The notes under the pieces were generated by a model. It did not search any database. It was not told the DNA's origin and was given only the letters and a program-made list of their open reading frames with translations. A stretch of DNA of 64,000 bases, taken from Paraeggerthella hongkongensis (GTDB taxonomy: Bacteria; Actinomycetota; Coriobacteriia; Coriobacteriales; Eggerthellaceae). The DNA lies in NCBI RefSeq assembly GCF_003340345.1, contig NZ_PPTQ01000014.1, forward strand, positions 1 to 64,000, given 5' to 3'. Shown here piece after piece: positions 1-64,000 of this stretch. Within the stretch, counting starts at the first letter, position 1; every line of letters starts with the position of its first letter. Made by a program: the position numbers and the translations under genes.

Positions 1-180
1 TCCCGCTTCCCCGCCCCAACCTTAAAAAGACCTGAAATCCCATTTGCCGTGGTATAAAGACCCCAAGCAACGAAAGACCCCCTTGGGGAATCGGCCTTCC
101 GGACGGAACACCATTGCCCATAGAGTAACCGGAAACGCAAGAACTGCACCGCGTTCCCCAAACGAAGTGAAGAGGCACCG

Positions 181-1707
181 ATGAAAATAACCTTGAAGAT
201 CGCATTGATCGTAATACTTGCCCTAGCCGGCATCTCCCTAGCTGCGTTCATGCTCTTGAAATCGCTCACCCCCAACCAGGAAGAGCGTATAGCCTACGAT
301 AAGGACAAGCAGGTCGCACTCATCGACTCGCAGCTTGCCGGGATGGACCTCGAAAAGATCCGCGCGAAAAAAGACCTGATCATGGAGAAGCCCATCGAAG
401 ACCTGCATGCGGCAATCTCGAAGGGCGAACTAACCTACGAAGAGCTGACGGCGTTTTATCTGGACCGCATCAAAACGTACGACGCCGGCGAAAAGGGGCT
501 CAACGCAGTGGCGGCAATCAACCCGAAAGCCATAGAGGAAGCCCGCACTCTCGACGCGAACCCCGCAACCCCGACGGGCATGAGGGGAATCCCCGTCCTC
601 CTCAAAGACAACATCAACACGAACACCATGCCGACCAGCGGCGGCACCTACGCGCTCAAGGACTTCACGCCAAGCGACAACGCCGAAATGGTAACCGCCC
701 TCATCAATAGCGGCGCCATCATTTTGGGCAAGTCGAACCTGTCGGAACTTGCGAACTTCATGGACACGAGGATGCCGAGCGGCTACAGCTCCAAGGCCGG
801 CCAAACCCACAACCCCTTCAATCCCCTCGAGCTCTCGCCGGAAGGCTCCAGTTCCGGAAGCGGCGCAGCCGTTGCCGCGAATCTCTCCGCAGTGGCAATC
901 GGAACGGAAACCACGGGTTCGATCATCGCCCCGTCGGCGATCCATTCGATCGTCGGGCTCAAGCCCACGAAAGACGCCATCTCCGCCACGGGCGTGATTC
1001 CGTTGTCGTCCACCATGGACACCGTAGGGCCCATGACGAAAAACGTAAAGGACGCAGCCGCTCTCTACAACGCATCTATATCGGATACGTCGAAGGCCGT
1101 GGACGAAAACCTCAACGCCGACTTCCTCAAGGGGAAGCGAATCGGCATTGTCGGCAAAGATCCCGATCAGGCCCTTGCCAACAAGATTAAGGCATGCGGC
1201 GCCGAAGCGGTAGCGGTCGAGTTTACGGAAGAAGGAATTGACAACGAGTACATCATCAACCAGGACTTCAAAAACGACCTCAATCGGTACCTGCAAACCT
1301 ACAATGCGCCGGTGAAAAGCCTCGCGGAGCTGATCGCCTTCAACAAAGAAGACGCGAGCAGGCGAGCAAAATACGGCCAGAACCTCATTGAAGAGGCAAA
1401 CGAGGTGAACGAATTCGATAAAGCGAAAGTCGAAGCGATGGTCAAAAAGGCACAGAGCAGAATCGACGACCTGCTTCGCGACAAAAAGCTCGACGCGCTT
1501 GTTTTCTACGACAACGAAGGCGTCCTTCTGCCCGCCGTGGCAGGATACCCCGAATTGACGGTGCCGGTCGACGTTTCCGAAGAAGGCGCCCCTAGGGGAG
1601 CCACTTTCATCGCAAGCCAGAACGAGGACGAGAAGCTGCTCAACATCGCCTACAGCTTCGAGCAGAAAACCACCGGGCGCGCGATCCCTGAGAATTACCT
1701 GAAGTAG
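181..1707 (+). CDS. Membrane-anchored amidase-signature hydrolase
   Basis: The 508-residue product belongs to the amidase-signature family (GatA/fatty-acid-amide-hydrolase fold), which hydrolyses carboxamides. An uncleaved hydrophobic N-terminal segment (about residues 7-27) should anchor it so that the enzyme faces outward. The family's Lys/Ser/Ser catalytic set is visible: K142 in VLLKDN, the serine-glycine loop GSSSGSGAA at 222-230, and the nucleophile S247 in GTETTGSIIAPS. Length fits the family. It is not gatA of the transamidosome: gatB and gatC are absent and the anchor argues for an envelope or scavenging role. The ATG is preceded by a weak AGAGG. It stands alone and is convergent with the surface protein downstream. 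The natural substrate cannot be told. Confidence 0.88.
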   Translation: MKITLKIALIVILALAGISLAAFMLLKSLTPNQEERIAYDKDKQVALIDSQLAGMDLEKIRAKKDLIMEKPIEDLHAAISKGELTYEELTAFYLDRIKTYDAGEKGLNAVAAINPKAIEEARTLDANPATPTGMRGIPVLLKDNINTNTMPTSGGTYALKDFTPSDNAEMVTALINSGAIILGKSNLSELANFMDTRMPSGYSSKAGQTHNPFNPLELSPEGSSSGSGAAVAANLSAVAIGTETTGSIIAPSAIHSIVGLKPTKDAISATGVIPLSSTMDTVGPMTKNVKDAAALYNASISDTSKAVDENLNADFLKGKRIGIVGKDPDQALANKIKACGAEAVAVEFTEEGIDNEYIINQDFKNDLNRYLQTYNAPVKSLAELIAFNKEDASRRAKYGQNLIEEANEVNEFDKAKVEAMVKKAQSRIDDLLRDKKLDALVFYDNEGVLLPAVAGYPELTVPVDVSEEGAPRGATFIASQNEDEKLLNIAYSFEQKTTGRAIPENYLK

Positions 1708-1893
1708 GATTGCCCGCCATCGACGAGCATCGGATTGCGTCGTTGACAGGCTCCTCTGGACAAGGGAGCAAACTCCCCCCGCCCCCCGCTACCGCCCCGT
1801 ATCGCAAGTTGCCGAAGTCGATACCAAACAGCATCCATGCGGTTAACGATCGGTCGGCACGGAAACACTGAAGCGCGAGCCCGCAAAAAGCAA

Positions 1894-1930
1894 CTCGCCC
1901 CTGGAAGCAAGCGTTACTTCCAGGGGCGAG
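1894..1930 (-). terminator. Rho-independent terminator of the surface-protein gene
   Basis: A perfect 14-bp stem (arms 1894-1907 and 1917-1930, 9-nt loop) lies 40 nt past the stop codon of the minus-strand surface-protein gene. On that strand it is followed by TTGCTTTTT, the U-rich tail expected of an intrinsic terminator. It may also act on the convergent amidase transcript, though the plus-strand tail is poorer in T. Confidence 0.8.
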
Positions 1931-1969
1931 CTTTGGTTCGAGCAATGCGAAACGATCCGTTCGTTTCCT

Positions 1970-3802
1970 TTAGATTTTCCTCTTCCTCAAAGCCATCGCA
2001 AGGAGGCCGCCCGCTGCAACAACCGCTGCAAACACAGACGAAAGAGGACTGTAATCCCCGGTGCGAACGAGGCTCTTGTAGCCCACTGCAGCCTGCTTGC
2101 CCTGACCGTTATCGTCAGTTCCAGCGTTCTTGCCAGCGTCCACGGTCTTGCCAGTTTCAGGAGAATCAGGCTTCTCCTCATTTTCATTAGAGCCCGGATC
2201 GGCTATCTCGCGGTCCTCCATGCGCACCACGGACCCGGCCGCGGCGGCCCACCCGTCCCCGGAGCGGACCTCCACGGCGCCCTCGCGCACGCGGAACACG
2301 ATCGACTCGGCCACCTCGTAGCCCCGCGGGGCGCGCGTCTCCACCATCGTGTAGACGCCCGGGGCCAGCTCCACCGAGCGCGGCTCGGGGCCCGAGACCC
2401 ACTCGGCCACGGCCTCGCCGTCGGCGGAGTCGCCCTTGACGACCTTGAGGGAGGCGCCTTCCAGCTCGCCGGAGCCGGCCACGGCGGTCTTGCTCATGAG
2501 CGCGGTCGCGCCGGACTCGCGGTCCTCCATGCGCACCACGGACCCGGCCGCGGCGGCCCACCCGTCCCCGGAGCGGACCTCCACGGCGCCCTCGCGCACG
2601 CGGAACACGATCGACTCGGCCACCTCGTAGCCCCGCGGGGCGCGCGTCTCCACCATCGTGTAGACGCCCGGGGCCAGCTCCACCGAGCGCGGCTCGGGGC
2701 CCGAGACCCACTCGGCCACGGCCTCGCCGTCGGCGGAGCCGCCCTCGACGACCTTGAGGGAGGCGCCCTCCAGCTCGCCGGAGCCGGCCACGGCGGTCTT
2801 GCTCATGAGCGCGGTCGCGCCTTCGTCGGCAACGCTTACGCGCAAAGCGACGGTGCGCTGCAAGCTCTCCGAAAGGGCAAAGCTGCCGATGGTCTGGCTT
2901 CCCGGAGCAACGAAGCTTATGCTCTTGCCCATGTCCTGCGGCTTGAACAGATTAATAAGAATCTCGTTCTCGCCAAACGAAACCGACTCCGTCGCCTGGA
3001 TGAAAAGACCTTCGGGCCTTTTCTCCACGCGCAGCCCCTCGGGCACGACGATATCGCCCAACTCGTCGTCCGAAATCACCTTGTCGGACTTCTCGCTTAC
3101 CACGATCCCCTGAAGAAGTTCCTTTTTGGAAACGGTCAGGGTTCCATCGATCTCGTTTCCATTGAACATGAACTGCGGCACGTACGCCATCTTTTCGCGA
3201 TAATCCGCCACCTTGTCCTTGATGGACTGCTTCATGCTGTCGATGGTCTGCGCTATTTCGGCAGGCATCTGTTCGGCAGACCCCGAACCGTCATTCTTGA
3301 CCAAGGCGAACTCTTTGAAATTCGAGTTTCCCAGCTCTTCCCATATAAGAAGCTGCGTGGCAACGTACCACAGCTTGTTCTGACTGTCGTCGTTGTCTTC
3401 GTTGCCGTATCCAAAATGAGAATACAGGCTCATGGTGTTGATCATATCGGAAGTGAGCGTCAAATCCGAGGGCTGGTAATCGCCCATTTTAAGGGGGTCG
3501 ACCATCACGTCGGCCTCAAGGCAATAAACCGGCTTTTCCTCGTGGCTGATAACAGCCACGGCAACGTAGTTCGTCTTCTTCAAGTGCCCGGGATTCTGCT
3601 TGTCTTCGACCATAACCCCCAGCGTGTTTCCCGAGGGGTCCTTCGCATTGATCGCGTACACGTCTTTCCCGTCGAAAATGCTGGTAATCTCAAGGGGGCC
3701 GGATGCAACCCCAACCGCTGAAGCGGGTGCAGCATATACCGGAGACAAGCCTATCAGCGCCATCAGAAGCAGCGCAATTACGGGCATTCTCATTCTTGTC
3801 AT
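1970..3802 (-). CDS. Sortase-anchored surface protein with thioester domain and two SpaA/Cna-B-like repeats
   Basis: A 610-residue predicted cell-wall adhesin. A signal peptide (MTRMRMPVIALLLMALIG..., cleavage probably after VYA/A near residue 25) is followed by a thioester-domain region in which C94 (VYCLEA) and Q150 (VATQLLIWEE) are placed like the Cys-Gln pair that forms an internal thioester in Gram-positive adhesins. Residues about 325-530 are two almost identical 103-residue beta-domain repeats of the prealbumin/Cna-B type (VYTMVETRAPRGYEV is the hallmark strand). The C-terminus has LVRTG (578-582, an LPXTG variant), a hydrophobic stretch and RKRK, the standard sortase signal. ATG 3802 is preferred to the upstream TTG because AAGGA sits 8 nt before it. 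No sortase gene is in the window. Covalent host attachment is inferred from the family. Confidence 0.86.
   Translation of the reverse strand: MTRMRMPVIALLLMALIGLSPVYAAPASAVGVASGPLEITSIFDGKDVYAINAKDPSGNTLGVMVEDKQNPGHLKKTNYVAVAVISHEEKPVYCLEADVMVDPLKMGDYQPSDLTLTSDMINTMSLYSHFGYGNEDNDDSQNKLWYVATQLLIWEELGNSNFKEFALVKNDGSGSAEQMPAEIAQTIDSMKQSIKDKVADYREKMAYVPQFMFNGNEIDGTLTVSKKELLQGIVVSEKSDKVISDDELGDIVVPEGLRVEKRPEGLFIQATESVSFGENEILINLFKPQDMGKSISFVAPGSQTIGSFALSESLQRTVALRVSVADEGATALMSKTAVAGSGELEGASLKVVEGGSADGEAVAEWVSGPEPRSVELAPGVYTMVETRAPRGYEVAESIVFRVREGAVEVRSGDGWAAAAGSVVRMEDRESGATALMSKTAVAGSGELEGASLKVVKGDSADGEAVAEWVSGPEPRSVELAPGVYTMVETRAPRGYEVAESIVFRVREGAVEVRSGDGWAAAAGSVVRMEDREIADPGSNENEEKPDSPETGKTVDAGKNAGTDDNGQGKQAAVGYKSLVRTGDYSPLSSVFAAVVAAGGLLAMALRKRKI
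2211..2828 (-). repeat. Tandem 309-bp direct repeat inside the surface-protein gene
   Basis: Copies 2211-2519 and 2520-2828 match with only three internal substitutions (giving VVKGD versus VVEGG in protein, plus one silent change) until identity is lost at about 2821. The unit is exactly 103 codons, so copy-number changes keep the frame. The repeats are much richer in G+C than the rest of the gene. Confidence 0.92.
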
Positions 3803-4030
3803 AAGCAATCCTTACTTAATACGAGCGTAAGGCGACAAGACAACCCCCGTCGTCATAGCCGCCCATCTTCCATTTCCGGTCGAATAAATCGACCCCGAAT
3901 TATGCCAGGCGGAGTCTACTATAGAATTGTTTATACATGAAAGAGTTTATATACAAGCAAGGATAAATGATTCATTGCGTAAACCATCTGCTCTGCACAG
4001 AGGCGAAAGCGCCGCGAGCCAATGCAAGCC
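3803..4030. other. Intergenic region upstream of the surface-protein gene
   Basis: About 230 bp with an AT-rich core (3885-3980) in otherwise GC-rich DNA. It should hold the promoter of the leftward surface-protein gene; several -10-like words (TATAGT, TATAAA on the minus strand) are present but no convincing -35 pairing was found. No gene was recognised. Confidence 0.4.
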
Positions 4031-6553
4031 TCAGCTCACGGGGACCGCTTCCGCATGCAGGTCAGAGAAGTACTGCTCCGCTATGCGAGCGGACGAAGCG
4101 GCATCCTTTGCGTAGTAATCCGCGCCGATGATCCGAGCGTACTCTTCCGTCAAAACCGCGCCGCCCACCATTACGGCAGCACCCGGGACCTCAGCGTGCA
4201 AAAGCGCGATCGTCTGCTCCATCGCCTTGACGGTCGTCGTCATCAAGGCGGACAATCCCACCAACCTCGCATGGCACTCCCGAACCCCGTCCACAACCGC
4301 CTCAGGCGAAACGTCGCGCCCAAGATCGACCACGCGATACCCGTAGTTCTCGAGCAGCATCTTGACGATGTTCTTCCCTATGTCGTGAATATCGCCCTTC
4401 ACCGTAGCAAGCACGATAACCTGCCCGCGGTCAAGTTCGCTCGCACCCGCCTGGTCTTTGATCACGTCGAAACCGGCCTTGACGGCCTCCGCCGAAGCCA
4501 TGAGCTGCGGAAGGAAGAACGCGCCTCGTTCGAACCTGTCGCCAACCTCATTGAACGTAGGAATAAACACGTCGTTGATCAGGGACAGCGCGTCTCGCGA
4601 CCGCAAAAGGCCCCGCGTCGCATCGGCCATGGGCCCCTTGCGCCCCGTAAGGATCAGCTGCTCGATTGCGCGCACCTCGTCGTCGGCCCCAGCGCTTGCG
4701 CCGCTCAAATCATCGGCGCTCGGCACCAGCTCCCGCGATCCCTTGGCCGCGTCTTCAGACCCGCCGGCGCTCACGGCATAGCGCTCAACGTACGATGCGG
4801 CGTTTTCATCTTCGCCGCTCAACACGCGAAAGCTCTCCACAACGTCCCGGCAGCGCACGGACATCGGATTGAGGATGGGCATGTCGAGCCCCGCCCCCAA
4901 AGCGGCCGCAAGGAACGTCGCCGTCATCAGCTCCCGCTCGGGCAAGCCGAAGCTGATATTCGACACGCCGAGCACCGTGCGCACGCCCAAACGCTCCTTG
5001 ACCATGCTTACCGCGCGCAAAATCTCGCATGCTTCACGTTGGTTCGTCGCCGCCGACATGACAAGGCAGTCGATGGCGATGTCCTCGCGCGGGATCCCGT
5101 GCGAAACCGCCTGATCAACAATGCGCTTAGCCAAGGCGAACCGCTCCTCGGCACTTGACGGAATGCCGTGCTCGTCAAGCGTCAAGCCTACCACCGCGCA
5201 GCCGTAGCGCTTCACGATGGGAAGGATGGCCTCCAAGCTCTCCCGCTTCGCGTTCACGGAATTGACGAGCGGCTTGCCCGCATAGCCGCGCACCGCTTCC
5301 TCGATGGCGCAAGGGTCGCTCGAGTCGATCTGCAAAGGCAGCGTCGACGTTGCCTGCAGCCTCAAAACGGCGCGCGAGAGAACGTCCGCCTCGTCGAGCT
5401 CGGGTAGCCCCACGTTCACATCGAGGATCTCGGCTCCCGCCTCCTGCTGGACAACCGCCTCCCCCACCAGATAATCGTAGTCGCCATCGCGCAAAGCGGC
5501 CCGCAAGCGCGGCTTGCCCGTCGGGTTTATGCGCTCGCCGATCATCGCAACGCGATGCGCGTCCTTTTCGAGCACCACCGCTTCTTGGGCGCTCGTGACA
5601 ACGAACGCGTCAACCTTGTCGCGCGGGACAACCGACCGGCCCTTCGCCAGCCGCGCAAGACGCTCCACGAACACCGGGGACGTTCCGCAGCAGCCCCCGA
5701 TCACGGTCACGCCCGCAGAAACAATCCCGTCCATCGCGCGCTCGAACTCGTCAGGCTCGACGTCGTATACCGTGCGCCCATCAACAATGCGCGGCATGCC
5801 GGCGTTGGGGCGCACCACAACGGGACAGCGCGCGAACCTCAAAAGCTCGTGCGCAACAGGCACCAGTTCATCGGGGCCCAGCGAGCAGTTGACGCCGACC
5901 ACATGCGCGCCCAAAGCGGAAAGCGTCGCCGCCGCCACCGAGGGAGGCGTCCCTAAAAACGTTCGGCCGTCCTCCCCGAACGTCATCGAAACGAATACGG
6001 GAAGATTCGAACAATTCTTAGCGGCAAGAAGAGCCGCTTTCGCTTCCCGCAGATCGGTCATGGTCTCTATCAGCACGATGTCGCACCCAGCCGCCACGAT
6101 CGCTCGCACCTGTTCGCGGAACATATCGTAAGCATCGGAAAACGACAGCGAGCCAAGCGGTTCCAGCAAAACGCCGAGCGGGCCCATCCCTCCGGCCACG
6201 TAGCGCGCGCCCGCGGCACGCGCGCAAGCGGCGGCCGCACGATACACGTCGGCCACCTCCGCGCGGCCCTCCAGCTTATGAGCGTTCGCACTGAACGTGT
6301 TGGTGGTGACCATTTCCGCGCCCGCTTCAACGTAAGAAGCGTGAACAGCGGTAATGGCGTCGGGATTCGTGAAGTTCAGCAAATCGGGAAGCTCGCCATG
6401 GGCGGTCAGCCCCTGCTTTTGAAGCATGGTGCCCATGGCGCCGTCCTGCACAAGAAAGTCCAAGCCTTGCAGCACGCGCTCCAGATGCGCATCCTTGATA
6501 ACCAAGCCCTCCAAGCTGTCCGGCATGCTCGCTCGCCCATCGTTCGCCATCAT
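4031..6553 (-). CDS. metH: Cobalamin-dependent methionine synthase lacking the SAM reactivation domain
   Basis: Transfers a methyl group from methyltetrahydrofolate to homocysteine via cobalamin. The 840-residue product has, in order: a homocysteine S-methyltransferase barrel with zinc-ligand cysteines (GVNCSLGP and GGCCGTSP), a pterin-binding domain (MIGERINPTGKPRL), the cobalamin cap helices and the cobalamin-binding domain with the axial-histidine motif DIHDIGKN near residue 715. It stops there, so the C-terminal AdoMet-binding reactivation domain of the long enzyme (about 1,230 residues in E. coli) is missing; the neighbouring upstream gene supplies it. The start is the ATG at 6553, with GGAGGG 6 nt upstream and 16 nt after the upstream stop; an upstream in-frame extension would overlap that gene. 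Third gene of a leftward operon with metF. Confidence 0.95.
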   Translation of the reverse strand: MMANDGRASMPDSLEGLVIKDAHLERVLQGLDFLVQDGAMGTMLQKQGLTAHGELPDLLNFTNPDAITAVHASYVEAGAEMVTTNTFSANAHKLEGRAEVADVYRAAAACARAAGARYVAGGMGPLGVLLEPLGSLSFSDAYDMFREQVRAIVAAGCDIVLIETMTDLREAKAALLAAKNCSNLPVFVSMTFGEDGRTFLGTPPSVAAATLSALGAHVVGVNCSLGPDELVPVAHELLRFARCPVVVRPNAGMPRIVDGRTVYDVEPDEFERAMDGIVSAGVTVIGGCCGTSPVFVERLARLAKGRSVVPRDKVDAFVVTSAQEAVVLEKDAHRVAMIGERINPTGKPRLRAALRDGDYDYLVGEAVVQQEAGAEILDVNVGLPELDEADVLSRAVLRLQATSTLPLQIDSSDPCAIEEAVRGYAGKPLVNSVNAKRESLEAILPIVKRYGCAVVGLTLDEHGIPSSAEERFALAKRIVDQAVSHGIPREDIAIDCLVMSAATNQREACEILRAVSMVKERLGVRTVLGVSNISFGLPERELMTATFLAAALGAGLDMPILNPMSVRCRDVVESFRVLSGEDENAASYVERYAVSAGGSEDAAKGSRELVPSADDLSGASAGADDEVRAIEQLILTGRKGPMADATRGLLRSRDALSLINDVFIPTFNEVGDRFERGAFFLPQLMASAEAVKAGFDVIKDQAGASELDRGQVIVLATVKGDIHDIGKNIVKMLLENYGYRVVDLGRDVSPEAVVDGVRECHARLVGLSALMTTTVKAMEQTIALLHAEVPGAAVMVGGAVLTEEYARIIGADYYAKDAASSARIAEQYFSDLHAEAVPVS

Positions 6554-6569
6554 GTTCTCCCTCCGCACG

Positions 6570-7262
6570 CTAGGCGTCGTCGCCGCAGCATGTCCTTCCC
6601 TGCTTCCTCCATGCGCAGCGCCCTTCAAGCGCGCACGTTTCGCACGACGCTCGCACCGCATCGCTCACCGCGCCGTCGAACACCCCCATAACGGCCGTGA
6701 TGCTCTTCGTCGGGACAAGCAAGTACTCCGACGTCGCCGTCAAGCCAATGCTTCGCGGCGCATCGAGCGCGTCGAGCAACCCCTTCTGCACGGTCAGGGG
6801 AAAGTCACCGTATCCAGGGCTGTAGCGGCGGTTCACGGCGCACGCGCGCTCAGCGGCATAGCAAGTCACCTGCTCCTCCGCATCGGACGCGGCGGATTCG
6901 ACCAAGGCGGAAGCCGCCGCATCGAAGAACAGCGCCTCCGTTGGACTGACCGCGACCCTTCGCTGGTACTCTCGCTCGTACGACGACCCCAGCGTGCAGG
7001 CGATCAAAACGGCTTCCCTCGCCCCCTGAAGATGCGCGGCAATGTCTTTTCCCTCCAGCGGCTGAGGCATGCCCTCAAGCCAAACGCACGTATCGCTTCC
7101 TCGTTCTCGATCAAGGGGAAACGCCCGCCAAACGCACCGCGGCTTCACGGCTTTCTCGCACGCACGCATCACGTCCTCGAGTCGGGCCAAAAGCTCGGCA
7201 TCGAGGGCCTGGCCATGATATCCCAGGTAACGCAGCACTTCAGCGCGATCAAAGCCCGCCAT
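6570..7262 (-). CDS. Stand-alone methionine synthase reactivation (AdoMet-binding) protein
   Basis: About 230 residues resembling the C-terminal activation domain of MetH, which binds AdoMet and remethylates cob(II)alamin after the cofactor is oxidised. The diagnostic segment is NRRYSPGYGDFPLTVQ (the R-x-x-x-G-Y-G motif) followed by the LTATSEYLLVPTKSITAVMGV strand. The C-terminus ends in a cysteine cluster (CETCALEGRCAWRKQGRTCC), an extra seen in some free-standing versions and possibly a metal site. ATG 7262 is chosen because GGAAGG lies 8 nt upstream; a GTG at 7280 is the alternative. It overlaps the end of metF by 14 nt and precedes metH by 16 nt, so the three genes should be co-translated. 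Confidence 0.88.
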   Translation of the reverse strand: MAGFDRAEVLRYLGYHGQALDAELLARLEDVMRACEKAVKPRCVWRAFPLDRERGSDTCVWLEGMPQPLEGKDIAAHLQGAREAVLIACTLGSSYEREYQRRVAVSPTEALFFDAAASALVESAASDAEEQVTCYAAERACAVNRRYSPGYGDFPLTVQKGLLDALDAPRSIGLTATSEYLLVPTKSITAVMGVFDGAVSDAVRASCETCALEGRCAWRKQGRTCCGDDA

Positions 7263-8136
7263 GCCGGCCGCCTTCCGCACCCCAGGAGCCCCTGAGCGCG
7301 CTCACGCAGGCGCGCGCGATGTCAGGCTGGTTCATCGTGTAAATGTGCAATCCATCAACGCCGTGCTTCTGAAGATCGACCAGCTGCTCGCACGCGAACT
7401 CGATCCCGGCCGACCGCAGGGAATCGGGAGCGTTTTCGTATTTCGCCAAAAGCTTGATGATGGGAGACGGCAGCGAGGCGCCGCACATGAACACCATGCG
7501 CTGTATCTGAGCCTTGCTCAAAAACGGCATGATGCCGCACGTTATAGGCACCGTGACGTGCGCTCTTTCGGCCGCTTCGCGAAAGCGGTAGTAATACTGG
7601 TTGTCGAAGAACAGCTGCGTGACGAAAAAGCTCGCACCCGCATCTTGTTTCTGCTTCAGATGAGCGACGGACGCCTTGAAGTCGGTGCACTCGATATGGC
7701 CTTCGGGATAAGCCGCCGCTCCAATGCAAAACCCCTCGTCAGCCAACCTCATGATAAGATCCTTGGCATACTTGAACGGCGACGGGTCGCAGGCGGACAC
7801 AACGTCTCCGCGCAAGGCGAGCACATTGGAGACCCCGCGACGACGCAGATCGTCGATCGCAGCGGTCAGCGCCTCCTCGGTGGAGTTGATGCACGTCAAA
7901 TGCGCAACCGAAGGAACATCGAAGTCGTGGTGGATAAGCGAAGCTACTTCAGCCGTAGCTTGCTGGTTGCCGCTCCCTCCCGCCGAATACGTCACGCTGA
8001 TAAAGTCGGGAACAAGATCGGCCAAAGAAGCCGCAACCCCATGAGCCGCATCGAGCGTCAAATCCCCCTTCGGAGGGAAAATCTCGAAAGAGACCGGCTG
8101 CTTGCGCGTAGCGAATATATCATCTATCCTTCTCAT
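7249..8136 (-). CDS. metF: 5,10-methylenetetrahydrofolate reductase
   Basis: Reduces methylenetetrahydrofolate to methyltetrahydrofolate, the donor for MetH. The 295-residue product begins MRRIDDIFATRKQPVSFEIFPPKGD, has the FAD-barrel strand FISVTYSAGGSGN and the NVLALRGD strand, and matches the length of bacterial MetF (296 in E. coli). The ATG at 8136 fits the conserved N-terminus; an upstream in-frame extension of 27 codons has no family resemblance. First gene of the metF-reactivase-metH operon. No cobalamin or SAM riboswitch was recognised upstream, though only about 300 bp are available before the divergent transporter. Confidence 0.95.
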   Translation of the reverse strand: MRRIDDIFATRKQPVSFEIFPPKGDLTLDAAHGVAASLADLVPDFISVTYSAGGSGNQQATAEVASLIHHDFDVPSVAHLTCINSTEEALTAAIDDLRRRGVSNVLALRGDVVSACDPSPFKYAKDLIMRLADEGFCIGAAAYPEGHIECTDFKASVAHLKQKQDAGASFFVTQLFFDNQYYYRFREAAERAHVTVPITCGIMPFLSKAQIQRMVFMCGASLPSPIIKLLAKYENAPDSLRSAGIEFACEQLVDLQKHGVDGLHIYTMNQPDIARACVSALRGSWGAEGGRHGGL

Positions 8137-8273
8137 GCTTCCATTATTGCGAATCGCGACGCTCCGAGCAAGGACGTCGGGGGCATCGGGTCGAACACGG
8201 CAGCACAGTCGCGACAAAAGGACACCGCCTTCAGGGTTTCGTCAACCCAGAACGGCTCCCTATCGTACAACGG

Positions 8274-8302
8274 TTGCCATATTGTCATTTGCGCGATAGA
8301 AT
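8274..8302 (+). promoter_or_regulatory. Promoter of the SulP transporter gene
   Basis: TTGCCA (8274-8279), a 17-bp spacer and TAGAAT (8297-8302) make a good vegetative promoter. Transcription would start near 8309, giving a leader of about 125 nt before the ATG at 8435. Confidence 0.65.
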
Positions 8303-8346
8303 GCACATTCCCGTCGCAAACACCAACTGCAAAACGAACACGTTCG

Positions 8347-8398
8347 CGTTCCGCCCGGCGCCACGCTTGGGCGGAACGTCTTGTTTGCGGGGGCGCAA
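8347..8398 (+). promoter_or_regulatory. Two hairpins in the sulP leader
   Basis: A 10-bp stem (8347-8356 with 8369-8378, 12-nt loop) is followed 6 nt later by a 5-bp stem with a GGGG loop (8385-8398). Neither has a U tract, so this may be a regulatory leader rather than a terminator. It matches no riboswitch class that I recognise. Confidence 0.4.
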
Positions 8399-8434
8399 CA
8401 CCGCAAAGCCCGACACGACCCAGAAGAATCGACC

Positions 8435-10126
8435 ATGCAACGCGACAAAATCAAACCTATCCTGTTCAGCATCATCAAGCATTCCAGCAAAGAAGAGCTC
8501 AAAAAGCAGCTGCCCAAAGACATCGTTTCGGGCATCATGGTAGCGGTAGTTGCCCTGCCCCTCTCCATCGCCCTCGCCATCGCCTCCGGCGTCAGCCCCG
8601 AAAAGGGACTCTACACGGCTATCGTCGCCGGGTTCCTGATCGCCTTCTTAGGCGGAAGCCGCGTGCAGATCTCCGGCCCCACCGCAGCGTTCGCCACTAT
8701 CGTAGCCGGCATCGTGGCCGCAGACGGCATAGACGGCCTGATCGCCGCCACCATCATCGCCGGCATCCTGCTCATGCTCATGGGATTCTTCAAGCTCGGC
8801 GCCATCATTCGCTTCGTACCGTACACCATCACCACGGGCTTCACCGCGGGCATCGCGGCAACGCTCGTCATCGGACAGGCGAAGGACTTCCTGGGACTCA
8901 CCTTTCCCGCGGGCGCGCCCACGGTTGAGACCATGGACAAGCTCCAAGCCGTAGCCCAAAGCATCTCCACGGTCAATTGGCAAGCATTCGCGGTAGGCGT
9001 CGTGTGCCTTGCCGTTCTTTTCGCCTGGCCCAAGGTGAGCGAAAGGATCCCCGGCTCCCTGGTGGCGCTGATCGCCGGAGTGGCCATGGTGAACGGCTTC
9101 GGAATGAACGTGAACACCATCGGCGACCTCTACACCATCAACAGCGGGCTTCCCTCCTTCCACGTTCCGCAGCTCGACCTGGATATTTTCCGCGAGCAAA
9201 TGGCAAACGGCATCACCATCGCCATCTTGGCCGCGATCGAATCGCTGCTGTCCTGCGTGGTCGCCGACAGCATGATCAGCTCCCACCATCGCAGCAACAT
9301 GGAACTTGTGGCCCAAGGTGCAGGCAACGTCGCATCGGTGCTGTTCGGCGGCATTCCGGCAACGGGAGCCATCGCCCGCACGGCCGCGAACGTCAAAAAC
9401 GGCGGGCGCACCCCCGTCGCCGGCATGACCCACTCGATAGTGCTGCTCATCGTCCTGGCGTTTTTCATGCCCTATGCGGCTTTCATCCCCATGCCTACCA
9501 TCGCGGCTATCCTGCTGCACGTCGCGTACAACATGTCCGGCTGGCGCAACTTCGCGCACCTGTGCAAGACCACGTCGAAGGGGGCCGTCGCCACGCTGCT
9601 TCTGACCTTCACGCTGACCATCGTGTTCGACCTGGTGGTAGCCATCGGCGTGGGCATGCTGATCACCGTGGTCCTGTTCATGAAGATGGTCAGCAAGGAA
9701 ACCGAGGTTCGCGGCTGGAAGTACTACTGCGACGAGGACTCCGAGGTTACTCATCTTCGCGAGCTGCCGAAAAGCGTGCGCGTGTACGAGATCAACGGCC
9801 CCATGTTCTTCGGCATGACCGACCGCATTACGGACATTTCGGTAAAGTCGTTCACGAAGTACCTGATCATCCGCATGCGCGGCGTGCCTTCGCTCGACTC
9901 CACGGGCATGAACGCACTGGAGAACCTGTATGACTACTGCCGCGAAAACGGCGTGAGCCTCATCTTCTCGCATGCCAACGAGCAGCCTATGAAGACCATG
10001 CGGCGCGCAGGCTTCGTGGATTTGGTCGGCGAAGATCATTTCCGCGGCAACATCGACGACGCCATAGCCTACGCGCACCAGCTGCTTGACGAGGAGAGTC
10101 GAGCGGTGCGAAAGCGCGCGCAGTAG
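8435..10126 (+). CDS. SulP/SLC26-family anion transporter with STAS domain
   Basis: A 563-residue multi-pass membrane protein of the SulP family, which moves inorganic or organic anions (sulfate, bicarbonate or dicarboxylates). The N-terminal segment LPKDIVSGIMVAVVALPLSIALAIASGVSPEKGLYTAI is the family signature; about 12 hydrophobic stretches follow, and residues from about 455 form a cytoplasmic STAS domain (VYEINGPMFFGMTDRI, then VPSLDSTGMNALENL). The substrate is unknown: no sulfate-assimilation or carbonic-anhydrase gene is adjacent. ATG 8435 is chosen because the family homology begins just after it. Monocistronic between the promoter at 8274 and a hairpin at 10166. Confidence 0.92.
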   Translation: MQRDKIKPILFSIIKHSSKEELKKQLPKDIVSGIMVAVVALPLSIALAIASGVSPEKGLYTAIVAGFLIAFLGGSRVQISGPTAAFATIVAGIVAADGIDGLIAATIIAGILLMLMGFFKLGAIIRFVPYTITTGFTAGIAATLVIGQAKDFLGLTFPAGAPTVETMDKLQAVAQSISTVNWQAFAVGVVCLAVLFAWPKVSERIPGSLVALIAGVAMVNGFGMNVNTIGDLYTINSGLPSFHVPQLDLDIFREQMANGITIAILAAIESLLSCVVADSMISSHHRSNMELVAQGAGNVASVLFGGIPATGAIARTAANVKNGGRTPVAGMTHSIVLLIVLAFFMPYAAFIPMPTIAAILLHVAYNMSGWRNFAHLCKTTSKGAVATLLLTFTLTIVFDLVVAIGVGMLITVVLFMKMVSKETEVRGWKYYCDEDSEVTHLRELPKSVRVYEINGPMFFGMTDRITDISVKSFTKYLIIRMRGVPSLDSTGMNALENLYDYCRENGVSLIFSHANEQPMKTMRRAGFVDLVGEDHFRGNIDDAIAYAHQLLDEESRAVRKRAQ

Positions 10127-10165
10127 CTCGAGCAACGCCAAGCCAAGCCTCAACGTTGCCCGAGC

Positions 10166-10199
10166 GCCACGTGCGCAAGTTCCAACCTGCGCACGTGGC
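10166..10199 (+). terminator. Strong hairpin after sulP
   Basis: A perfect 12-bp stem (10166-10177 with 10188-10199) and a 10-nt loop lie 40 nt past the sulP stop. There is no T tract; such U-less hairpins are common ends of transcription units in GC-rich actinobacteria. Confidence 0.55.
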
Positions 10200-10359
10200 C
10201 CAACCTCGACGGTCGCGCCTGGGCCACGCGAAGCGACCGCAAGAACCCTAGCCGCTGCCACCGCGCCGCAACAACTCGTTGCTTTACGTTTTCGCACCTC
10301 GCATGGTTCAATGTCCTTGCGGCGCATCGCCGCTTCCGCCCGCCTGAAAGGACGCCCCC

Positions 10360-10806
10360 ATGACCATCGCAGACGCCCTCGTAACCATGCGCAAAGAGCG
10401 CAACCTCACGCAGCAAGACGTCGCCCGCAAGCTTTTCGTAACGCGCCAAGCGGTATCTCGCTGGGAAAACGGCGAGACCACGCCCGGCATCGACATGTGC
10501 AAGCTGATCTCGGCCACCTTCGACCTCCCCGTCACCCACTTGCTCGAGATGCCCGACGGAGACTACTGCCAAAGCTGCGGCATGCCCTTTTACCAGCCGA
10601 AAGACTACGGCAGCGAAGCCGACGGCGCACCTTCCGCCGACTACTGCTCATGGTGCTATCGCGACGGCGCATTCGTCGAAGACGAGTCGCTTGAGGAGCT
10701 TGTCGAGCGTTGCGCCCCGTACATGGCCGAATCCTGCCACGTTTCACGCGACGAGGCCGTCTCGTTCATGGGCGCGCTGCTTCCCCACCTCAAGCGCTGG
10801 AAGTAG
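10360..10806 (+). CDS. XRE-family regulator with C-terminal zinc ribbon
   Basis: A 148-residue protein. Residues 4-58 are a Cro/XRE helix-turn-helix (LVTMRKERNLTQQDVARKLFVTRQAVSRWENG). Residues 69-105 form a two-knuckle zinc ribbon, C70-x2-C73 and C96-x2-C99, of the 'putative zinc ribbon' type (YCQSCGMPFYQP). This architecture recurs in Firmicutes and Actinobacteria; its ligand is not established. GAAAGGA precedes the ATG. It is flanked by transport and peptide-deformylase-like genes with no shared operon, so its targets cannot be inferred. Confidence 0.82.
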   Translation: MTIADALVTMRKERNLTQQDVARKLFVTRQAVSRWENGETTPGIDMCKLISATFDLPVTHLLEMPDGDYCQSCGMPFYQPKDYGSEADGAPSADYCSWCYRDGAFVEDESLEELVERCAPYMAESCHVSRDEAVSFMGALLPHLKRWK

Positions 10807-10919
10807 CAACCGAAGACGCCGCGGACCGCACAGCGTGCCGAACGCGCCGGGCCAACCTTGCTGCGTGCGCGCTCCGAACGCGCCTCGTACATGCTCCCAC
10901 GCCCCCTCAGGCTTCCTCG

Positions 10920-10928
10920 TGATAGAAT
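10920..10928 (+). promoter_or_regulatory. Extended -10 promoter upstream of the first deformylase-like gene
   Basis: TGATAGAAT (TGn plus TAGAAT) with no recognisable -35 element; an extended -10 promoter would start transcription near 10935, about 68 nt before the ATG at 11003. Confidence 0.45.
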
Positions 10929-11002
10929 TCGTCCAGGAAAATCAACCCCGCAGCGCGCACGCAGCACCGCGGGCGTTTCAAACCCACGAAGACGGGAGCA
11001 TC

Positions 11003-11422
11003 ATGATCAAGGAACTGGTAAAGGACGAGGCCATCCTCTCGCAGCCCTGCGCTGCAGCCACCGCCGAAGACGCGTCGGTTGCGCAGGATCTGATCGACAC
11101 GCTGACCTCGCTCGAAGGCGCCGCATGCTTGGCGGCCAATCAAATTGGCGTCGCCACCTGCGTTGTCGCCTATCTTGACGACAACGACCAGCCGCACGTC
11201 ATGTACAACCCCAAGCTGCTGCAGGCGCTCGGCGCGTTCAAGACCGTCGAAGGCTGCCTTTCCTTGGAGGCCGATTCCAAGGTAACGCGCTACGATCGCG
11301 TCAAAATCGCCTACGAAGATCTGGTCGACGGCACGCTTGTTGCCCGCAAGAAGGACTTCAACGGCTGGACAGCCCAGATCATTCAGCACACGATCGACCA
11401 TTGCAAGGGCAAGCTGGTCTAG
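11003..11422 (+). CDS. Peptide-deformylase-like protein lacking the catalytic glutamate
   Basis: A 139-residue short deformylase homologue. The metal-ligand set is complete (C85 in VEGCLS; H129 and H133), and the Gln of the first motif is present (CLAANQIGV, Q47), but the HExxH motif reads QHTIDH, replacing the catalytic glutamate by T130. Metal binding may survive while classical deformylation should be crippled. ATG 11003 aligns with the start of the second paralogue at 12180 and follows GGGAGCATC. It shares the N-terminal pattern IKxxxxxxxxLxQPCxxAT with that paralogue, so the two arose by duplication. It opens a cluster with a small basic protein, ArsC and the paralogue. It could be a decoy, a binding protein or an enzyme with a different base. 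Confidence 0.85.
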   Translation: MIKELVKDEAILSQPCAAATAEDASVAQDLIDTLTSLEGAACLAANQIGVATCVVAYLDDNDQPHVMYNPKLLQALGAFKTVEGCLSLEADSKVTRYDRVKIAYEDLVDGTLVARKKDFNGWTAQIIQHTIDHCKGKLV

Positions 11423-11450
11423 CTCGCGCGCTCAGGCAGTCCGAACCATC

Positions 11451-11624
11451 ATGGCAAAACCGTCCAGCAACCCCGATCGAGACCGTTGGATTCGCGCGCT
11501 CGCCGCAAAAGGCGGGCGCGCCGCTTCGGCTCCCCTCAATCGCAACCCGCGCGCAGGCATCGGCCCGAACAAGGCCTCGGGCCACAAGGGCGGCATCAGC
11601 CGCCAAGGATCCAAGCGCGGTTGA
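11451..11624 (+). CDS. Small basic protein of unknown function
   Basis: A 57-residue reading frame (MAKPSSNPDRDRWIRALAAK...) rich in Arg, Lys, Gly and Ser and ending GSKRG. Codon third positions are GC-rich like those of neighbouring genes, which supports coding, but the ribosome binding site is weak and no family is recognised. The basic Gly-rich C-terminus suggests nucleic-acid contact; this is speculation. It begins 28 nt after the preceding stop and ends 26 nt before the ArsC start, consistent with an operon. Confidence 0.45.
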   Translation: MAKPSSNPDRDRWIRALAAKGGRAASAPLNRNPRAGIGPNKASGHKGGISRQGSKRG

Positions 11625-11650
11625 TGCCGCACGCCTAGAACGGAGCAGCC

Positions 11651-12103
11651 TTGCACGAAGCAGGGCCCTTCGATCCCGAACGCAGCCATCCCCAAACGAC
11701 AAGCCGCCCGATTCCTCGAGTTGCTTTCGTCTGCACGCACAACTCATGTCGAAGCCAAATGGCAGAAGCAATCGCGAAGCAGATCGCAAAAGGCACCTTT
11801 GCAGCTTGCTCGGCCGGCACGCACCCCCGGGAGCACATAAACCACCAGGCACTGCAAACGCTTGCCAACCATGGATACGGAACCGACGGGCTTCGGTCAA
11901 AGCCGCTCGACGATATTCCACCCGTCGATTGGGTTGTCACCATGGGCTGCGGGGTTGCGTGCCCGGCGCTTCCATGCGCGCATCGCGAGGATTGGGGGCT
12001 CGAAGACCCCAGCGGCAAAGACGATAGCTCGTTCGAAACCTGTCTCGCCCTCATTGAAGATCGCATCGCCGACCTCAAGAAGCGCATAGAAGCCGCCCTT
12101 TGA
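11651..12103 (+). CDS. arsC: Thioredoxin-coupled type arsenate reductase (low-Mr phosphatase fold)
   Basis: Has the low-molecular-weight tyrosine phosphatase P-loop CTHNSCR (C-x5-R) in VAFVCTHNSCRSQMAEA, plus a distal cysteine pair in VVTMGCGVACPALPC followed by DWGLEDPSGKD, the pattern of the ArsC branch that reduces arsenate with a Cys relay. The 150-residue frame starts at TTG 11651 with GGAG 6 nt upstream. No arsB, acr3 or arsR lies nearby; instead it sits between two deformylase paralogues. A general protein phosphatase cannot be excluded, but the second cysteine pair favours arsenate reduction. Confidence 0.82.
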   Translation: MHEAGPFDPERSHPQTTSRPIPRVAFVCTHNSCRSQMAEAIAKQIAKGTFAACSAGTHPREHINHQALQTLANHGYGTDGLRSKPLDDIPPVDWVVTMGCGVACPALPCAHREDWGLEDPSGKDDSSFETCLALIEDRIADLKKRIEAAL

Positions 12104-12179
12104 CCGTTTGCGCCGTATCCCGTTCGCGCAAGCCACCGACCTCCCCGAATCCCGTCGCCTCATCCCGAAAGGCCCTCCC

Positions 12180-12590
12180 GTGATCAAGCCCATCATGAGA
12201 AACCAAACGTTTCTTGCGCAGCCCTGCGCACCGGCGACAACCGCCGATGTCCAAACGGCGCAAGACCTGCTCGACACGCTGGCCGCTCACTCGCACGAAT
12301 GCGTCGGAATGGCCGCCAACATGATCGGCGTACCGAAGCGCATCATCGTATTCGACGACGAAGGCACGTCGCGCATCATGTTCAATCCGGAAATCATCAG
12401 CTGCGCAGGCCCCTTCGAAACGGAAGAAGGCTGTCTCTCGCTCCTTGGCAGGCGCACCGCCACACGCTACCGAACCATCAAGGTTCGCTACGAAGACGAG
12501 GCGTTTCGCTCCAAGACGAAGTCGTTCGTCGGATGGACCGCGCAGATCATCCAGCACGAGATCGACCACTGCAACGGCATCGTGATCTAG
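12180..12590 (+). CDS. Short peptide-deformylase-family protein with intact HExxH
   Basis: A 136-residue homologue that keeps C85 (EEGCLS) and HEIDH (H126, E127, H130) but has Met at the position of the usual catalytic Gln (GMAANMIGV, M48). It lacks the long C-terminal helix of E. coli Def (168 residues). Proteins of this Met-containing short type are, to my knowledge, widespread in Firmicutes and annotated as deformylases; their activity is less certain. The GTG start at 12180 makes the N-terminus (VIKPIMRNQTFLAQPC) align with the first paralogue. A conventional def gene is expected elsewhere in the genome. Confidence 0.85.
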   Translation: MIKPIMRNQTFLAQPCAPATTADVQTAQDLLDTLAAHSHECVGMAANMIGVPKRIIVFDDEGTSRIMFNPEIISCAGPFETEEGCLSLLGRRTATRYRTIKVRYEDEAFRSKTKSFVGWTAQIIQHEIDHCNGIVI

Positions 12591-12620
12591 GCCGGCGGGC
12601 AACTGCGCGATCCCGCAACC

Positions 12621-12647
12621 GCTCGCGCAGCGAAGCCCCGCGCGAGC
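12621..12647. terminator. Hairpin between convergent deformylase-like gene and ansA
   Basis: An 8-bp stem (12621-12628 with 12640-12647, 11-nt loop) in the 73-bp gap between convergent genes; it can serve both directions. No T tract. Confidence 0.45.
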
Positions 12648-12663
12648 AACCCGCGCGAAAGCT

Positions 12664-13665
12664 TTAGCCCTCTACCGTCCGATCGTGATTCACCACCCGA
12701 TAGAACAACGATCGAATCTCGTCCGCATCGGTCGTTTGCCCAAGGGCCCACATGGTCTTCGCCACCAAAGCCTCGGTGGTCATATCGCCGCCCTTGAGAA
12801 TGCCGGGATGGTTGGCAAAGGCTCGTCCCACTTCGTACACGCCCAAATCGCACCCCTCTTCGGGCACCTGCGTGGTCATCACCAGGGTTTTCCCGGCATC
12901 GACCCAGTCGAAAAGGGCCTGGTGGAAGTCATGGTACGCAGGAATTCCCCCAATGCCGAACGTCTCCACGATCACCGCATCGTAGTCGCGTTCCAAAAGT
13001 TCGAACACGCTTGGGCTCATTCCCGGCGTCAATTTGAGAACGAACACGCGCTCGTTCAAGCGATCGAACAGACGAAGCGACCCCTCGTCCGCGCATCGAA
13101 CGGGCGAGGCCGCCCGGATCACGCGATCGTTCCTGATAAGGGCTATCTCGGGAAAATTAACGCTCGTAAACGCGTTGAAGCTCATGGTGCGCTGCTTGCG
13201 CGCACGAGTACCCGCGATCACCGAGCCGCCGAACGCAACGGATACGTCGCACGATCGATCGTCAAGCGCGTACAGAAGGCTTTGGTACACGTTGAGCTTC
13301 GCGTCGGTGAACGGACTGCCCATGGGCTGTTGCGAACCGGTCAGCACAATGGGCTTTCCGCTCCCCTGGATCAGATACGAAAGCGCCGCTGCCGTATACG
13401 CCATGGTGTCGGTGCCGTGCAGCACCACGAACCCGTCGTACGCATCGTAAGCGCGCGCGATTTCGTCGCGAATGATCATCCAATCAGCAGGTCGCATGTT
13501 CGTGCTGTCGATGTTCATAGGCTGCACCACGTCCAACGCGCACAAGCCCTCCACCTGCGGCACGAACCGAGCCAGCTCCTCGCCGGTCAGCGACGGGGCA
13601 AGTCCGCAGCCATCCTCGGCTGAAGCGATGGTGCCCCCGGTTGCAATCATCAGAATCTTCTTCAT
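12664..13665 (-). CDS. ansA: Cytoplasmic L-asparaginase
   Basis: Hydrolyses L-asparagine to aspartate and ammonia. The 333-residue product starts MKKILMIATGGTIAS, the first active-site threonine motif; the second is VLHGTDTMAYTAAAL with its Thr-Asp pair. There is no signal peptide, and the length equals that of type I enzymes such as E. coli AnsA. ATG 13665 directly precedes the conserved strand and has AGGGA upstream; a 100-codon in-frame extension is non-homologous. Asparagine breakdown would feed aspartate/fumarate metabolism, which suits an organism with fumarate-type reductases. Confidence 0.94.
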   Translation of the reverse strand: MKKILMIATGGTIASAEDGCGLAPSLTGEELARFVPQVEGLCALDVVQPMNIDSTNMRPADWMIIRDEIARAYDAYDGFVVLHGTDTMAYTAAALSYLIQGSGKPIVLTGSQQPMGSPFTDAKLNVYQSLLYALDDRSCDVSVAFGGSVIAGTRARKQRTMSFNAFTSVNFPEIALIRNDRVIRAASPVRCADEGSLRLFDRLNERVFVLKLTPGMSPSVFELLERDYDAVIVETFGIGGIPAYHDFHQALFDWVDAGKTLVMTTQVPEEGCDLGVYEVGRAFANHPGILKGGDMTTEALVAKTMWALGQTTDADEIRSLFYRVVNHDRTVEG

Positions 13666-13980
13666 GCGCACGCTTTCCCTCGAATCCTTTGAACGAAACA
13701 ACAGTACCTGCCTCCACGCAAGTGCGAACGCTCCGATCGAAAATTCCATCAAGCCCCCAGCTGCGCCCAACGCCGCCAGCTCGAAAGAGCGAAACGCCCG
13801 CCCCTTCGACCCTGCGCGCAGCCTTGGATACGGCTTCGCAAAGTCGACGGCGCCACCGCTGCCCGCGCTTCTCGTGCAGAAACCGCGAATCGTCCCACGA
13901 CTTCGGCCTTGCAAGGCTCCAGGAGCTTTATACTGATGCTTTTGCAGGACGAGGCGGCAGGGCAAGACGAAAGGTACATA
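13666..13980. other. Divergent intergenic region ansA / purF-like gene
   Basis: About 315 bp with no credible gene. Near its right end TATACT (13929-13934) could be the -10 of the rightward PurF-like gene; no matching -35 and no purine riboswitch or PurR-like palindrome was recognised. Confidence 0.45.
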
Positions 13981-15402
13981 ATGGGCGGATTCTTCGGGGC
14001 TGCATCACATCATGATGTGGTGCTGGACGTGTTTTTTGGCGTGGACTACCACTCTCACTTGGGAACGCGGCGCGCGGGCATGATTTTCCACGACGACGAG
14101 GGCTTCCAGCGCGAAATCCATTCGATCGAGAACACGCCGTTCCGTACGCGCTTCGAAGACGACCTTCCCGGATTCCACGGATGCAGCGGCATCGGCTGCA
14201 TCAGCGACACCGATCCGCAGCCGCTTCTGGTGCGATCGCATCTGGGCACCTTCGGCATCACCACCGTAGGCGCCATCAACAATGCCGAACAGCTGGTGGA
14301 ATCCTACTTCACCGACGGCAACCGCCAGTTCATGGCCATGAGCTCCGGCGCCGTCAACACCACCGAGCTGGTGGCTGCGCTCATCAATCAGAAAGACGAC
14401 TTCGTCTCGGGCATCAAGCATGCTCAGGATGTGATCGAAGGATCGCTCACCTTGCTGATCATGACCGAGGACGGCCGCATCATCGCGGCGCGCGACAAGA
14501 TGGGGCGCCTCCCCGTGCTCATCGGCAAGAACGACGACGGGTTCTGCATCTCGTTCGAGTCGTTTGCGTACCACAAGCTGGGCTACGACGACGAGTACGA
14601 ACTGGGCCCCGGCGAAATCGTGCGCATCGACGCCGACGGATACCAGACCATTGCCCCCGCAGGCGACAAGATGAAGATCTGCGCATTTCTGTGGGTGTAC
14701 TATGGCTACCCCAACTCGAATTACGAAGGCGTGAACGTCGAGGTCATGCGCTACCGCAACGGTGCCGTCATGGCGCGCAACGAAGCCGCTGCCGGTACCC
14801 TGCCCGACCTGGACTACGTGGCGGGCGTGCCCGATTCCGGCGTACCGCACGCCATCGGATACGCAACGGAATGCAAGACGCCGTTCGCCCGCCCGTTCAT
14901 CAAGTACACGCCCACGTGGGCGCGTTCGTTCATGCCCAGCAACCAAGAGGTTCGCAACCGCGTGGCCAAAATGAAGCAGATCCACATCCCCGAGCTCATC
15001 CGCGACAAAAAGCTGCTGTTCGTGGACGATTCCATCGTGCGCGGCACCCAGCTGCACGAAACGGTGGACTTCCTGTACGAATGCGGCGCGTCCGAGGTGC
15101 ACATGCGCTCGGCTTGCCCGCCCATCATGTTCAGCTGCAAATACCTGAGCTTCTCAAGCAGCAAGTCCGAGATGGACCTGATCGCGCGCCGCGTAGTGCA
15201 GCAGCTCGAAGGCGACGAAGGTCAGGAGCACCTGGAGGAATACGCCGACAGCTCCACCGAGCGCGGCCAGTGCATGCTGCACGCAATCTGCGAGCAGATG
15301 GGCTTCGATTCGCTGGGCTACCAGTCGCTTGACGGCATGCTGGAAGCCATCGGCATCGATCGCGACCAGGTATGCACCTACTGCTGGAACGGCAAGGAAT
15401 AG
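13981..15402 (+). CDS. Amidophosphoribosyltransferase-like protein with Gly in place of the N-terminal catalytic Cys
   Basis: The 473-residue product has the PurF layout: an Ntn-type glutamine amidotransferase-like domain followed by a phosphoribosyltransferase domain with the PRPP loop LLFVDDSIVRGTQ (about 343-355). The N-terminus reads MGGFFGAAS rather than MCGIxG, so the glutaminase nucleophile Cys is absent. Similar 'MGGFFG' proteins are known to me from Bacteroides and other anaerobes, annotated as amidophosphoribosyltransferase. It could use free ammonia, receive it from a partner, or do something else; a conventional purF elsewhere would decide. The start is fixed by AAAGG 7 nt upstream and by the conserved N-terminus. 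Confidence 0.88.
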   Translation: MGGFFGAASHHDVVLDVFFGVDYHSHLGTRRAGMIFHDDEGFQREIHSIENTPFRTRFEDDLPGFHGCSGIGCISDTDPQPLLVRSHLGTFGITTVGAINNAEQLVESYFTDGNRQFMAMSSGAVNTTELVAALINQKDDFVSGIKHAQDVIEGSLTLLIMTEDGRIIAARDKMGRLPVLIGKNDDGFCISFESFAYHKLGYDDEYELGPGEIVRIDADGYQTIAPAGDKMKICAFLWVYYGYPNSNYEGVNVEVMRYRNGAVMARNEAAAGTLPDLDYVAGVPDSGVPHAIGYATECKTPFARPFIKYTPTWARSFMPSNQEVRNRVAKMKQIHIPELIRDKKLLFVDDSIVRGTQLHETVDFLYECGASEVHMRSACPPIMFSCKYLSFSSSKSEMDLIARRVVQQLEGDEGQEHLEEYADSSTERGQCMLHAICEQMGFDSLGYQSLDGMLEAIGIDRDQVCTYCWNGKE

Positions 15403-15430
15403 CCTTTTTCGACAACGCTTGCTCGATGAA

Positions 15431-15456
15431 AAGAACCGCTTCGGCGGTTCTTTTTT
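15431..15456 (+). terminator. Intrinsic terminator after the PurF-like gene
   Basis: A 9-bp stem (15431-15439 with 15444-15452) closed by a TTCG tetraloop and followed by T6. Textbook rho-independent terminator. Confidence 0.95.
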
Positions 15457-15481
15457 CATTCTCCCATTTTATTCAACAATT

Positions 15482-15497
15482 GTACCAATAGTGGTAC
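15482..15497. promoter_or_regulatory. 16-bp palindrome upstream of a small membrane-protein gene
   Basis: GTACCA-ATAG-TGGTAC is a perfect 6-4-6 inverted repeat about 70 bp before the ATG at 15564, in a short AT-rich stretch. A half-site-like GGTAC recurs near 15518. It resembles an operator for a dimeric repressor; the regulator is unknown. Confidence 0.5.
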
Positions 15498-15563
15498 TCA
15501 TAACTCACCCCTTCTCAGGTACACTGCGCAGCATACTCGCCAGATCCAAAGCAAGGAGGCCCC

Positions 15564-15926
15564 ATGAGCACCGCAGCCATCGCAACCCGGCATATCGATA
15601 CCGACCGTTCCTCCCGCACAACCGCGCACGCCTCGCACGCGCAGACCTCAGCAGCGAACCCGGAAATCCGCGCGATAGCCGGCGGCCTCTACCCTGGCCG
15701 CAAGCAAGCGCTTCACGCGCGAAACCAGCACAACGTCGCAGAGCATGAGCCTTCGAGCGAGTGCTTCGATCGACGCAGGGCCGCTCGAAACGACACCGCA
15801 GCGAAGCCGCGCCTCCTTCAGGGAACGCAAGGCGTCAGCTACAACCTGTCGTCAGGCGAGCGCGTCATGGCGGCAAGCGCGGGAATCCTGTTTTCCCTGG
15901 CGGCAATCGCAGCCATGATGCTCTAA
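15564..15926 (+). CDS. Small protein with C-terminal membrane helix, unknown function
   Basis: 120 residues, polar and Ala/Arg/His-rich for the first 95, then a hydrophobic stretch (VMAASAGILFSLAAIAAMML) that ends the protein, so it is probably tail-anchored or inserted with the N-terminus in the cytoplasm. The Shine-Dalgarno AAGGAGG 5 nt before the ATG is among the strongest in the window, which supports expression. No family was recognised. The upstream palindrome suggests repressor control. Position, size and single helix recall SOS-type division inhibitors, but no LysM motif or LexA box was identified, so that is only a guess. Confidence 0.6.
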   Translation: MSTAAIATRHIDTDRSSRTTAHASHAQTSAANPEIRAIAGGLYPGRKQALHARNQHNVAEHEPSSECFDRRRAARNDTAAKPRLLQGTQGVSYNLSSGERVMAASAGILFSLAAIAAMML

Positions 15927-15931
15927 AGGAA

Positions 15932-15942
15932 GGGGGGGGGGG
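15932..15942 (+). repeat. G11 homopolymer between two small genes
   Basis: Eleven consecutive G residues lie 5 nt after the stop of the preceding gene and 5 nt before the GTG start of the next, inside the latter's ribosome-binding region (AAAGGA precedes the tract). Tracts of this length are prone to slippage. Confidence 0.9.
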
Positions 15943-15947
15943 ATACC

Positions 15948-16526
15948 GTGAAGGACGCTTTAACACCGTTGCGATCGCAGTCTCGACCATCGCTTCGCCC
16001 GGCCTCCGCAGATGCGGCGGCCGTCTTCGCAAGCCTGTACCGACGCTGGAGCGGCGATGCTCGTCGCCTCTCGCGCGAAAGCATGCAGGCTGTCCGCAGC
16101 GCAACGGGATCGCGCATCATAGACGTGCTTTCCATATGGGACGAACGGGAAGCATGCTGGCTGGCCGACGCACCCACCATGATCAGGCTCGACACTTGCG
16201 ACATCACCGCATTCGCCATGCACAGCCCGCTCATAGCCATCCACCGCGGCCACGTCGAGACCGACTCCCCCATTGCAACCTTCGGGTCGCGCAGCAGCCC
16301 AGAAAACAGTTCGCACGCATCGCAGCCCTTCTTCTGGAGAAGTGTTCGGCCCTGCTCCTACGCATTAGGGCGCACGGTGGAGCGATTCGCGTTCGAAACC
16401 GACGGAAGAAAACGCCTCCTGGCCCTTGAAGCCCATTTGGATGACGGAGGATGGCTGCGCATGAGCAGTTTCGGCATCGACTCCGAACGGTCCTACTCGT
16501 ATGCGTCGAGGATGTTCTTCAAGTAA
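15948..16526 (+). CDS. Uncharacterised 192-residue protein
   Basis: No family recognised. The frame opens at GTG, 21 nt after the preceding gene's stop and in the same reading frame, with a purine-rich AAAGGA/G11 stretch upstream. The sequence is mixed, without obvious membrane segments: W, H and R are frequent, and segments such as SRIIDVLSIWDEREACWLADAP look globular. Codon use resembles the neighbours, and a competing antisense frame of 118 residues is less convincing. Its 3' end overlaps the convergent WYL gene by 34 nt, which lowers confidence slightly. It may be translated together with the upstream small membrane protein. Confidence 0.5.
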   Translation: MKDALTPLRSQSRPSLRPASADAAAVFASLYRRWSGDARRLSRESMQAVRSATGSRIIDVLSIWDEREACWLADAPTMIRLDTCDITAFAMHSPLIAIHRGHVETDSPIATFGSRSSPENSSHASQPFFWRSVRPCSYALGRTVERFAFETDGRKRLLALEAHLDDGGWLRMSSFGIDSERSYSYASRMFFK

Positions 16527-17476
16527 TCGCGGTACGCATTCGCAAGCGCCGCGGGCTTTTCGATGCGCACCCGACTGCCGAACTGGGCTACCCAACCGAA
16601 AAACGCCGGACTCTCGACAACGGGCACGTGCACATGCGCATGCTCCTCCCCTGCCGATGTGACGGGAACGTCTTCGCCGAATCGGTCGATCACGCCGCCC
16701 ATGGCTTCGCCGGATACCAAAAGCGTTGCGGAAACCGGCTCGCCTCCGTACATGCCGAACGCGCGCTGCTCCAGCTTCCCCGCATCGAACGTGGCAATGC
16801 GGTCGTTGCGCGAAGCAGGCTCGTCAAGCAGGGCGATATGCTCCATGCGGTCCACTCGGTAATGAGGAAACCCGTCGTGCTTCTCGTTGTATGCCACCAG
16901 GTAGTAATAGCCGTCTGCGTACACCAGCTGCACGGGAGTTTCCTCGTAGCGCCGACCGTTGCGCTGCCGAACCCGGCGCTTTTGCGCATCGTATTTGAAA
17001 TAGAGAAACGACACTCTGCAACGCTGCGCCATAGCGCGCTGAAGCTGATCCACGTTGGCCAGCACCGACTCGTTCTGCATCTTGATGCGACCCTCAACAT
17101 GCAAACGCCTGGTCAAAAGCGCCCGCTGGCGCTCAGGAGCCAGCCGCTTCACGCTGCGAACCAGCTTGTCGCTCATGCGCTGCGTCAGGAAGCGCGAGCT
17201 TTGCACTGCGTCCACCAACAACGCAAGCTCCGAAAGCGTGAAATCTCGCGAAGCCAACGCGTACTCGACCGGGGCGCAACGCCGCGTGCGTATATCCATG
17301 CCGAAGGCGCGCAACGCCTCGATGTCGCGGTACACCGACTTGCGTTCGGCCGAAACACCGAGCGCCCCTAGCCGCTCGAGGATCTCGGCCATAGTAAGGC
17401 CGCGCTCGTCATCGGTTTCATCTTGAAGCATCTTCATGAGATGCAGCAGCTTCAGCTTCTGGCGGTTGACGGCCAT
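16493..17476 (-). CDS. WYL-domain transcriptional regulator (YafY/DeoR-like)
   Basis: 327 residues: an N-terminal winged helix-turn-helix (about 5-65, GLTMAEILERLGALGVSAERKSVYRDIEAL), then a WYL domain with PVQLVYADGYYYLVAYNEKHDGFPHYRVDRM and a C-terminal WCX-like extension. Such proteins are DNA-binding regulators that sense nucleic-acid or small ligands; some control DNA repair or defence genes. ATG 17476 has AAAGGAG 7 nt upstream. It lies directly downstream of ddh but behind that gene's terminator, and its own promoter was not located. No defence genes adjoin it. Confidence 0.85.
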   Translation of the reverse strand: MAVNRQKLKLLHLMKMLQDETDDERGLTMAEILERLGALGVSAERKSVYRDIEALRAFGMDIRTRRCAPVEYALASRDFTLSELALLVDAVQSSRFLTQRMSDKLVRSVKRLAPERQRALLTRRLHVEGRIKMQNESVLANVDQLQRAMAQRCRVSFLYFKYDAQKRRVRQRNGRRYEETPVQLVYADGYYYLVAYNEKHDGFPHYRVDRMEHIALLDEPASRNDRIATFDAGKLEQRAFGMYGGEPVSATLLVSGEAMGGVIDRFGEDVPVTSAGEEHAHVHVPVVESPAFFGWVAQFGSRVRIEKPAALANAYRDYLKNILDAYE

Positions 17477-17542
17477 GCACGCTCCTTTTTCAGCCACGTC
17501 TTCAAACCCCAGTATACAAGCGCGCCCCAAAACTATCGCAAA

Positions 17543-17579
17543 AAAGGCCCTGCCGCTTTGAATAAACGGCAGGGCCTTT
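17543..17579 (-). terminator. Intrinsic terminator of ddh
   Basis: A perfect 13-bp stem (17543-17555 with 17567-17579) with an 11-nt loop, followed on the minus strand by a T run; it sits about 20 nt past the ddh stop. Confidence 0.88.
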
Positions 17580-17599
17580 CCATGCATAACGTTTAACGG

Positions 17600-18589
17600 C
17601 TACAGCATTTCAGCGCGCAGCTCCTCGCCGCTTTTGGAGGACAGGTACGCCGGAGCGATGTCGAACATCGTCTTGCAGCCCATCTGGCCCTCGCGGCTCA
17701 GGCGATGCGCCGCACGAGCGCACGCCGTAAGCACGCTGCCCGTAAACTCGGGGTTAGAATCCAGCTTCAGCGAGAACTCGACCACATGACGATGCTCGCC
17801 GTTTTCGCCGGTCAAGCCCGAACGAATCACCGAACCGCCATGGGGAATGCCCGCATGGTCGCGATCAAGCTCTTCCTGCGAGATAAACGTGACCGTAGTG
17901 TCGTAGTCGGCAAAGTAGTTCGGCATTTCAACGATGGCCTTTTCGATGGCTGTCAGATCGGCGCCCTCCTCGGCCACCACGAAGCACTCGCGCGTATGCT
18001 TCTCGCGCGTGGTCAACTGAGGATTCTGACCAGCCCGAACGGACTCGAGCGCCGCAGGAACGGGAACCGTGTACTGACGAGCGTCGGCCACGCCCTCAAT
18101 GCGGCGAATCGCATCGCTGTGACCCTGGGAAACACCGCGACCCCAGAACGTGTAATCGGCACCTTCGGGCAGAATGCAGTTCGCGTACAGGCGCGCAAGC
18201 GAGAACATGCCCGGATCCCAGCCGGCGGAAATGACGGCGACCTTGCCGCCTTCCTTTGCCGCTGCGTCCACGTTTGCAAAATGCGCGGGTATGTTCGCGT
18301 GCGTGTCGAAGGAGTCCACCACGTTGAACAACCCGGCGTACGCCGGCGTCTGCTCGGGCAGATCGCGCGCGCTGCCACCGCACAGGATAAGGACGTCCAC
18401 GTCGTCCGCATGCGCCGCCAAGTCGTCGGCAGAGTACACCGAAACGCCCTCGGTCAAAGGCTTCACGGAAGCAGGGTCGCGTCGAGTGAATAGAGCGACC
18501 AGCTCAAGATCGTCGTTTTGACGGCAGGAAAGCTCCACGCCCCTGCCCAGATTGCCGTACCCCAAAATGCCGATGCGCGTTTTCGTCAT
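17600..18589 (-). CDS. ddh: meso-Diaminopimelate D-dehydrogenase
   Basis: Catalyses the NADPH-dependent one-step amination of tetrahydrodipicolinate to meso-diaminopimelate, for lysine and peptidoglycan. The 329-residue product has the Rossmann motif IGILGYGNLGRG at the start, ISAGWDPGMFSLARLYANCILP and the family strand TFWGRGVSQGHSDAIRRIEGV. Size agrees with characterised Ddh (about 320-330). ATG 18589 has AAGGAGC 5 nt upstream; in-frame upstream codons are not conserved. Monocistronic, ended by the hairpin at 17543; TATACA on the minus strand at 18628-18633 is a possible -10. Confidence 0.95.
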   Translation of the reverse strand: MTKTRIGILGYGNLGRGVELSCRQNDDLELVALFTRRDPASVKPLTEGVSVYSADDLAAHADDVDVLILCGGSARDLPEQTPAYAGLFNVVDSFDTHANIPAHFANVDAAAKEGGKVAVISAGWDPGMFSLARLYANCILPEGADYTFWGRGVSQGHSDAIRRIEGVADARQYTVPVPAALESVRAGQNPQLTTREKHTRECFVVAEEGADLTAIEKAIVEMPNYFADYDTTVTFISQEELDRDHAGIPHGGSVIRSGLTGENGEHRHVVEFSLKLDSNPEFTGSVLTACARAAHRLSREGQMGCKTMFDIAPAYLSSKSGEELRAEML

Positions 18590-18835
18590 ATGCTGCTCCT
18601 TGTACTCGTTTGCACCCATGCATTGAATGTATAGGTTAATGATGGACGACCACGACCAACGTCGTCAACGAACGCGATGCGACTTCAAGAAAGCCCCATC
18701 GTGCTGAAACGAATTGGAAACCTTATCGGAATGAATGTACCGCACGACCGTCGTGCGAGCCAAAAGGCCGACGCGTGGGCGCAAATCGGCACCCGTGACA
18801 GCACCCGCCCCGCATACAGCCCCCTAGAGCCGCAC

Positions 18836-18865
18836 GCCTGGCCGCATCCTAAGATGCGGCCAGGC
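18836..18865 (+). terminator. 13-bp hairpin followed by T run
   Basis: Arms 18836-18848 and 18853-18865 pair perfectly around a CTAA loop; GTTTT follows on the plus strand. It has the shape of a rightward terminator although no rightward gene precedes it, so it may instead help end the leftward fdhF transcript. Confidence 0.5.
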
Positions 18866-18902
18866 GTTTTGTCGGCGATCTCTCCGAAAGCACGCTTTCA
18901 GC

Positions 18903-18930
18903 ACCCGGCGCATTGCCATAGGCGCCGGGT
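18903..18930 (-). terminator. Hairpin after fdhF
   Basis: A 9-bp GC-rich stem (18903-18911 with 18922-18930) with a 10-nt loop, 26 nt beyond the fdhF stop on the minus strand. No T tract. Confidence 0.5.
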
Positions 18931-18956
18931 TGCTCCCACACGCCGCCCGTCCGCTT

Positions 18957-21668
18957 CTACGCCTTCTCCACCCGAATGGCGCACACCTTGTACTCAGGCG
19001 CCTTCGACACGCGGTCGAGCGCGGCGATGGTCAGCCAGTTGCTGTTGCCGTCCTGGAAATGGAACGGCATCCACGTTTCGCCCGGGTTGGTCTTGCCCGA
19101 CACGCGCGCCGTCGTCTCGATCTGACCACGACGCGACGAAACGCGCACACGATCCCCGTCGGACACGCCCAAAGCCGCCGCATCGCATTCGTGCAACTCG
19201 ATGAACGAACGATCCGCAACCTCGTTCACGCCCTGCGCGCGAGCGGTCATCGCACAGGCGTTGTACTGGTACAGAATACGCCCGGTGGTGAGCATGAGCG
19301 GGTACTCCGCATCGGGCAGTTCCACCGAAGGCTGATAGCTTGGCGTAGAGAACGACCCCACGCCCTGCGAAAACTCGCTCACATGCAGGATGGGCGTACC
19401 CGGATGCTCCTCGTTCGGGCACGGCCATTGCAAACCGCGCCCGGCAACGCCGTCGCCGTCAAGGCGCTTATGGCTCACGCCACCGTAGGTGGGCGTGACG
19501 GACGCCACTTCGTCCATGATCTCGGCCGGCGTCAGGCAAGGCTGGGCATACCCCATCCGATTCATGACCTCGGTGAATATCTCGGTGTCCGGACGCGCGC
19601 CCGCCAGAACGTCCACCGCCTTGCGCACGCGCTGCACGCGACGCTCGGTGTTCGTGAACGTGCCCTCCTTCTCAGCGTAGCTGCAACCGGGCAGAATCAC
19701 GTCGGCGTACTTCGCCGTCTCGGTCATGAACAGGTCGTCCACCACGAAGAAGTCCAGCGACTCCAGCGCGCGGATCACGTGCCCCGTATCGGGATCGGTT
19801 CGCACAGGATCCTCGCCGAACAAAAACAGCCCCTTGATGCCGCCCTCGATCATGGACGGGAAGCACTCGGTAGCCTTCACGCCGCGCTCGCGCGGCAAGC
19901 CGGTGCCCCACGCGCGCTCGAAGCGGCGCACCACCTCGGGATCGGCCACCTTCTGGTACCCCGGCAGATCGTCGGGTCCGGCGCCCATGTCGCACGCGCC
20001 CTGCACGTTGTTCTGGCCGCGCAGCGGATTCACGCCGCCGCCGCGCTTGCCCAAGTTTCCCGTGATCATAGCGATGTTGGATAGCGCCATCACGCCGTCG
20101 GTGCCGGTGGAGTGCTCCGTCACGCCCAGACAGTACACGATAGCAGCCACTCGGGCCTTGCCGTACATCTTGGCCGCAGCCACCAGATCGCGTTGGTCGA
20201 CGCCGCAGATATCCTCCACGCGCTCCGGCACGTAATCGCGCACCGTCGCGGACATGATCTCCACGCCCTCCGTGCGTTCGTGCACGAAATCCGCATCGTA
20301 GAGGCCTTCGCGCAGGATCACGTTCACCATGCAGTTGGCGAAAGCCACGTTGGTGCCCGGGCGCAGCTTCAAGTGAATGTCCGCCTGCGCGGCCAGCCCG
20401 ATGTCGCGCGGGTCCACCACGATCAAACGGCACCCGCGTTCCACCGCAGCGCGTATCTGCATGCCGATGACCGGATGGGCTTCCTCGGGGTTCGACCCCA
20501 CCAGCATGATCACGTCGGCTTCGTTCACCACGTCTTCAATTGAGTTCGTCATCGCTCCCGAACCAAGCATGGTTGCCAGACCGGCAACCGTGGGAGCGTG
20601 TCAAACACGCGCGCAGCAGTCGACGTTGTTCGTCTGCAGCGCCGTTCGAGCCATCTTCTGGAACAGGTAGATGTCCTCGTTCGTGGAACGCGAACAGGAG
20701 AACGCCGCAAGGGAGGCTCCCCCATGCTCGTCGCGCAGCTCCGTGAAGCGACGAGCCACCAGATCAAGCGCGTCATCCCAGGTAGCAGGTTCGAATTCGC
20801 CCGTTTCGCGATTCTTGACAAGCGGCGTGCGCAAACGATCGGGCGCGTCGACGAAGTCGAAACTGGCCGAGCGTCCCTTCACGCACAGAAGGCCGTTGTT
20901 CGAAGGGCCGGGCGCTCCCTCCGCATCCACGATGCGCCCATCCTTCACCACCAGGTCAAGCTGGCATCCCACGCCGCAATGCGGGCACGTGGTGCGCACG
21001 CGATTCGTCTCCCACGAGCGGTACGCCGCGCGGCGCTTCTCCGTGAGGGCCCCGGTCGGGCATGCCTGCGCGCACGTGCCGCACGACTCGCAATCGGTCA
21101 TGCGCCAATCGGCCCCGAAAGGCGCCTCGATAACCGTGCGAACCCCGCGCTTTCCCGCCTGCAGCGTATGGTTGCGCGCAGCGCTGTTGCACGCGCCCAC
21201 GCAACGCTGGCAACGGATGCACAGGTTGGGATCGTATGAAAGAAACGGATTGGCGTCCAGCACGGGCTCGCGCTTCTGCGCAACCTCGAAGGAAGACTCC
21301 AGCACGCCGTACTCGCGGCAAAGCGCTTGCAGCTCGCACGCGCCGTTCTTGTCGCACGAGAAGCAGTAGTGCGTCGAATCAAGCCCATGATCGGCGATGA
21401 TGAGATCGAGCGCGACGCGGCGGTACGCCTCTACGCGCGGCGAATCCGTGGTCACGACCATGCCGTCTTGCACGGGCGTCGAGCATGCGGGAACCGGATG
21501 GTCCAGGCCCTCCACGTCCACCACGCACACGCGGCACGACGAAACGGCTCCCGACCTCTTCAAATAGCACAGCGTGGGAATGCGCACGCCCGCCTCGCGC
21601 GCGGCGTCCAGCACGGTCGCCCCCTCGCGCGCCTGCACAGCGCTCCCATTGATCGTGATGCTAGGCAT
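18957..21668 (-). CDS. fdhF: Selenocysteine-containing NAD-type formate dehydrogenase catalytic subunit (in-frame TGA = Sec356)
   Basis: Oxidises formate (or reduces CO2) at a molybdenum or tungsten bis-pterin site. The 903-residue product has a NuoG-like electron relay at the N-terminus: a [2Fe-2S] domain (LCYLKRSGAVSSCRVC), a His-Cys [4Fe-4S] site (HYCFSCDKNGACELQ), two ferredoxin-type clusters (CIRCQRCVGAC; CESCGTCAQAC), then the molybdopterin domain with its own cluster (CPHCGVGCQLDL). The frame is broken only by TGA at 20601-20603, in the exact context NNVDCCARV-U-HAPTVAGLA, where formate dehydrogenases carry Sec or Cys; a SECIS hairpin follows. Without recoding the gene would look split into two. 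It overlaps the end of its upstream partner by 8 nt (ATGCCTAG), so the two are translationally coupled. Confidence 0.95.
20571..20589 (-). promoter_or_regulatory. SECIS element of fdhF
   Basis: Minus-strand hairpin GGTTGCC-GGTCT-GGCAACC, a perfect 7-bp stem, beginning 11 nt after the TGA. The loop GGUCU and the 11-nt spacing match what I know of the E. coli fdhF SECIS, which binds SelB to insert selenocysteine. Confidence 0.9.
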
Positions 21669-23505
21669 ACTGAACCCGGCCCCCTTCCAACGTTCCCGGT
21701 CCGAAGCAATCGCAGCGCAGGCAGCGCCCGCACTCCTGCACGGCTTCTTCGCGGCTCATCTCAATCTCGACGCCCTGGAAATCGCGTTTGCGCTCGCGAG
21801 CCGGACGTTCGGTTATCTCCACGCGCCCCTTAGGCGTGCGGTCGTTCGGGCGCGCAACGGGAACCTCCACGTCGCAGCGCAGTTTATGACTGTACCCCAA
21901 GAACTCGTCGATGTTGCGCGCGGCGACCTTGCCCGCTCCGATGGCGCGAATGGCCGTCGCGGGTCCCGTCTGGCAATCGCCGCCCACGAACACGTTGTCG
22001 AAGCCCTCGGCGCGCAAGCGCTCGTCGGCGTTGAAGCAGCCCCAGGTGGTCGTCATGCCGAACTCCTCGAACGGGGCCGACACCACGTTCTGCCCCACCG
22101 CAATCAGCACGATATCGGCCTCGATGCGGCGTTCGGGCTTGTCAGCCGCCACAGGGGCAGGTCGGCCGCCGCGCACCGCGCCGATCATCTGCGGTTGGGT
22201 GATAAGCGCCGCGCATCGCCCTTCCGCGTCCTTCTCGACGGCCACGGGCGCCTCCAGGACGATCATCTCGACGCCTTCGGCGATAGCGCTCTCCACTTCG
22301 ATAGGCAAAGCGGTCATGTCTTCCTTGCGGCGCCGGTACACCACCGACACGTCGTCGGCGCCTGCGCGAACCGCAGTGCGCGCGCAATCCATGGCCACGT
22401 TGCCGCCGCCCACCACGACCACGCTCTTGCCCGAGAAATCAGGGTAGTCGCCGTCGCCGATGCGGCCCAGCATATCGACAGCCGACATCACGCCTTCGGC
22501 GTCCGCACCTTCGATGCGCAGGCTCTTGCCCGTTTGGGCGCCGATGGCCACGTACACGGCATGGTAGGTGTCCGCGATCTCGCGCATCTCGGTCAGGCCG
22601 ATCGCCTCGCCGCAGCGCGCGGTGATGGTGCCGGCGTTCATGATGCCGCGAATATCCTCGTCCAGCCGCTCGCGCGGGAAGCGGTACGCAGGAATGCCGT
22701 AGCGCAGCATGCCCCCCAGCTGATCGCGCTCCTCGAACACCGTCACGCGATGCCCCATGAGCGCGCAGAAGTACGCGCAGGTCAAACCACTCGGCCCGCC
22801 GCCGATAACGGCAACGGTGCGCGCCGTGTCAACGCTGCGCTGCGGCACCGGCACGGTATCGGCGGGCGCCTGGTCCACGGCGAACTTCTTGATGCCGCGA
22901 ATGTTGAGGGGCGCGTCGATGAGCGTGCGCCGACAGCGTTCCTCGCACGGATGCTCGCACACGAGCGCGCACGCCGTGGGAAACGGGTTGTCCTTGCGCA
23001 CCATCTGCACGGCACCGGCGTAGTCGCCTTCGGCCACCAGCGCAATGTAGGCGGGCACGTTCACGTGCGCAGGGCAGAGCGTCTCGCAGGGAACCGACTG
23101 GCCCACGCCCGCTTGGCAGCAGCCTCGCTCCACGTGGCTTTCGTACTCCTCGGCGAACGCGTCCATGCCCTCGAGCAGCGCATTAGCCGCCTCGTAGCCA
23201 ATGGCGCAGTCGGCCGTGTCGCGCACCATCTGAGCCAACGCGCGCAGTCGCTCCAACGCCCCGGCGTCGGCGTCGCACGCCACCACGCGCTCGAGCAACG
23301 CGGCAAGCTGCGGCAAACCGTCGCGGCACGGGACGCACTTGCCGCAGGTTTGCAGAGCGCCGTCGCGCAGAAGCGACAGCTGGGCGGCAAGCGGGCACAT
23401 TCCCGGCGGAGCCGTCTCCACCCGTCGTCCGTGCCTGTTCAACTGTTGGGCGATACGCGCGTCGTCTTTCGACTTCGGCGCAATCGATAATGCGGCCACG
23501 TTCAT
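21661..23505 (-). CDS. Formate dehydrogenase partner: NuoF-like Fe-S segment fused to GltD-like FAD/NAD(P) oxidoreductase
   Basis: A 614-residue electron-transfer subunit. Residues about 30-100 contain the C-terminal NuoF-type cluster motif (TCGKCVPCRDGLPQLAALLERV) without the preceding FMN/NADH domain. The rest is a glutamate-synthase small-subunit-like flavoprotein: an Fe-S segment (CETLCPAHVNVPAYIAL, CEHPCEERCRR), FAD motif VAVIGGGPSGLTCAYFCALMGH, NAD(P) motif VVVVGGGNVAMDCARTAVRAGA and a C-terminal cysteine cluster (CGRCLRCDCFGPG). It probably passes electrons between FdhF and NAD(P) or ferredoxin; bifurcation is possible but unproven. The start is uncertain: ATG 23505 has GGGGG immediately upstream, and the GTG two codons later (23499) has better spacing. 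Confidence 0.88.
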   Translation of the reverse strand: MNVAALSIAPKSKDDARIAQQLNRHGRRVETAPPGMCPLAAQLSLLRDGALQTCGKCVPCRDGLPQLAALLERVVACDADAGALERLRALAQMVRDTADCAIGYEAANALLEGMDAFAEEYESHVERGCCQAGVGQSVPCETLCPAHVNVPAYIALVAEGDYAGAVQMVRKDNPFPTACALVCEHPCEERCRRTLIDAPLNIRGIKKFAVDQAPADTVPVPQRSVDTARTVAVIGGGPSGLTCAYFCALMGHRVTVFEERDQLGGMLRYGIPAYRFPRERLDEDIRGIMNAGTITARCGEAIGLTEMREIADTYHAVYVAIGAQTGKSLRIEGADAEGVMSAVDMLGRIGDGDYPDFSGKSVVVVGGGNVAMDCARTAVRAGADDVSVVYRRRKEDMTALPIEVESAIAEGVEMIVLEAPVAVEKDAEGRCAALITQPQMIGAVRGGRPAPVAADKPERRIEADIVLIAVGQNVVSAPFEEFGMTTTWGCFNADERLRAEGFDNVFVGGDCQTGPATAIRAIGAGKVAARNIDEFLGYSHKLRCDVEVPVARPNDRTPKGRVEITERPARERKRDFQGVEIEMSREEAVQECGRCLRCDCFGPGTLEGGRVQYA

Positions 23506-23689
23506 CCCCCATGTTCGATGCGGTAGTTCGCTCGGCATGCCGTTGCGGCAATGCTCAAAAGTACTCGAATTAGCAGAATACCAGATGGCGCAGGTGCCCA
23601 CCGACACGAAATCGCCGGAAAGCGGCAGAGGGCCGCTTCGGACGCGGCGCCTTCGAAGCGCTGGACGAAACAAGGTTGCGCGAAGCGTC

Positions 23690-24670
23690 TCACCGTCGCC
23701 GATCTTGCGCGAGCACTTCAGGGTTCAGGCAGTCGGCAGGACGACGGCCCAGCACCACGTCGATCGCGCTGCGCATGGTGCGCGTGCGCAGTTCAAGCCC
23801 CGATTCCTCGGACCAGTACGCCGCATGCGACGTGAGCACGGTGTGAGGAGCGCGCAGCAGCGGATGGTCGAAGTCGACGGGTTCGCCCTCGTACACGTCA
23901 ACGCCCGCGCCCCACAGCTTCCTCGATTCGAGCGCCGCCGCCAAGGCCGCAGTGTCCACCACCGCCCCGCGCGCCGTGTTCACCAGCACGGACCCTTCCT
24001 TCATGAGCGCCAGGCGATCCTCGTCCAGCAGGTGGTGCGTCTCGGGCGCGAGCGCCACATGCAGGCTGACCACGTCCGCGCAGCCCAACAGCTCGTCAAG
24101 CGACAGGATATCGTAGCCTTCCGGCGTGCGTCGGCCCGGCACCAACGAGCGCGACCAGCACACCACGCGAAAACCCAGCCCTGCGGCCTTGCGCGCAACG
24201 GCGCGGCCGATATCGCCCATCCCCACCACGCCGAACACCCGCCCGTACGCCTGCCCCATGGGCCGGCGGCGCGCATAGTCCCACACGCCTGCGCGCATGT
24301 CGGCGTCGATCTCGTTCAAACGCCTCAGCACGCACAGCGCCAACGCGATCGCATGGTCCGAGACGACCTCGGTTCCGTACCCCGGAGCAGTGCACACCGC
24401 AACGCCGTGATCCGTGGCGGCTTCCACGTCGATGTCGTCGTAGCCCACGCCGGTACGGCTGACCACCCGCAACCGAGGAAGCGCCTCGAACGCCGCGCGC
24501 GGCAACGCGCTGTACGAAGTGACCATTCCGTCGGCATCGGCCGCAAGTCGAACCAAGTCATCCAAGCCGCGCGAATCGAAACAGGCGAAATCCACGCCCG
24601 CATCGCGCGCCATGCACTCTTCGAAGTCCATGTTCTCGAAATCGCTGTCGACCATAACGATCTTGGGCAT
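23690..24670 (-). CDS. D-2-hydroxyacid dehydrogenase (phosphoglycerate/hydroxypyruvate type)
   Basis: 326 residues of the D-isomer-specific 2-hydroxyacid dehydrogenase family. The NAD-binding motif is VFGVVGMGDIGRAVARKAAGLGF; the substrate-binding Arg lies in VSRTGVGYDDIDVEAA and VNTARGAVVDTAAL, and the distal Glu/His region reads GVDVYEGEPVDFDHPLLRAPHTVLTSHAAYWS. Substrate cannot be decided among lactate, glycerate, hydroxyisocaproate and phosphoglycerate; no ACT domain is present, which argues against a regulated SerA. ATG 24670 follows GGAAGGACGGAGT. It is divergent from L-lactate dehydrogenase, with only 94 bp between the starts, suggesting shared control of hydroxyacid redox. Confidence 0.88.
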   Translation of the reverse strand: MPKIVMVDSDFENMDFEECMARDAGVDFACFDSRGLDDLVRLAADADGMVTSYSALPRAAFEALPRLRVVSRTGVGYDDIDVEAATDHGVAVCTAPGYGTEVVSDHAIALALCVLRRLNEIDADMRAGVWDYARRRPMGQAYGRVFGVVGMGDIGRAVARKAAGLGFRVVCWSRSLVPGRRTPEGYDILSLDELLGCADVVSLHVALAPETHHLLDEDRLALMKEGSVLVNTARGAVVDTAALAAALESRKLWGAGVDVYEGEPVDFDHPLLRAPHTVLTSHAAYWSEESGLELRTRTMRSAIDVVLGRRPADCLNPEVLAQDRRR

Positions 24671-24696
24671 ACTCCGTCCTTCCTTGACGTGCAGTC

Positions 24697-24725
24697 TTGA
24701 CGAACGCAATCGGTTCCAGTAGGGT
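24697..24725 (+). promoter_or_regulatory. Promoter of ldh
   Basis: TTGACG (24697-24702), a 17-bp spacer and TAGGGT (24720-24725). A second TTGACG lies 13 bp upstream at 24684-24689, so the -35 word is directly repeated. Confidence 0.55.
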
Positions 24726-24764
24726 CGCGTAAACCATAGAATCGTGCTTGGGAAAGGTCATAGT

Positions 24765-25724
24765 ATGAAAAAATCGGTCGACGGCCGCAAGGTCGCCATC
24801 ATCGGATGCGGGTTCGTGGGGTCGGCCACGGCTTTCACGCTGATGCAAAGCGGCCTGTTCTCGGAAATGGTGCTGGTCGACGTCGACCGCAACCGAGCCG
24901 AGGGCGAAGCGCTCGACATCAGCCACGGCATGCCTTTCGCCAGCCCCATGAACATCTACGCCGGCGACTACGACGACCTTGCCGATGCAGCCATCATCGT
25001 GGTCACGGCCGGAGCGAACCAGCAGCCTGGCGAAACGAGGCTTGACCTGGTGCACAAGAACGTGGGGATCTTCAAGTCCATCATTCCCGAAATCGCGAAG
25101 CGAGACTTCGGCGGCATCCTGCTGGTGGTGTCGAACCCGGTGGACATCCTCACCTACGTGGCCTTGAAGCTTTCGGGGCTTCCCGAGGATCGCGTGATAG
25201 GATCCGGCACGGTGCTCGACACCGCGCGCTTCAAGAACATCCTGGGCGAGCACTTGGGCGTGGACCCGCGCAACGTGCACGCCCGCATCATCGGCGAGCA
25301 CGGCGACAGCGAGATCGCCGTTTGGAGCTTGGCGAACGTCTCGGGCATTCCCGTCAACGACTTCTGCGAGATGCGCGGGCATTTCGAGCACGAGGAATCC
25401 ATGCAGCGCATCGCCGAAGACGTGAAGAACAGCGCGTACGAGATCATCGCGAAGAAGAAGGCCACGTACTACGGCATCGCCATGGCGGTCAAGCGCATCT
25501 GCGAGGCCATCGTGCGCGACGAAAAACCCATCTTGCCCGTGTCGAACTACCAAAACGGCGGAGAGTACGGCCTGGAAGACGTGGTTTTGAGCTTGCCCGC
25601 CGTCGTGGGCAAAGGCGGCATCGAGTATCGCGTGCCCGCGCCCATCAGCCACGACGAACTTGCCGCCCTGCAAGCATCCGCCGCCAAGCTGAAGGAAGTC
25701 ATCGCAGAGCTGGATCTGGATTAG
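24765..25724 (+). CDS. ldh: L-lactate dehydrogenase
   Basis: 319 residues of the lactate/malate dehydrogenase family, interconverting pyruvate and L-lactate with NADH. Seen directly: Rossmann motif VAIIGCGFVGSATAF, the specificity loop AGANQQPGETRLDLV with Gln at the discriminating position (Arg would mean malate), NPVDILTY, GSGTVLDTARF and the catalytic histidine strand RIIGEHGDSEIAVWS. ATG 24765 is supported by AAAGG 10 nt upstream and by the protein's conserved N-terminus. Single-gene unit between the promoter at 24697 and the hairpin at 25734. Confidence 0.95.
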   Translation: MKKSVDGRKVAIIGCGFVGSATAFTLMQSGLFSEMVLVDVDRNRAEGEALDISHGMPFASPMNIYAGDYDDLADAAIIVVTAGANQQPGETRLDLVHKNVGIFKSIIPEIAKRDFGGILLVVSNPVDILTYVALKLSGLPEDRVIGSGTVLDTARFKNILGEHLGVDPRNVHARIIGEHGDSEIAVWSLANVSGIPVNDFCEMRGHFEHEESMQRIAEDVKNSAYEIIAKKKATYYGIAMAVKRICEAIVRDEKPILPVSNYQNGGEYGLEDVVLSLPAVVGKGGIEYRVPAPISHDELAALQASAAKLKEVIAELDLD

Positions 25725-25733
25725 AGCAGCAGG

Positions 25734-25776
25734 GGCAAGCGCGGTCGAAGCCGCTCCATCCTCGACCGCGCTTGCC
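25734..25776. terminator. Bidirectional terminator between ldh and trmH
   Basis: A perfect 15-bp stem (25734-25748 with 25762-25776, 13-nt loop) lies in the 66-bp gap between convergent genes. Confidence 0.75.
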
Positions 25777-25790
25777 TTACGGCCTTGCCC

Positions 25791-26627
25791 CTATCGCCAC
25801 TTCGTGCGCAGCTCCCAAAAGGCGACGGCGCTTGCGGCAGCCACGTTCAGGGAATCCACGTCGTGGTCCATGGGGATCTTCACCGTGTAGTCGCATGCCG
25901 CCACGGTGGACGGCGCAAGGCCGTCGCCTTCGGTTCCCAGCACCAGAGCTAGCTTCTCGCATGCGCGCAAGCGCTCGTCGTGCAGCGGGATCGAATCGTC
26001 GGAAAGCGCCAGCGCAGCAGCCTTGAATCCCAGCTCATGCAGCAAGGCCACGCCTTCGACGGCCCATTCGCGAACGCCGCCGATGCGCGTCCACGGCACC
26101 TGGAACACCGTGCCCATGGACACGCGGGCGGCACGACGGTACAGCGGGTCGTGGCATGAAGGCGTGATCAGCACCGCATCGATGCCGAGCGCAGCAGCGG
26201 AGCGAAACACGGCGCCGATGTTCGTGTAGTTCGTGATGTCCTCCAGCACCGCAACGCGGCGCGCATCGGCCAGCAGATCCTCCACCGACGGAAGCGGCGG
26301 ACGTTCGAACGCCGCCAACGCCCCGCGCGTCACCTGGTAGCCGGTCAACGCGTGAAACTGCTCGCGCGTTGCCACGAACGCCGGAAGTTCGGGGTCGACC
26401 CGCAGCAGTCGATCGATCAGCGGCATCGTCTGGTCGAGCCAGCATTCTTCCACGAACAGCGAAACCGGACGCGCCCCGGCATCGAGCGCGCGCTCGATAA
26501 CCTTGCGCGACTCCCCTATGAACAGGCCGCTTGCAAAGTCCGGACAATCCCGCAACTGCGCGTCGGTCATGCCGGAATACACCGCCAAGCGCGCGTCGTC
26601 CAAACCTTCCAAATGAATCAGCGGCAT
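25791..26627 (-). CDS. SpoU/TrmH-family RNA 2'-O-methyltransferase
   Basis: 278 residues of the SPOUT superfamily, which methylates ribose 2'-OH groups of rRNA or tRNA with AdoMet. All three SpoU motifs are visible: NIGAVFRSAAALGIDAVLIT, LVLGTEGDGL and IPMDHDVDSLNVAAASAVAFWE. The N-terminal 110 residues contain a substrate-binding-like domain (GESRKVIERALDAGARPVSLFVEE). The RNA target cannot be told. AAGGGGAAG precedes the ATG at 26627. Confidence 0.9.
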   Translation of the reverse strand: MPLIHLEGLDDARLAVYSGMTDAQLRDCPDFASGLFIGESRKVIERALDAGARPVSLFVEECWLDQTMPLIDRLLRVDPELPAFVATREQFHALTGYQVTRGALAAFERPPLPSVEDLLADARRVAVLEDITNYTNIGAVFRSAAALGIDAVLITPSCHDPLYRRAARVSMGTVFQVPWTRIGGVREWAVEGVALLHELGFKAAALALSDDSIPLHDERLRACEKLALVLGTEGDGLAPSTVAACDYTVKIPMDHDVDSLNVAAASAVAFWELRTKWR

Positions 26628-26736
26628 AGCTTCCCCTTTCAGTCGGCGAACATGGTACCACGCGAACGGAAGCGTCGAGCGTATGACGAATCCGCCCCAT
26701 TGCCGACGCGCAACCGCTCGCCGGTCGGCGATGCTC

Positions 26737-26742
26737 TATACT
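26737..26742 (+). promoter_or_regulatory. -10 element upstream of the acidic unknown protein
   Basis: TATACT, 37 nt before the ATG at 26780; the -35 region is not recognisable. Confidence 0.4.
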
Positions 26743-26779
26743 TTTCGCATGTAACGGGCACGGATTCAAAGGGGGCCTT

Positions 26780-27361
26780 ATGGCCGCAACCGTCAAAACG
26801 CTTTTGGAACACCACGGCGAGCTGTACTGGGGCACGCGCCAAGCAAATCCGGGATACCACTACGGGCTGTCGCTCGATATCGGGGAAAACGGCGTTGCCG
26901 CGCAGGTGGTCTACGTGATGAGCGATCTCGATGAAAACGACAACCCCGTCGTCACGCCCGAGATGCTCATGTCGTGCTATACCGTAGCCGATCTGGAAGC
27001 CAACGGCATCGTCCCGAGCGACCTCATGGACGAAGAAGACAACGACTCCGTCAAAGGCTGGTACTGCATCGAAGAGTCGTTCTTCCCCGAAAACCAGGTT
27101 GAAGCGCTGCAGGAGAGCAACGCTCAGCTTGACGGCTACCTGGACATCGTGCTGGACATCATGCTCATTTCGCCCGAAGAGGTAGCGGCGGGCATGCCGT
27201 CGCTCGACGACATCTCGTTTTTCGACCTTCTGAGCGAGCTTGAGGGAATCGCGGAGCGCATCGATTCCGGCGCGCTGGCGAAACCGCTGCCGTTCGGCTT
27301 CCGCCTTGTCGGCGACGCGCTGTTCGGCTGGGAATTCGCCGACGAAGAGGACTGGCGCTAA
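26780..27361 (+). CDS. Acidic protein of unknown function
   Basis: 193 residues, strongly acidic (runs such as LMDEEDNDS and FADEEDW), without signal peptide or membrane segment, so cytoplasmic. No motif recognised; the first half (LYWGTRQANPGYHYGLSLDIGENG and VYVMSDLDENDNPVVTPEML) looks like a compact alpha/beta domain and the second is helical (ISFFDLLSELEGIAERI). AAAGGGGG stands 4 nt before the ATG and TATACT 37 nt before it, so it is very likely expressed. It is not in an operon with its neighbours. I cannot assign a function. Confidence 0.75.
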   Translation: MAATVKTLLEHHGELYWGTRQANPGYHYGLSLDIGENGVAAQVVYVMSDLDENDNPVVTPEMLMSCYTVADLEANGIVPSDLMDEEDNDSVKGWYCIEESFFPENQVEALQESNAQLDGYLDIVLDIMLISPEEVAAGMPSLDDISFFDLLSELEGIAERIDSGALAKPLPFGFRLVGDALFGWEFADEEDWR

Positions 27362-27375
27362 CGCACAAGCAACGC

Positions 27376-27408
27376 GATCCCCGCAAAGGCGCGCCCTGCG
27401 CGGGGATC
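27376..27408. terminator. Hairpin between convergent unknown gene and lysE
   Basis: A 9-bp stem (27376-27384 with 27400-27408, 15-nt loop) in the 82-bp gap between convergent genes. Confidence 0.55.
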
Positions 27409-27443
27409 TTCGCAAAAAGCACCGGGGAGCGCGATCGAAACGC

Positions 27444-28094
27444 TTAGGCGCCCAGGCCGAAGAACGCGGCAACAAGACGCATGCCGTACAGCACCACGAC
27501 TATCCCGCAAACCACATTCACCACGCGCAGCATGCCGTCGCTGAACCGGCTGCCCAACGCGTTCACGGCAAGGGCGATCCCCTGAAACCACACGAGCGAC
27601 GCCGAGCACGCTCCAACCACGAACGCAACGCCTTCCGCACCGACGAACGTCGCGCGAAAGGCGCCCAGCATCAAGGCGCCGTCGATGAGCGCTTGCGGAT
27701 TGCACCAGGTAACCACGAACGCCGCCGAAACGATCGACGCGAAGCCGGCTTCGCGTCCGAAGCGCGGAGCTTTTCTCGAAGCACCGGAAGCCGCTTGTGC
27801 GGCGGGATCTTTGCGCTTCGCCGCAATGAGACGAACGCCTATCACAACCACCAGAAGGCCGCCGACCAGCTGAATTGCACGAGACAGGCCGGGCACTGCA
27901 TCCATAAGCAAGCCAATACCGAAAAAACTCGCGAGCGTCAACGTCATGTCGAACAGCGTGACCGCAAGCGAAGTCGCAAGGGCGCGCCGTCGAGTGCCGG
28001 AAACCGCCGCATTGATCACGAACAGGTTCTGCATTCCAATTGGCGCCAAATACGCCAAGCCCATCGCAAAGCCCTGCAGCAAGACGGCAACCAC
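27444..28094 (-). CDS. LysE/ArgO-type amino-acid exporter
   Basis: 216 residues with five or six membrane helices, from the LysE family, which exports basic amino acids. The first helix GFAMGLAYLAPIGMQNLFVINAA is the family signature, and a second conserved stretch is SAAFVVTWCNPQALIDGALMLGAF. The start is a GTG at 28094 just 3 nt beyond the stop of the tatD gene, preceded by AAGGA, so it is translated in an operon with tatD. Export of lysine or arginine is inferred from the family only. Confidence 0.87.
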   Translation of the reverse strand: MVAVLLQGFAMGLAYLAPIGMQNLFVINAAVSGTRRRALATSLAVTLFDMTLTLASFFGIGLLMDAVPGLSRAIQLVGGLLVVVIGVRLIAAKRKDPAAQAASGASRKAPRFGREAGFASIVSAAFVVTWCNPQALIDGALMLGAFRATFVGAEGVAFVVGACSASLVWFQGIALAVNALGSRFSDGMLRVVNVVCGIVVVLYGMRLVAAFFGLGA

Positions 28095-28097
28095 GCC

Positions 28098-28877
28098 CTA
28101 TCCTTCCAGCCTGGAATCGTCTTCGAGCAACAACGCGCTGGTAGCGGCAATCCGCATACCCAGATCAGCAGCCGATTCGTCACGCAAACCCGCCAGATCG
28201 ACCAGCGCGCGTTCAAGAAGCCCTCTCCACGCACCGGCTTCAAGGGACGCCCCCGGCGCAGAGGGCTCGTCAGTTTCCAGCAACAAACGCTCGCGGGGCA
28301 CGGCCTGCGCATAGGCGCGCCCGCGCTTCGTGGCCAGCATGCGCGGGCCTACCGAAAAGAAGCAGCCGAGCCGTATCGCGCGCTGCAGATCATCGGACGA
28401 GCCCGAGAACCAATGGAACACGCATGCACTGTCCTCTGTCGCGCGATGCCGTTCGAGCGCATCGAGGACCGCGCCCGCCGCGCGCACCGCATGAAGCGTT
28501 AGCACCTTGCCGCCCAGGTTGGCGCATGCAGAGACCACGCGATCGAACGCACGCTCCTGCGCCTCGCGCGACGCAACGTGCCTTGCACCGAAGTCCAGTC
28601 CGATCTCGCCGACGAATCGGGTCGATCCCACCAGATGCTCGAACCGCTCCAGCGCCCGGTTCGCGCCGTCCGACTCGCCTTCGGCCACCCACCAGGGATG
28701 CAGGCCCAAGGCCACGCGCACGTTGCCGCACGCTGCCAACCCCTGCACGGCGCGCTCGTAGCCCTCGGGCGTCACCGTTGCCGAGAAGGCGCTCACGCCA
28801 AGCTCATCAAGGCCGGCTGCAAGCGAAGCCGCATTCGGCGCGAAGTCCACATGGCAGTGCATGTCGAAAAGGCGCAT
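28098..28877 (-). CDS. TatD-family metal-dependent hydrolase
   Basis: A 259-residue TIM-barrel hydrolase of the TatD DNase family. Metal ligands are visible in order: MHCHVDF (HxH), VGEIGLDFG, LTLHAV, FHWFSGS and LLLETDEPSA. TatD proteins act as 3'-exonucleases or D-aminoacyl hydrolases. ATG 28877 suits the family's N-terminus but has no Shine-Dalgarno; a GTG at 28928 overlaps the upstream tcdA stop (GTGA) and would add 17 residues, so a coupled start is a real alternative. It forms a unit with tcdA upstream and lysE downstream. Confidence 0.88.
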   Translation of the reverse strand: MRLFDMHCHVDFAPNAASLAAGLDELGVSAFSATVTPEGYERAVQGLAACGNVRVALGLHPWWVAEGESDGANRALERFEHLVGSTRFVGEIGLDFGARHVASREAQERAFDRVVSACANLGGKVLTLHAVRAAGAVLDALERHRATEDSACVFHWFSGSSDDLQRAIRLGCFFSVGPRMLATKRGRAYAQAVPRERLLLETDEPSAPGASLEAGAWRGLLERALVDLAGLRDESAADLGMRIAATSALLLEDDSRLEG

Positions 28878-28924
28878 CGACGAAACGTCGCCGTCGATCG
28901 CCGAAGATGCCGTCCCCAAAATAG

Positions 28925-29659
28925 TCACTGACCGATTCCCGCCAGCTCGCGAAGCACCACGCCCGCAATCATCTGCCCCATGATGGGCGGCACGTACGAT
29001 GCGGTGCCCAGGTTCGATCGCTCGCGCCGCGCAGCTCCTTCGCGCACGGGCACCTCGACCGGCTGCTCGCATGAATACAGCACCCGCAGACTGCGAATGC
29101 CGCGTTTGCGACCTTCCTTGCGCATGATGCGGCACAGCGGGCAGTTCACCGTTTCGTACACATCCGCCGCGCGAAAGCACTCGGGATGCAGCTTGTTCGC
29201 CGCTCCCATGCTGCTGATCAGGCGCATGCCCTCGCGGTCTGCGTATTCAGCGATCGCCAGCTTCGTGGAAATGGTGTCGATCGCGTCCACCACGTAGTCG
29301 GCACGCGCGCCGAACTCGCCCAAAAGAGCGGGGACGCTTTCGGCTAGCACGAACGTATCCAGCGCCTCTACCTGGGCGTTCGGGTTGATGTCGGCCACCA
29401 TGGCGCGCACCACCTCCGTCTTCTTGCGCCCGATGGTGCTATGAAACGCAATGGCCTGACGATTGATGTTGCTCGCCTGCACCACATCGTGGTCGACCAC
29501 GATCAAGCGCCCCACCCCGCCGCGTGCGAGCGCTTCGACGCAGTTCGATCCCACGCCGCCCAAGCCCAGCACCATGACGGTAGAGGCGGCCAGGCGCTCG
29601 ACGCCTTCTCGGCCCATGATCAATTCGAGTTTCGATACGGCATCGTCTGCAGCGCTCAT
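28925..29659 (-). CDS. tcdA: tRNA threonylcarbamoyladenosine dehydratase (TcdA/CsdL-type E1-like protein)
   Basis: A 244-residue ThiF/MoeB/HesA-fold ATPase. Motifs: VMVLGLGGVGSNCVEALARGGVG (nucleotide binding), DHDVVQASNINRQ, VVDAIDTISTK, and a Cys pair in NCPLCRIMRKEGRKRGI. The pattern is that of TcdA, which cyclises t6A37 of tRNA to ct6A, rather than ThiF or MoeB (there is no ThiS or MoaD nearby). ATG 29659 has AAAGGA 7 nt upstream. First gene of the tcdA-tatD-lysE unit. Confidence 0.9.
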   Translation of the reverse strand: MSAADDAVSKLELIMGREGVERLAASTVMVLGLGGVGSNCVEALARGGVGRLIVVDHDVVQASNINRQAIAFHSTIGRKKTEVVRAMVADINPNAQVEALDTFVLAESVPALLGEFGARADYVVDAIDTISTKLAIAEYADREGMRLISSMGAANKLHPECFRAADVYETVNCPLCRIMRKEGRKRGIRSLRVLYSCEQPVEVPVREGAARRERSNLGTASYVPPIMGQMIAGVVLRELAGIGQ

Positions 29660-29779
29660 GGCAATCCTTTCTATCGGCGAACATGGTAGCATTGCGCAAC
29701 TCCCAAACGAAGCAGAGGACGGAAGCTGGGCGCGAATCAGCGCTTTAGGACCGACGGCCCCGCCATGCGCTCGGAGCGC

Positions 29780-29809
29780 TTGCTTGCACGCCCGGACGCG
29801 TGCTACACT
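29780..29809 (+). promoter_or_regulatory. Promoter of the ABC-F gene
   Basis: TTGCTT (29780-29785), an 18-bp spacer and TACACT (29804-29809) with an upstream TGC giving an extended -10. The transcript would begin near 29816 with a leader of about 240 nt. Confidence 0.6.
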
Positions 29810-29872
29810 CGCACGGCAACGTTTCGCGGACGCCCCCATGCCAAGCGCCCGCCACTCCAAGGAGAGCGATAC

Positions 29873-29884
29873 ATGAAGTTCTAG
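29873..29884 (+). CDS. Three-codon leader peptide (MKF) upstream of the ABC-F gene
   Basis: ATG AAG TTC TAG with AAGGAG (29859-29864) 8 nt before the ATG. Minimal leaders of this sort precede ribosome-protection ABC-F and Erm genes, where stalling of a drug-bound ribosome switches on the downstream gene. Expression is inferred, not shown. Confidence 0.5.
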   Translation: MKF

Positions 29885-30027
29885 CGATGCCCCAACCCCG
29901 ACGTATCCCGGCGCCTGCACGGCGCTCGGCCCTGCGCGGACTCGCATCGCAGATCCATACGCTCGACCAAACGCCCTCGCGCCGCTCAGCGCGCCGGCGA
30001 ACCCCCTACGCGAACATCCGCATGCAG

Positions 30028-30050
30028 GGCCTCCAAATCCACAGGAGGTC
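30028..30050 (+). promoter_or_regulatory. Hairpin sequestering the ABC-F ribosome binding site
   Basis: GGCCTCC (30028-30034) can pair over 7 bp (one G-U) with GGAGGTC (30044-30050), leaving a 9-nt loop. The paired GGAGG is the Shine-Dalgarno of the ATG at 30054, so the fold would block initiation. Confidence 0.6.
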
Positions 30051-30053
30051 TTC

Positions 30054-31529
30054 ATGGTTCTCACCTTACACGATATCGGCTACGCCTACCCCGGGTCGCC
30101 CGCACCCGCCATCGAACACGTCTCGGCTACGTTCGCCGAAGGTTGGTGCGGCGTCATCGGCGACAACGGCTGCGGCAAGAGCACGCTCGCACGCATCGCA
30201 TGCGGCCTGATCCAGCCCGACATCGGCAGCGTCTTTCCCCAGCGCACGGCAACGTACTGCCCCCAAGACGCCGTCACCTCGCCCGATCTGCTGTACGACT
30301 TCGCATGCGATTTCTCCCGCCACGCAATCGCGCTGCGCGAGAATCTGGGCATTGAAGACGACATGCCCTGGCGCTTCGACGAACTTAGCTTTGGGGAGCG
30401 CAAGAAAATCCAAGTGGCCGTGGCGCTTTGGCAAGACCCCGACGTATTGGCGCTCGACGAGCCCACGAACCACGTGGACGCGCCTTGCCGCGCCGCCATT
30501 GCGCAAGCGCTCAAGGGCTATCGCGGCATCGGCATCCTCGTATCGCACGATCGCGAGCTATTGAACGCCCTGGTCGAACGCTGCCTCATGTTCGAAGGCG
30601 GAGCCTGGTCCATGCGCCCGGGAACCTACGACGAAGCGCGCACGCAGCATGAACGCGAGCGCGCCGAAGCCCTGGCCAAGCGGGCAACCGCCAAGCGAGA
30701 GGCCGAACGCCTGACAGCCGAAGCGAACGAGCGGGCCCGGCAAGCCGCGCGAACGGCCGCCCGGTTGAGCGCCCGGCACCTGGACAAGCACGATAGCGAC
30801 GGAAGGGAGAAGCGTCGGCTTGCCGTATACTCCGGGCAGGACGGCAAGACCGGCGCGCTCGCGTCGAACATGGACGCACGCGCCGGACGGGCTCGACAGG
30901 AAGCGCAGGGCATCCGCACGGCGAAACGCTACAACGGGTCGCTCTGGCTGGAGTCGAAACCCCATCCGCGCGCAACGCTCCTACTCATGGACGAACACGC
31001 CATCCCCTGCGGGCAGGGTCGGCTCGAGCTTCCGAAACTCGCCCTCGGAAACACCGATCACATCGGCATCTCCGGACCGAACGGTGCGGGCAAATCGACG
31101 CTCGTACGCCACCTGCTCCAACGGCTTCCCAACGACATCGCCGTCCTGACGATCCCGCAGGAAGTGTCGCCCGCCGAAGCAAGGCGCATAGCGAACGACC
31201 TGCTTTCAGCCGACGAAGCCCGCATGGGACGCCTACTCTCGATCGTCACCCAGCTCAACTCGAACGCAAAACGCATCCTGGCCGGGAGCGAAGTGAGTCC
31301 GGGGGAGCTGCGCAAATTGATGCTGGCCCAAGGCATGCTGGACGAGCCGGCGCTCATCGTGATGGACGAACCCACCAACCACCTGGACCTGCATTCGGCA
31401 GAAGCGCTCGAACGCGCGCTTGCGGCTTACCCCGGCGCGCTCGTTGCCGTATCGCACGACCAGGCGTTTCTGAACGCTTGCACCAGCACGCGCTGGCACG
31501 TGGAGGGAGGGCGCGTGAGCGTGCGATGA
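30054..31529 (+). CDS. ABC-F family ATPase, possible antibiotic ribosome-protection protein
   Basis: 491 residues with two ATP-binding cassettes and no membrane domain. Cassette 1: Walker A GDNGCGKST (36-44), signature LSFGERKKIQ, Walker B VLALDEPTNHVD; a charged helical linker rich in Arg, Ala and Glu follows (about 190-270); cassette 2: GPNGAGKST, SPGELRKLMLAQ, LIVMDEPTNHLD. The size and short first cassette resemble Lsa/Msr/Vga-type proteins that displace drugs from the ribosome, rather than Uup or EttA. AGGAGGT stands 4 nt before the ATG. The leader with a 3-codon peptide and a masked start site suggests drug-induced translation. Housekeeping translation-factor function remains possible. 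Confidence 0.88.
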   Translation: MVLTLHDIGYAYPGSPAPAIEHVSATFAEGWCGVIGDNGCGKSTLARIACGLIQPDIGSVFPQRTATYCPQDAVTSPDLLYDFACDFSRHAIALRENLGIEDDMPWRFDELSFGERKKIQVAVALWQDPDVLALDEPTNHVDAPCRAAIAQALKGYRGIGILVSHDRELLNALVERCLMFEGGAWSMRPGTYDEARTQHERERAEALAKRATAKREAERLTAEANERARQAARTAARLSARHLDKHDSDGREKRRLAVYSGQDGKTGALASNMDARAGRARQEAQGIRTAKRYNGSLWLESKPHPRATLLLMDEHAIPCGQGRLELPKLALGNTDHIGISGPNGAGKSTLVRHLLQRLPNDIAVLTIPQEVSPAEARRIANDLLSADEARMGRLLSIVTQLNSNAKRILAGSEVSPGELRKLMLAQGMLDEPALIVMDEPTNHLDLHSAEALERALAAYPGALVAVSHDQAFLNACTSTRWHVEGGRVSVR

Positions 31530-31649
31530 TCGAGCCCTTCCCAAGCGCTCCACGAAGCGTAGGTTGCCCGCACGCGAAAGCAGCCCCATAATCGATGCAA
31601 TCGAAACAGGGTCGTTGCAGACCGCCACAACCACCGAACGGAGCACTTC

Positions 31650-32264
31650 ATGTCCACCTACATTACCGGCGACACCATCCGCAAGCTGCGCGAGCGAAAA
31701 GGATGCACGCAACGCGAGCTTGCCAGCCGCCTCGGCGTCACCGACAAAGCGGTTTCCAAATGGGAAACGGGAAAGGGGCTTCCCGACATCACGCTGGTCG
31801 AGCCTTTGAGCGCGGCGCTCGACGTGTCGGTGGCGGAGCTGCTTTCGGGGGAATGCGCCCACAACTCGAATCGCTGCGCCAACATGCTGCGCACGCGGTT
31901 CTACGTCTGCCCTCTGTGCGGCAACGTCGTCCATGCAACCGGCGAGGGCGCGTTCAGCTGCTGCGGTATCCTGCTCCCCGCCCTTGACGCCGAAGACGCA
32001 GACTCTGCCGACAGCGTCCATCGTCTGGAAATCGACGTGGTGGAACACGACTTCTACGTAACGATGGACCACCCCATGACGAAGCAGCATTTCGTCAGCT
32101 TCATCGCCTACGCCACAACGGACCGCCTGCACCTGCGCAAACTGTACCCGGAGCAAAACGCCGAGGCGCGCTTCCCCATCATGGGGTCGGGGACCGTCTA
32201 CGCTTTTTGCAACCAACACGGCCTGTTCAAAGCGAAAGCCGCACGACCTAAGCCGTCACGCTAG
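31650..32264 (+). CDS. XRE helix-turn-helix fused to a desulfoferrodoxin-like iron protein
   Basis: 204 residues. Residues 8-63 are an XRE DNA-binding domain (IRKLRERKGCTQRELASRLGVTDKAVSKWETG). Residues 84-110 match a desulforedoxin centre with C87-x2-C90 and C104-C105 (FYVCPLCGNVV...FSCCG). Residues 120-195 match the superoxide-reductase fold, with candidate iron ligands H124, H141 (DHPM), H147 (KQHF), C187 and H190 (FCNQHG). The Lys normally next to the first ligand (EKH) is missing, so reductase chemistry is doubtful and a sensory role more likely. GGAG precedes the ATG. The 3' end overlaps the convergent gene by 17 nt. Targets unknown; the ABC-F gene lies upstream. Confidence 0.85.
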   Translation: MSTYITGDTIRKLRERKGCTQRELASRLGVTDKAVSKWETGKGLPDITLVEPLSAALDVSVAELLSGECAHNSNRCANMLRTRFYVCPLCGNVVHATGEGAFSCCGILLPALDAEDADSADSVHRLEIDVVEHDFYVTMDHPMTKQHFVSFIAYATTDRLHLRKLYPEQNAEARFPIMGSGTVYAFCNQHGLFKAKAARPKPSR

Positions 32265-33324
32265 CCGAACCGCCCGACGGGCTCGCGGGCGGTTGCGAGC
32301 TCGTCGGGGTGGTCGAACCTGCGGGTGATCCCGAGCCGGAACTCGAGCCCGAGTCCGAACCCGCCGCAGAGCCTGAGCCGGACGACCCGGAACCGCCGCC
32401 CGGCGTCGTTCCCGATCCCGAACCGCTGCCGCTGCCGGCCGACCCGCCAGCATCGCCGCCGGCGTCCGATCCCGATCCGCCCGACGTCCCCGATTCGGAT
32501 CCGCCCGCGCCCGACGAACCGGAACCGGAACCGCCGCTCGTGCCAGAGCCGGCGCCGGAGTCCGAACCGCCGGAAGTCGACCCGCCCGTATTCGACGATC
32601 CCTCTTGAGCGCTTGAAGACCCCGATCCCGCCGAGGAACCGCCGTGTCCATCGGAGCTCTGCGAGCCGCCGTTCGCCGCCGAACCCGCTGACCCGGACTG
32701 GCCCTGCCCGACCGAGGCGCCGCCCACGTCCTGTGGCGCCTCCTGCTTCTGCACCGAAACGAGAGGCTCCGGCCGCGCGCCGAAACCTTCGCCCTGCGTG
32801 ATCAGGTTGATCGCAAAAGCGGATACCAGCACCGCCACCATTGCGGAAACGGCGGAAACGGCAACGATCCTGCGCTGCGTCCTGCGCTTGCGCTCGCGAT
32901 TGTCGCGAACCCGCTGCGCCGTCACATCGCCAAGAAGCGCAGCGTCCCCGATCCGAGGCGTGAGCGACCGACGCACGGTGGTCGGCCGCAGCACCGCCGT
33001 TTCACCGGCAGGCGGCAAAACGACGGTCGGCGCATCGCCCGAACCGCCATCGGGCACGTAGCCCGGCTCGCCCGGCTTCAACTCGCGCAGCTTTTCGGCC
33101 GAGGCGGTAAAGAACTTCTTGTACAGTTGCGACGCCACCGCCGAAACGATGGAGCCCACGCCCACGCCGATCACCGATCCGTAAATGCCTATTTGAGACG
33201 CCAGCAACATGGAAGTAACGGCCGCAAGCGCACCGGCAGCCACCTGCGGCAACGACAGGTCGTCGAACAGCGTGCGCAGCGAACCGCCCTTCCCGGCGTT
33301 TTCATCACGTGCATTCCGTTCCAT
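32248..33324 (-). CDS. Membrane protein with long Gly/Ser-rich C-terminal tail
   Basis: 358 residues. Two hydrophobic stretches occur near 25-62 (LPQVAAGALAAVTSMLLASQIGIYGSVIGVGVGSIVSAVAS) and one at about 142-165 (IVAVSAVSAMVAVLVSAFAINLI), with a charged, Pro-containing loop between. Everything after about 180 is low-complexity, mainly Gly, Ser, Thr and Ala, probably an extracytoplasmic stalk or wall-spanning tail. No sortase signal closes it. AAGGAGG precedes the ATG at 33324. Function unknown. Confidence 0.78.
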   Translation of the reverse strand: MERNARDENAGKGGSLRTLFDDLSLPQVAAGALAAVTSMLLASQIGIYGSVIGVGVGSIVSAVASQLYKKFFTASAEKLRELKPGEPGYVPDGGSGDAPTVVLPPAGETAVLRPTTVRRSLTPRIGDAALLGDVTAQRVRDNRERKRRTQRRIVAVSAVSAMVAVLVSAFAINLITQGEGFGARPEPLVSVQKQEAPQDVGGASVGQGQSGSAGSAANGGSQSSDGHGGSSAGSGSSSAQEGSSNTGGSTSGGSDSGAGSGTSGGSGSGSSGAGGSESGTSGGSGSDAGGDAGGSAGSGSGSGSGTTPGGGSGSSGSGSAAGSDSGSSSGSGSPAGSTTPTSSQPPASPSGGSASVTA

Positions 33325-33503
33325 CGTGCGTCCTCCTTGCGAACTCCGGCGTTCGCCCATTCGTTTTCTCGTCTTCGAACATACCCCACTCATGTCGTAT
33401 GCTTATGTGGTTCATCTAAACGTTATCAGCAAGCCACAGAACGTCCAATCCTCCACCGCGATGCAGTGGCCGCAAAGCTTGGACGATCGAACGCGAACAT
33501 GAA

Positions 33504-35153
33504 ATGCGAGACTGTATGCACTTGAACCGATCAAAGCACTTCGACGTCCTGGTGATAGGTTGCGGCATAGCCGGAACCATGGCGGCGATCTCGGCAGCAC
33601 GCGCGGGCGCGCGCACGGCAATCGCCTGTCTAGGGCCCTTGTTCTCGGGTTCGAGCTTCTACCCGGGCACCTGGGGCCTAGGACTCATCGGCCCCGAGTC
33701 GCCCTCCGACGAAGCCGATCTTGCAAGCTGCATTCTCGATGTGGGCTGCGGCATGGCCGACCCCGCGCTGGTCGCGTCGTTCGTCAGCGGCATCTCCGAC
33801 GGAATCGAGCAGCTGGAAGCGCTTGGCGTGACGCTCAAGAAGCCGCAAAATGCGCAGGAACGCGAGTTCATCCCCTGCTTCGATCGCAAGCACCGGCTGT
33901 GGCGCGGCATCGAACGCAACCCCTTCGAGCAGGCCGCAACCGCCGAGCTTGCGCGCTTGAACGTCGTCGCGCTTTCCCCTTGGGAACTAATCGACCTGGT
34001 CGTCCACGAAAAGGAGATCGCGGGCGCCGTGCTGTTCGACCATGCGGCGCAGTCGTTCGAGCTGGTCGCATGCGGTGCCGTCGTGCTGGCAACGGGCGGC
34101 TACGGCGGACTGTTCGAGCGTCGGCTCACGGCGGACGACGTGCAGGGAACCGCCCAAGCCCTTGCGCTGCGCAGCGGCTGCACGCTTGTCAACCTGGAGT
34201 TCATGCAGATGATGCCCGGCCTCGTCCGCCCGAAAAGCGGCATCGTGTTCAACGAGAAAACGTTTCGCTTCGCCCAGTTGCTCGACGCCGAGGGACGCGA
34301 CGCGCTGCGCGAGGTCGAAAACGCTCGGCTTGCGTTGGAAGCGCGTTCGGGACACGGACCCTTCACGGCCCGGCTCGCATCGCGCGACGTGGATCTTGCG
34401 CTGGCGAACGCAGGTCCGAGCGGCCTGAACGTGCGCTACCGTCTTGACGGCACCTCCCCGCTGCCCGAGTTCGTGCGCACGTACTTCGACTGGCTGGAGC
34501 GAGACCGCGACATCCGAATCGACGACGAATTGGCCATCGCCCCGTACGCCCATGCGGCGAACGGGGGCATCCTCATCGACGAGCATGCGGCAACCGGCGT
34601 TGACGGGCTTTACGCCTGCGGCGAGGCAACCGGCGGCATGCACGGCGCCGACCGCATCGGCGGCCTTTCAAGCGCGAACGGCATCGTGTTCGGCCTGCGA
34701 GCAGGAGCATCGGCGGCAGCCCGTGCCGCAAGGGCGAATCCGCGAAGCAGCCGCCCACCGCATGCTCGCGCCGCCTTTGAAGGAATCGGCATCGAGCACG
34801 GCTCGGACATCAGAAAAGCGCTGAGGCGCATCATGACCGACAGCTGCATGATCGCAAGAAGCGAGCGCGGCTTGAGTGCAGCCCGGGAAGCCCTGGAGAA
34901 CTTGACCGCGCAAGCCGAATCCGAAAAACGCCGAACCGAAGACCCGCGCCAGGTTGCGGGAGCGGCGCGCATCACGGCCCAGCTGACGCTTGCGCGATCC
35001 ATCGTGGAAGCGGCGCGCACGCGCACCGAAAGCCGCGGGGCGCACTATCGCCTCGACTTCCCCGCCTCGGATCCCGCTCAAGCGCGGCCGCTTGCCGTCA
35101 GCCTGGGAAGGAACGGCAGCCCCGTAGCGCGGCCGCTGCACCAACGCCGCTGA
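33504..35153 (+). CDS. FAD-dependent dehydrogenase related to L-aspartate oxidase / fumarate reductase flavoprotein
   Basis: 549 residues, cytoplasmic (no signal peptide). The FAD site is at the N-terminus (FDVLVIGCGIAGTMAAISAARAG), followed by VVLATGGYGGLFERR, the substrate-domain segment VNLEFMQMMPGLVRPKSG, YAHAANGGILIDEHAATGVDGLYACGEATGGMHGADRIGG and a C-terminal helical domain (SEKRRTEDPRQVAGAARITAQLTLARSIVEAARTRTESRGAHYR). The layout is that of NadB and SdhA/FrdA. nadA and nadC are not adjacent, so NAD synthesis is possible but not shown. The start may be ATG 33504 or ATG 33516; neither has a strong ribosome binding site. Confidence 0.82.
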   Translation: MRDCMHLNRSKHFDVLVIGCGIAGTMAAISAARAGARTAIACLGPLFSGSSFYPGTWGLGLIGPESPSDEADLASCILDVGCGMADPALVASFVSGISDGIEQLEALGVTLKKPQNAQEREFIPCFDRKHRLWRGIERNPFEQAATAELARLNVVALSPWELIDLVVHEKEIAGAVLFDHAAQSFELVACGAVVLATGGYGGLFERRLTADDVQGTAQALALRSGCTLVNLEFMQMMPGLVRPKSGIVFNEKTFRFAQLLDAEGRDALREVENARLALEARSGHGPFTARLASRDVDLALANAGPSGLNVRYRLDGTSPLPEFVRTYFDWLERDRDIRIDDELAIAPYAHAANGGILIDEHAATGVDGLYACGEATGGMHGADRIGGLSSANGIVFGLRAGASAAARAARANPRSSRPPHARAAFEGIGIEHGSDIRKALRRIMTDSCMIARSERGLSAAREALENLTAQAESEKRRTEDPRQVAGAARITAQLTLARSIVEAARTRTESRGAHYRLDFPASDPAQARPLAVSLGRNGSPVARPLHQRR

Positions 35154-35160
35154 AACCGCA

Positions 35161-35583
35161 TCACGAACGTACTGCCGGGATCATCGCCAGGTCGGCCAAC
35201 GTCACGCCGTCGACATAGTCCTCGATCGTCTTGTCAAGACCGGCCCAGAAACGAACGGTGGTGCACTCCGACAAGCGCGGACATCGATCGTCGCCGTCAA
35301 GGCCCATGCACGCCACCGGAGCCGTGCTGCCTTCCACCACGCGCAGCACGTCCCCGGCCCTGATGGCGGCAGGATCGCTTGCCAATACGTAGCCGCCTCC
35401 CTTTCCGCGGACGCTGCGAAGCAGCCCCGCCTGAACGAGCGGACGAGCAAGCTGCTCAAGGTACTTGAACGAGATATCCTCCCGCTCGGCAACCTCGCGC
35501 AGGGCAACCTTCGCACCGTCGCCCGCCTGAGCTACGTACACCATAAGCCGCAAAGCATAGCGACCCTTTGTCGATACGAGCAT
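35161..35583 (-). CDS. Rrf2-family Fe-S-type repressor, probable regulator of suf
   Basis: 140 residues: a winged helix (MLVSTKGRYALRLMVYVAQ..., recognition helix ISFKYLEQLARPLVQAGLLRSVRGKGGGY) and a cysteine trio C92, C101, C107 (ACMGLDGDDRCPRLSEC) spaced like the cluster ligands of IscR and related Rrf2 sensors. It is divergently transcribed from sufCBDSU, and a large inverted repeat overlaps the shared promoter region. Inference: it reports Fe-S status and represses suf and itself. GGAAGGAG precedes the ATG. Confidence 0.9.
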   Translation of the reverse strand: MLVSTKGRYALRLMVYVAQAGDGAKVALREVAEREDISFKYLEQLARPLVQAGLLRSVRGKGGGYVLASDPAAIRAGDVLRVVEGSTAPVACMGLDGDDRCPRLSECTTVRFWAGLDKTIEDYVDGVTLADLAMIPAVRS

Positions 35584-35680
35584 TGAAACTCCTTCCCTCT
35601 ACGCCGCACGAACTCCGGCGGAATCAGCGCACCGGCCACCTGCCGGGCACCGAACGTTTTGCATAAATTCTATCAACTTT

Positions 35681-35729
35681 CTAGGATTACTGCTTGACTT
35701 TTCACAGTATCGGATTATTTTAATCCTAG
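35681..35729. promoter_or_regulatory. suf promoter bracketed by a 9-bp inverted repeat (probable Rrf2 operator)
   Basis: CTAGGATTA (35681-35689) and TAATCCTAG (35721-35729) are perfect inverted copies 31 bp apart. Between them lie TTGACT (35694-35699) and TATTTT (35716-35721), spacer 16, forming the rightward suf promoter. The left copy also overlaps a minus-strand TAGAAT that could be the -10 of the regulator gene, so one bound protein could shut both promoters. Confidence 0.7.
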
Positions 35730-35820
35730 TAAAGCTATATGATTAAATCACGACGAGAGATTTCGGGCAATGCACCTACCAAGACAGGCCACCCGCCCCG
35801 AAAACGAAAGGAACGTTCGT

Positions 35821-36648
35821 ATGACCGAAAAGAGCACGCTCCTGTCCGTACAGGGGCTTACCGCCTCAGCCAACGAAACAGTTATTCTCGATGCCATACA
35901 TTTGGATATCGGATCAGGTGAAACCCACGTCATCATGGGCCCGAACGGCGCCGGCAAGTCAACGCTCGGCCACGTTGTCATGGGCAGTCCCGTCTACACG
36001 GTCGAAAGCGGAACGGTGGAATTCGACGGCCAGGACATCACCGACCTCGCCCCGGACAAGCGCTCGCGCGCAGGGCTGTTCCTGAGCTTTCAGGCGCCGG
36101 TCGAGATACCGGGCGTCCCCGTTTCCAGTTTCCTGCGCGCCACCACGGCGGGTCGCGAAGGGCTCGATATGAAGGGCAAGCTGTTCCGCAAGCACGTGCG
36201 CGACCTTGCGCAAGAGCTGGACATGGATCCCGCCTACCTCGACCGAGAGCTGGGCGTGGGCTTCTCCGGCGGCGAGAAGAAGAAGCTCGAGATGTTGCAG
36301 CTTTTGCTGCTGCGTCCGAAATTGGCCATTCTGGACGAAACGGACTCCGGCCTTGACGTCGATGCCCTGGGCGTGGTCTCGCGAGGCATCGATGCGTACC
36401 GTCGCTCGTGCGAGGGCACGCTGGCCATCATCACCCACAACACTCGCATCCTGGAGCGGCTGGACATCGACCGCGTCCACGTGCTGGTGCGCGGACGCAT
36501 CGTCGAAAGCGGGGACGCGTCGCTCATCCGCGAGATAGACTCCCACGGTTTCGAGCGCTTCGAGCTCATGGATCAGGCCAACGACGCTCCCGTCGATGCG
36601 GCGAGCACCGGTTGCGATGCGCAGCATGGCTGCACCGCAACCGCGTAG
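35821..36648 (+). CDS. sufC: Fe-S assembly ATPase SufC
   Basis: The 275-residue ABC-type ATPase of the SufBCD scaffold. Walker A GPNGAGKST, the SufC-typical LFLSFQAPVEIPGV loop, signature FSGGEKKKLEMLQLLLL and Walker B LAILDETDSGLDVDAL are all present. It ends in a Cys-containing tail (TGCDAQHGCTATA) longer than in E. coli SufC. AAAGGA precedes the ATG. First gene of sufCBDSU; sufB follows after 10 nt. Confidence 0.96.
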   Translation: MTEKSTLLSVQGLTASANETVILDAIHLDIGSGETHVIMGPNGAGKSTLGHVVMGSPVYTVESGTVEFDGQDITDLAPDKRSRAGLFLSFQAPVEIPGVPVSSFLRATTAGREGLDMKGKLFRKHVRDLAQELDMDPAYLDRELGVGFSGGEKKKLEMLQLLLLRPKLAILDETDSGLDVDALGVVSRGIDAYRRSCEGTLAIITHNTRILERLDIDRVHVLVRGRIVESGDASLIREIDSHGFERFELMDQANDAPVDAASTGCDAQHGCTATA

Positions 36649-36658
36649 GGAGGAAGCC

Positions 36659-38071
36659 ATGACAAAGCAACGAACGCACGTCGACGACATCGACCGCAGT
36701 CTCTACGATTTCGCAAACGACGAAACCGGCATCGAACGCCTTGATGCGGGCCTTACGCCGTCCATCGTGCGCGAGATCTCCGAACGCAAGAACGAACCTG
36801 CATGGATGCTGGACTTTCGCCTGCAATCCCTCGATACGTACCATCGCATGAAAAACCCTGACTGGGGACCCGGGCTGGACGGTCTCGACATGGACGACAT
36901 CGCCACGTACGTAAAGCCCCGCACGGAAATGCAAAGCGATTGGGACAGCCTTCCCGACGACGTCAAAAACACGTTCGACCGCCTGGGAATACCCGAAGCG
37001 GAGCGCGAGTACCTTGCCGGCGTGGGAGCGCAATACGATTCCGAGCTGGTCTACCACAGCATGCAAGACACCGCGGCCGGTATGGGCATCGTCTACTCCG
37101 GCATCGAAGAGGCGCTGTTGAATCCGGATTGGGAGCCGCTCATCAAGGAAAAATTCATGACGCTCATCCCGCCCACCGATCACAAGTTCGCCGCGCTGCA
37201 TGGCGCAGTGTGGAGCGGCGGATCGTTCGTCTACGTTCCGAAGGGCGTGAAGCTCGACTTCCCCCTGCAAAGCTACTTCCGCTTGAACGCGAAGGGAGCC
37301 GGCCAGTTCGAGCACACGCTCATCATCGTGGAAGACGGTGCTGACCTGCACTTTATCGAGGGCTGTTCCGCCCCGAAGTACAACGTGGCCAACCTGCACG
37401 CCGGCGCGGTAGAGCTGTTCGTCGGCAAGAACGCGCGCCTGCGCTATTCGACCATCGAGAACTGGTCGAAGAACATGTACAACCTCAACACCAAGCGCGC
37501 CCGCGTAGACGAAGGCGGATCCGTGGAATGGATCAGCGGATCCTTCGGCAGCCACGTGGGCTACCTCTATCCCATGTCCATCCTTGCCGGGCGGAAAAGC
37601 ACTTGCACGTTCACCGGCATCACCTTCGCCGGAGCGGGGCAGAACCTCGACACGGGCTGCAAAGTGGTGCTTGCCGCGCCCGACACGTCCGCGTCCATTG
37701 AAACGAAATCCATCTCGAAAGGCGGCGGCATCTCGACGTTCAGGTCCTCCATCGTAGCTACCGAAGCGGCGAAAGGATCCGCGGCCAGCGTGTCGTGCCA
37801 GTCGCTCATGCTCGACGACCTCAGCCGCTCGGACACCATCCCGGCCATGGACATCCGCTGCAAGCACGTGGACATCGGCCACGAGGCCACCATCGGCCGC
37901 ATCGGAGACGACAAGGTCTTCTACCTGATGAGCCGCGGCGTATCCGAGGAAGAGGCGCGCACGATGATCGTGAACGGCTTCGCCGACCCCGTGTCGAAGG
38001 AGCTGCCCCTTGAGTACGCCGTGGAAATGAACAACCTGATCAAGCTTGAAATGGAAGGGGCCATCGGATAA
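36659..38071 (+). CDS. sufB: Fe-S scaffold protein SufB
   Basis: 470 residues, the core scaffold on which clusters are built. The beta-helix body contains PPTDHKFAALHGAVWSGGSFVYVPKGV, FIEGCSAPKY and the C-terminal segment GRIGDDKVFYLMSRGVSEEEARTMIVNGFADPV, all typical of SufB. GGGAGGAAG lies just upstream of ATG 36659; its stop overlaps the start of sufD by one base (TAATG). Confidence 0.97.
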   Translation: MTKQRTHVDDIDRSLYDFANDETGIERLDAGLTPSIVREISERKNEPAWMLDFRLQSLDTYHRMKNPDWGPGLDGLDMDDIATYVKPRTEMQSDWDSLPDDVKNTFDRLGIPEAEREYLAGVGAQYDSELVYHSMQDTAAGMGIVYSGIEEALLNPDWEPLIKEKFMTLIPPTDHKFAALHGAVWSGGSFVYVPKGVKLDFPLQSYFRLNAKGAGQFEHTLIIVEDGADLHFIEGCSAPKYNVANLHAGAVELFVGKNARLRYSTIENWSKNMYNLNTKRARVDEGGSVEWISGSFGSHVGYLYPMSILAGRKSTCTFTGITFAGAGQNLDTGCKVVLAAPDTSASIETKSISKGGGISTFRSSIVATEAAKGSAASVSCQSLMLDDLSRSDTIPAMDIRCKHVDIGHEATIGRIGDDKVFYLMSRGVSEEEARTMIVNGFADPVSKELPLEYAVEMNNLIKLEMEGAIG

Positions 38072-39327
38072 TGGAAACCCTCACGATAGAACACGCGAAC
38101 GCCATGCCCGCCCCCACGTGGCACAGGCTTCGCATGAACGATGCGGACATCGAGCTGCCCGCCAACTTGAAGCATGCGCGCTGCGTGGAGACGCTTGCGC
38201 CGTCGTCGCTCGTCGGCAAGGCGAACGCGTTCGACCATGCGCTCGAACGCGCCCAGGCAGCGCTCGACGAAAGGACGCCCGCGTCGGAAGCCGAGCCTCG
38301 AGCCATCGTCGCGGCAGCCTGCGGCACGACCAACCCCGCCGACCTGGACGTTCCCGCGCTTACCCCCTTTCAGCGGGTCGCCGCCGAAAGGGAGCTGGAA
38401 AACAGCATGGTGGAGGCATTTGAAACGGGCATGGGCCGTCAAGCACGGGAATATCTTGAATTCGCAGCAGGAGAGCCCATCGTGCTGGCCACGAGCCCTG
38501 GGGAAACCGCGCGCGCATCCATTCGCATCGAAGGCGTTGGCGGCGCGGTCAACGCAGCCGCCATCGACCTGGTCGCGGCGCCGAACTCGTCGCTTGCGCT
38601 TACCGTCACGATGGACTCCCCCCGTGCGGGCGAAGGCGTGGTCGGGACGCGCATCCGCGCGTTCGTCGGCGAAAACGCCCGCATCGACCTTGCTTGCACG
38701 CAAACGCTCGACGACTCCTGGACGGCGCTCGACGACACCGGCATCGTGCTCGACCGAAACGCCCGCATGACCGTGCGCCACGTTGTGCTGGGCGCGGGCC
38801 GCAGCTACACGGGCCTCGCGGCCGACCTGCGAGGAGACGACGCGCGTCTGGATGCGGACACGCGCTACCTGGGGCACGCCCAAGAGCAGCGAGACTTCAA
38901 CTACGTGGCGCATCAGCGGGGACGACGCACCGCCTGCGCCTTCAACGCCAACGGCGTGCTGGCCGGAGCGTCCTCGAAAACGCTGCGCGGGACCATCGAG
39001 CTTGTGCACGGATGCAAGGGATCCGAAGGGTCCGAGCAGGAAACCGTGCTTCTTGCCGACGAGCGCGTGGAGAATCGCACGGTGCCCGTGATCCTCTGCG
39101 ACGAAGACGACGTAGCCGGAAACCACGGTGCCACGATCGGGCACGTGCGCCCGGAGCAGCTGTTCTACCTGGCCAGCCGAGGGGTGTCCCCCGACGCAGC
39201 CGAGCGTCTGTTCGTCACCGCCACGTTCGAAGAGGCGGCGCTCAGCGCCAAGGACGACCAAGCGCGCGCCGCCGTAACCCGCCTAGCCACTGCGCGCGGC
39301 ATCGTTTTCGAGGAGGCAACCGCATGA
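38071..39327 (+). CDS. sufD: Fe-S assembly protein SufD
   Basis: 418 residues, paralogue of SufB and partner in the SufBC2D complex. The C-terminus has the diagnostic HVRPEQLFYLASRGVSPDAAERLFVTATFEEAAL, preceded by EDDVAGNHGATIGHV. The N-terminal 130 residues are more diverged, as usual for SufD. Coupled to sufB (one-base overlap) and sufS (ATGA overlap). Confidence 0.94.
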   Translation: METLTIEHANAMPAPTWHRLRMNDADIELPANLKHARCVETLAPSSLVGKANAFDHALERAQAALDERTPASEAEPRAIVAAACGTTNPADLDVPALTPFQRVAAERELENSMVEAFETGMGRQAREYLEFAAGEPIVLATSPGETARASIRIEGVGGAVNAAAIDLVAAPNSSLALTVTMDSPRAGEGVVGTRIRAFVGENARIDLACTQTLDDSWTALDDTGIVLDRNARMTVRHVVLGAGRSYTGLAADLRGDDARLDADTRYLGHAQEQRDFNYVAHQRGRRTACAFNANGVLAGASSKTLRGTIELVHGCKGSEGSEQETVLLADERVENRTVPVILCDEDDVAGNHGATIGHVRPEQLFYLASRGVSPDAAERLFVTATFEEAALSAKDDQARAAVTRLATARGIVFEEATA

Positions 39328-40550
39328 GCGTCGACATCGCCGCCAATCCGTACCGCAAGGGCTTTCCGCTGCTCGAGGCAAACCCGAGCCTGGCCTTTCT
39401 GGACAGCGCCGCCACGGCGCAGCGGCCTGCTGCGGTTCTGGACGCCCAACGCGCATTCTACGAGACCATGAACGCGAATGCCCTGCGCGGCCTCTACCGG
39501 CTTTCAGTGGACGCCACCCAGGCCATCGACCAGGCTCGTGCGAGCATCGCGCGCTTCATCGGCTCGCACGATGCGCGCGAGCTGGTGTTTTGCCGAAACG
39601 CCAGCGAAGCGCTCAACCTGGTCGCAAAGGCTTTCGCACCCACGGTGCTCGAGCCGGGCGACGAAGTGTGCGTCACCATCATGGAGCACCATTCGAACCT
39701 CGTCCCGTGGCAGCAAGCATGCCGCAACGCAGGGGCCAGCCTCGTGTACCTGTACCCCGACGAAAACGGCGTGATCACGGACCAGGAGCTGGATGCCAAA
39801 ATAGGGCCGAAGACCAAGATCGTGGCTGCCGCGCACGTATCGAACGTTCTCGGGATCGAGAACCCTCTGGCGGCCATGGCCGAGCGCGTCCACGCTCAGG
39901 GGGGCTACCTGGTGGTCGACGGCGCCCAGTCGGTGCCCCACATGCCCGTGGACGTGCACGCGATTGGCTGCGACTTCTTCGCGTTCTCGGCGCATAAAGC
40001 GTTCGGACCCTTTGGCGTGGGCATGCTCTGGGGCAGCCTGGATCTGCTTGAAGAGATGCCCCCGTTTCTCACGGGCGGCGAGATGATCTCGTCGGTCACG
40101 CAGATCGATGCCGTCTGGGCTCCCGTGCCCGAAAAGTTCGAAGCGGGCACGCAGGACGCCGCGGGCATCGCCGCATCCGCTGCGGGCATCGCGTATATCG
40201 AGAGCATCGGCTGGGATGCCGTGCAAGCGCGCGAGCAGGCGCTCGTGCGTGCATGCATGGATCGTTTGGCGAAGCTTCCCTACGTCCGCGTTCTCGGTCA
40301 CCCCGACCCGGCGCAGCACCACGGCGCCGTCAGCTTCAACGTAGACGGCATACACCCGCACGACGTGGCCAGCATCCTCGACGAGCACAACGTTGCGATC
40401 CGTGCTGGTCAACATTGCGCGCAGCCGCTGCTGACATGGCTGGGAGAAGAGTCGTGCTGCCGAGCCTCGTTGGCGCTCTACAACGACGAAAGCGATATCG
40501 AGGCGCTGATCGCCGGGCTGGAAACCGTATGGAGGACTTTCAATGGCTAG
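39324..40550 (+). CDS. sufS: Cysteine desulfurase SufS
   Basis: 408 residues, PLP enzyme that takes sulfur from cysteine. Visible: IMEHHSNLVPWQ, the aspartate strand YLVVDGAQSVPHMPVDV, the PLP lysine in FFAFSAHKAFGPFGVGMLWG, RAGQHCAQPLL and the active-site cysteine loop GEESCCRASLALYNDESDIEAL of class II desulfurases. ATG 39324 overlaps the sufD stop. An adjacent second Cys beside the catalytic one (SCCR) is mildly unusual. Confidence 0.96.
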   Translation: MSVDIAANPYRKGFPLLEANPSLAFLDSAATAQRPAAVLDAQRAFYETMNANALRGLYRLSVDATQAIDQARASIARFIGSHDARELVFCRNASEALNLVAKAFAPTVLEPGDEVCVTIMEHHSNLVPWQQACRNAGASLVYLYPDENGVITDQELDAKIGPKTKIVAAAHVSNVLGIENPLAAMAERVHAQGGYLVVDGAQSVPHMPVDVHAIGCDFFAFSAHKAFGPFGVGMLWGSLDLLEEMPPFLTGGEMISSVTQIDAVWAPVPEKFEAGTQDAAGIAASAAGIAYIESIGWDAVQAREQALVRACMDRLAKLPYVRVLGHPDPAQHHGAVSFNVDGIHPHDVASILDEHNVAIRAGQHCAQPLLTWLGEESCCRASLALYNDESDIEALIAGLETVWRTFNG

Positions 40551-40989
40551 CATCTACACCGCAGCGCTCATGGAGCACAATGCGCACCCCGACTACAAGT
40601 ACCAGATGGACGAGCCCACGTGCACGCACGACGGCGTGAACCCCAGTTGCGGCGACGAGCTGACGCTGGCGCTGCGCCTGAGGGGCGACGTGATCGAAGA
40701 AGCCGCCTTCACCGGCCACGGCTGCGCCGTGAGCCAGGCGGCAGCCGACATGATGGCCGACCTGATCACCGGCGAAACCATCGCCGAAGCGCAGCGCCTT
40801 TCCAGCCTCTACCTGGACATGATCAAGGGTCGCCCGCTCACCGACGAAGAGCGCGCCGACCTCGACGAGGCCGCCGAGCTCGAGTCCATCGCCCGCATGC
40901 CCGCCCGCGTCAAGTGCGCCGAGCTTGCCTGGCGCACGCTGGAGAAGCTGCTCGAGCAGGAGACGGCGGCAGGACGCGAGGCGCAGTGA
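40543..40989 (+). CDS. sufU: SufU-type sulfur transfer protein
   Basis: 148 residues of the IscU-like fold, Zn-binding sulfurtransferase that receives sulfur from SufS. Ligands are C36 (NPSCGDE, with D38), C61 (GHGCAVSQA) and C125 (RVKCAELAW); the 18-22-residue insertion distinguishing SufU from IscU is present (about 95-118). It overlaps sufS by 8 nt. Last gene of the operon. Confidence 0.95.
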   Translation: MASIYTAALMEHNAHPDYKYQMDEPTCTHDGVNPSCGDELTLALRLRGDVIEEAAFTGHGCAVSQAAADMMADLITGETIAEAQRLSSLYLDMIKGRPLTDEERADLDEAAELESIARMPARVKCAELAWRTLEKLLEQETAAGREAQ

Positions 40990-41053
40990 CGTCGAAACGA
41001 CAGCGCGCACTCGTTCCACCACTGCACGGGTCGTGCGGATGCTTTTGGCAAAG

Positions 41054-41086
41054 AAGGGGCGCCTCCGTCAGACGGGGGCGCCCCTT
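41054..41086 (+). terminator. Terminator of the suf operon
   Basis: A 14-bp stem with one G-T pair (41054-41067 with 41073-41086) and a 5-nt loop, ending in TTTC, 65 nt past the sufU stop. Confidence 0.8.
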
Positions 41087-41235
41087 TCATGCCGCTACTC
41101 GGCATAGTCGTGGAGCACAGCCTCGATGTTGTTGCCCTCGAGTTCGTAGACGAACGCCGCATAGTAGCCAGGATGATAGTCGCGGAGACCGAACGCGCCG
41201 TTATCGGCGCCGCCAGCGTGAAGCCACAACCGACT

Positions 41236-43542
41236 CTACACAGCACCCTCTCCGATTTCGTCATCACGCTCCGCCAGGCAGCGCTCCAGCATCCTCTCGA
41301 TTTCGCCTACGTCGCGCTCCCTACCCCTGCTGTCGGTTGGCAACCTGAGCAGCGGGAGCCCGCACCGCTTGAGAACCGCATCCTTCATCCGATCCCGTTT
41401 GTACTGCTTTGTACCTTCCTTGTGGAATCGCCAGGCATCGACCTCGACGGCCAACAAAGGACGCTTGTTCATCTCGCGAAAGAAGAGGAAATCCACGTGC
41501 GTGCGCGGATCCCTCACGTACCTCTCCTCGAGCGGCGAAAGGGAGATGCCCTCGCCTACCAACGTGGACAATCCCACATGGCACCGGAACGACACCCGCG
41601 CGAAACGACCCGTTGCGAGCATATCCTCCAAAGCCGTCGCCATGAGGTTCTCGGAATCGTAGCGGGAGACATGCGGATACTTGCCCAAATACCTCGCTCG
41701 CTCTTCGGCGTATTCCTTGTACAGCAGGTCGAACACGGACCTGATGTTGCTCTGGACGATTTTGAACCCGTTGTACTCGATATAGCGTGCAAGCTCCTCG
41801 ATGTCGTTGTCCTTACGTCCGCGAGGATTCTGCGACGCGACGACGCGAAGTTTCTTGACCGCACGAGAAACCGCGACGTTGACCATTTGGGGGTCGCCGA
41901 CGAAGGCTCCAATGTTGTTTTCGACAGTGGAGAGTATGATGGCGTCGTTCTCGCGTCCTTGGAACTTATGAACCGTCGCCACGGAAACGCCTTCGGGGAC
42001 CGCCTTTTTCAGCTCGCACACCTGGGGGTTGAACGGCGCGATCACGCCGATGTCCCGAATCTCCGAATCGACCAGCTCGGGAATGATCTCGTCGCACACC
42101 ACAGAGACTTGGCGCATGTTCCTGCGCCCTCGCTCGTGGTTGCCTGGCACGGTGCGATGGAAGGAGAGCACGTCCCGCTCGCCCTCGTCCTTCGTCATAA
42201 TGACAAGATCGTCGTCGTAGTACATCTTGTTGCAGAAGCCGATAATTCGAGGATGACAGCGATAGTGCTCTTTGAGCAAAGTCGGTTCCAATGCAGGCCA
42301 AAGGCCGAGAACCGACGTGAGCATGCTATGCTTCGCATAGCGGTAGCAATCCGGGACGCGATATTTATCGGCAATACGGTCGGTTTCGTCCGCGCGCTCC
42401 CTCTTCACCACATTGGCAAGCTGCTTATGATCGCCGACAACGACCACGTTTTTAGCGCATGCGAAAGCCAAAGCTCCAGCCGCCACGCTTATCTGGGAAG
42501 CCTCGTCCATGAGAACGCTGTCGTACCTGAAGCCTGGACCGAGGGAAGTCGTGATCGAATGCGTGGTGCTCAACACCACCGGATACTCTTCCGCGAACGC
42601 CGCCGATCCGCTCCGCAAGCTCCTTAGCTCGAACGTCCTACGATCCCGATTCGGCGAGTAACGCTTTGCAAGCTGGGCTTTGAACGCCCGCATGGACTTC
42701 TCCTCGATAGTCGCCATGTTCGCCTCGAAGTCGTACGACCTTTCCTTTAGGAGGCGAGCCTCGTCCCTCAACTCTCTGAGTTTCGCCCGATAGAACGCGT
42801 CTTGCAGCAAAGGCACAACGAGGAAGTCATCGCGCTCGATCGCATCGAGGTAGAACCCGCCGAAGAAGGCCCTGACGTAGGCGCGGTACAGAAAACCAAC
42901 GGAGCGGCCCTCCTCGACGCGTCGACCTTCCCGCACCCAAAAACGCAAGATGTTTCGTGAAGTCCGTCCGAAGCGCGGATCATGAGGCTCGACTGCTCCC
43001 TTGCCAAGGCTCTCCGCATAGTCCTTGAAGTACTCGTATTCTCTTTCGTACGCGATTATCGATGCCTTGATTTCGGCGAGGCGCCCGCGATCTTCGAGAG
43101 CTCGCCCCAATCCGCTCACCAGCTCTCTCACCTCGGCGATAAGTCTTGAACCTTCAAGCCTCACCGCCCCGAATAGGAGGCGGACGAGAATCGCCGCCGG
43201 ACACCAGACGATCAACAGCACCAAGCCCGTCGACAAAACCATCGCGGCGGATGTCGGGCCCATGACGCCGGCGAGAACCCCAACGATCCCGATCATCGGC
43301 GAGCCATCGCAGAACGCCGCGACCACCACTGCGCACAATAATATGCACAACGCCTGATCGACGCCGAAAACGGCCAGCGACGAGCCGATTCGCTTCTCGA
43401 GTCGAGCCTTGCCGAAATCTATGAGCGCATGAGATATCGACAAGATGAGCCAAGCAAGGACGATACCGTCAAGCGGAAGCGTTACGGAAACGAAAAACGC
43501 CATGCACAGCGCATAGCATCCGCAATGAAAATATAGCAGCAA
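41236..43542 (-). CDS. Chimeric membrane protein: DUF3307-like helices + SF1 helicase lacking Walker A + DUF2726-like nuclease-type domain
   Basis: 768 residues from TTG 43542, or 755 from ATG 43503 (MAFFVSV). Residues 1-145 are hydrophobic and carry SHALIDFGKARLEKR and FGVDQALCILL, resembling the second half of DUF3307 membrane proteins. Residues about 160-600 match UPF1-like SF1 helicases from motif II onward: DEAS (346-349), GDHKQL (370-375), EHYRCHP (425-431), FQGREND (527-533), VAVSRA (556-561). No Walker A (GxxxxGK[ST]) exists anywhere. Residues 675-735 resemble DUF2726, with D684, E700-V-D702 and nearby lysines as in PD-(D/E)xK nucleases. The frame opens at a stop only 4 codons before the TTG, next to an AT-rich inverted repeat, so a 5' truncation or fusion by deletion is likely. 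Whether it functions is open. Confidence 0.75.
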   Translation of the reverse strand: MLLYFHCGCYALCMAFFVSVTLPLDGIVLAWLILSISHALIDFGKARLEKRIGSSLAVFGVDQALCILLCAVVVAAFCDGSPMIGIVGVLAGVMGPTSAAMVLSTGLVLLIVWCPAAILVRLLFGAVRLEGSRLIAEVRELVSGLGRALEDRGRLAEIKASIIAYEREYEYFKDYAESLGKGAVEPHDPRFGRTSRNILRFWVREGRRVEEGRSVGFLYRAYVRAFFGGFYLDAIERDDFLVVPLLQDAFYRAKLRELRDEARLLKERSYDFEANMATIEEKSMRAFKAQLAKRYSPNRDRRTFELRSLRSGSAAFAEEYPVVLSTTHSITTSLGPGFRYDSVLMDEASQISVAAGALAFACAKNVVVVGDHKQLANVVKRERADETDRIADKYRVPDCYRYAKHSMLTSVLGLWPALEPTLLKEHYRCHPRIIGFCNKMYYDDDLVIMTKDEGERDVLSFHRTVPGNHERGRRNMRQVSVVCDEIIPELVDSEIRDIGVIAPFNPQVCELKKAVPEGVSVATVHKFQGRENDAIILSTVENNIGAFVGDPQMVNVAVSRAVKKLRVVASQNPRGRKDNDIEELARYIEYNGFKIVQSNIRSVFDLLYKEYAEERARYLGKYPHVSRYDSENLMATALEDMLATGRFARVSFRCHVGLSTLVGEGISLSPLEERYVRDPRTHVDFLFFREMNKRPLLAVEVDAWRFHKEGTKQYKRDRMKDAVLKRCGLPLLRLPTDSRGRERDVGEIERMLERCLAERDDEIGEGAV

Positions 43543-43564
43543 GATATATTGCTTTTACTAGTAC

Positions 43565-43608
43565 CAATGTTTTTTGTTGCTAATATCAAATAGCAACAAA
43601 AAACATTG
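43565..43608. repeat. 17-bp AT-rich perfect inverted repeat
   Basis: Arms 43565-43581 and 43592-43608, 10-bp AT spacer; each arm contains a T6 or A6 run. It lies 23 bp upstream of the helicase-like frame's TTG. Confidence 0.88.
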
Positions 43609-43691
43609 CCATTGCACGTTAGCGCGCAATGGACGAACCAGATGTCTGGGAGAGTCGCGAACCGCGGAGCCGTAACGCGGCATTTCAAGAT

Positions 43692-43747
43692 ATTGTCGCC
43701 CGAAACGGACGGTTTTCGGCTCGATTCCGTCCGTTTCGGGCGACAAT
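43692..43747. repeat. 21-bp perfect inverted repeat
   Basis: Arms 43692-43712 and 43727-43747, 14-bp spacer. No T tract follows on either strand. Confidence 0.88.
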
Positions 43748-43760
43748 GCATCTCACAACA

Positions 43761-43805
43761 AGAAGGGTCCGCCGCAGGTCGTTCGAACCTGCGGCGGACC
43801 CTTCT
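43761..43805 (-). terminator. Terminator of cysK
   Basis: A perfect 19-bp stem (43761-43779 with 43787-43805, 7-nt loop), 21 nt past the cysK stop, followed on the minus strand by TTGTTG. Confidence 0.8.
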
Positions 43806-43825
43806 TGCTGCATCGTCGCCGAACG

Positions 43826-44755
43826 CTAGAAATCGAACATCGCCGTCGAGAGGTAGCGCTCGCCTGTATCGGGAAGGATCACCACGATGGTCTTCCCCTC
43901 GTTTTCCGGGCGGCGCGCCAGCTCGGTGGCGGCGGCCACGGCCGCTCCCGAAGAAATGCCCACGAGCAGGCCTTCCTTCGCCGCCAGCTCGCGCCCCGCC
44001 GCGAAAGCGTCCTCGTCGGCCACGGTGATCACCTCGTCGTACACCTCGGTGTCCAGCGTGTCGGGCACGAAGCCCGCGCCGATGCCCTGGATCTTGTGCG
44101 CGCCCGCGCGTCCCTCGGACAGCACCGGCGAAGTCGCAGGCTCCACGGCAACTACGCGAACGTTCGGGTTCATGCGCTTCAGGTACGCGCCCGTGCCGCT
44201 CACCGTGCCGCCCGTGCCCACGCCCGCCACGAAGATGTCCACATCGCCGCCGGCAGCTTCCCAGATTTCCGGCCCCGTGGTGGCCTCGTGCACCGCCGGG
44301 TTCGCCGGATTCACGAACTGGCCGGGAATGAACGAATTGGGAATCTCGGCCGCCAGCTCGTCGGCGCGCGCGATGGCGCCCTTCATGCCCTGCGCGCCCT
44401 CGGTCAGCACGAGTTCCGCACCGTATGCCTTCATGAGGTTGCGGCGCTCGACCGACATCGTTTCCGGCATGGTGATGATAAGGCGCATGCCGCGCGCAGC
44501 GGCGATAGCAGCCAAACCGATGCCGGTGTTTCCCGACGTAGGCTCGATGAGCACGGTGTCCTGGTCGATAAGCCCATCGGCCAACGCCTGGTCGATCATG
44601 GCCTTCGCGATGCGGTCCTTCACCGACCCGCCCGGATTGAACGATTCAACCTTGCCGACGATCTTCGCCTTCAGGTTGTGGTTGCGCTCGTAATTCGTCA
44701 GCTCCACCAGCGGCGTAGCGCCGATCAGCTCCGACACGCTCTTGTAAACCGTCAT
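43826..44755 (-). CDS. cysK: Cysteine synthase (O-acetylserine sulfhydrylase)
   Basis: 309 residues, PLP enzyme making cysteine from O-acetylserine and sulfide. The PLP lysine lies in ESFNPGGSVKDRIAKAMI, the substrate loop is EPTSGNTGIGLA, the phosphate cup is AGVGTGGTVSGTG and the C-terminal segment LVGISSGAAVAAA is typical. Size agrees with CysK-A. A sigma-70 promoter overlaps the stop codon of the upstream MFS gene. Part of the putative Rrf2 motif of the suf promoter is repeated in this promoter, suggesting linked control of sulfur supply. Confidence 0.96.
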   Translation of the reverse strand: MTVYKSVSELIGATPLVELTNYERNHNLKAKIVGKVESFNPGGSVKDRIAKAMIDQALADGLIDQDTVLIEPTSGNTGIGLAAIAAARGMRLIITMPETMSVERRNLMKAYGAELVLTEGAQGMKGAIARADELAAEIPNSFIPGQFVNPANPAVHEATTGPEIWEAAGGDVDIFVAGVGTGGTVSGTGAYLKRMNPNVRVVAVEPATSPVLSEGRAGAHKIQGIGAGFVPDTLDTEVYDEVITVADEDAFAAGRELAAKEGLLVGISSGAAVAAATELARRPENEGKTIVVILPDTGERYLSTAMFDF

Positions 44756-44839
44756 ATCTCGCCCGCTTTCTCATCTGCGCCCGGCAAGCTCCCGGCCGAC
44801 AATCGGCCTCAACCCCAGGCTTCCCTTGTGTCGCAGTAA

Positions 44840-44868
44840 ATCCTACTTTCTTTATAGGTTTTAGTCAA
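44840..44868 (-). promoter_or_regulatory. Promoter of cysK
   Basis: Minus strand: TTGACT (44868-44863), 17-bp spacer, TAGGAT (44845-44840). The -35 overlaps the TAA stop of the MFS gene. The -10 lies within TAGGATTTACTGC, similar to TAGGATTACTGC at the suf operator. Confidence 0.7.
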
Positions 44869-46225
44869 GAACCCCTTCCGGCAAAATCTCGAATCCCTCG
44901 GCATCCAACTCCGGCGCGCCCTCGGCACGTCGCCGGGCAACCAGCCGCTTCGCTGCAGGAATGGACGCCAGCAGCGCCGCTCCCATGACGACGCTCGCCA
45001 CGATGACCATGATCCACACCGGCGCGAACGACAGGTAGGCGTCGAACATCACGCCCGACGCCACCGCTCCCACCGCGGCGCCCAAAAGCTCGAACGCCGT
45101 GACAATGCCCGTCACCGTGCCAAGATCCTTCTTGCCGTACTCCTTCACCACCATGATAGGCGGCGCCACCGTGCCCATGCAGGTGGCGAACCCGAAGAAC
45201 AAGCAGGCCAAAATCGGGCCCCAGTCGGTAGCGGGAAACAGCAGCATGACACCGGCCAAAACCGACGTGATCGTGCCGAGGATCGTACCCGTGCGCATGC
45301 CCCATCGATCGTAGATGGCACCGAGCGCCACCTTCGCCACGATGACCACCGCCAGGTAGAACGACCATACGCTGCCGGCCCACAGGGTCGAATGGCCGCC
45401 GGCGACCACTTCGGTGCCCCCTACGGTCACGCTCGTCATGTTCGCAATGGAGTTCGTGATGATGCAGCCGTTCGTGATGCCCATGGCCACGAACCCGATC
45501 ACCAGCAACCAGAACGCCGAGCTCGAGCGCAAGGTCTTCCATCCCACCGAAACGTTAACGGGAACGTCGGGCGAGCGATCTTCCTTCACCTCCTCGACCT
45601 GGCCCGCGCCGTAAGGGACCATGCCCTTGTCGCTCGGGCGCGTGCTGAACGTCGCCAGCACAAGCGGCAGCGCAGCCACGAAGCACACCACGGCCAGCAG
45701 CAAAAACGCCGCACGCCAGCCCGACGCCTCGATCATGGCGCTCGTAGCCGGGGAGAGCACCACCCCGCCAAGACCCGATCCTGAAAGCGCGATGGACACC
45801 GCCAGGCCGCGCTTGAGCGTGAACCAGTTCGAGATGACCACCGAAACCAGTAGGCGCGTGCCCGCGACCACCACCATGCCAGCCACCACGCACAGCGCGT
45901 ACAACTGCCAGGCGGCCGTGATGAACGAGAGCCCCACCAGCACAAGAGAGCTGGTCAGCACCGTCACCGTACCCAGCACGCGCGCCGAGCACGTATCGGT
46001 AAGCCGCCCGATCACCAGCGACGCGAACACCGCAACCACCGTGGTGATAGAAACGCCCGTGTTGAATTGCCCCACCGTCAACCCCAGGTCGCGCACGATA
46101 TGCGTCTGGAACAACGGGATGCAGTTCACGAACACCGTGTAGCACGTCGCCATGATCAGCAGGCCGCCCGCAACGATCCACCACCCGTAGAAGATCTTCC
46201 CCTCGCTCGACCCCTTTTCAGCCAT
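44861..46225 (-). CDS. MFS transporter, OFA (oxalate/formate antiporter-like) type
   Basis: 454 residues with 12 predicted membrane helices. The N-terminal FYGWWIVAGGLLIMATCYTVFVNCIPLF and the loop SGSGLGGVVLSPATSAMIEASGWRAAF mark the OFA-like branch of monocarboxylate transporters. The central loop (about 200-225) is charged and the C-terminus cytoplasmic. Substrate unknown; candidates are small organic acids. ATGAGGAAGC precedes the ATG and the M20 peptidase gene ends 6 nt before it, so the two are an operon. Confidence 0.9.
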   Translation of the reverse strand: MAEKGSSEGKIFYGWWIVAGGLLIMATCYTVFVNCIPLFQTHIVRDLGLTVGQFNTGVSITTVVAVFASLVIGRLTDTCSARVLGTVTVLTSSLVLVGLSFITAAWQLYALCVVAGMVVVAGTRLLVSVVISNWFTLKRGLAVSIALSGSGLGGVVLSPATSAMIEASGWRAAFLLLAVVCFVAALPLVLATFSTRPSDKGMVPYGAGQVEEVKEDRSPDVPVNVSVGWKTLRSSSAFWLLVIGFVAMGITNGCIITNSIANMTSVTVGGTEVVAGGHSTLWAGSVWSFYLAVVIVAKVALGAIYDRWGMRTGTILGTITSVLAGVMLLFPATDWGPILACLFFGFATCMGTVAPPIMVVKEYGKKDLGTVTGIVTAFELLGAAVGAVASGVMFDAYLSFAPVWIMVIVASVVMGAALLASIPAAKRLVARRRAEGAPELDAEGFEILPEGVLD

Positions 46226-46231
46226 GCTTCC

Positions 46232-47683
46232 TCATTTCCCCAGCTTATCCAAATGCCGAATGAACTCGATGTAGAACCCCACTCCGCGCTTGAACGCGTC
46301 CACGTCCAAATTCTCGTCTTGCCCGTGAATGCGCGTGCGCTGATCGCCCTTGAACAAGATGCCCGCGAACCGGTACGTGCGCGGGCACGCGCGGGCAAAA
46401 TGACGCGCATCGCTGCAGCTGGTTTGCACGTACGGCGCGATGCCCGCCTCGGGATAGACCGCGTGGATCACGCGACGCAGATAGTCGAACGCCGGGTCGT
46501 CCTCAAACGGCGAGACCGGAGACGGCTCGCTGACCTCGAACAACTCGTACGCGGTATCCTCGTCGAAGCGCTGCTTGATGCGAGAAAGCGCATCGTCGAC
46601 GGTCTCGCCGGGATCGACGCGCACGTTGACGGTGGCTTTCGCCTGCTTGGAAATCACGTTGTGCGCCTTCGATCCCTCAAGCTGCGTGAGCGCGTACGTG
46701 GTGCGAACCATGGCGGCCGTTTCGGGGTCGCGCTGCATGATGCGAACCACCAAAGGCCGAAACAGCCACAAGTTGCCGAACACCAAGCGCAGGCCGAAGC
46801 CGCCGCGCGCGGCCAGCTCCTTGAGCATGGCCGCCACCGGATCGGACAGGCGCGACGCGGGAGGATTCTGCTGCAATCCGTCCAACCCCGCCACCAGCTT
46901 CGCCGCGGCGTCTTCAAGCGAAGGGGTTGCCGCATGGCCCCCTGCGGAGCTCGTGGTGACGCGCGCGTTGAAAATGCCCTTTTCCGCCACGCCCACAACG
47001 GCGAATTGGCCGCTCACGCCTAGCGGAGGGTTGTCGATAACCGCCCCGCCTTCGTCAAGCACCAGGTAAGGAACTCGCCCGATGCCCTTCAGGTACTCGA
47101 CCATGTGCGGAGCCGTGTCGCCACCGTCCTCTTCGGTGTTCGACGAGAAGAAGTAGATGTCGCGCGGAGGAACGTATCCTTCCGAAAGCAGTTGCTCGGC
47201 CGCCTCAAGAAGCCCGGCCCAGATGCACTTCGTATCCACTGCGCCGCGCGCATAGATCTTCCCATCCGCAATGTCGGCGGCGAACGGATCATGCGACCAT
47301 CCATGCGGGTCGGCCTCCACCACGTCGTGGTGCGCCATGAGCACCACCGGGGCAAGCGCGCGATCGGATCCTTTCCAAAGAAGCGAGATGCCGTATCCGT
47401 CGATCATTTCAAGATCCATAGACGCGAACACGCGCGGATACAATCGGCGCAGCTTGGGCACGAACTCGTCGAAAGCGCTGTGGTCGGCCTCGGGGTTGCC
47501 CGCGCCCCACACGGTAGCGCTGCGAAGCATTTCGCGAAAACGCTCGACAGCCTCATCCGATCCCATCGCCTGGCTCTCCGGCAACGGATCGGAAACGGGC
47601 GTCGGCCTAAGCCTTACGGCATTCACCGTCAATACGACTGCGAACAGCGCGACAATCGCAACAACAAAAACGAACACGGTCAT
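46232..47683 (-). CDS. Membrane-anchored M20-family metallopeptidase
   Basis: 483 residues. An N-terminal hydrophobic segment (MTVFVFVVAIVALFAVVLTVNAV) is followed by an M20 (carboxypeptidase-S-like) zinc peptidase: VVLMAHHDVVEADP (first metal His/Asp), YARGAVDTK, SSNTEEDGGD (catalytic Glu region) and a dimerisation insert around 230-360. The anchor suggests activity at the outer face or membrane surface, releasing amino acids or cleaving acyl-amino acids, with uptake or export through the co-transcribed MFS protein. ATG 47683 is first in the operon, with a TATAAT 33 nt upstream. Confidence 0.9.
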   Translation of the reverse strand: MTVFVFVVAIVALFAVVLTVNAVRLRPTPVSDPLPESQAMGSDEAVERFREMLRSATVWGAGNPEADHSAFDEFVPKLRRLYPRVFASMDLEMIDGYGISLLWKGSDRALAPVVLMAHHDVVEADPHGWSHDPFAADIADGKIYARGAVDTKCIWAGLLEAAEQLLSEGYVPPRDIYFFSSNTEEDGGDTAPHMVEYLKGIGRVPYLVLDEGGAVIDNPPLGVSGQFAVVGVAEKGIFNARVTTSSAGGHAATPSLEDAAAKLVAGLDGLQQNPPASRLSDPVAAMLKELAARGGFGLRLVFGNLWLFRPLVVRIMQRDPETAAMVRTTYALTQLEGSKAHNVISKQAKATVNVRVDPGETVDDALSRIKQRFDEDTAYELFEVSEPSPVSPFEDDPAFDYLRRVIHAVYPEAGIAPYVQTSCSDARHFARACPRTYRFAGILFKGDQRTRIHGQDENLDVDAFKRGVGFYIEFIRHLDKLGK

Positions 47684-47715
47684 ATACGAACCCTTCTCCG
47701 CGGAACCATGCGGCC

Positions 47716-47738
47716 ATTATAGACCCAACTGCTATAAT
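47716..47738. promoter_or_regulatory. Back-to-back divergent promoters forming a palindrome
   Basis: ATTATAG-(9)-CTATAAT is a perfect 7-bp inverted repeat made of the -10 boxes of both directions: TATAAT leftward (47721-47716) for the peptidase and TGCTATAAT rightward (extended -10, 47733-47738) for the LuxR-type gene. The two polymerases cannot occupy the site together. Confidence 0.65.
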
Positions 47739-47762
47739 CCCCCGCAAGGGGAAGGGGATCGG

Positions 47763-49265
47763 ATGGCGCTCATCGACAGGGTTCACGGAACAGCGGGCAT
47801 CAAAATCATCGTAGGATCGGCGTTTCTTTGGGCCTGGCTCGACGCGCTGTTCATGAGCGCGTTCTTCACGGCACCCGACACGAAAGGGCTCACGGCCGAG
47901 TTGGCCGCCGTGGCCGTGTTCGGCTTCAGCGCATTCGGATACGCAGCAGCCCTCAAGAAACCGGCCGCGATCAACAAGCTCATCGCCGGGAAGCGTTTGC
48001 CGCTGATCGCAGCCTTGTTGGGAACCGCAGGTTCTTTGCTGCTCGTGTTTTCGGGCTTCGGATTCGGTTGGATGCCGCTTGCCATCGGAAGCGCGCTCGT
48101 CGCCCTGTTCGTCGCCGTGTTCCAGATCGGATGGGGTGCCGCGTACTGCCAAGAAGGGGCCCGCACCGCCACGCCCTACGTCGCCGGCGCCTTCGCGTGC
48201 GCCGTCGTCATCGACACGCCCATGCTCTTCATGATCCCGGAAGCGTCTGCGGTGTTCTTCTCGCTGCTGCCCCTTATTTCGGGCCTGATCTTCACCACGG
48301 TGCCGCCCGACCAGCGAACCTACCGCCGAACCGCGGAAAGCTCGGTCCCCGCGAGGCGCGGCGTGCGTGCCCACCTGAAAACCCACCTGGGAATCTCGAT
48401 GATGCTCCTATGCGCCGCGGCGCTCGTGCTGACCAGCTTCGGATACCTGCAGCACCTCGTTTCCTTCTCGTCCGTCGCCAGCAACGGATCGCCCGGCGGC
48501 GTGATCGTGCAAGTGGCCCGCGGCATAGCCGCCATCCTCATGTTCGGCATCGTCTGCATCGCCCCGCAGCGAGCGAGCGCCGTTTATCGCGTGGGGCTGC
48601 TGGCAATGATCGCCGGATTCATGATGATGTCGTTTCTGTTCGGCTCCGAATTGTTCTGGATTGCGGGAGCGGTCATCATCAGCGGCTACACCGCCTTCGA
48701 TCTGCTGGTATGGGTCGTTTTCTCCCAGATTGCCCACACGCAGTCCCGCGATCCGCTCAAAACCGTCGCCGCCGTGCGATTGCTTGCGGTCATCTGCTAC
48801 GTCGTGGGCGCTCTTGCGGGCATCCTTTTGGTGGGCAACGACCAATCCACGCACGCGTTCGTCTTCCAGGAAACCACGGCCATCGGCTATCTGGTGGTCA
48901 TCGCAACCGTGCTGCTGCTCAGCAGCGAGGATATTTGGATGCTGTTCGGCTACACCGCACGCGCAGGGTCGGCCAATCAGGAAGGACTGGGGCAGGAGGA
49001 ACGCCTTGCCGCATGGTTCGACCGTATTGGCCTTACCGCGCGCGAGCGAGACATCGCGTCGCTTCTGGCCGCCGGTCGCACCCAGCCCTGGATCGCCGAC
49101 TGCTTGAGCATATCCGAGAACACGGTGGGAACCCACGTGCGCCACATCTACCAGAAAGCGGATGTCCACAATCGCCAAGAGTTTATCGACCGCGCCATTT
49201 CACCTGATCATCCAGCATCACCTGAATCACGTGACCGCGTCTCAAGCGTCACGGATGTCACCTGA
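47763..49265 (+). CDS. Membrane-embedded LuxR-family regulator with MFS-like sensor
   Basis: 500 residues: about twelve hydrophobic segments (residues 10-395) with an MFS-like pattern, then a soluble LuxR/GerE helix-turn-helix (about 425-485; GLTARERDIASLLAAGRTQPWIADCLSISENTVGTHVRHIYQKADV). Proteins of this form are multiplied in Eggerthellaceae, usually beside flavoprotein reductases or transporters they control; here the fumarate-reductase-type gene follows by 139 nt and the peptidase/MFS operon is divergent. Ligand unknown. GGGGAAGGGG precedes the ATG. Confidence 0.88.
   Translation: MALIDRVHGTAGIKIIVGSAFLWAWLDALFMSAFFTAPDTKGLTAELAAVAVFGFSAFGYAAALKKPAAINKLIAGKRLPLIAALLGTAGSLLLVFSGFGFGWMPLAIGSALVALFVAVFQIGWGAAYCQEGARTATPYVAGAFACAVVIDTPMLFMIPEASAVFFSLLPLISGLIFTTVPPDQRTYRRTAESSVPARRGVRAHLKTHLGISMMLLCAAALVLTSFGYLQHLVSFSSVASNGSPGGVIVQVARGIAAILMFGIVCIAPQRASAVYRVGLLAMIAGFMMMSFLFGSELFWIAGAVIISGYTAFDLLVWVVFSQIAHTQSRDPLKTVAAVRLLAVICYVVGALAGILLVGNDQSTHAFVFQETTAIGYLVVIATVLLLSSEDIWMLFGYTARAGSANQEGLGQEERLAAWFDRIGLTARERDIASLLAAGRTQPWIADCLSISENTVGTHVRHIYQKADVHNRQEFIDRAISPDHPASPESRDRVSSVTDVT
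49200..49265 (+). repeat. Three TCACCTGA octamers and a TCACGTGA palindrome
   Basis: TCACCTGA occurs at 49200-49207, 49218-49225 and 49258-49265, with TCACGTGA at 49227-49234, all in the last 22 codons of the regulator gene and 140-205 nt before the reductase start. They may be binding sites for the regulator itself. Confidence 0.6.
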
Positions 49266-49404
49266 TATTCCAAAATACGGGCATTCGGGCGTTGCGCGGC
49301 GCAACCCCTATCCCCCATCTTGAAGCCACGCGAACGAACTCGCGTGCCGCGCTTCTTCGCATCGGCGAGGATCGCGGGAGGGATTGAAAGGGAAGGGGAA
49401 TTCC

Positions 49405-51090
49405 ATGGAAATCAATCGCAGGAACTTCTTGAAGGGCGCGCTCGTCACCGGCGCCGCAGCAGCGGCCGCCGTTGCGCTGCCGGCGTGCAGCCCCGCCGCT
49501 CCGTCCGACTCGTCGGCCGACGCAAGCGGCTCGGCTCAAAGCGGCGCAGGCGCGAAGCATACGTGGGAAGTCGCTCCCGAGCCCATCGCCGACATCGCCG
49601 AGACGCAGGATTTCGACGTAGTCATCGTGGGCGCCGGCCTCGCAGGCGTCAACGCTGCAGAAGCGGCGGCGCGCAACGGCGCCAAAACGGTGGTCATCGA
49701 ACGCAACACCGGCATCTCCATCCGCGGCGTGGACGTAGGCCACATCGGCAGCAAGTACCACAAGTCGAACGGCTTCGACCTGGATCCGCGCGTGGCCACG
49801 CGATACCTGCACCACGCGTCTCACCAGACCACGAACTACGACCTCATCTACGTATGGGCCTCGCGCTCCGGCAAGGTGTTCGACTACATCGAGGAGCTGG
49901 GCGCAGCGAACGGCGTGAGCATGGTGCCCGCGCTCTCCGGTACCGCCAAGTACGGCAACTGGTCCAAGCTTTCCGACAACTGGCGCGTCTACCCCGATGC
50001 CGTGTCGTTCGTGCGCGGCGGCGAAACGTACGATATGCGCGACGACGGGCAGCCCGTCAACATCACGTTGGGCGAGCTGGTATACGATTCCGCCAAGAAG
50101 AACGGCGCCGAGTTCGTGTTCGAGGCGCGCGCCGAGCAGTTGGTGGGCAATGCGCAAAGCGGCATCACGGGCGTTGTCGCAACCACGAAAGACGGCAAGC
50201 ACGTGCAGTACAACGCCAAGAACGGCGTCATCCTGGCCACGGGCGACATCGGCGGCAACCAGGAGATGGTAGACGTGTTCTGCCCCATCTCGAACCGCTC
50301 GGACGCGAACGTGTACGCCCCCGCCGGCTTTAACAACGGCGACGGCATCCTCATGGGATGCTGGGCGGGCGCGGCCATGTCGAAAAGCCCCGCTGCGCCG
50401 ATGATTCACCAGTTCACGCTCGACACGCTTGAGTTCAACCTCACGTCCTTCATCATGAGCTGGCTTGCGGTCAACGCCAACGGCGAGCGCTACGGCGCCG
50501 AGATGCCCTTCGAGCCCATGCTGACCAACGCCCGCATGAACACGCCCGGCAACGTTGCCTGGTCCGTCTTCGACAGCGACTACGAGACGTACGTCATGCA
50601 GCAGCAGCCCGAGCGCTTCGATCGCTTCACCGACGGCCTGGACGCCGTCATGGAAAAGTGGCTGGGCAACGGCAAGCTCATCAAAGCCGACACGCTCGAC
50701 GATCTGGCGAAGCAGCTCGACATCCCGGCGGACGCGTTCAAGGCCACCGTGGAACGCTACAACAGCATGGCCGAAGCCGGCGAGGACATCGACTTCGACG
50801 TGCCCGCGCAGTGGCTCGCACCGGTCAAGACCCCGCCGTTCTACGCGACGAAGAACGTGTGCAGCACGCTGACCATCCCGTTCGGCCTGCACGTGAACGC
50901 CGACTCCCAGGTGCTCACGGCGGAAGACCAGCCGATCGACGGCCTGTTCGCCATCGGCAACGTGCAGGGCGACTTCTTCGGCAACGACTACCCCGTGCAC
51001 TGCCCCGGCGTCAGCCATGGCCGCTGCGTGACGTTCGGCCAGTTGGTCGGCGAAGCGTGCGCGAAGGACACGGTCATCAGCAAGATCTAG
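49405..51090 (+). CDS. TAT-exported fumarate-reductase-type flavoprotein (probable lipoprotein)
   Basis: 561 residues. The N-terminus has a twin-arginine signal (RRNFLKG, residues 5-11) ending in LPAC with C28, so it is probably exported folded and lipid-anchored. The FAD domain starts at FDVVIVGAGLAGVNAAEAAARNG (about 70), followed by GVILATGDIGGN and the C-terminal FAIGNVQGDFFGNDYP...GRCVTFGQLVGE. No haem motif (CxxCH) is present, so electrons must come from a separate cytochrome or quinol module not in this window. Electron acceptor unknown: fumarate, urocanate, or a drug- or plant-derived compound as for other Eggerthellaceae reductases. The preceding LuxR-type gene is its likely regulator. 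Confidence 0.9.
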   Translation: MEINRRNFLKGALVTGAAAAAAVALPACSPAAPSDSSADASGSAQSGAGAKHTWEVAPEPIADIAETQDFDVVIVGAGLAGVNAAEAAARNGAKTVVIERNTGISIRGVDVGHIGSKYHKSNGFDLDPRVATRYLHHASHQTTNYDLIYVWASRSGKVFDYIEELGAANGVSMVPALSGTAKYGNWSKLSDNWRVYPDAVSFVRGGETYDMRDDGQPVNITLGELVYDSAKKNGAEFVFEARAEQLVGNAQSGITGVVATTKDGKHVQYNAKNGVILATGDIGGNQEMVDVFCPISNRSDANVYAPAGFNNGDGILMGCWAGAAMSKSPAAPMIHQFTLDTLEFNLTSFIMSWLAVNANGERYGAEMPFEPMLTNARMNTPGNVAWSVFDSDYETYVMQQQPERFDRFTDGLDAVMEKWLGNGKLIKADTLDDLAKQLDIPADAFKATVERYNSMAEAGEDIDFDVPAQWLAPVKTPPFYATKNVCSTLTIPFGLHVNADSQVLTAEDQPIDGLFAIGNVQGDFFGNDYPVHCPGVSHGRCVTFGQLVGEACAKDTVISKI

Positions 51091-51120
51091 CGCAACCGAG
51101 CGTCACCGCACTCCCTCCCG

Positions 51121-51149
51121 CGAAAAGGCCGCATCAAGCGGCCTTTTCG
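51121..51149 (+). terminator. Terminator of the reductase gene
   Basis: A perfect 12-bp stem (51121-51132 with 51138-51149, 5-nt loop) with TTTT inside the 3' arm. Confidence 0.85.
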
Positions 51150-51252
51150 TCATCTTGGATCTTGGAATGTCGAGCGAAAAGCAACAAGGGCGCCCTCCGT
51201 TCTCTTGCAACGGCAAGGAAGACGCCCTGCGCCGCCCCGCAACGCCGCGCCC

Positions 51253-51795
51253 CTACAACGCCGTGCCGCGCGTTGGCACGTAGAGGCCCTTCATGTTCGC
51301 GCCCTCGTGCTCGAGCAGCCAGATTTTGCGCTCGATGCCGCCCGCGTACCCCGTAAGACTGCCGTCCGACCCGACCACACGATGGCACGGAATGATGACG
51401 GAAATGGGATTATGCCCAACGGCTCCGCCCACCGCCTGGGAAGACATCTTCTCTCTGCCGTCTTCTTGCGCGATCTCGCACGCCAGCTCGCCGTACGTGC
51501 GCACGCAACCGTAGGGGATCTCCATGAGCTTGCGCCAGACGCGCAGCCGAAACGCGGTGCCGTTCGGCTTCAAGGGCAGCTCCGCGATCGCAGGCTGCTC
51601 GCCAGCGAAGTACCGATCGAGCCAATCCTTCGCCTGCGCGAATATCGGCAGATCGTCGTTCGGGGCCATTTCGCCGTTCACGGTGCCGCCGAAGTACTTC
51701 TGCCCCGCCATCCACAGCCCGACGATGCTCTCGCCGTCGCTCGCAAGCGTGACTTCGCCGAACTCGGGATGAGCGTAGTTCGTCCGATATACCAT
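51253..51795 (-). CDS. ogt: Methylated-DNA--protein-cysteine methyltransferase
   Basis: A 180-residue suicide repair protein that removes alkyl groups from O6-guanine. The acceptor cysteine lies in ISVIIPCHRVVGSDGSLTGYAGG; the DNA-binding helix segment is RVWRKLMEIPYGCVRTYGELA. ATG 51795 has AAAGGA 6 nt upstream; in-frame upstream codons are not conserved. Monocistronic. Confidence 0.95.
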   Translation of the reverse strand: MVYRTNYAHPEFGEVTLASDGESIVGLWMAGQKYFGGTVNGEMAPNDDLPIFAQAKDWLDRYFAGEQPAIAELPLKPNGTAFRLRVWRKLMEIPYGCVRTYGELACEIAQEDGREKMSSQAVGGAVGHNPISVIIPCHRVVGSDGSLTGYAGGIERKIWLLEHEGANMKGLYVPTRGTAL

Positions 51796-51894
51796 GCGCG
51801 TTCCTTTCGTCCATTCGGCAAGCGAATCCCGCAGGCAGCCGCCCGCGCACCCGCGCGCAGACCCTTCTCGCACAAGTCTACCGCGAAAAGGGCG

Positions 51895-53040
51895 CTACTG
51901 CCCCGCCGCTCGCTGTTCGGCCAAAAGCAGATCCACCATGCGTCCGTAGCTCCGCATGCCGTCGGCTTGGTCGTTCGCCTTCAGGTACGTATCGTTGGCT
52001 GCGTTGGAGACGTTTTGAACCGGCCCCTCGTACTTCGCCCAATGCTGCGCGCGCCCAGCAAGATCGCGCTGCACCGCCGCCGACAGTCCCAAGGAAATCG
52101 CACTTGCCGCCTCCGGATCGACCCTCCGCAGCGCCGAGATGGCGTTGTCGTACGCCAGCACGTATCCGCTGTAGCGCATCAGCGCGTCATCGGATTGCCT
52201 GCACGCCAAATACGCGATGAAGTTCGCCTCGTCCTCGCGCATGAATCCGCACTGGTGCGCCAGTTCGTGCGCCATGGTCCAGGGGATCACGAACAGCGGA
52301 TTGTCCACGTTGATATTCGATTCCATCGTAAAGGGGAAGAACATGCCGCCGATGTTCGCGTACGACAGCAGCTTGGAGGCGATCACTGGTTTCGGCGGCG
52401 AGTACAGCGGCCGCTCCAACGCCGGATACTGTTCGGCAAGCTTGCGCATGGCCTCAATCGACTCCCGCGCGTAGCGCTCGAACTGGCCCGGCTGGACGTC
52501 GAACAGGTCCGCGTCGTCGCCCAGCTGCGCCCGGGTTCGCCCCAACTCGTCAGCAAGCGAGGCGGCAAGCGCCACAAGCTCTTCCTGGCGCTGCGCGGCA
52601 TCGACGCCGGCTTCCTCCACATCGTAGCCAGCGTGCTCGGCGAAGGTATGTCGATAGTAGTTCAGCCCGCACAACGCCGTGAACAGGAAGTACACCGTGC
52701 AGCAGATGGCCGCCGCACCCATCGCGGCGCGGTACGCCACCATAAGCCGCTCCCCCCTGCCCACAACGAGCTTGCGAACGTAGAAGCCCAGATAACCTGC
52801 GCAAAACAGCAGGAACAGCGCCACGACCCACTCGGCCACCGAGAACCTTGCAAGCGAGGGCAGAAACCCCACGACCGACGACAACGCCGGGTACGCCGCC
52901 TGGCTGTACGCCTGCTCCGTCCAGTCGGGATGCTGCCGCGCGTACGCGGTCGTCGCCAGCGCGACAGCCCCGAGCGGAAGGAACAGCATCCGCTTGAGCA
53001 AGAAGTCCCGCACACCGCGCTTCGATTCGTTGGTTTCCAT
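51895..53040 (-). CDS. DUF3810-family membrane metalloprotease
   Basis: 381 residues: three hydrophobic segments in the first 130 residues, then a soluble domain with the zinc-protease motif HELAHQCGFMREDEANFIAYLAC (HExxH plus a downstream Glu), typical of DUF3810 proteins. Substrate unknown. ATG 53040 has no Shine-Dalgarno but a TATACT ends 7 nt before it, so the transcript may be leaderless. Confidence 0.85.
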   Translation of the reverse strand: METNESKRGVRDFLLKRMLFLPLGAVALATTAYARQHPDWTEQAYSQAAYPALSSVVGFLPSLARFSVAEWVVALFLLFCAGYLGFYVRKLVVGRGERLMVAYRAAMGAAAICCTVYFLFTALCGLNYYRHTFAEHAGYDVEEAGVDAAQRQEELVALAASLADELGRTRAQLGDDADLFDVQPGQFERYARESIEAMRKLAEQYPALERPLYSPPKPVIASKLLSYANIGGMFFPFTMESNINVDNPLFVIPWTMAHELAHQCGFMREDEANFIAYLACRQSDDALMRYSGYVLAYDNAISALRRVDPEAASAISLGLSAAVQRDLAGRAQHWAKYEGPVQNVSNAANDTYLKANDQADGMRSYGRMVDLLLAEQRAAGQ

Positions 53041-53047
53041 ACGGGAC

Positions 53048-53053
53048 AGTATA
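53048..53053 (-). promoter_or_regulatory. -10 element implying a leaderless transcript
   Basis: Minus-strand TATACT, followed after 7 nt by the ATG at 53040; transcription would start at or one base before the A of the start codon. No convincing -35. Confidence 0.45.
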
Positions 53054-53116
53054 CCCGCGCCGTCAAACCGCAAGGTCGTCAACCGGTCAAGAACGACCCG
53101 CGAGCAAGCCGCGTCC

Positions 53117-54160
53117 CTACAGGTCGTCCACCAATGCGCTCGACTTCGCATAGGCGGTGCTGCGCGCCTCGAAGAAGTCCGTCTTGATCATGTTCGCGTT
53201 CGCGAATTGGCTCACCCACGACATGCTCTCCGGCTCGCGCTCGTGACCTTCGTACAAGGGATCGAATCCCAGCTGAGCGCAGCGAAGGTTGCCCAGGTAC
53301 TGAATGTAGTCGGTCACCATCTGGCGGTTAAGGCCGGCCACGTCGTCGCCGATGGCGTAGTGGCCCCAACGAATCTCCTGCTCGCACCCCTCCTTGATCA
53401 TGGCGCGGTACTCGTCGATCAGCTCGGGCGTGAACAGCGCGGGCTCTTCCTCCTTGAGCTCCAACAGGATGTTGCGGAACAGCCACAGGTGCGTGTTCTC
53501 GTCGCGGTTGATGTAGCGAATCTCCTGCACCGATCCCGGCATGAGGTTGTTGCGGCCCAGATTGTAGAAGAACATGAAGCCGCTGTAGAAGTACACCCCT
53601 TCCAGGATGTAGTTCGCCACCAGCACGCGCGCGAGCGCTTCGGGGCTCTTGTCGTCCTGGAACTCGTTGTACAGGTCGCCGATGAACTCGTTGCGCCTCA
53701 GAAGATGCTCGTCCTCCTTCCACTGGTACAGCACGTCGTTGCGCTCTTGCGGCTCGCAGATGGTATCGAGCATGTAGCTGTAGCTTTGGCTGTGCACGGT
53801 TTCCTGGAACGTCTGGATGGCCAGGCACAGGTTCACCTCGTTGGCGGTGATGTACTCGCCCACGTTGGGCAGGTTCGCCGACTGCAGGCTGTCAAGGAAG
53901 ATGAGAAACGACAGGATCTTGTCGTAAGCGCGCCGCTCGGGCGCGGGCAGTTTGCGGTAATCCTTGATGTCCACGCCAAGGTTGATCTCCTCGGGTATCC
54001 AGAAGTTGTTCATGGCCTGGCGGTACCAGTCGCTGGCCCATTCGTACTTCATGTTGTTGAAGTCGTTGAGGTTCGTCGTGTTCCCGCCGATCATCCGCCG
54101 GTCGAGCACATCGGTGTCCCCCAGCGGGTTGAACAGGGGCTTCTTCTTCAACTGGTTCAT
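53117..54160 (-). CDS. nrdB: Ribonucleotide reductase class I beta subunit
   Basis: 347 residues, the radical-generating subunit. Metal and radical residues can be placed by motif: D90 (FLDSLQS), E120 and H123 in QETVHSQSYSYM, with Y127 at the tyrosyl-radical position (so not a Tyr-less class Ic protein), and further Glu/His in the ILEGVYFYSGF and RDENTHLWLF helices. ATG 54160 follows GAGAGGAAG. It is downstream of nrdA, separated by a 218-bp structured spacer. Class I enzymes need oxygen for assembly, which implies occasional aerobic exposure or manganese/flavodoxin-type activation. Confidence 0.95.
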   Translation of the reverse strand: MNQLKKKPLFNPLGDTDVLDRRMIGGNTTNLNDFNNMKYEWASDWYRQAMNNFWIPEEINLGVDIKDYRKLPAPERRAYDKILSFLIFLDSLQSANLPNVGEYITANEVNLCLAIQTFQETVHSQSYSYMLDTICEPQERNDVLYQWKEDEHLLRRNEFIGDLYNEFQDDKSPEALARVLVANYILEGVYFYSGFMFFYNLGRNNLMPGSVQEIRYINRDENTHLWLFRNILLELKEEEPALFTPELIDEYRAMIKEGCEQEIRWGHYAIGDDVAGLNRQMVTDYIQYLGNLRCAQLGFDPLYEGHEREPESMSWVSQFANANMIKTDFFEARSTAYAKSSALVDDL

Positions 54161-54252
54161 AAAAGCGCTTCCTCTCAGAAAACGATTGTGGACAAACAAA
54201 AGGGGCTTCAGAAGCCAGTACGAGCGTGTGACGAAGGTTCAACCCACGATCA

Positions 54253-54361
54253 GGGGCTTCTCGGCGGCACCCACCAAGCGAGTTCCGCACGAGCCGAAAC
54301 GCCCAGTGGGCGTTTCATGCGAGCAGGACTGCCGAGCGACTGGGTGTTGCCGAGAAGCCCC
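54253..54361 (-). other. 109-bp structured element between nrdA and nrdB
   Basis: Terminal arms 54253-54273 and 54341-54361 pair over 21 positions (19 Watson-Crick, two G-T). Inside is a 9-bp hairpin (54296-54304 with 54308-54316, 3-nt loop) and room for a further short helix. GGTTCAACC-ACGA is repeated directly outside both ends (near 54237 and 54370). It could be a structured RNA controlling nrdB, or a small non-coding repeat element. Confidence 0.6.
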
Positions 54362-54378
54362 CGTCCCTCAGGTTCAAC

Positions 54379-56910
54379 CTACGACGAGCACGCTTCGCAC
54401 TCTTCCACTTCCAAGCTCTTCGAACGCACGTAGTAGATGGTTTTCACGCCCTCTTCCCAAGCCAGAAGATACAGGTCGAGCACGCGGCGGAACGTGTACT
54501 CGTTCGTGATGTACAAGTTCATGCTCTGCGCTTGGTCGATATGGCGCTGACGCGCGCCGCACGCGCGCACCGACCACGTCTGATCGATAAGATGGGCGTT
54601 CTTGTAATACCAGAACGTGTCCACCGACAACTCGGGCGCAACGCGCGGCATGAGCCCGTTTTTCTTCTCCTCCAAAAAGTAGCGGTTCATAACCGGATCA
54701 AGTCCCGCCGTGGTACCGGCAATGATGCTCGTGGAACTGGTGGGCGCCACGGCCAGAAGGTAGCCGTTGCGAAGGCCGTGCTCGGCCACGTCGCGCGCAA
54801 GGTCCGCCCAGCGCCCGTCGGTCAAGCCCCTGTCGAGAAAATACTCGCCGGTCTGCCAACCGCTCCCCTCGAAGAACTCGTACGAGCCCTTTTCCTGCGC
54901 GATGGCGCAACTTGCGCGCACCGCAGCGTAGTGCACGTCGCCGAACACGCGATCAGCGAACGCCAGATGCTCCTCGCTTTCCCATCGGATACCGTTTTTC
55001 GCCAGCAGATGATGGTAGCCGCTCACGCCCAAGCCCACGGGTCGGTACTGGCGGTTGCTGATCTGCGCGTACGGCACCGGGAAGAAGTTGAGGTCGATGA
55101 CGTTGTCCAGCGCGCGCACCGCGCTCTCGGTGATCTGCGTCAATTCGCGCGCATCGTCCATGTCGATATGCCCCAGCGACAAGCTTGCCAGGTTGCACAC
55201 CACAAACGCTCCGGGCTTCGTCACCGTCACTACCACCTGCTGGCCGTCAACGTCTTCGATGCGCTGCTCGATCTGCTCGATGGCCTCCATGTTCTGCGCG
55301 ATTTCGGTGCACAGGTTGCTGCAATAGATCACGCCCCGATGCTTGTTCGGGTTCGCTCGGTTCACCGCATCGCGGTTGAACGTGAACGGCGTTCCCGTCT
55401 CCACCGCGCTCTTGATGATCAGCCGGATGACATCCTTGATGGGAATGACCCGCTTCTTGATGCGCGCGTCGGCCACGCATTCCAAGTACTTGCGCGTCCA
55501 TTCCTCGCCGAAGCAGTCCTCCAGCGCGTAGCCCTTCACCGCAAGAATCTCGTGCGGGCACATGAGATACCAGTCGCCTTCGATGTTATCGCGCGCCTGC
55601 TGCCAAAAGTAGTCGGGATAGCACACGGCCGGGAACACGTCGTGCGCCTTCATGCGATCATCGCCGTTGTTCGTGCGCAACGCAAGAAACTCCGGCAGAT
55701 CGCGATGCCACGCATCCAGGTACACCGCCACGGCGCCCTGGCGCATGCCCAGCTGATCGACCGCCACCGCCGTATCGTTAGCCAGGCGAATCCACCGGAT
55801 AACGCCGCCGGCCGCACCGTCGAACCCGCGGATGGCGCTGCCCGAAGCGCGCACCTTGCCGAAGTACAAGCCCATTCCGCCGCCGTACTTGCTCACCTTC
55901 GCGAAGTTGTCGATGCTGCGGTAGATGCCGTCCAAACTGTCGGGCACCGTATCGATAAAGCACGACGACAGCTGATGAAACGGCTTGCGCGCGTTCGACA
56001 ACGTGGGCGTAGCCATGGTCACCTTGAGCGTGGACAGCATGTCGTAAAACCGACGCACCCACTGCATGCGGTCCTCCACGCGCTCCTTCATAGCCAGGTG
56101 CAGCGCAATGCCCAAAAACATCTCTTGCGGCGATTCGAGCGGCGCGCCTTGATGAGTGCGAATGACGTAGCGATCAAGCAGCAGCTGCAAACCCGCGTAC
56201 GTGAACAGGTCGTTGCGGCGAAGATCGATGAACGCCGCGGCTTCATCCAGTTCGGCCGGCGTGTAGCTTTGCAGGATGTAGTCGCCGTACAGGCCCTCTT
56301 CCGCAAGGTAGGCAACCTTTTGCGCGAAGCCGTCAATGCGGCGCACGGCCATGCGCTCGGCAAGCGCACGCTCGAATTGAAGCATGAGCAGGCGCGCGGC
56401 AATCATCTCCCACCGCGGAGCCTCCTGCGTGGTCAGCTCGACCGCCGCCTTGATGAGCATGGCAAGCTTCTGGTCGTCCGAAGCCTCGGGCTTCGCGAAC
56501 GACTGGAACTTCGCCTGCAAATGCGCAAGCTCGTATTCCTCCTCGGGAAACTCTTTTTGCGCGGCGGCAAGCGCCTCGGCCAAGCCGGAAACGCCCGCGA
56601 GCTGCGCGCACAGCTTCTCGCGCGCCATCCGTTTGCGCGCGCGCTCTTCGCGATACAGGATGTAGCTTTTCAGCTCTTGGTAATAATTAGCCTCCATAAG
56701 AGCGCGCTCCACCAAGTCCTGCACGTCTTCAACGGCAACGGCGCCGTCGCGAGAAACGGCCTCCATAGCGCGTTCGACGTTCGCCACGAGACGCGCCGCC
56801 TCGTCATCGGTCAAAGCGCTGCCCACGCTGCGGAACGCCGCGCCCATGGCGCGCTTGATCTTGCCGGCGTCGTACGGCTCCGTCGTGCCGTTGCGTTTGG
56901 AAATCTGCAT
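54379..56910 (-). CDS. nrdA: Ribonucleotide reductase class I alpha subunit
   Basis: 843 residues. An N-terminal ATP-cone (about 1-90, ISKRNGTTEPYDAGKIKRAM) gives allosteric control; the catalytic barrel contains HQLSSCFIDTV (first active-site Cys), CSNLCTEI with the radical Cys, and NLASLSLG; the C-terminal redox pair is EECEACSS. Converts ribonucleoside diphosphates to deoxy forms with NrdB. ATG 56910 follows AAAGGA at a rather long distance (11 nt). A putative NrdR site lies 50-75 bp upstream. Confidence 0.96.
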   Translation of the reverse strand: MQISKRNGTTEPYDAGKIKRAMGAAFRSVGSALTDDEAARLVANVERAMEAVSRDGAVAVEDVQDLVERALMEANYYQELKSYILYREERARKRMAREKLCAQLAGVSGLAEALAAAQKEFPEEEYELAHLQAKFQSFAKPEASDDQKLAMLIKAAVELTTQEAPRWEMIAARLLMLQFERALAERMAVRRIDGFAQKVAYLAEEGLYGDYILQSYTPAELDEAAAFIDLRRNDLFTYAGLQLLLDRYVIRTHQGAPLESPQEMFLGIALHLAMKERVEDRMQWVRRFYDMLSTLKVTMATPTLSNARKPFHQLSSCFIDTVPDSLDGIYRSIDNFAKVSKYGGGMGLYFGKVRASGSAIRGFDGAAGGVIRWIRLANDTAVAVDQLGMRQGAVAVYLDAWHRDLPEFLALRTNNGDDRMKAHDVFPAVCYPDYFWQQARDNIEGDWYLMCPHEILAVKGYALEDCFGEEWTRKYLECVADARIKKRVIPIKDVIRLIIKSAVETGTPFTFNRDAVNRANPNKHRGVIYCSNLCTEIAQNMEAIEQIEQRIEDVDGQQVVVTVTKPGAFVVCNLASLSLGHIDMDDARELTQITESAVRALDNVIDLNFFPVPYAQISNRQYRPVGLGVSGYHHLLAKNGIRWESEEHLAFADRVFGDVHYAAVRASCAIAQEKGSYEFFEGSGWQTGEYFLDRGLTDGRWADLARDVAEHGLRNGYLLAVAPTSSTSIIAGTTAGLDPVMNRYFLEEKKNGLMPRVAPELSVDTFWYYKNAHLIDQTWSVRACGARQRHIDQAQSMNLYITNEYTFRRVLDLYLLAWEEGVKTIYYVRSKSLEVEECEACSS

Positions 56911-56961
56911 GATGGTCCGTGTCCTTTGCACTCTTGCGGTTGGAACATCCATCCTAGCACG

Positions 56962-56986
56962 ATATGTTGCTAAAATCACAACATAT
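56962..56986 (-). promoter_or_regulatory. Candidate NrdR box pair upstream of nrdA
   Basis: ATATGTTG (56962-56969) and CAACATAT (56979-56986) form a perfect 8-bp inverted repeat; the two ATAT cores are 21 bp apart, two helical turns. NrdR boxes are paired AT-core sites phased on the helix, so this is a reasonable candidate. Confidence 0.5.
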
Positions 56987-57129
56987 TGGGGAACGAATAG
57001 GCAACACACGCTATCGGTGCGACGAGGATCCGAAGGGCCCGCGAAGAAAATCGAACGTTGAGCTGGCCGATCCTCCAGGTGGAGCGCCAAAATCGCACCC
57101 TTTCCCGCATGTCGCCGCCCAAAGCACAA

Positions 57130-57192
57130 CGACCCGACCGTGATCTGCGCTCCGACGAGCCCGTTGCCAGAGCGCAGATCACGGTCGGGTCG
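57130..57192 (-). terminator. Very long terminator hairpin after the thioredoxin-reductase-like gene
   Basis: A perfect 23-bp stem (57130-57152 with 57170-57192, 17-nt loop) starting 13 nt past the stop of the minus-strand gene. Confidence 0.75.
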
Positions 57193-57205
57193 CCCCGCCT
57201 GCCGA

Positions 57206-58846
57206 CTAGCCCACCAAGTCGAGCAGAGTCCCCAGGTTCTTCTTGCCGAAGCTCACGCGTTCGCCGTCGTTCACCACGACGCACGGCACGCTCATTACGT
57301 TGAAGCGCTCCTTCAAGTCCGGGAAGTGGTTCAAATCGTACACATCCGCGCGCACGTGAGGGTTCTCCGCCGCGATACGCTGCGCGGCCACCACCGTGTC
57401 CGGGCACATCGTGCACGAAAGCGAAACCAGCACCTTCAGGTCGATCGGCCGAGAGATCGCCGCGATAGCCTCGCGCGACTCGTCGTCGATAGGCTGCCCC
57501 GGACCCGCGGCGTTGTACAAGCCCAACACGAACGAGGTGAACTCGTGGCCTCCGGGAACGCCGTGGAACGCCAGGCCCGTCGCAGTCCCGTCCGCCCGAT
57601 GCACCCGCACGCACGGGGCTTCGGCCTCTTCACCCGCATCCTCGCTCACCTCGACCGACAGCTTGTCCGTCAAACGCGCAAGCTCCTCCATGTAAGCTCG
57701 AAGCTCTTCGGACGCAGCGCCTTCGCCTAGCGAAAGACGCAGCACAAGCGAGCTCTCCATGCGCCCGAACACCGCATCCAACTGCGCGCGAGCCGCCTGG
57801 TCGAACAGGCCGCCGCCCTCCTGAGACGCATTCGCGGCAACGGGCAAGCTTGCCGCCCGTGCCGTCGCACGATCGGGCCGCACGGGAACCAAGCCCGTCC
57901 GCTCCTGCATCGCGGCCACGTAGCGCTCCATTTCCGTGGCGGCAAGCGCAGCCTCGCCCGTAGCCGTAACCACTTGGCGCAGCGCCTTTACGCACACATC
58001 GCCTGCAGCGTACAAGCCCTCAACGCTCGTGCGCTGCGATCGGTCGGTCACGATGTAGCCGAATTCGTCAACCTCCGCCGCCTCGCGCACCAGCTCGGTT
58101 GCAGGCTCGTATCCGGCGAACACGAACACGCCGAACGAATCGCCCTCGGAGGCGCAACGCTTCGTCACCTCGCCGGTTGCAGTGTCGCGATAGCGCACGC
58201 ACCGAACGGCGTCGTCGCCCGAAACTTCCTCCAGCTGCGTATGGGGCAGCACCGTTATCTTGTCGTGGGCACGCGCCTCGTCGGCAACCGAAGAGGCACA
58301 GGTGAAATCATCCGTAACCATGAGGATGGTCACGTGCGTCGCGTACTTGGTCAGAAACACGCTCTCCTCGGCGGCCGCGTAGCCGCCGCCCACCACGAAC
58401 ACTTCCTTGTCCTGGAAGAACTCGCCGTCGCAGGTGGCGCAGTACGCCACCCCGCGCCCTTGGAACGCGTCTTCGCCCGCAAACCCCACGCGACGAGGAT
58501 GCGCGCCCGTGGCAAGCAGCACGGCAAAGCACTGCAGGTCGCCGCGCGTGGTGCGCACGGTTTTCACGTCGCCTTCCAGATCAACGCCCACCGCCTCAGC
58601 CAGCAAGAACTCCGCGCCGAACGCTTCGGCTTGGCTGCGCATGGACTCCGCAAGCTCGTTGCCGCTCGAGCTCGGCACGCCAGGATAGTTCACGATCTCC
58701 GAGGTAATGGTTATCTGCCCGCCAAAATGGTCTTGCTCGACGACGATCACCCGGTAGCGGGCCCGGGCCAGGTACAACGCGGCGGTGAGCCCCGCAGGCC
58801 CACCGCCAACGATGACGGCGTCGTAAAGCGTCTGCTCGTTCGCCAT
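57206..58846 (-). CDS. Thioredoxin-reductase-like flavoprotein fused to C-terminal thioredoxin-fold domains (AhpF-like)
   Basis: 546 residues. The first 310 are a thioredoxin reductase: FAD motif AVIVGGGPAGLTAALYLARA, redox pair C136-A-T-C139 (YCATCDGEFF), NAD(P) motif VFVVGGGYAAAEESVFL and GLYAAGDVC. After a linker come two thioredoxin-type folds, the last with C478-T-M-C481 (SLSCTMCPDT). E. coli AhpF has its tandem thioredoxin folds at the N-terminus, so the domain order is reversed here. It follows ahpC by 11 nt and very likely reduces it directly. The start lacks a Shine-Dalgarno, consistent with coupling. Confidence 0.92.
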   Translation of the reverse strand: MANEQTLYDAVIVGGGPAGLTAALYLARARYRVIVVEQDHFGGQITITSEIVNYPGVPSSSGNELAESMRSQAEAFGAEFLLAEAVGVDLEGDVKTVRTTRGDLQCFAVLLATGAHPRRVGFAGEDAFQGRGVAYCATCDGEFFQDKEVFVVGGGYAAAEESVFLTKYATHVTILMVTDDFTCASSVADEARAHDKITVLPHTQLEEVSGDDAVRCVRYRDTATGEVTKRCASEGDSFGVFVFAGYEPATELVREAAEVDEFGYIVTDRSQRTSVEGLYAAGDVCVKALRQVVTATGEAALAATEMERYVAAMQERTGLVPVRPDRATARAASLPVAANASQEGGGLFDQAARAQLDAVFGRMESSLVLRLSLGEGAASEELRAYMEELARLTDKLSVEVSEDAGEEAEAPCVRVHRADGTATGLAFHGVPGGHEFTSFVLGLYNAAGPGQPIDDESREAIAAISRPIDLKVLVSLSCTMCPDTVVAAQRIAAENPHVRADVYDLNHFPDLKERFNVMSVPCVVVNDGERVSFGKKNLGTLLDLVG

Positions 58847-58857
58847 ATTCGGAAGAA

Positions 58858-59421
58858 CTACAGCTGACCGACCAGGTCCAAGCTGGGCTTGAGCGTTTCA
58901 GCGCCGGGTTGCCACTTCGCAGGGCACACCTCGTCGCCGTGCTCGGCCACGAACTGGCTGGCCTGCACGCGACGGAACAGCTCGTCGGCGTTGCGGCCCA
59001 CGTTGCCCGCGGTCACTTCGTACGCGACGATCTTGCCGTCGGGGTTCACGATGAAGCTTCCTCGCTCGGCCAGGCCGTCCTCTTCGATAAGCACCTCGAA
59101 GTCGCGCGCCAGGGCATGCGTCGGGTCGGCCAGCATGGGGTACTGGATCTTCTGAATGCGCTCGGAAGCGTCGTGCCACGCCTTATGCACGAAATGGGTG
59201 TCCGTGGAAACGGAGTAGATCTCGCACCCGGCGGCCTTGAACTCGTCGTACTTGTTGGCCAGGTCCTCAAGCTCGGTGGGACACACGAACGTGAAGTCGG
59301 CCGGGTAGAAGAAGAACACGCTCCACTTGCCCAGGACGTCGCCCTTGGTCACCGTCTTGAATTCGCCATCCTGAAACGCCTGCACGCTGAAATCAGCTAC
59401 CTCTTTGTTGATCATAGACAT
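58858..59421 (-). CDS. ahpC: Peroxiredoxin AhpC
   Basis: 187 residues, typical 2-Cys peroxiredoxin reducing hydrogen and alkyl peroxides. The peroxidatic cysteine is C47 (DFTFVCPTEL) and the resolving one C166 (EVCPAKW); length and the GKWSVFFFYPADFTFVCP segment are those of AhpC. AGGAGC precedes the ATG. First gene of an operon with the AhpF-like reductase; a PerR/Fur-like site lies just upstream. Confidence 0.97.
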   Translation of the reverse strand: MSMINKEVADFSVQAFQDGEFKTVTKGDVLGKWSVFFFYPADFTFVCPTELEDLANKYDEFKAAGCEIYSVSTDTHFVHKAWHDASERIQKIQYPMLADPTHALARDFEVLIEEDGLAERGSFIVNPDGKIVAYEVTAGNVGRNADELFRRVQASQFVAEHGDEVCPAKWQPGAETLKPSLDLVGQL

Positions 59422-59438
59422 GCTGAGCTCCTATCCAC

Positions 59439-59453
59439 TAATGATATTGATTA
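59439..59453. promoter_or_regulatory. PerR/Fur-like box upstream of ahpC
   Basis: TAATGATATTGATTA is a 7-1-7 imperfect inverted repeat (5 of 7 matches), AT-rich, 18-32 bp before the ahpC ATG, where a metal-dependent peroxide repressor would be expected. The regulator gene is not in the window. Confidence 0.45.
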
Positions 59454-59642
59454 CTGATAAGGTCTTGCGGATATGATACTTCATCTATGCCATTTTGCTA
59501 TGCGCTTCACAACATGCGCACAAGGGAGGAACGCACCGCCGACGAAGGTCGGTTCGCAGCCCAAACCCCAAGCTTCCGGCAGCGCCCGCTCCGCTCGCTG
59601 CTCAACCACAGCCCGCCCCCATCCCCGGCTCGACAGCAAGCC

Positions 59643-61121
59643 TTACGCAACCAGCCCTTCCAGGTCGAACCGATGCGTGCAGCACGCGCGCATGAACTCG
59701 TTGTCGTGCGTCACCACCACAACCGCAGCGCCCTCGTCGGCCGCGCATCGCAAAGCATCGGCCAGCTTGCGCATGCTGACAGCATCCAGGCCGCTGGTAG
59801 GCTCATCCAGCATGAGCACCGATCGACGCGAAACCAACCCGCACGCAATGGACAATCGCTGCTTCTGCCCGCCCGACAACGAAGCGGGATGACGGTCCCG
59901 GAGCCCATCGAGGCCCAACCGCTCGAGTATGCGCTCGGCATACGCCGCGCGCTCTTCGCTTTTCTCAACGAACAGCAGCACCTCCTGGTCAACGCGCGCC
60001 GCAAAGAACTCCATGCTCACGTCATTGGGGCTGTACCAAACCCGTTCGCGCAATCTTCGCCGGGAAAGCGCCGCGCCGCCTATGCGCACCTCACCCGCAT
60101 CGGGTCGCCGCAGCCCAACCACAACCTGAGCAAGGCTGGTCTTCCCCACGCCGTTGCTCCCCGTAAGCGCAAGAATCTGCCCCGAACGCACCTCGAAGCA
60201 AGCTCCCGAAAAAAGAACCTTCCTTCCGCGGGAAACCGTTAAGTCGCGCACGTCCAACACAGCCGGTTCTGGCGCTAGACGTGCACCCTTCGAAGCCTCT
60301 TCCGAACGCACGGTCGAAGAATCCTCCGCTTCGAAGCCGGGCGCATGCAGAAGAGGGCGCCGCACGGGAGTCGGGCTGCGCACGCCCATCGCAGCGCGCT
60401 CGGCATCGGACATGCCCAACACGTCCGATCGCGAGAGCACCGCCTTCATTTCCCCGTGCTCCATATAGCAGAACCGATCGGCGCAATCCATCAGATAGGC
60501 AATGCGATGCTCCGCCACCACCAGCGCGTACCCTTGCCGCTTCAAGTCCATCAATACGGCGCCCAGCTCTTGGGCGGCAGCTTCGTCAAGGTTGGCGGAC
60601 GGCTCGTCCATAGCAACGATGCGCGGCGCGGGAGCCAAAGCAGACGCAATGGCCACGCGCTGCTTCTGCCCGCTCGAAAGCTGATCCACGGGAATCCTGC
60701 GCAGATCGTTCAGCCCCAAGCGCCGAATAGCCGCGTCGGTTCGGCTCACCACTTCGGCGTGGGGATACCCGATGTTCTCGCAGCCGAACGCAACCTCTCC
60801 GGCAAGCTGGCTGGAGAAAAACTGGGTCGCCGGGTCCTGGAACACGCTGCCAACCAGCTCGGATCGCTGCCAAGCCGCAAGATCGCGCGCAAAACGGCCG
60901 CCCAGGAACACCTCGCCGGAAACGTCCCCACGATAGTACCCTCCGGCCAGCCCGTTCAGAATTCGCACGACCGTCGTCTTCCCGCTGCCCGATGCGCCCA
61001 TCAGCACCACGCATTCCCCGGGCTTCACGCTCAAGTCCACGCCGTGAAGCGTCTCGGGCGCATCAAGATACGAAAAGCGCACCTGCACAAGCTGCGCAAT
61101 AGGATCTTCCTGCATCCTCAT
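59643..61121 (-). CDS. ECF transporter ATPase with two fused ABC domains
   Basis: 492 residues uniting both energising ATPases of an energy-coupling-factor transporter. Domain 1: Walker A GASGSGKTT, Q-loop FQDPATQFFSS, signature LSSGQKQRVAIA, DEPSANLD. Domain 2: GSNGVGKTS, signature LSGGQKQRLSIA, DEPTSGLD. The linker (about 235-290) is charged. GAGGAG precedes the ATG. Last gene in the order S-T-A, beginning 9 nt after ecfT. Confidence 0.92.
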   Translation of the reverse strand: MRMQEDPIAQLVQVRFSYLDAPETLHGVDLSVKPGECVVLMGASGSGKTTVVRILNGLAGGYYRGDVSGEVFLGGRFARDLAAWQRSELVGSVFQDPATQFFSSQLAGEVAFGCENIGYPHAEVVSRTDAAIRRLGLNDLRRIPVDQLSSGQKQRVAIASALAPAPRIVAMDEPSANLDEAAAQELGAVLMDLKRQGYALVVAEHRIAYLMDCADRFCYMEHGEMKAVLSRSDVLGMSDAERAAMGVRSPTPVRRPLLHAPGFEAEDSSTVRSEEASKGARLAPEPAVLDVRDLTVSRGRKVLFSGACFEVRSGQILALTGSNGVGKTSLAQVVVGLRRPDAGEVRIGGAALSRRRLRERVWYSPNDVSMEFFAARVDQEVLLFVEKSEERAAYAERILERLGLDGLRDRHPASLSGGQKQRLSIACGLVSRRSVLMLDEPTSGLDAVSMRKLADALRCAADEGAAVVVVTHDNEFMRACCTHRFDLEGLVA

Positions 61122-61130
61122 CCACGCTCC

Positions 61131-61886
61131 TCACGAAAGCCAAACATAGGCGGCAATCGCCGCCGTGAACACAACCAAACACGCCGCATCCGCAAGCTTC
61201 ACGGGGCTGCGATAGTAACTCGTTCGCCGCGTCGGAGCCTCGGCCGCACGAGCAACAGCCGAAGACGACAGCCGATCCGCGCTATCCACCAGCGAAAACA
61301 TCAGGGGAACCAGAACGTGCTCGAACGCCTGAACAGGATCGCCCGCCACGCAGCGCAGCGAAAGCACGCCGCGCCTTCTGCACGACTCGCGCAAACGATG
61401 GACGCTCGAGCGAACCGTCGGCGGAAATCGCAGCAAAACAAGCGCGCCCACGATGAACTTCTTGGGAACGCGCGCCCTTGCCAGCGCAGCGCTTATCAAG
61501 CCTGGCGGCGAGAGCGCTACCGCAAGAGCCGCCACCATAACGGGATACGAGTTCAAGCCGGCATACAGATGCACCGGAGAAAACACCAAGATCCGGGCGT
61601 TCAGATACACCAGCAGCAGGTACACCCCGCCCAATACCGCATACGCGACAAGCAGCTTGAGCGCCATGCCGGCCCGCCCGCCAACGGCAAGGTAGGCCAG
61701 CAAAATCCCAGTCAGGAAAGGCGTGAACGGCGAACCGCCCGCAACCGAAACCGCAACCGCCGTCAAAACCAGCACCGCGGCCTTGGTGCCCATAGCAAAC
61801 CCCGCCTCGCTCCAAGCGGGAGCAAGACGCATGACCTGCGGCTCCGACGCACGAGCGAACCGATTGCCTTGAGCATTTCCTTCCAT
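61131..61886 (-). CDS. ECF transporter transmembrane subunit EcfT
   Basis: 251 residues with about five membrane helices and the coupling-helix motif SADRLSSSAVARAAE, where Ala-Arg-Ala contacts the ATPases. The start (ATG 61886) lies one base after the S-component stop, so translation should be coupled; an upstream in-frame TTG at 61910 is the alternative. Confidence 0.88.
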   Translation of the reverse strand: MEGNAQGNRFARASEPQVMRLAPAWSEAGFAMGTKAAVLVLTAVAVSVAGGSPFTPFLTGILLAYLAVGGRAGMALKLLVAYAVLGGVYLLLVYLNARILVFSPVHLYAGLNSYPVMVAALAVALSPPGLISAALARARVPKKFIVGALVLLRFPPTVRSSVHRLRESCRRRGVLSLRCVAGDPVQAFEHVLVPLMFSLVDSADRLSSSAVARAAEAPTRRTSYYRSPVKLADAACLVVFTAAIAAYVWLS

Positions 61887-61887
61887 G

Positions 61888-62538
61888 CTAGATAGCACCC
61901 GCCTTCGCAAAGTGCTTCTTCATAAGGCGCTTGCCCACAAGCGCGCCCAGCAATCCTCCGATTGCAGTGATCGCCACAATGCCGACCAGCCACTCCCAGC
62001 TTGTATAGTACTTAAGGTACGCGTCGATGTACGCCTGCCCCACTTGCCGGACTTCCAGCGTCTCTTGGATGTAGGCGGTCAAATTCACATATATGGGAAT
62101 AATGGACGACAGAACGTACAAAGAGCTGTACGTCGTCCATGCCCCCACCACGCAATTGGGCTTCGACCGAAGAGCGGGCGTGCGCAAAAACAGCAGCTCG
62201 ATGATCAAGCCGCCGGCAAAGTAAAACGGGATCATGTACCAGTAATTGCCCATCAAGCAAAACGCCAACGAAGTCAAACCCGCAAGGAATATCGTGGTGC
62301 CGAAGCGGTTGACCCTCATGATCATGAGGAAGTACAAAGGCGCGACGGCAAATGAGGAAATGGCCGTGCTGGCAACCATCGATACATCGATGTTGATCGT
62401 GCTGATGGCAGCAATCGAAATCTGAATCACGATGATCAAGGCGCTGAACAGCACCGCGGTCACCACTTCCTTAACGCCCCATCTTCGCGACTCGGCCCCG
62501 CCCTGAGCTTTCGGGGTGTTTTTCGCTGTCTGTTCCAT
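61888..62538 (-). CDS. MptD/Trep_Strep-type ECF substrate-binding S component
   Basis: 216 residues with six membrane helices; GVKEVVTAVLFSALIIVIQISIA and FGTTIFLAGLTSLAFCLMGNYWYMIPFYFAGGLIIELLFL resemble the MptD (Trep_Strep) S-component family. Its substrate is not established; members often sit next to paired ABC exporters, as here, possibly for metal-chelate or cofactor uptake. ATG 62538 is chosen for its AGGA 6 nt upstream. Confidence 0.8.
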   Translation of the reverse strand: MEQTAKNTPKAQGGAESRRWGVKEVVTAVLFSALIIVIQISIAAISTINIDVSMVASTAISSFAVAPLYFLMIMRVNRFGTTIFLAGLTSLAFCLMGNYWYMIPFYFAGGLIIELLFLRTPALRSKPNCVVGAWTTYSSLYVLSSIIPIYVNLTAYIQETLEVRQVGQAYIDAYLKYYTSWEWLVGIVAITAIGGLLGALVGKRLMKKHFAKAGAI

Positions 62539-62578
62539 ATCAATCCTACTTTCAAACGTCATGTGTTCATACAGCTTC

Positions 62579-62608
62579 GGAGCCCGGCCGCCCACGCCGC
62601 CGGGCTCC
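62579..62608 (-). terminator. Intercistronic hairpin between ABC exporter and S component
   Basis: A 10-bp GC-rich stem (62579-62588 with 62599-62608, 10-nt loop), 10 nt past the exporter stop; no T tract, so it may only attenuate transcription or stabilise the upstream message. Confidence 0.5.
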
Positions 62609-62618
62609 GGCCCAACCG

Positions 62619-64000
62619 CTAATCCCGGTCGGTCAGCCTCCAGCCTTCCGCTTGTTCGCGTTCGCGCCAGAACGACCGATACCGTCCGGGAACCTGCACC
62701 AACTCGGCATGGATTCCCAGTTGCGTGACCCGCCCATCCTCCAGAACGGCTATCTGGTCAGCTGCCGCAATGGTGGACAAGCGATGCGCGATCGCGATAA
62801 CCGTGCGATCCTTCGCCAGTTCGTGCATGGCCTCCACGATTGCCGCCTCGTTCTCGGCGTCGAGCGCTGCCGTCGCCTCGTCGAACAGCACGATGGGAGC
62901 ATCTTTCAGAAGGGCGCGGGCAATGGCAACGCGCTGGCGCTCGCCGCCCGACAGGCGGCAGCCCCCCTCCCCGACCGGCGTGTCCCATCCCTGCTCAAGA
63001 CGATCGGCCACCTCGTTCAAGCGGGCTGTGCGGGCGGCTCGGCGAACTTCTTCGGGAGAAGCGTCAGGACGTCCGATCAGCACGTTCTCTTCAATGGTGC
63101 CGTCGAACAGGTACACATCCTGAAACACCAACGACACCTGGCGCATCAGTTCGTCGGGCAGCATGTCCCGCACGTCCACGCCGCCAATGCTCACGCTGCC
63201 GCTGGACACGTCCCAGAATCGGGCAACCAGCCGGGTCAGAGTCGTTTTGCCGGAACCCGAAGGCCCGACCAGCGCCGTAAGACTGTTCTCGGGGCAAACC
63301 AAGCTCACGTCCTTCAGCACCGTGCGGGTCCCATCGTAGGAGAACCCGACATTGTCGAAGGAGATGCGCGAACCGGCTGGAATCCGAGGATTCTTCGTCT
63401 CCGGCAGAGGAGCTTCGTTCAGAATCTCTTCCGATTCGTCCAGGGAGTTCTTCGCCACGCGCAAAGCCATGCCCTGCTGGCCGATCGAGGACAAGGGGTC
63501 GATGAACCGCAAGGAAAGAACGGCTACGAACACGTACGAGGCGACGTCGATCTGCCCCCAGCCCAGCAAAACCGTAGACACTGCGAACACGAGGGCAAAC
63601 GTGGCTTGCACGAACAGCGTGTATTGCCCAACCGGAGCAGCGCACTTTCGCAACGTGTCGATCGTCGCTTTACGATCGTCCTCGAAGGCTCGCTCCAAAA
63701 CGTCCCATCCGTCCACCGAGCGCTTCGTCGCGCGCAAAACCGGTTGGGCATGGGCGAATTCGAGCACGCGCGCAGCAACCTCGGCGCTCGAACGCTCTTC
63801 TTCCCGATGGTTCGTTCCCGCAGCCTTCGCCATGCGACGCGAGCCCCAGAACAAGAACGGCCCCATGATCACGAATGCAAGGCCGATGCGCCAATCGATG
63901 AAGAAGAACAGCAGGCAAACCGCCGCAGGCGTCGTCACGGCCAAGATCATTTGGCGCATGAATACGCTTGGCATGTTCATGGCCATCTGCAAGTTCTTCG
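62619..64000 (-). CDS. ABC exporter (membrane domain plus ATPase), 5' end beyond the window
   Basis: The last 460 residues of a half-transporter; its start lies past position 64000 and the frame is open to the edge. Membrane helices occupy the first 200 visible residues (AVCLLFFFIDWRIGLAFVIMGPFLFWG; YTLFVQATFALVFAVSTVLLGWG), then an ATPase with Walker A GPSGSGKTT, Q-loop FQDVYLFDGTIEENV, signature LSGGERQRVAIARALL, Walker B IVLFDEATAALD and the H-loop AIAHRLST. With the ECF genes downstream it resembles the paired-exporter/ECF arrangement of YbtPQ/Irt-like importers; a second half-transporter is expected upstream. Confidence 0.9.
   Translation of the reverse strand, partial: KNLQMAMNMPSVFMRQMILAVTTPAAVCLLFFFIDWRIGLAFVIMGPFLFWGSRRMAKAAGTNHREEERSSAEVAARVLEFAHAQPVLRATKRSVDGWDVLERAFEDDRKATIDTLRKCAAPVGQYTLFVQATFALVFAVSTVLLGWGQIDVASYVFVAVLSLRFIDPLSSIGQQGMALRVAKNSLDESEEILNEAPLPETKNPRIPAGSRISFDNVGFSYDGTRTVLKDVSLVCPENSLTALVGPSGSGKTTLTRLVARFWDVSSGSVSIGGVDVRDMLPDELMRQVSLVFQDVYLFDGTIEENVLIGRPDASPEEVRRAARTARLNEVADRLEQGWDTPVGEGGCRLSGGERQRVAIARALLKDAPIVLFDEATAALDAENEAAIVEAMHELAKDRTVIAIAHRLSTIAAADQIAVLEDGRVTQLGIHAELVQVPGRYRSFWREREQAEGWRLTDRD

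Follow-up and report, generated by a model that had tools for sequence, protein, structure and literature searches.

The long open reading frame that joins DUF3307-like membrane segments to a P-loop-less SF1 helicase in the window, the 64,000-nucleotide stretch analysed here, is very probably a deletion-scar remnant of a satD operon (Table 1). The initial annotation had left a choice between a membrane-tethered effector working with an ATPase partner and a recent deletion fusion of two genes, and our comparison with relatives favors the second, because two of them, G128 and G023, carry the DUF3307 and helicase genes separate and intact and because the window sequence aligns with that of G128 in colinear blocks interrupted by two gaps. 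The ancestor would have carried, downstream of cysK, satD, a gene for a DUF3307 membrane protein, and an SF1 helicase/nuclease gene (AAA_11/AAA_12/DUF2726), all driven from an AT-rich palindromic operator. One deletion in the window lineage would then have removed satD and the start of the DUF3307 gene, and another the end of the DUF3307 gene together with the first third of the helicase, P-loop included. The joint is in frame by alignment, which on this model would be a matter of chance. The resulting product would be incapable of binding ATP and would have neither an intact membrane protein nor a good ribosome-binding site, so that the fusion most likely arose recently, does not work, and is decaying, a probable pseudogene in the making.

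Table 1. Features of the fusion locus (window coordinates) and of the corresponding operons in relatives (contig named).
Feature	Location	Strand	Description
Fusion ORF	41236..43542	minus	768 codons, TTG start; DUF3307 gene remnant joined in frame to SF1 helicase gene remnant; basis: ORF translation, domain matches, block alignment to G128
Deletion junction 1	43532..43540	minus	satD leader runs into DUF3307 at codon ~39; ~1036 bp lost; ~4 nt (TGCT) common to both ends
DUF3307 fragment	43150..43531	minus	Codons ~39-165 of 254; 82.5% DNA identity to G128
Deletion junction 2	43147..43150	minus	DUF3307 in frame to helicase; ~1138 bp lost, including Walker A and motif Ia
SF1 helicase fragment	41239..43147	minus	Begins near codon 294 of 928; retains motifs II-VI and the DUF2726 tail; 88.5% DNA, 90% protein identity to G128
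Truncated VOC/glyoxalase-like gene	41095..41218	minus	Last ~41 codons; third scar, beside helicase stop; sister species G001 has the whole gene
AT-rich perfect inverted repeat, most likely retained satD operator/promoter	43565..43608		18-bp arms; equivalent palindromes upstream of satD in G128, G023, G141, and G140
Intact operon of satD, DUF3307, and SF1 helicase/DUF2726 genes behind a palindromic operator	L029 5939-10357 (G128)
satD operon remnant in G137	L065 3465-3823		AT-rich operator and last ~63 DUF3307 codons, next to VOC gene

Read from 43542 to 41236, the fusion runs through all of its codons without a stop and is present in a single copy in its own genome. Its first ~131 residues match DUF3307 but without the start of the domain, the Pfam match at residues 3-75 reaching no further than positions 35-107 of the 127 in the profile. 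With nothing left of what are codons 1-38 and 166-254 in G128, the fusion does not encode a full-length DUF3307 membrane protein with its own start, and about 5 hydrophobic segments are found in residues 1-120 compared with 10 overlapping windows along the intact 254-residue protein (Kyte-Doolittle). In the helicase part, AAA_11 is matched at residues 269-380 but only over profile positions 152-255 of 257, the half with the P-loop being missing, and AAA_12 is matched at residues 418-571 (E=3.7e-24). The Walker A/motif I P-loop of an SF1 helicase (AAA_11/AAA_12) is therefore absent, and motifs II (VLMDEASQ), III (GDHKQL), IV (APFNPQ), V (VATVHKFQGREND, also given as VHKFQGREND from the fusion translation), and VI (VNVAVSRA) are all retained. 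The predicted nuclease-like tail at residues 680-744 scores 42.5 bits as DUF2726 against a curated cut-off of 24.7; one study treats DUF2726 as a DNase domain of the restriction-endonuclease fold that occurs in abortive-infection-type fusions (PMC3710099). The initial annotation had thus described the architecture correctly, in its membrane segments without an N-terminal part, its missing P-loop, its intact motifs II to VI, and its DUF2726-like tail.

Where these pieces came from can be read from G128, a complete genome in which satD (290 aa) is followed by the DUF3307 gene (254 aa) and by a helicase of 928 aa from its best start, or 953 aa from its first possible one, with an AAA_11 match from position 2 and a Walker A sequence, GPPGTGKT, in its motif I (GPPGTGKTQT). 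The window minus strand matches this genome in three colinear blocks at 77-88% DNA identity: the operator/promoter (77%), DUF3307 codons ~39-165 (82.5% over 382 bp), and the helicase from about codon 294 (88.5% over 1880 bp). Absent between the blocks are first ~1036 bp of G128 sequence, holding satD and ~38 DUF3307 codons, and then ~1138 bp, holding ~89 DUF3307 codons and ~293 helicase codons with Walker A among them. When the fusion was searched against 138 genomes of the family, its helicase and DUF3307 parts matched two different ORFs, at 90% and 69% protein identity in G128 and at 74-81% and 54% in G023, where the same separate genes stand in the same order with the helicase broken between two contigs. 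Neither satD (by a protein search with a positive control) nor the N-terminal part of the helicase was found elsewhere in the fusion's own genome. Separate intact genes in relatives, colinear blocks with two gaps, and missing parts that are absent from the genome together point to a deletion fusion. The initial proposal of a deletion fusion stands, but the history was one event more complex, with two internal deletions and a third scar at the truncated VOC gene. G128 also has proC and panS between cysK and satD; both are missing at the window locus, and for proC the best match in the rest of the genome reaches only 32% identity. In G023 the helicase gene is interrupted within motif III (GDHK/QL), where two contigs end (L014 1-130 and L002 1-140); the sequence past the break does not carry the helicase on, and a mobile element was perhaps the cause.

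The AT-rich inverted repeat sits at the 5' end of the fusion ORF, just upstream of deletion junction 1. In G128, G023, and G140, satD is immediately preceded by palindromes of the form TAGCAA...TTGCTA, GCAACAAAAAACGTTGC, together with a TTGCTATAGT element, and in G141 by related palindromes; from this similarity the window repeat is most likely the retained satD operator/promoter, and one might guess that SatD itself binds it. The fusion had earlier been described as ending at this repeat, and the repeat does adjoin the scar, but it appears to be a conserved operator/promoter left in place upstream of the junction. Further along, a REP-like palindrome (TGTCGCCCGAAACGKACGGTTTT) occupies window positions 43692-43747, with 26 arm matches in the same genome, 20 in the sister species G001, and none with a reversed control.

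DNA identity to G128 is 86% for cysK and 88.5% for the helicase, similar divergences that fit descent in place with later loss. In the sister species G001 each flank shows 93% identity and the cysK protein 99%, with no trace of the satD operon between the flanks. The remnant in G137 represents independent decay of the same operon, and with only the operator and the DUF3307 tail kept there, the operon has evidently been lost more than once. Orthologues of the fusion, which the initial annotation had suggested seeking, were found neither in any other of the 138 family genomes (fusion protein query) nor in 396 class-wide genomes (DUF3307 query); no relatives were found in viral contigs, and one scan of genome contigs matched only the MAG of Rubneribacter avistercoris and, distantly, a Bacteroidales helicase.

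The Shine-Dalgarno sequence of satD (-11.7 kcal/mol in G128) is deleted in the window, and the candidate starts of the fusion, the TTG (-0.3) and an ATG at 43503 (-3.3), compare poorly with the -5.0 to -9.3 of five of six neighboring genes. The sixth yardstick, at 36596 where the sufB ORF could first begin, is also weak (-1.5), perhaps because the true sufB start lies further in, and the ribosome-site argument is therefore supportive only. For the helicase part, polarised synonymous to non-synonymous substitutions number 54:34 on the window branch, a ratio no different from the 63:33 of the intact G128 branch (p=0.65); for the DUF3307 part the respective counts are 14:21 and 13:17. If the helicase part had been neutral over the whole branch, about 6 stops would be expected where none is seen, and zero stops and the N/S ratio together limit neutral time to ~18-21% of the branch. 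Either the deletions are recent, then, or some constraint remains; a neutral fusion would be no older than the final ~18-21% of the window branch.

The fusion could instead be a working membrane-tethered protein in which DUF3307 helices anchor the second RecA domain and the DUF2726 nuclease domain without ATP hydrolysis of their own. The in-frame junction, the uninterrupted frame with its motifs II to VI and DUF2726, and the lack of excess amino-acid change on the window branch are all compatible with this, but we consider it unlikely. The helicase part lacks motif I and a good deal of its first RecA domain, and both ends of DUF3307 have been lost, as has the satD start with its ribosome-binding site; no free helicase N-terminal half is encoded in the genome to complement the fusion, G001 is without it, and no orthologue appears in the family or class-wide sets. 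The effector with an ATPase partner proposed in the initial annotation fares no better, as it was to be abandoned if relatives carried separate intact genes, and they do. A more specific idea has the retained operator still driving the fusion and selection keeping it as a helicase/nuclease derivative that is anchored in the membrane and independent of ATP, for instance a decoy for related helicase systems or a dominant inhibitor of them; this strikes us as quite improbable. There is very little chance that the joints are a sequencing or assembly artefact bringing together non-adjacent sequence: the assembly is a draft of 53 contigs, but both junctions fall well within one contig of 82.8 kb, the lost sequence is nowhere else in the assembly, the flanks are colinear with G001, and a locus with several linked scars fits real deletions. 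The idea that full-length helicases of this SF1 family normally carry the hydrophobic segment as an insertion has a negligible likelihood and is rejected, since that segment aligns to the separate upstream DUF3307 gene of G128 and G023, and the helicase part aligns to another ORF.

A deletion scar thus remains our preferred reading, and it illustrates how two small deletions suffice to yield a chimaeric ORF resembling a new effector, with comparison to relatives settling its origin. That comparison also exposed the intact satD-DUF3307-helicase/nuclease operon, which we regard as a more interesting object than the fusion. In relatives from the actinobacterial phylum the gene after satD often encodes a multi-helix membrane protein, but the helicase was seen as a third gene only in G128 and G023. 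Literature searches on SatD with DUF3307, on DUF3307 alone, and on the SatD family returned nothing relevant, and the function of the operon seems to be undescribed.

Among known systems, the helicase part scores as MkoA/MkoC-like in PADLOC and as IGHMBP2-like (TIGR00376), but in the Mokosh model only the helicase core is matched (MkoC profile 672-962 of 1136), for the intact relative as for the fusion. The neighbors in relatives are satD and DUF3307 rather than the partner genes of the Mokosh defence architecture, and with no Mokosh partner identified we reject that identity as generic helicase similarity. The C-terminal two thirds of the fusion are an ordinary member of the UPF1-like SF1 helicases that combine AAA_11/AAA_12 with DUF2726, sharing 90% identity with a full-length protein of that kind, but unlike these the fusion is without the first ~293 residues. 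The operator/promoter and middle of DUF3307 at the window locus derive from a pair of SatD family (PF16264) and DUF3307 (PF11750) genes, such as those that G128, G023, G141, and G140 keep intact with similar AT-rich palindromes, whereas in the window satD is deleted and DUF3307 has lost both ends. With deletion-fusion pseudogenes the window fusion shares two intact neighbors in relatives, one chimaeric truncated ORF in their place, and the loss of the start region and a partner gene; it differs in having as yet no disabling stop or frameshift, being in frame by chance or recent.
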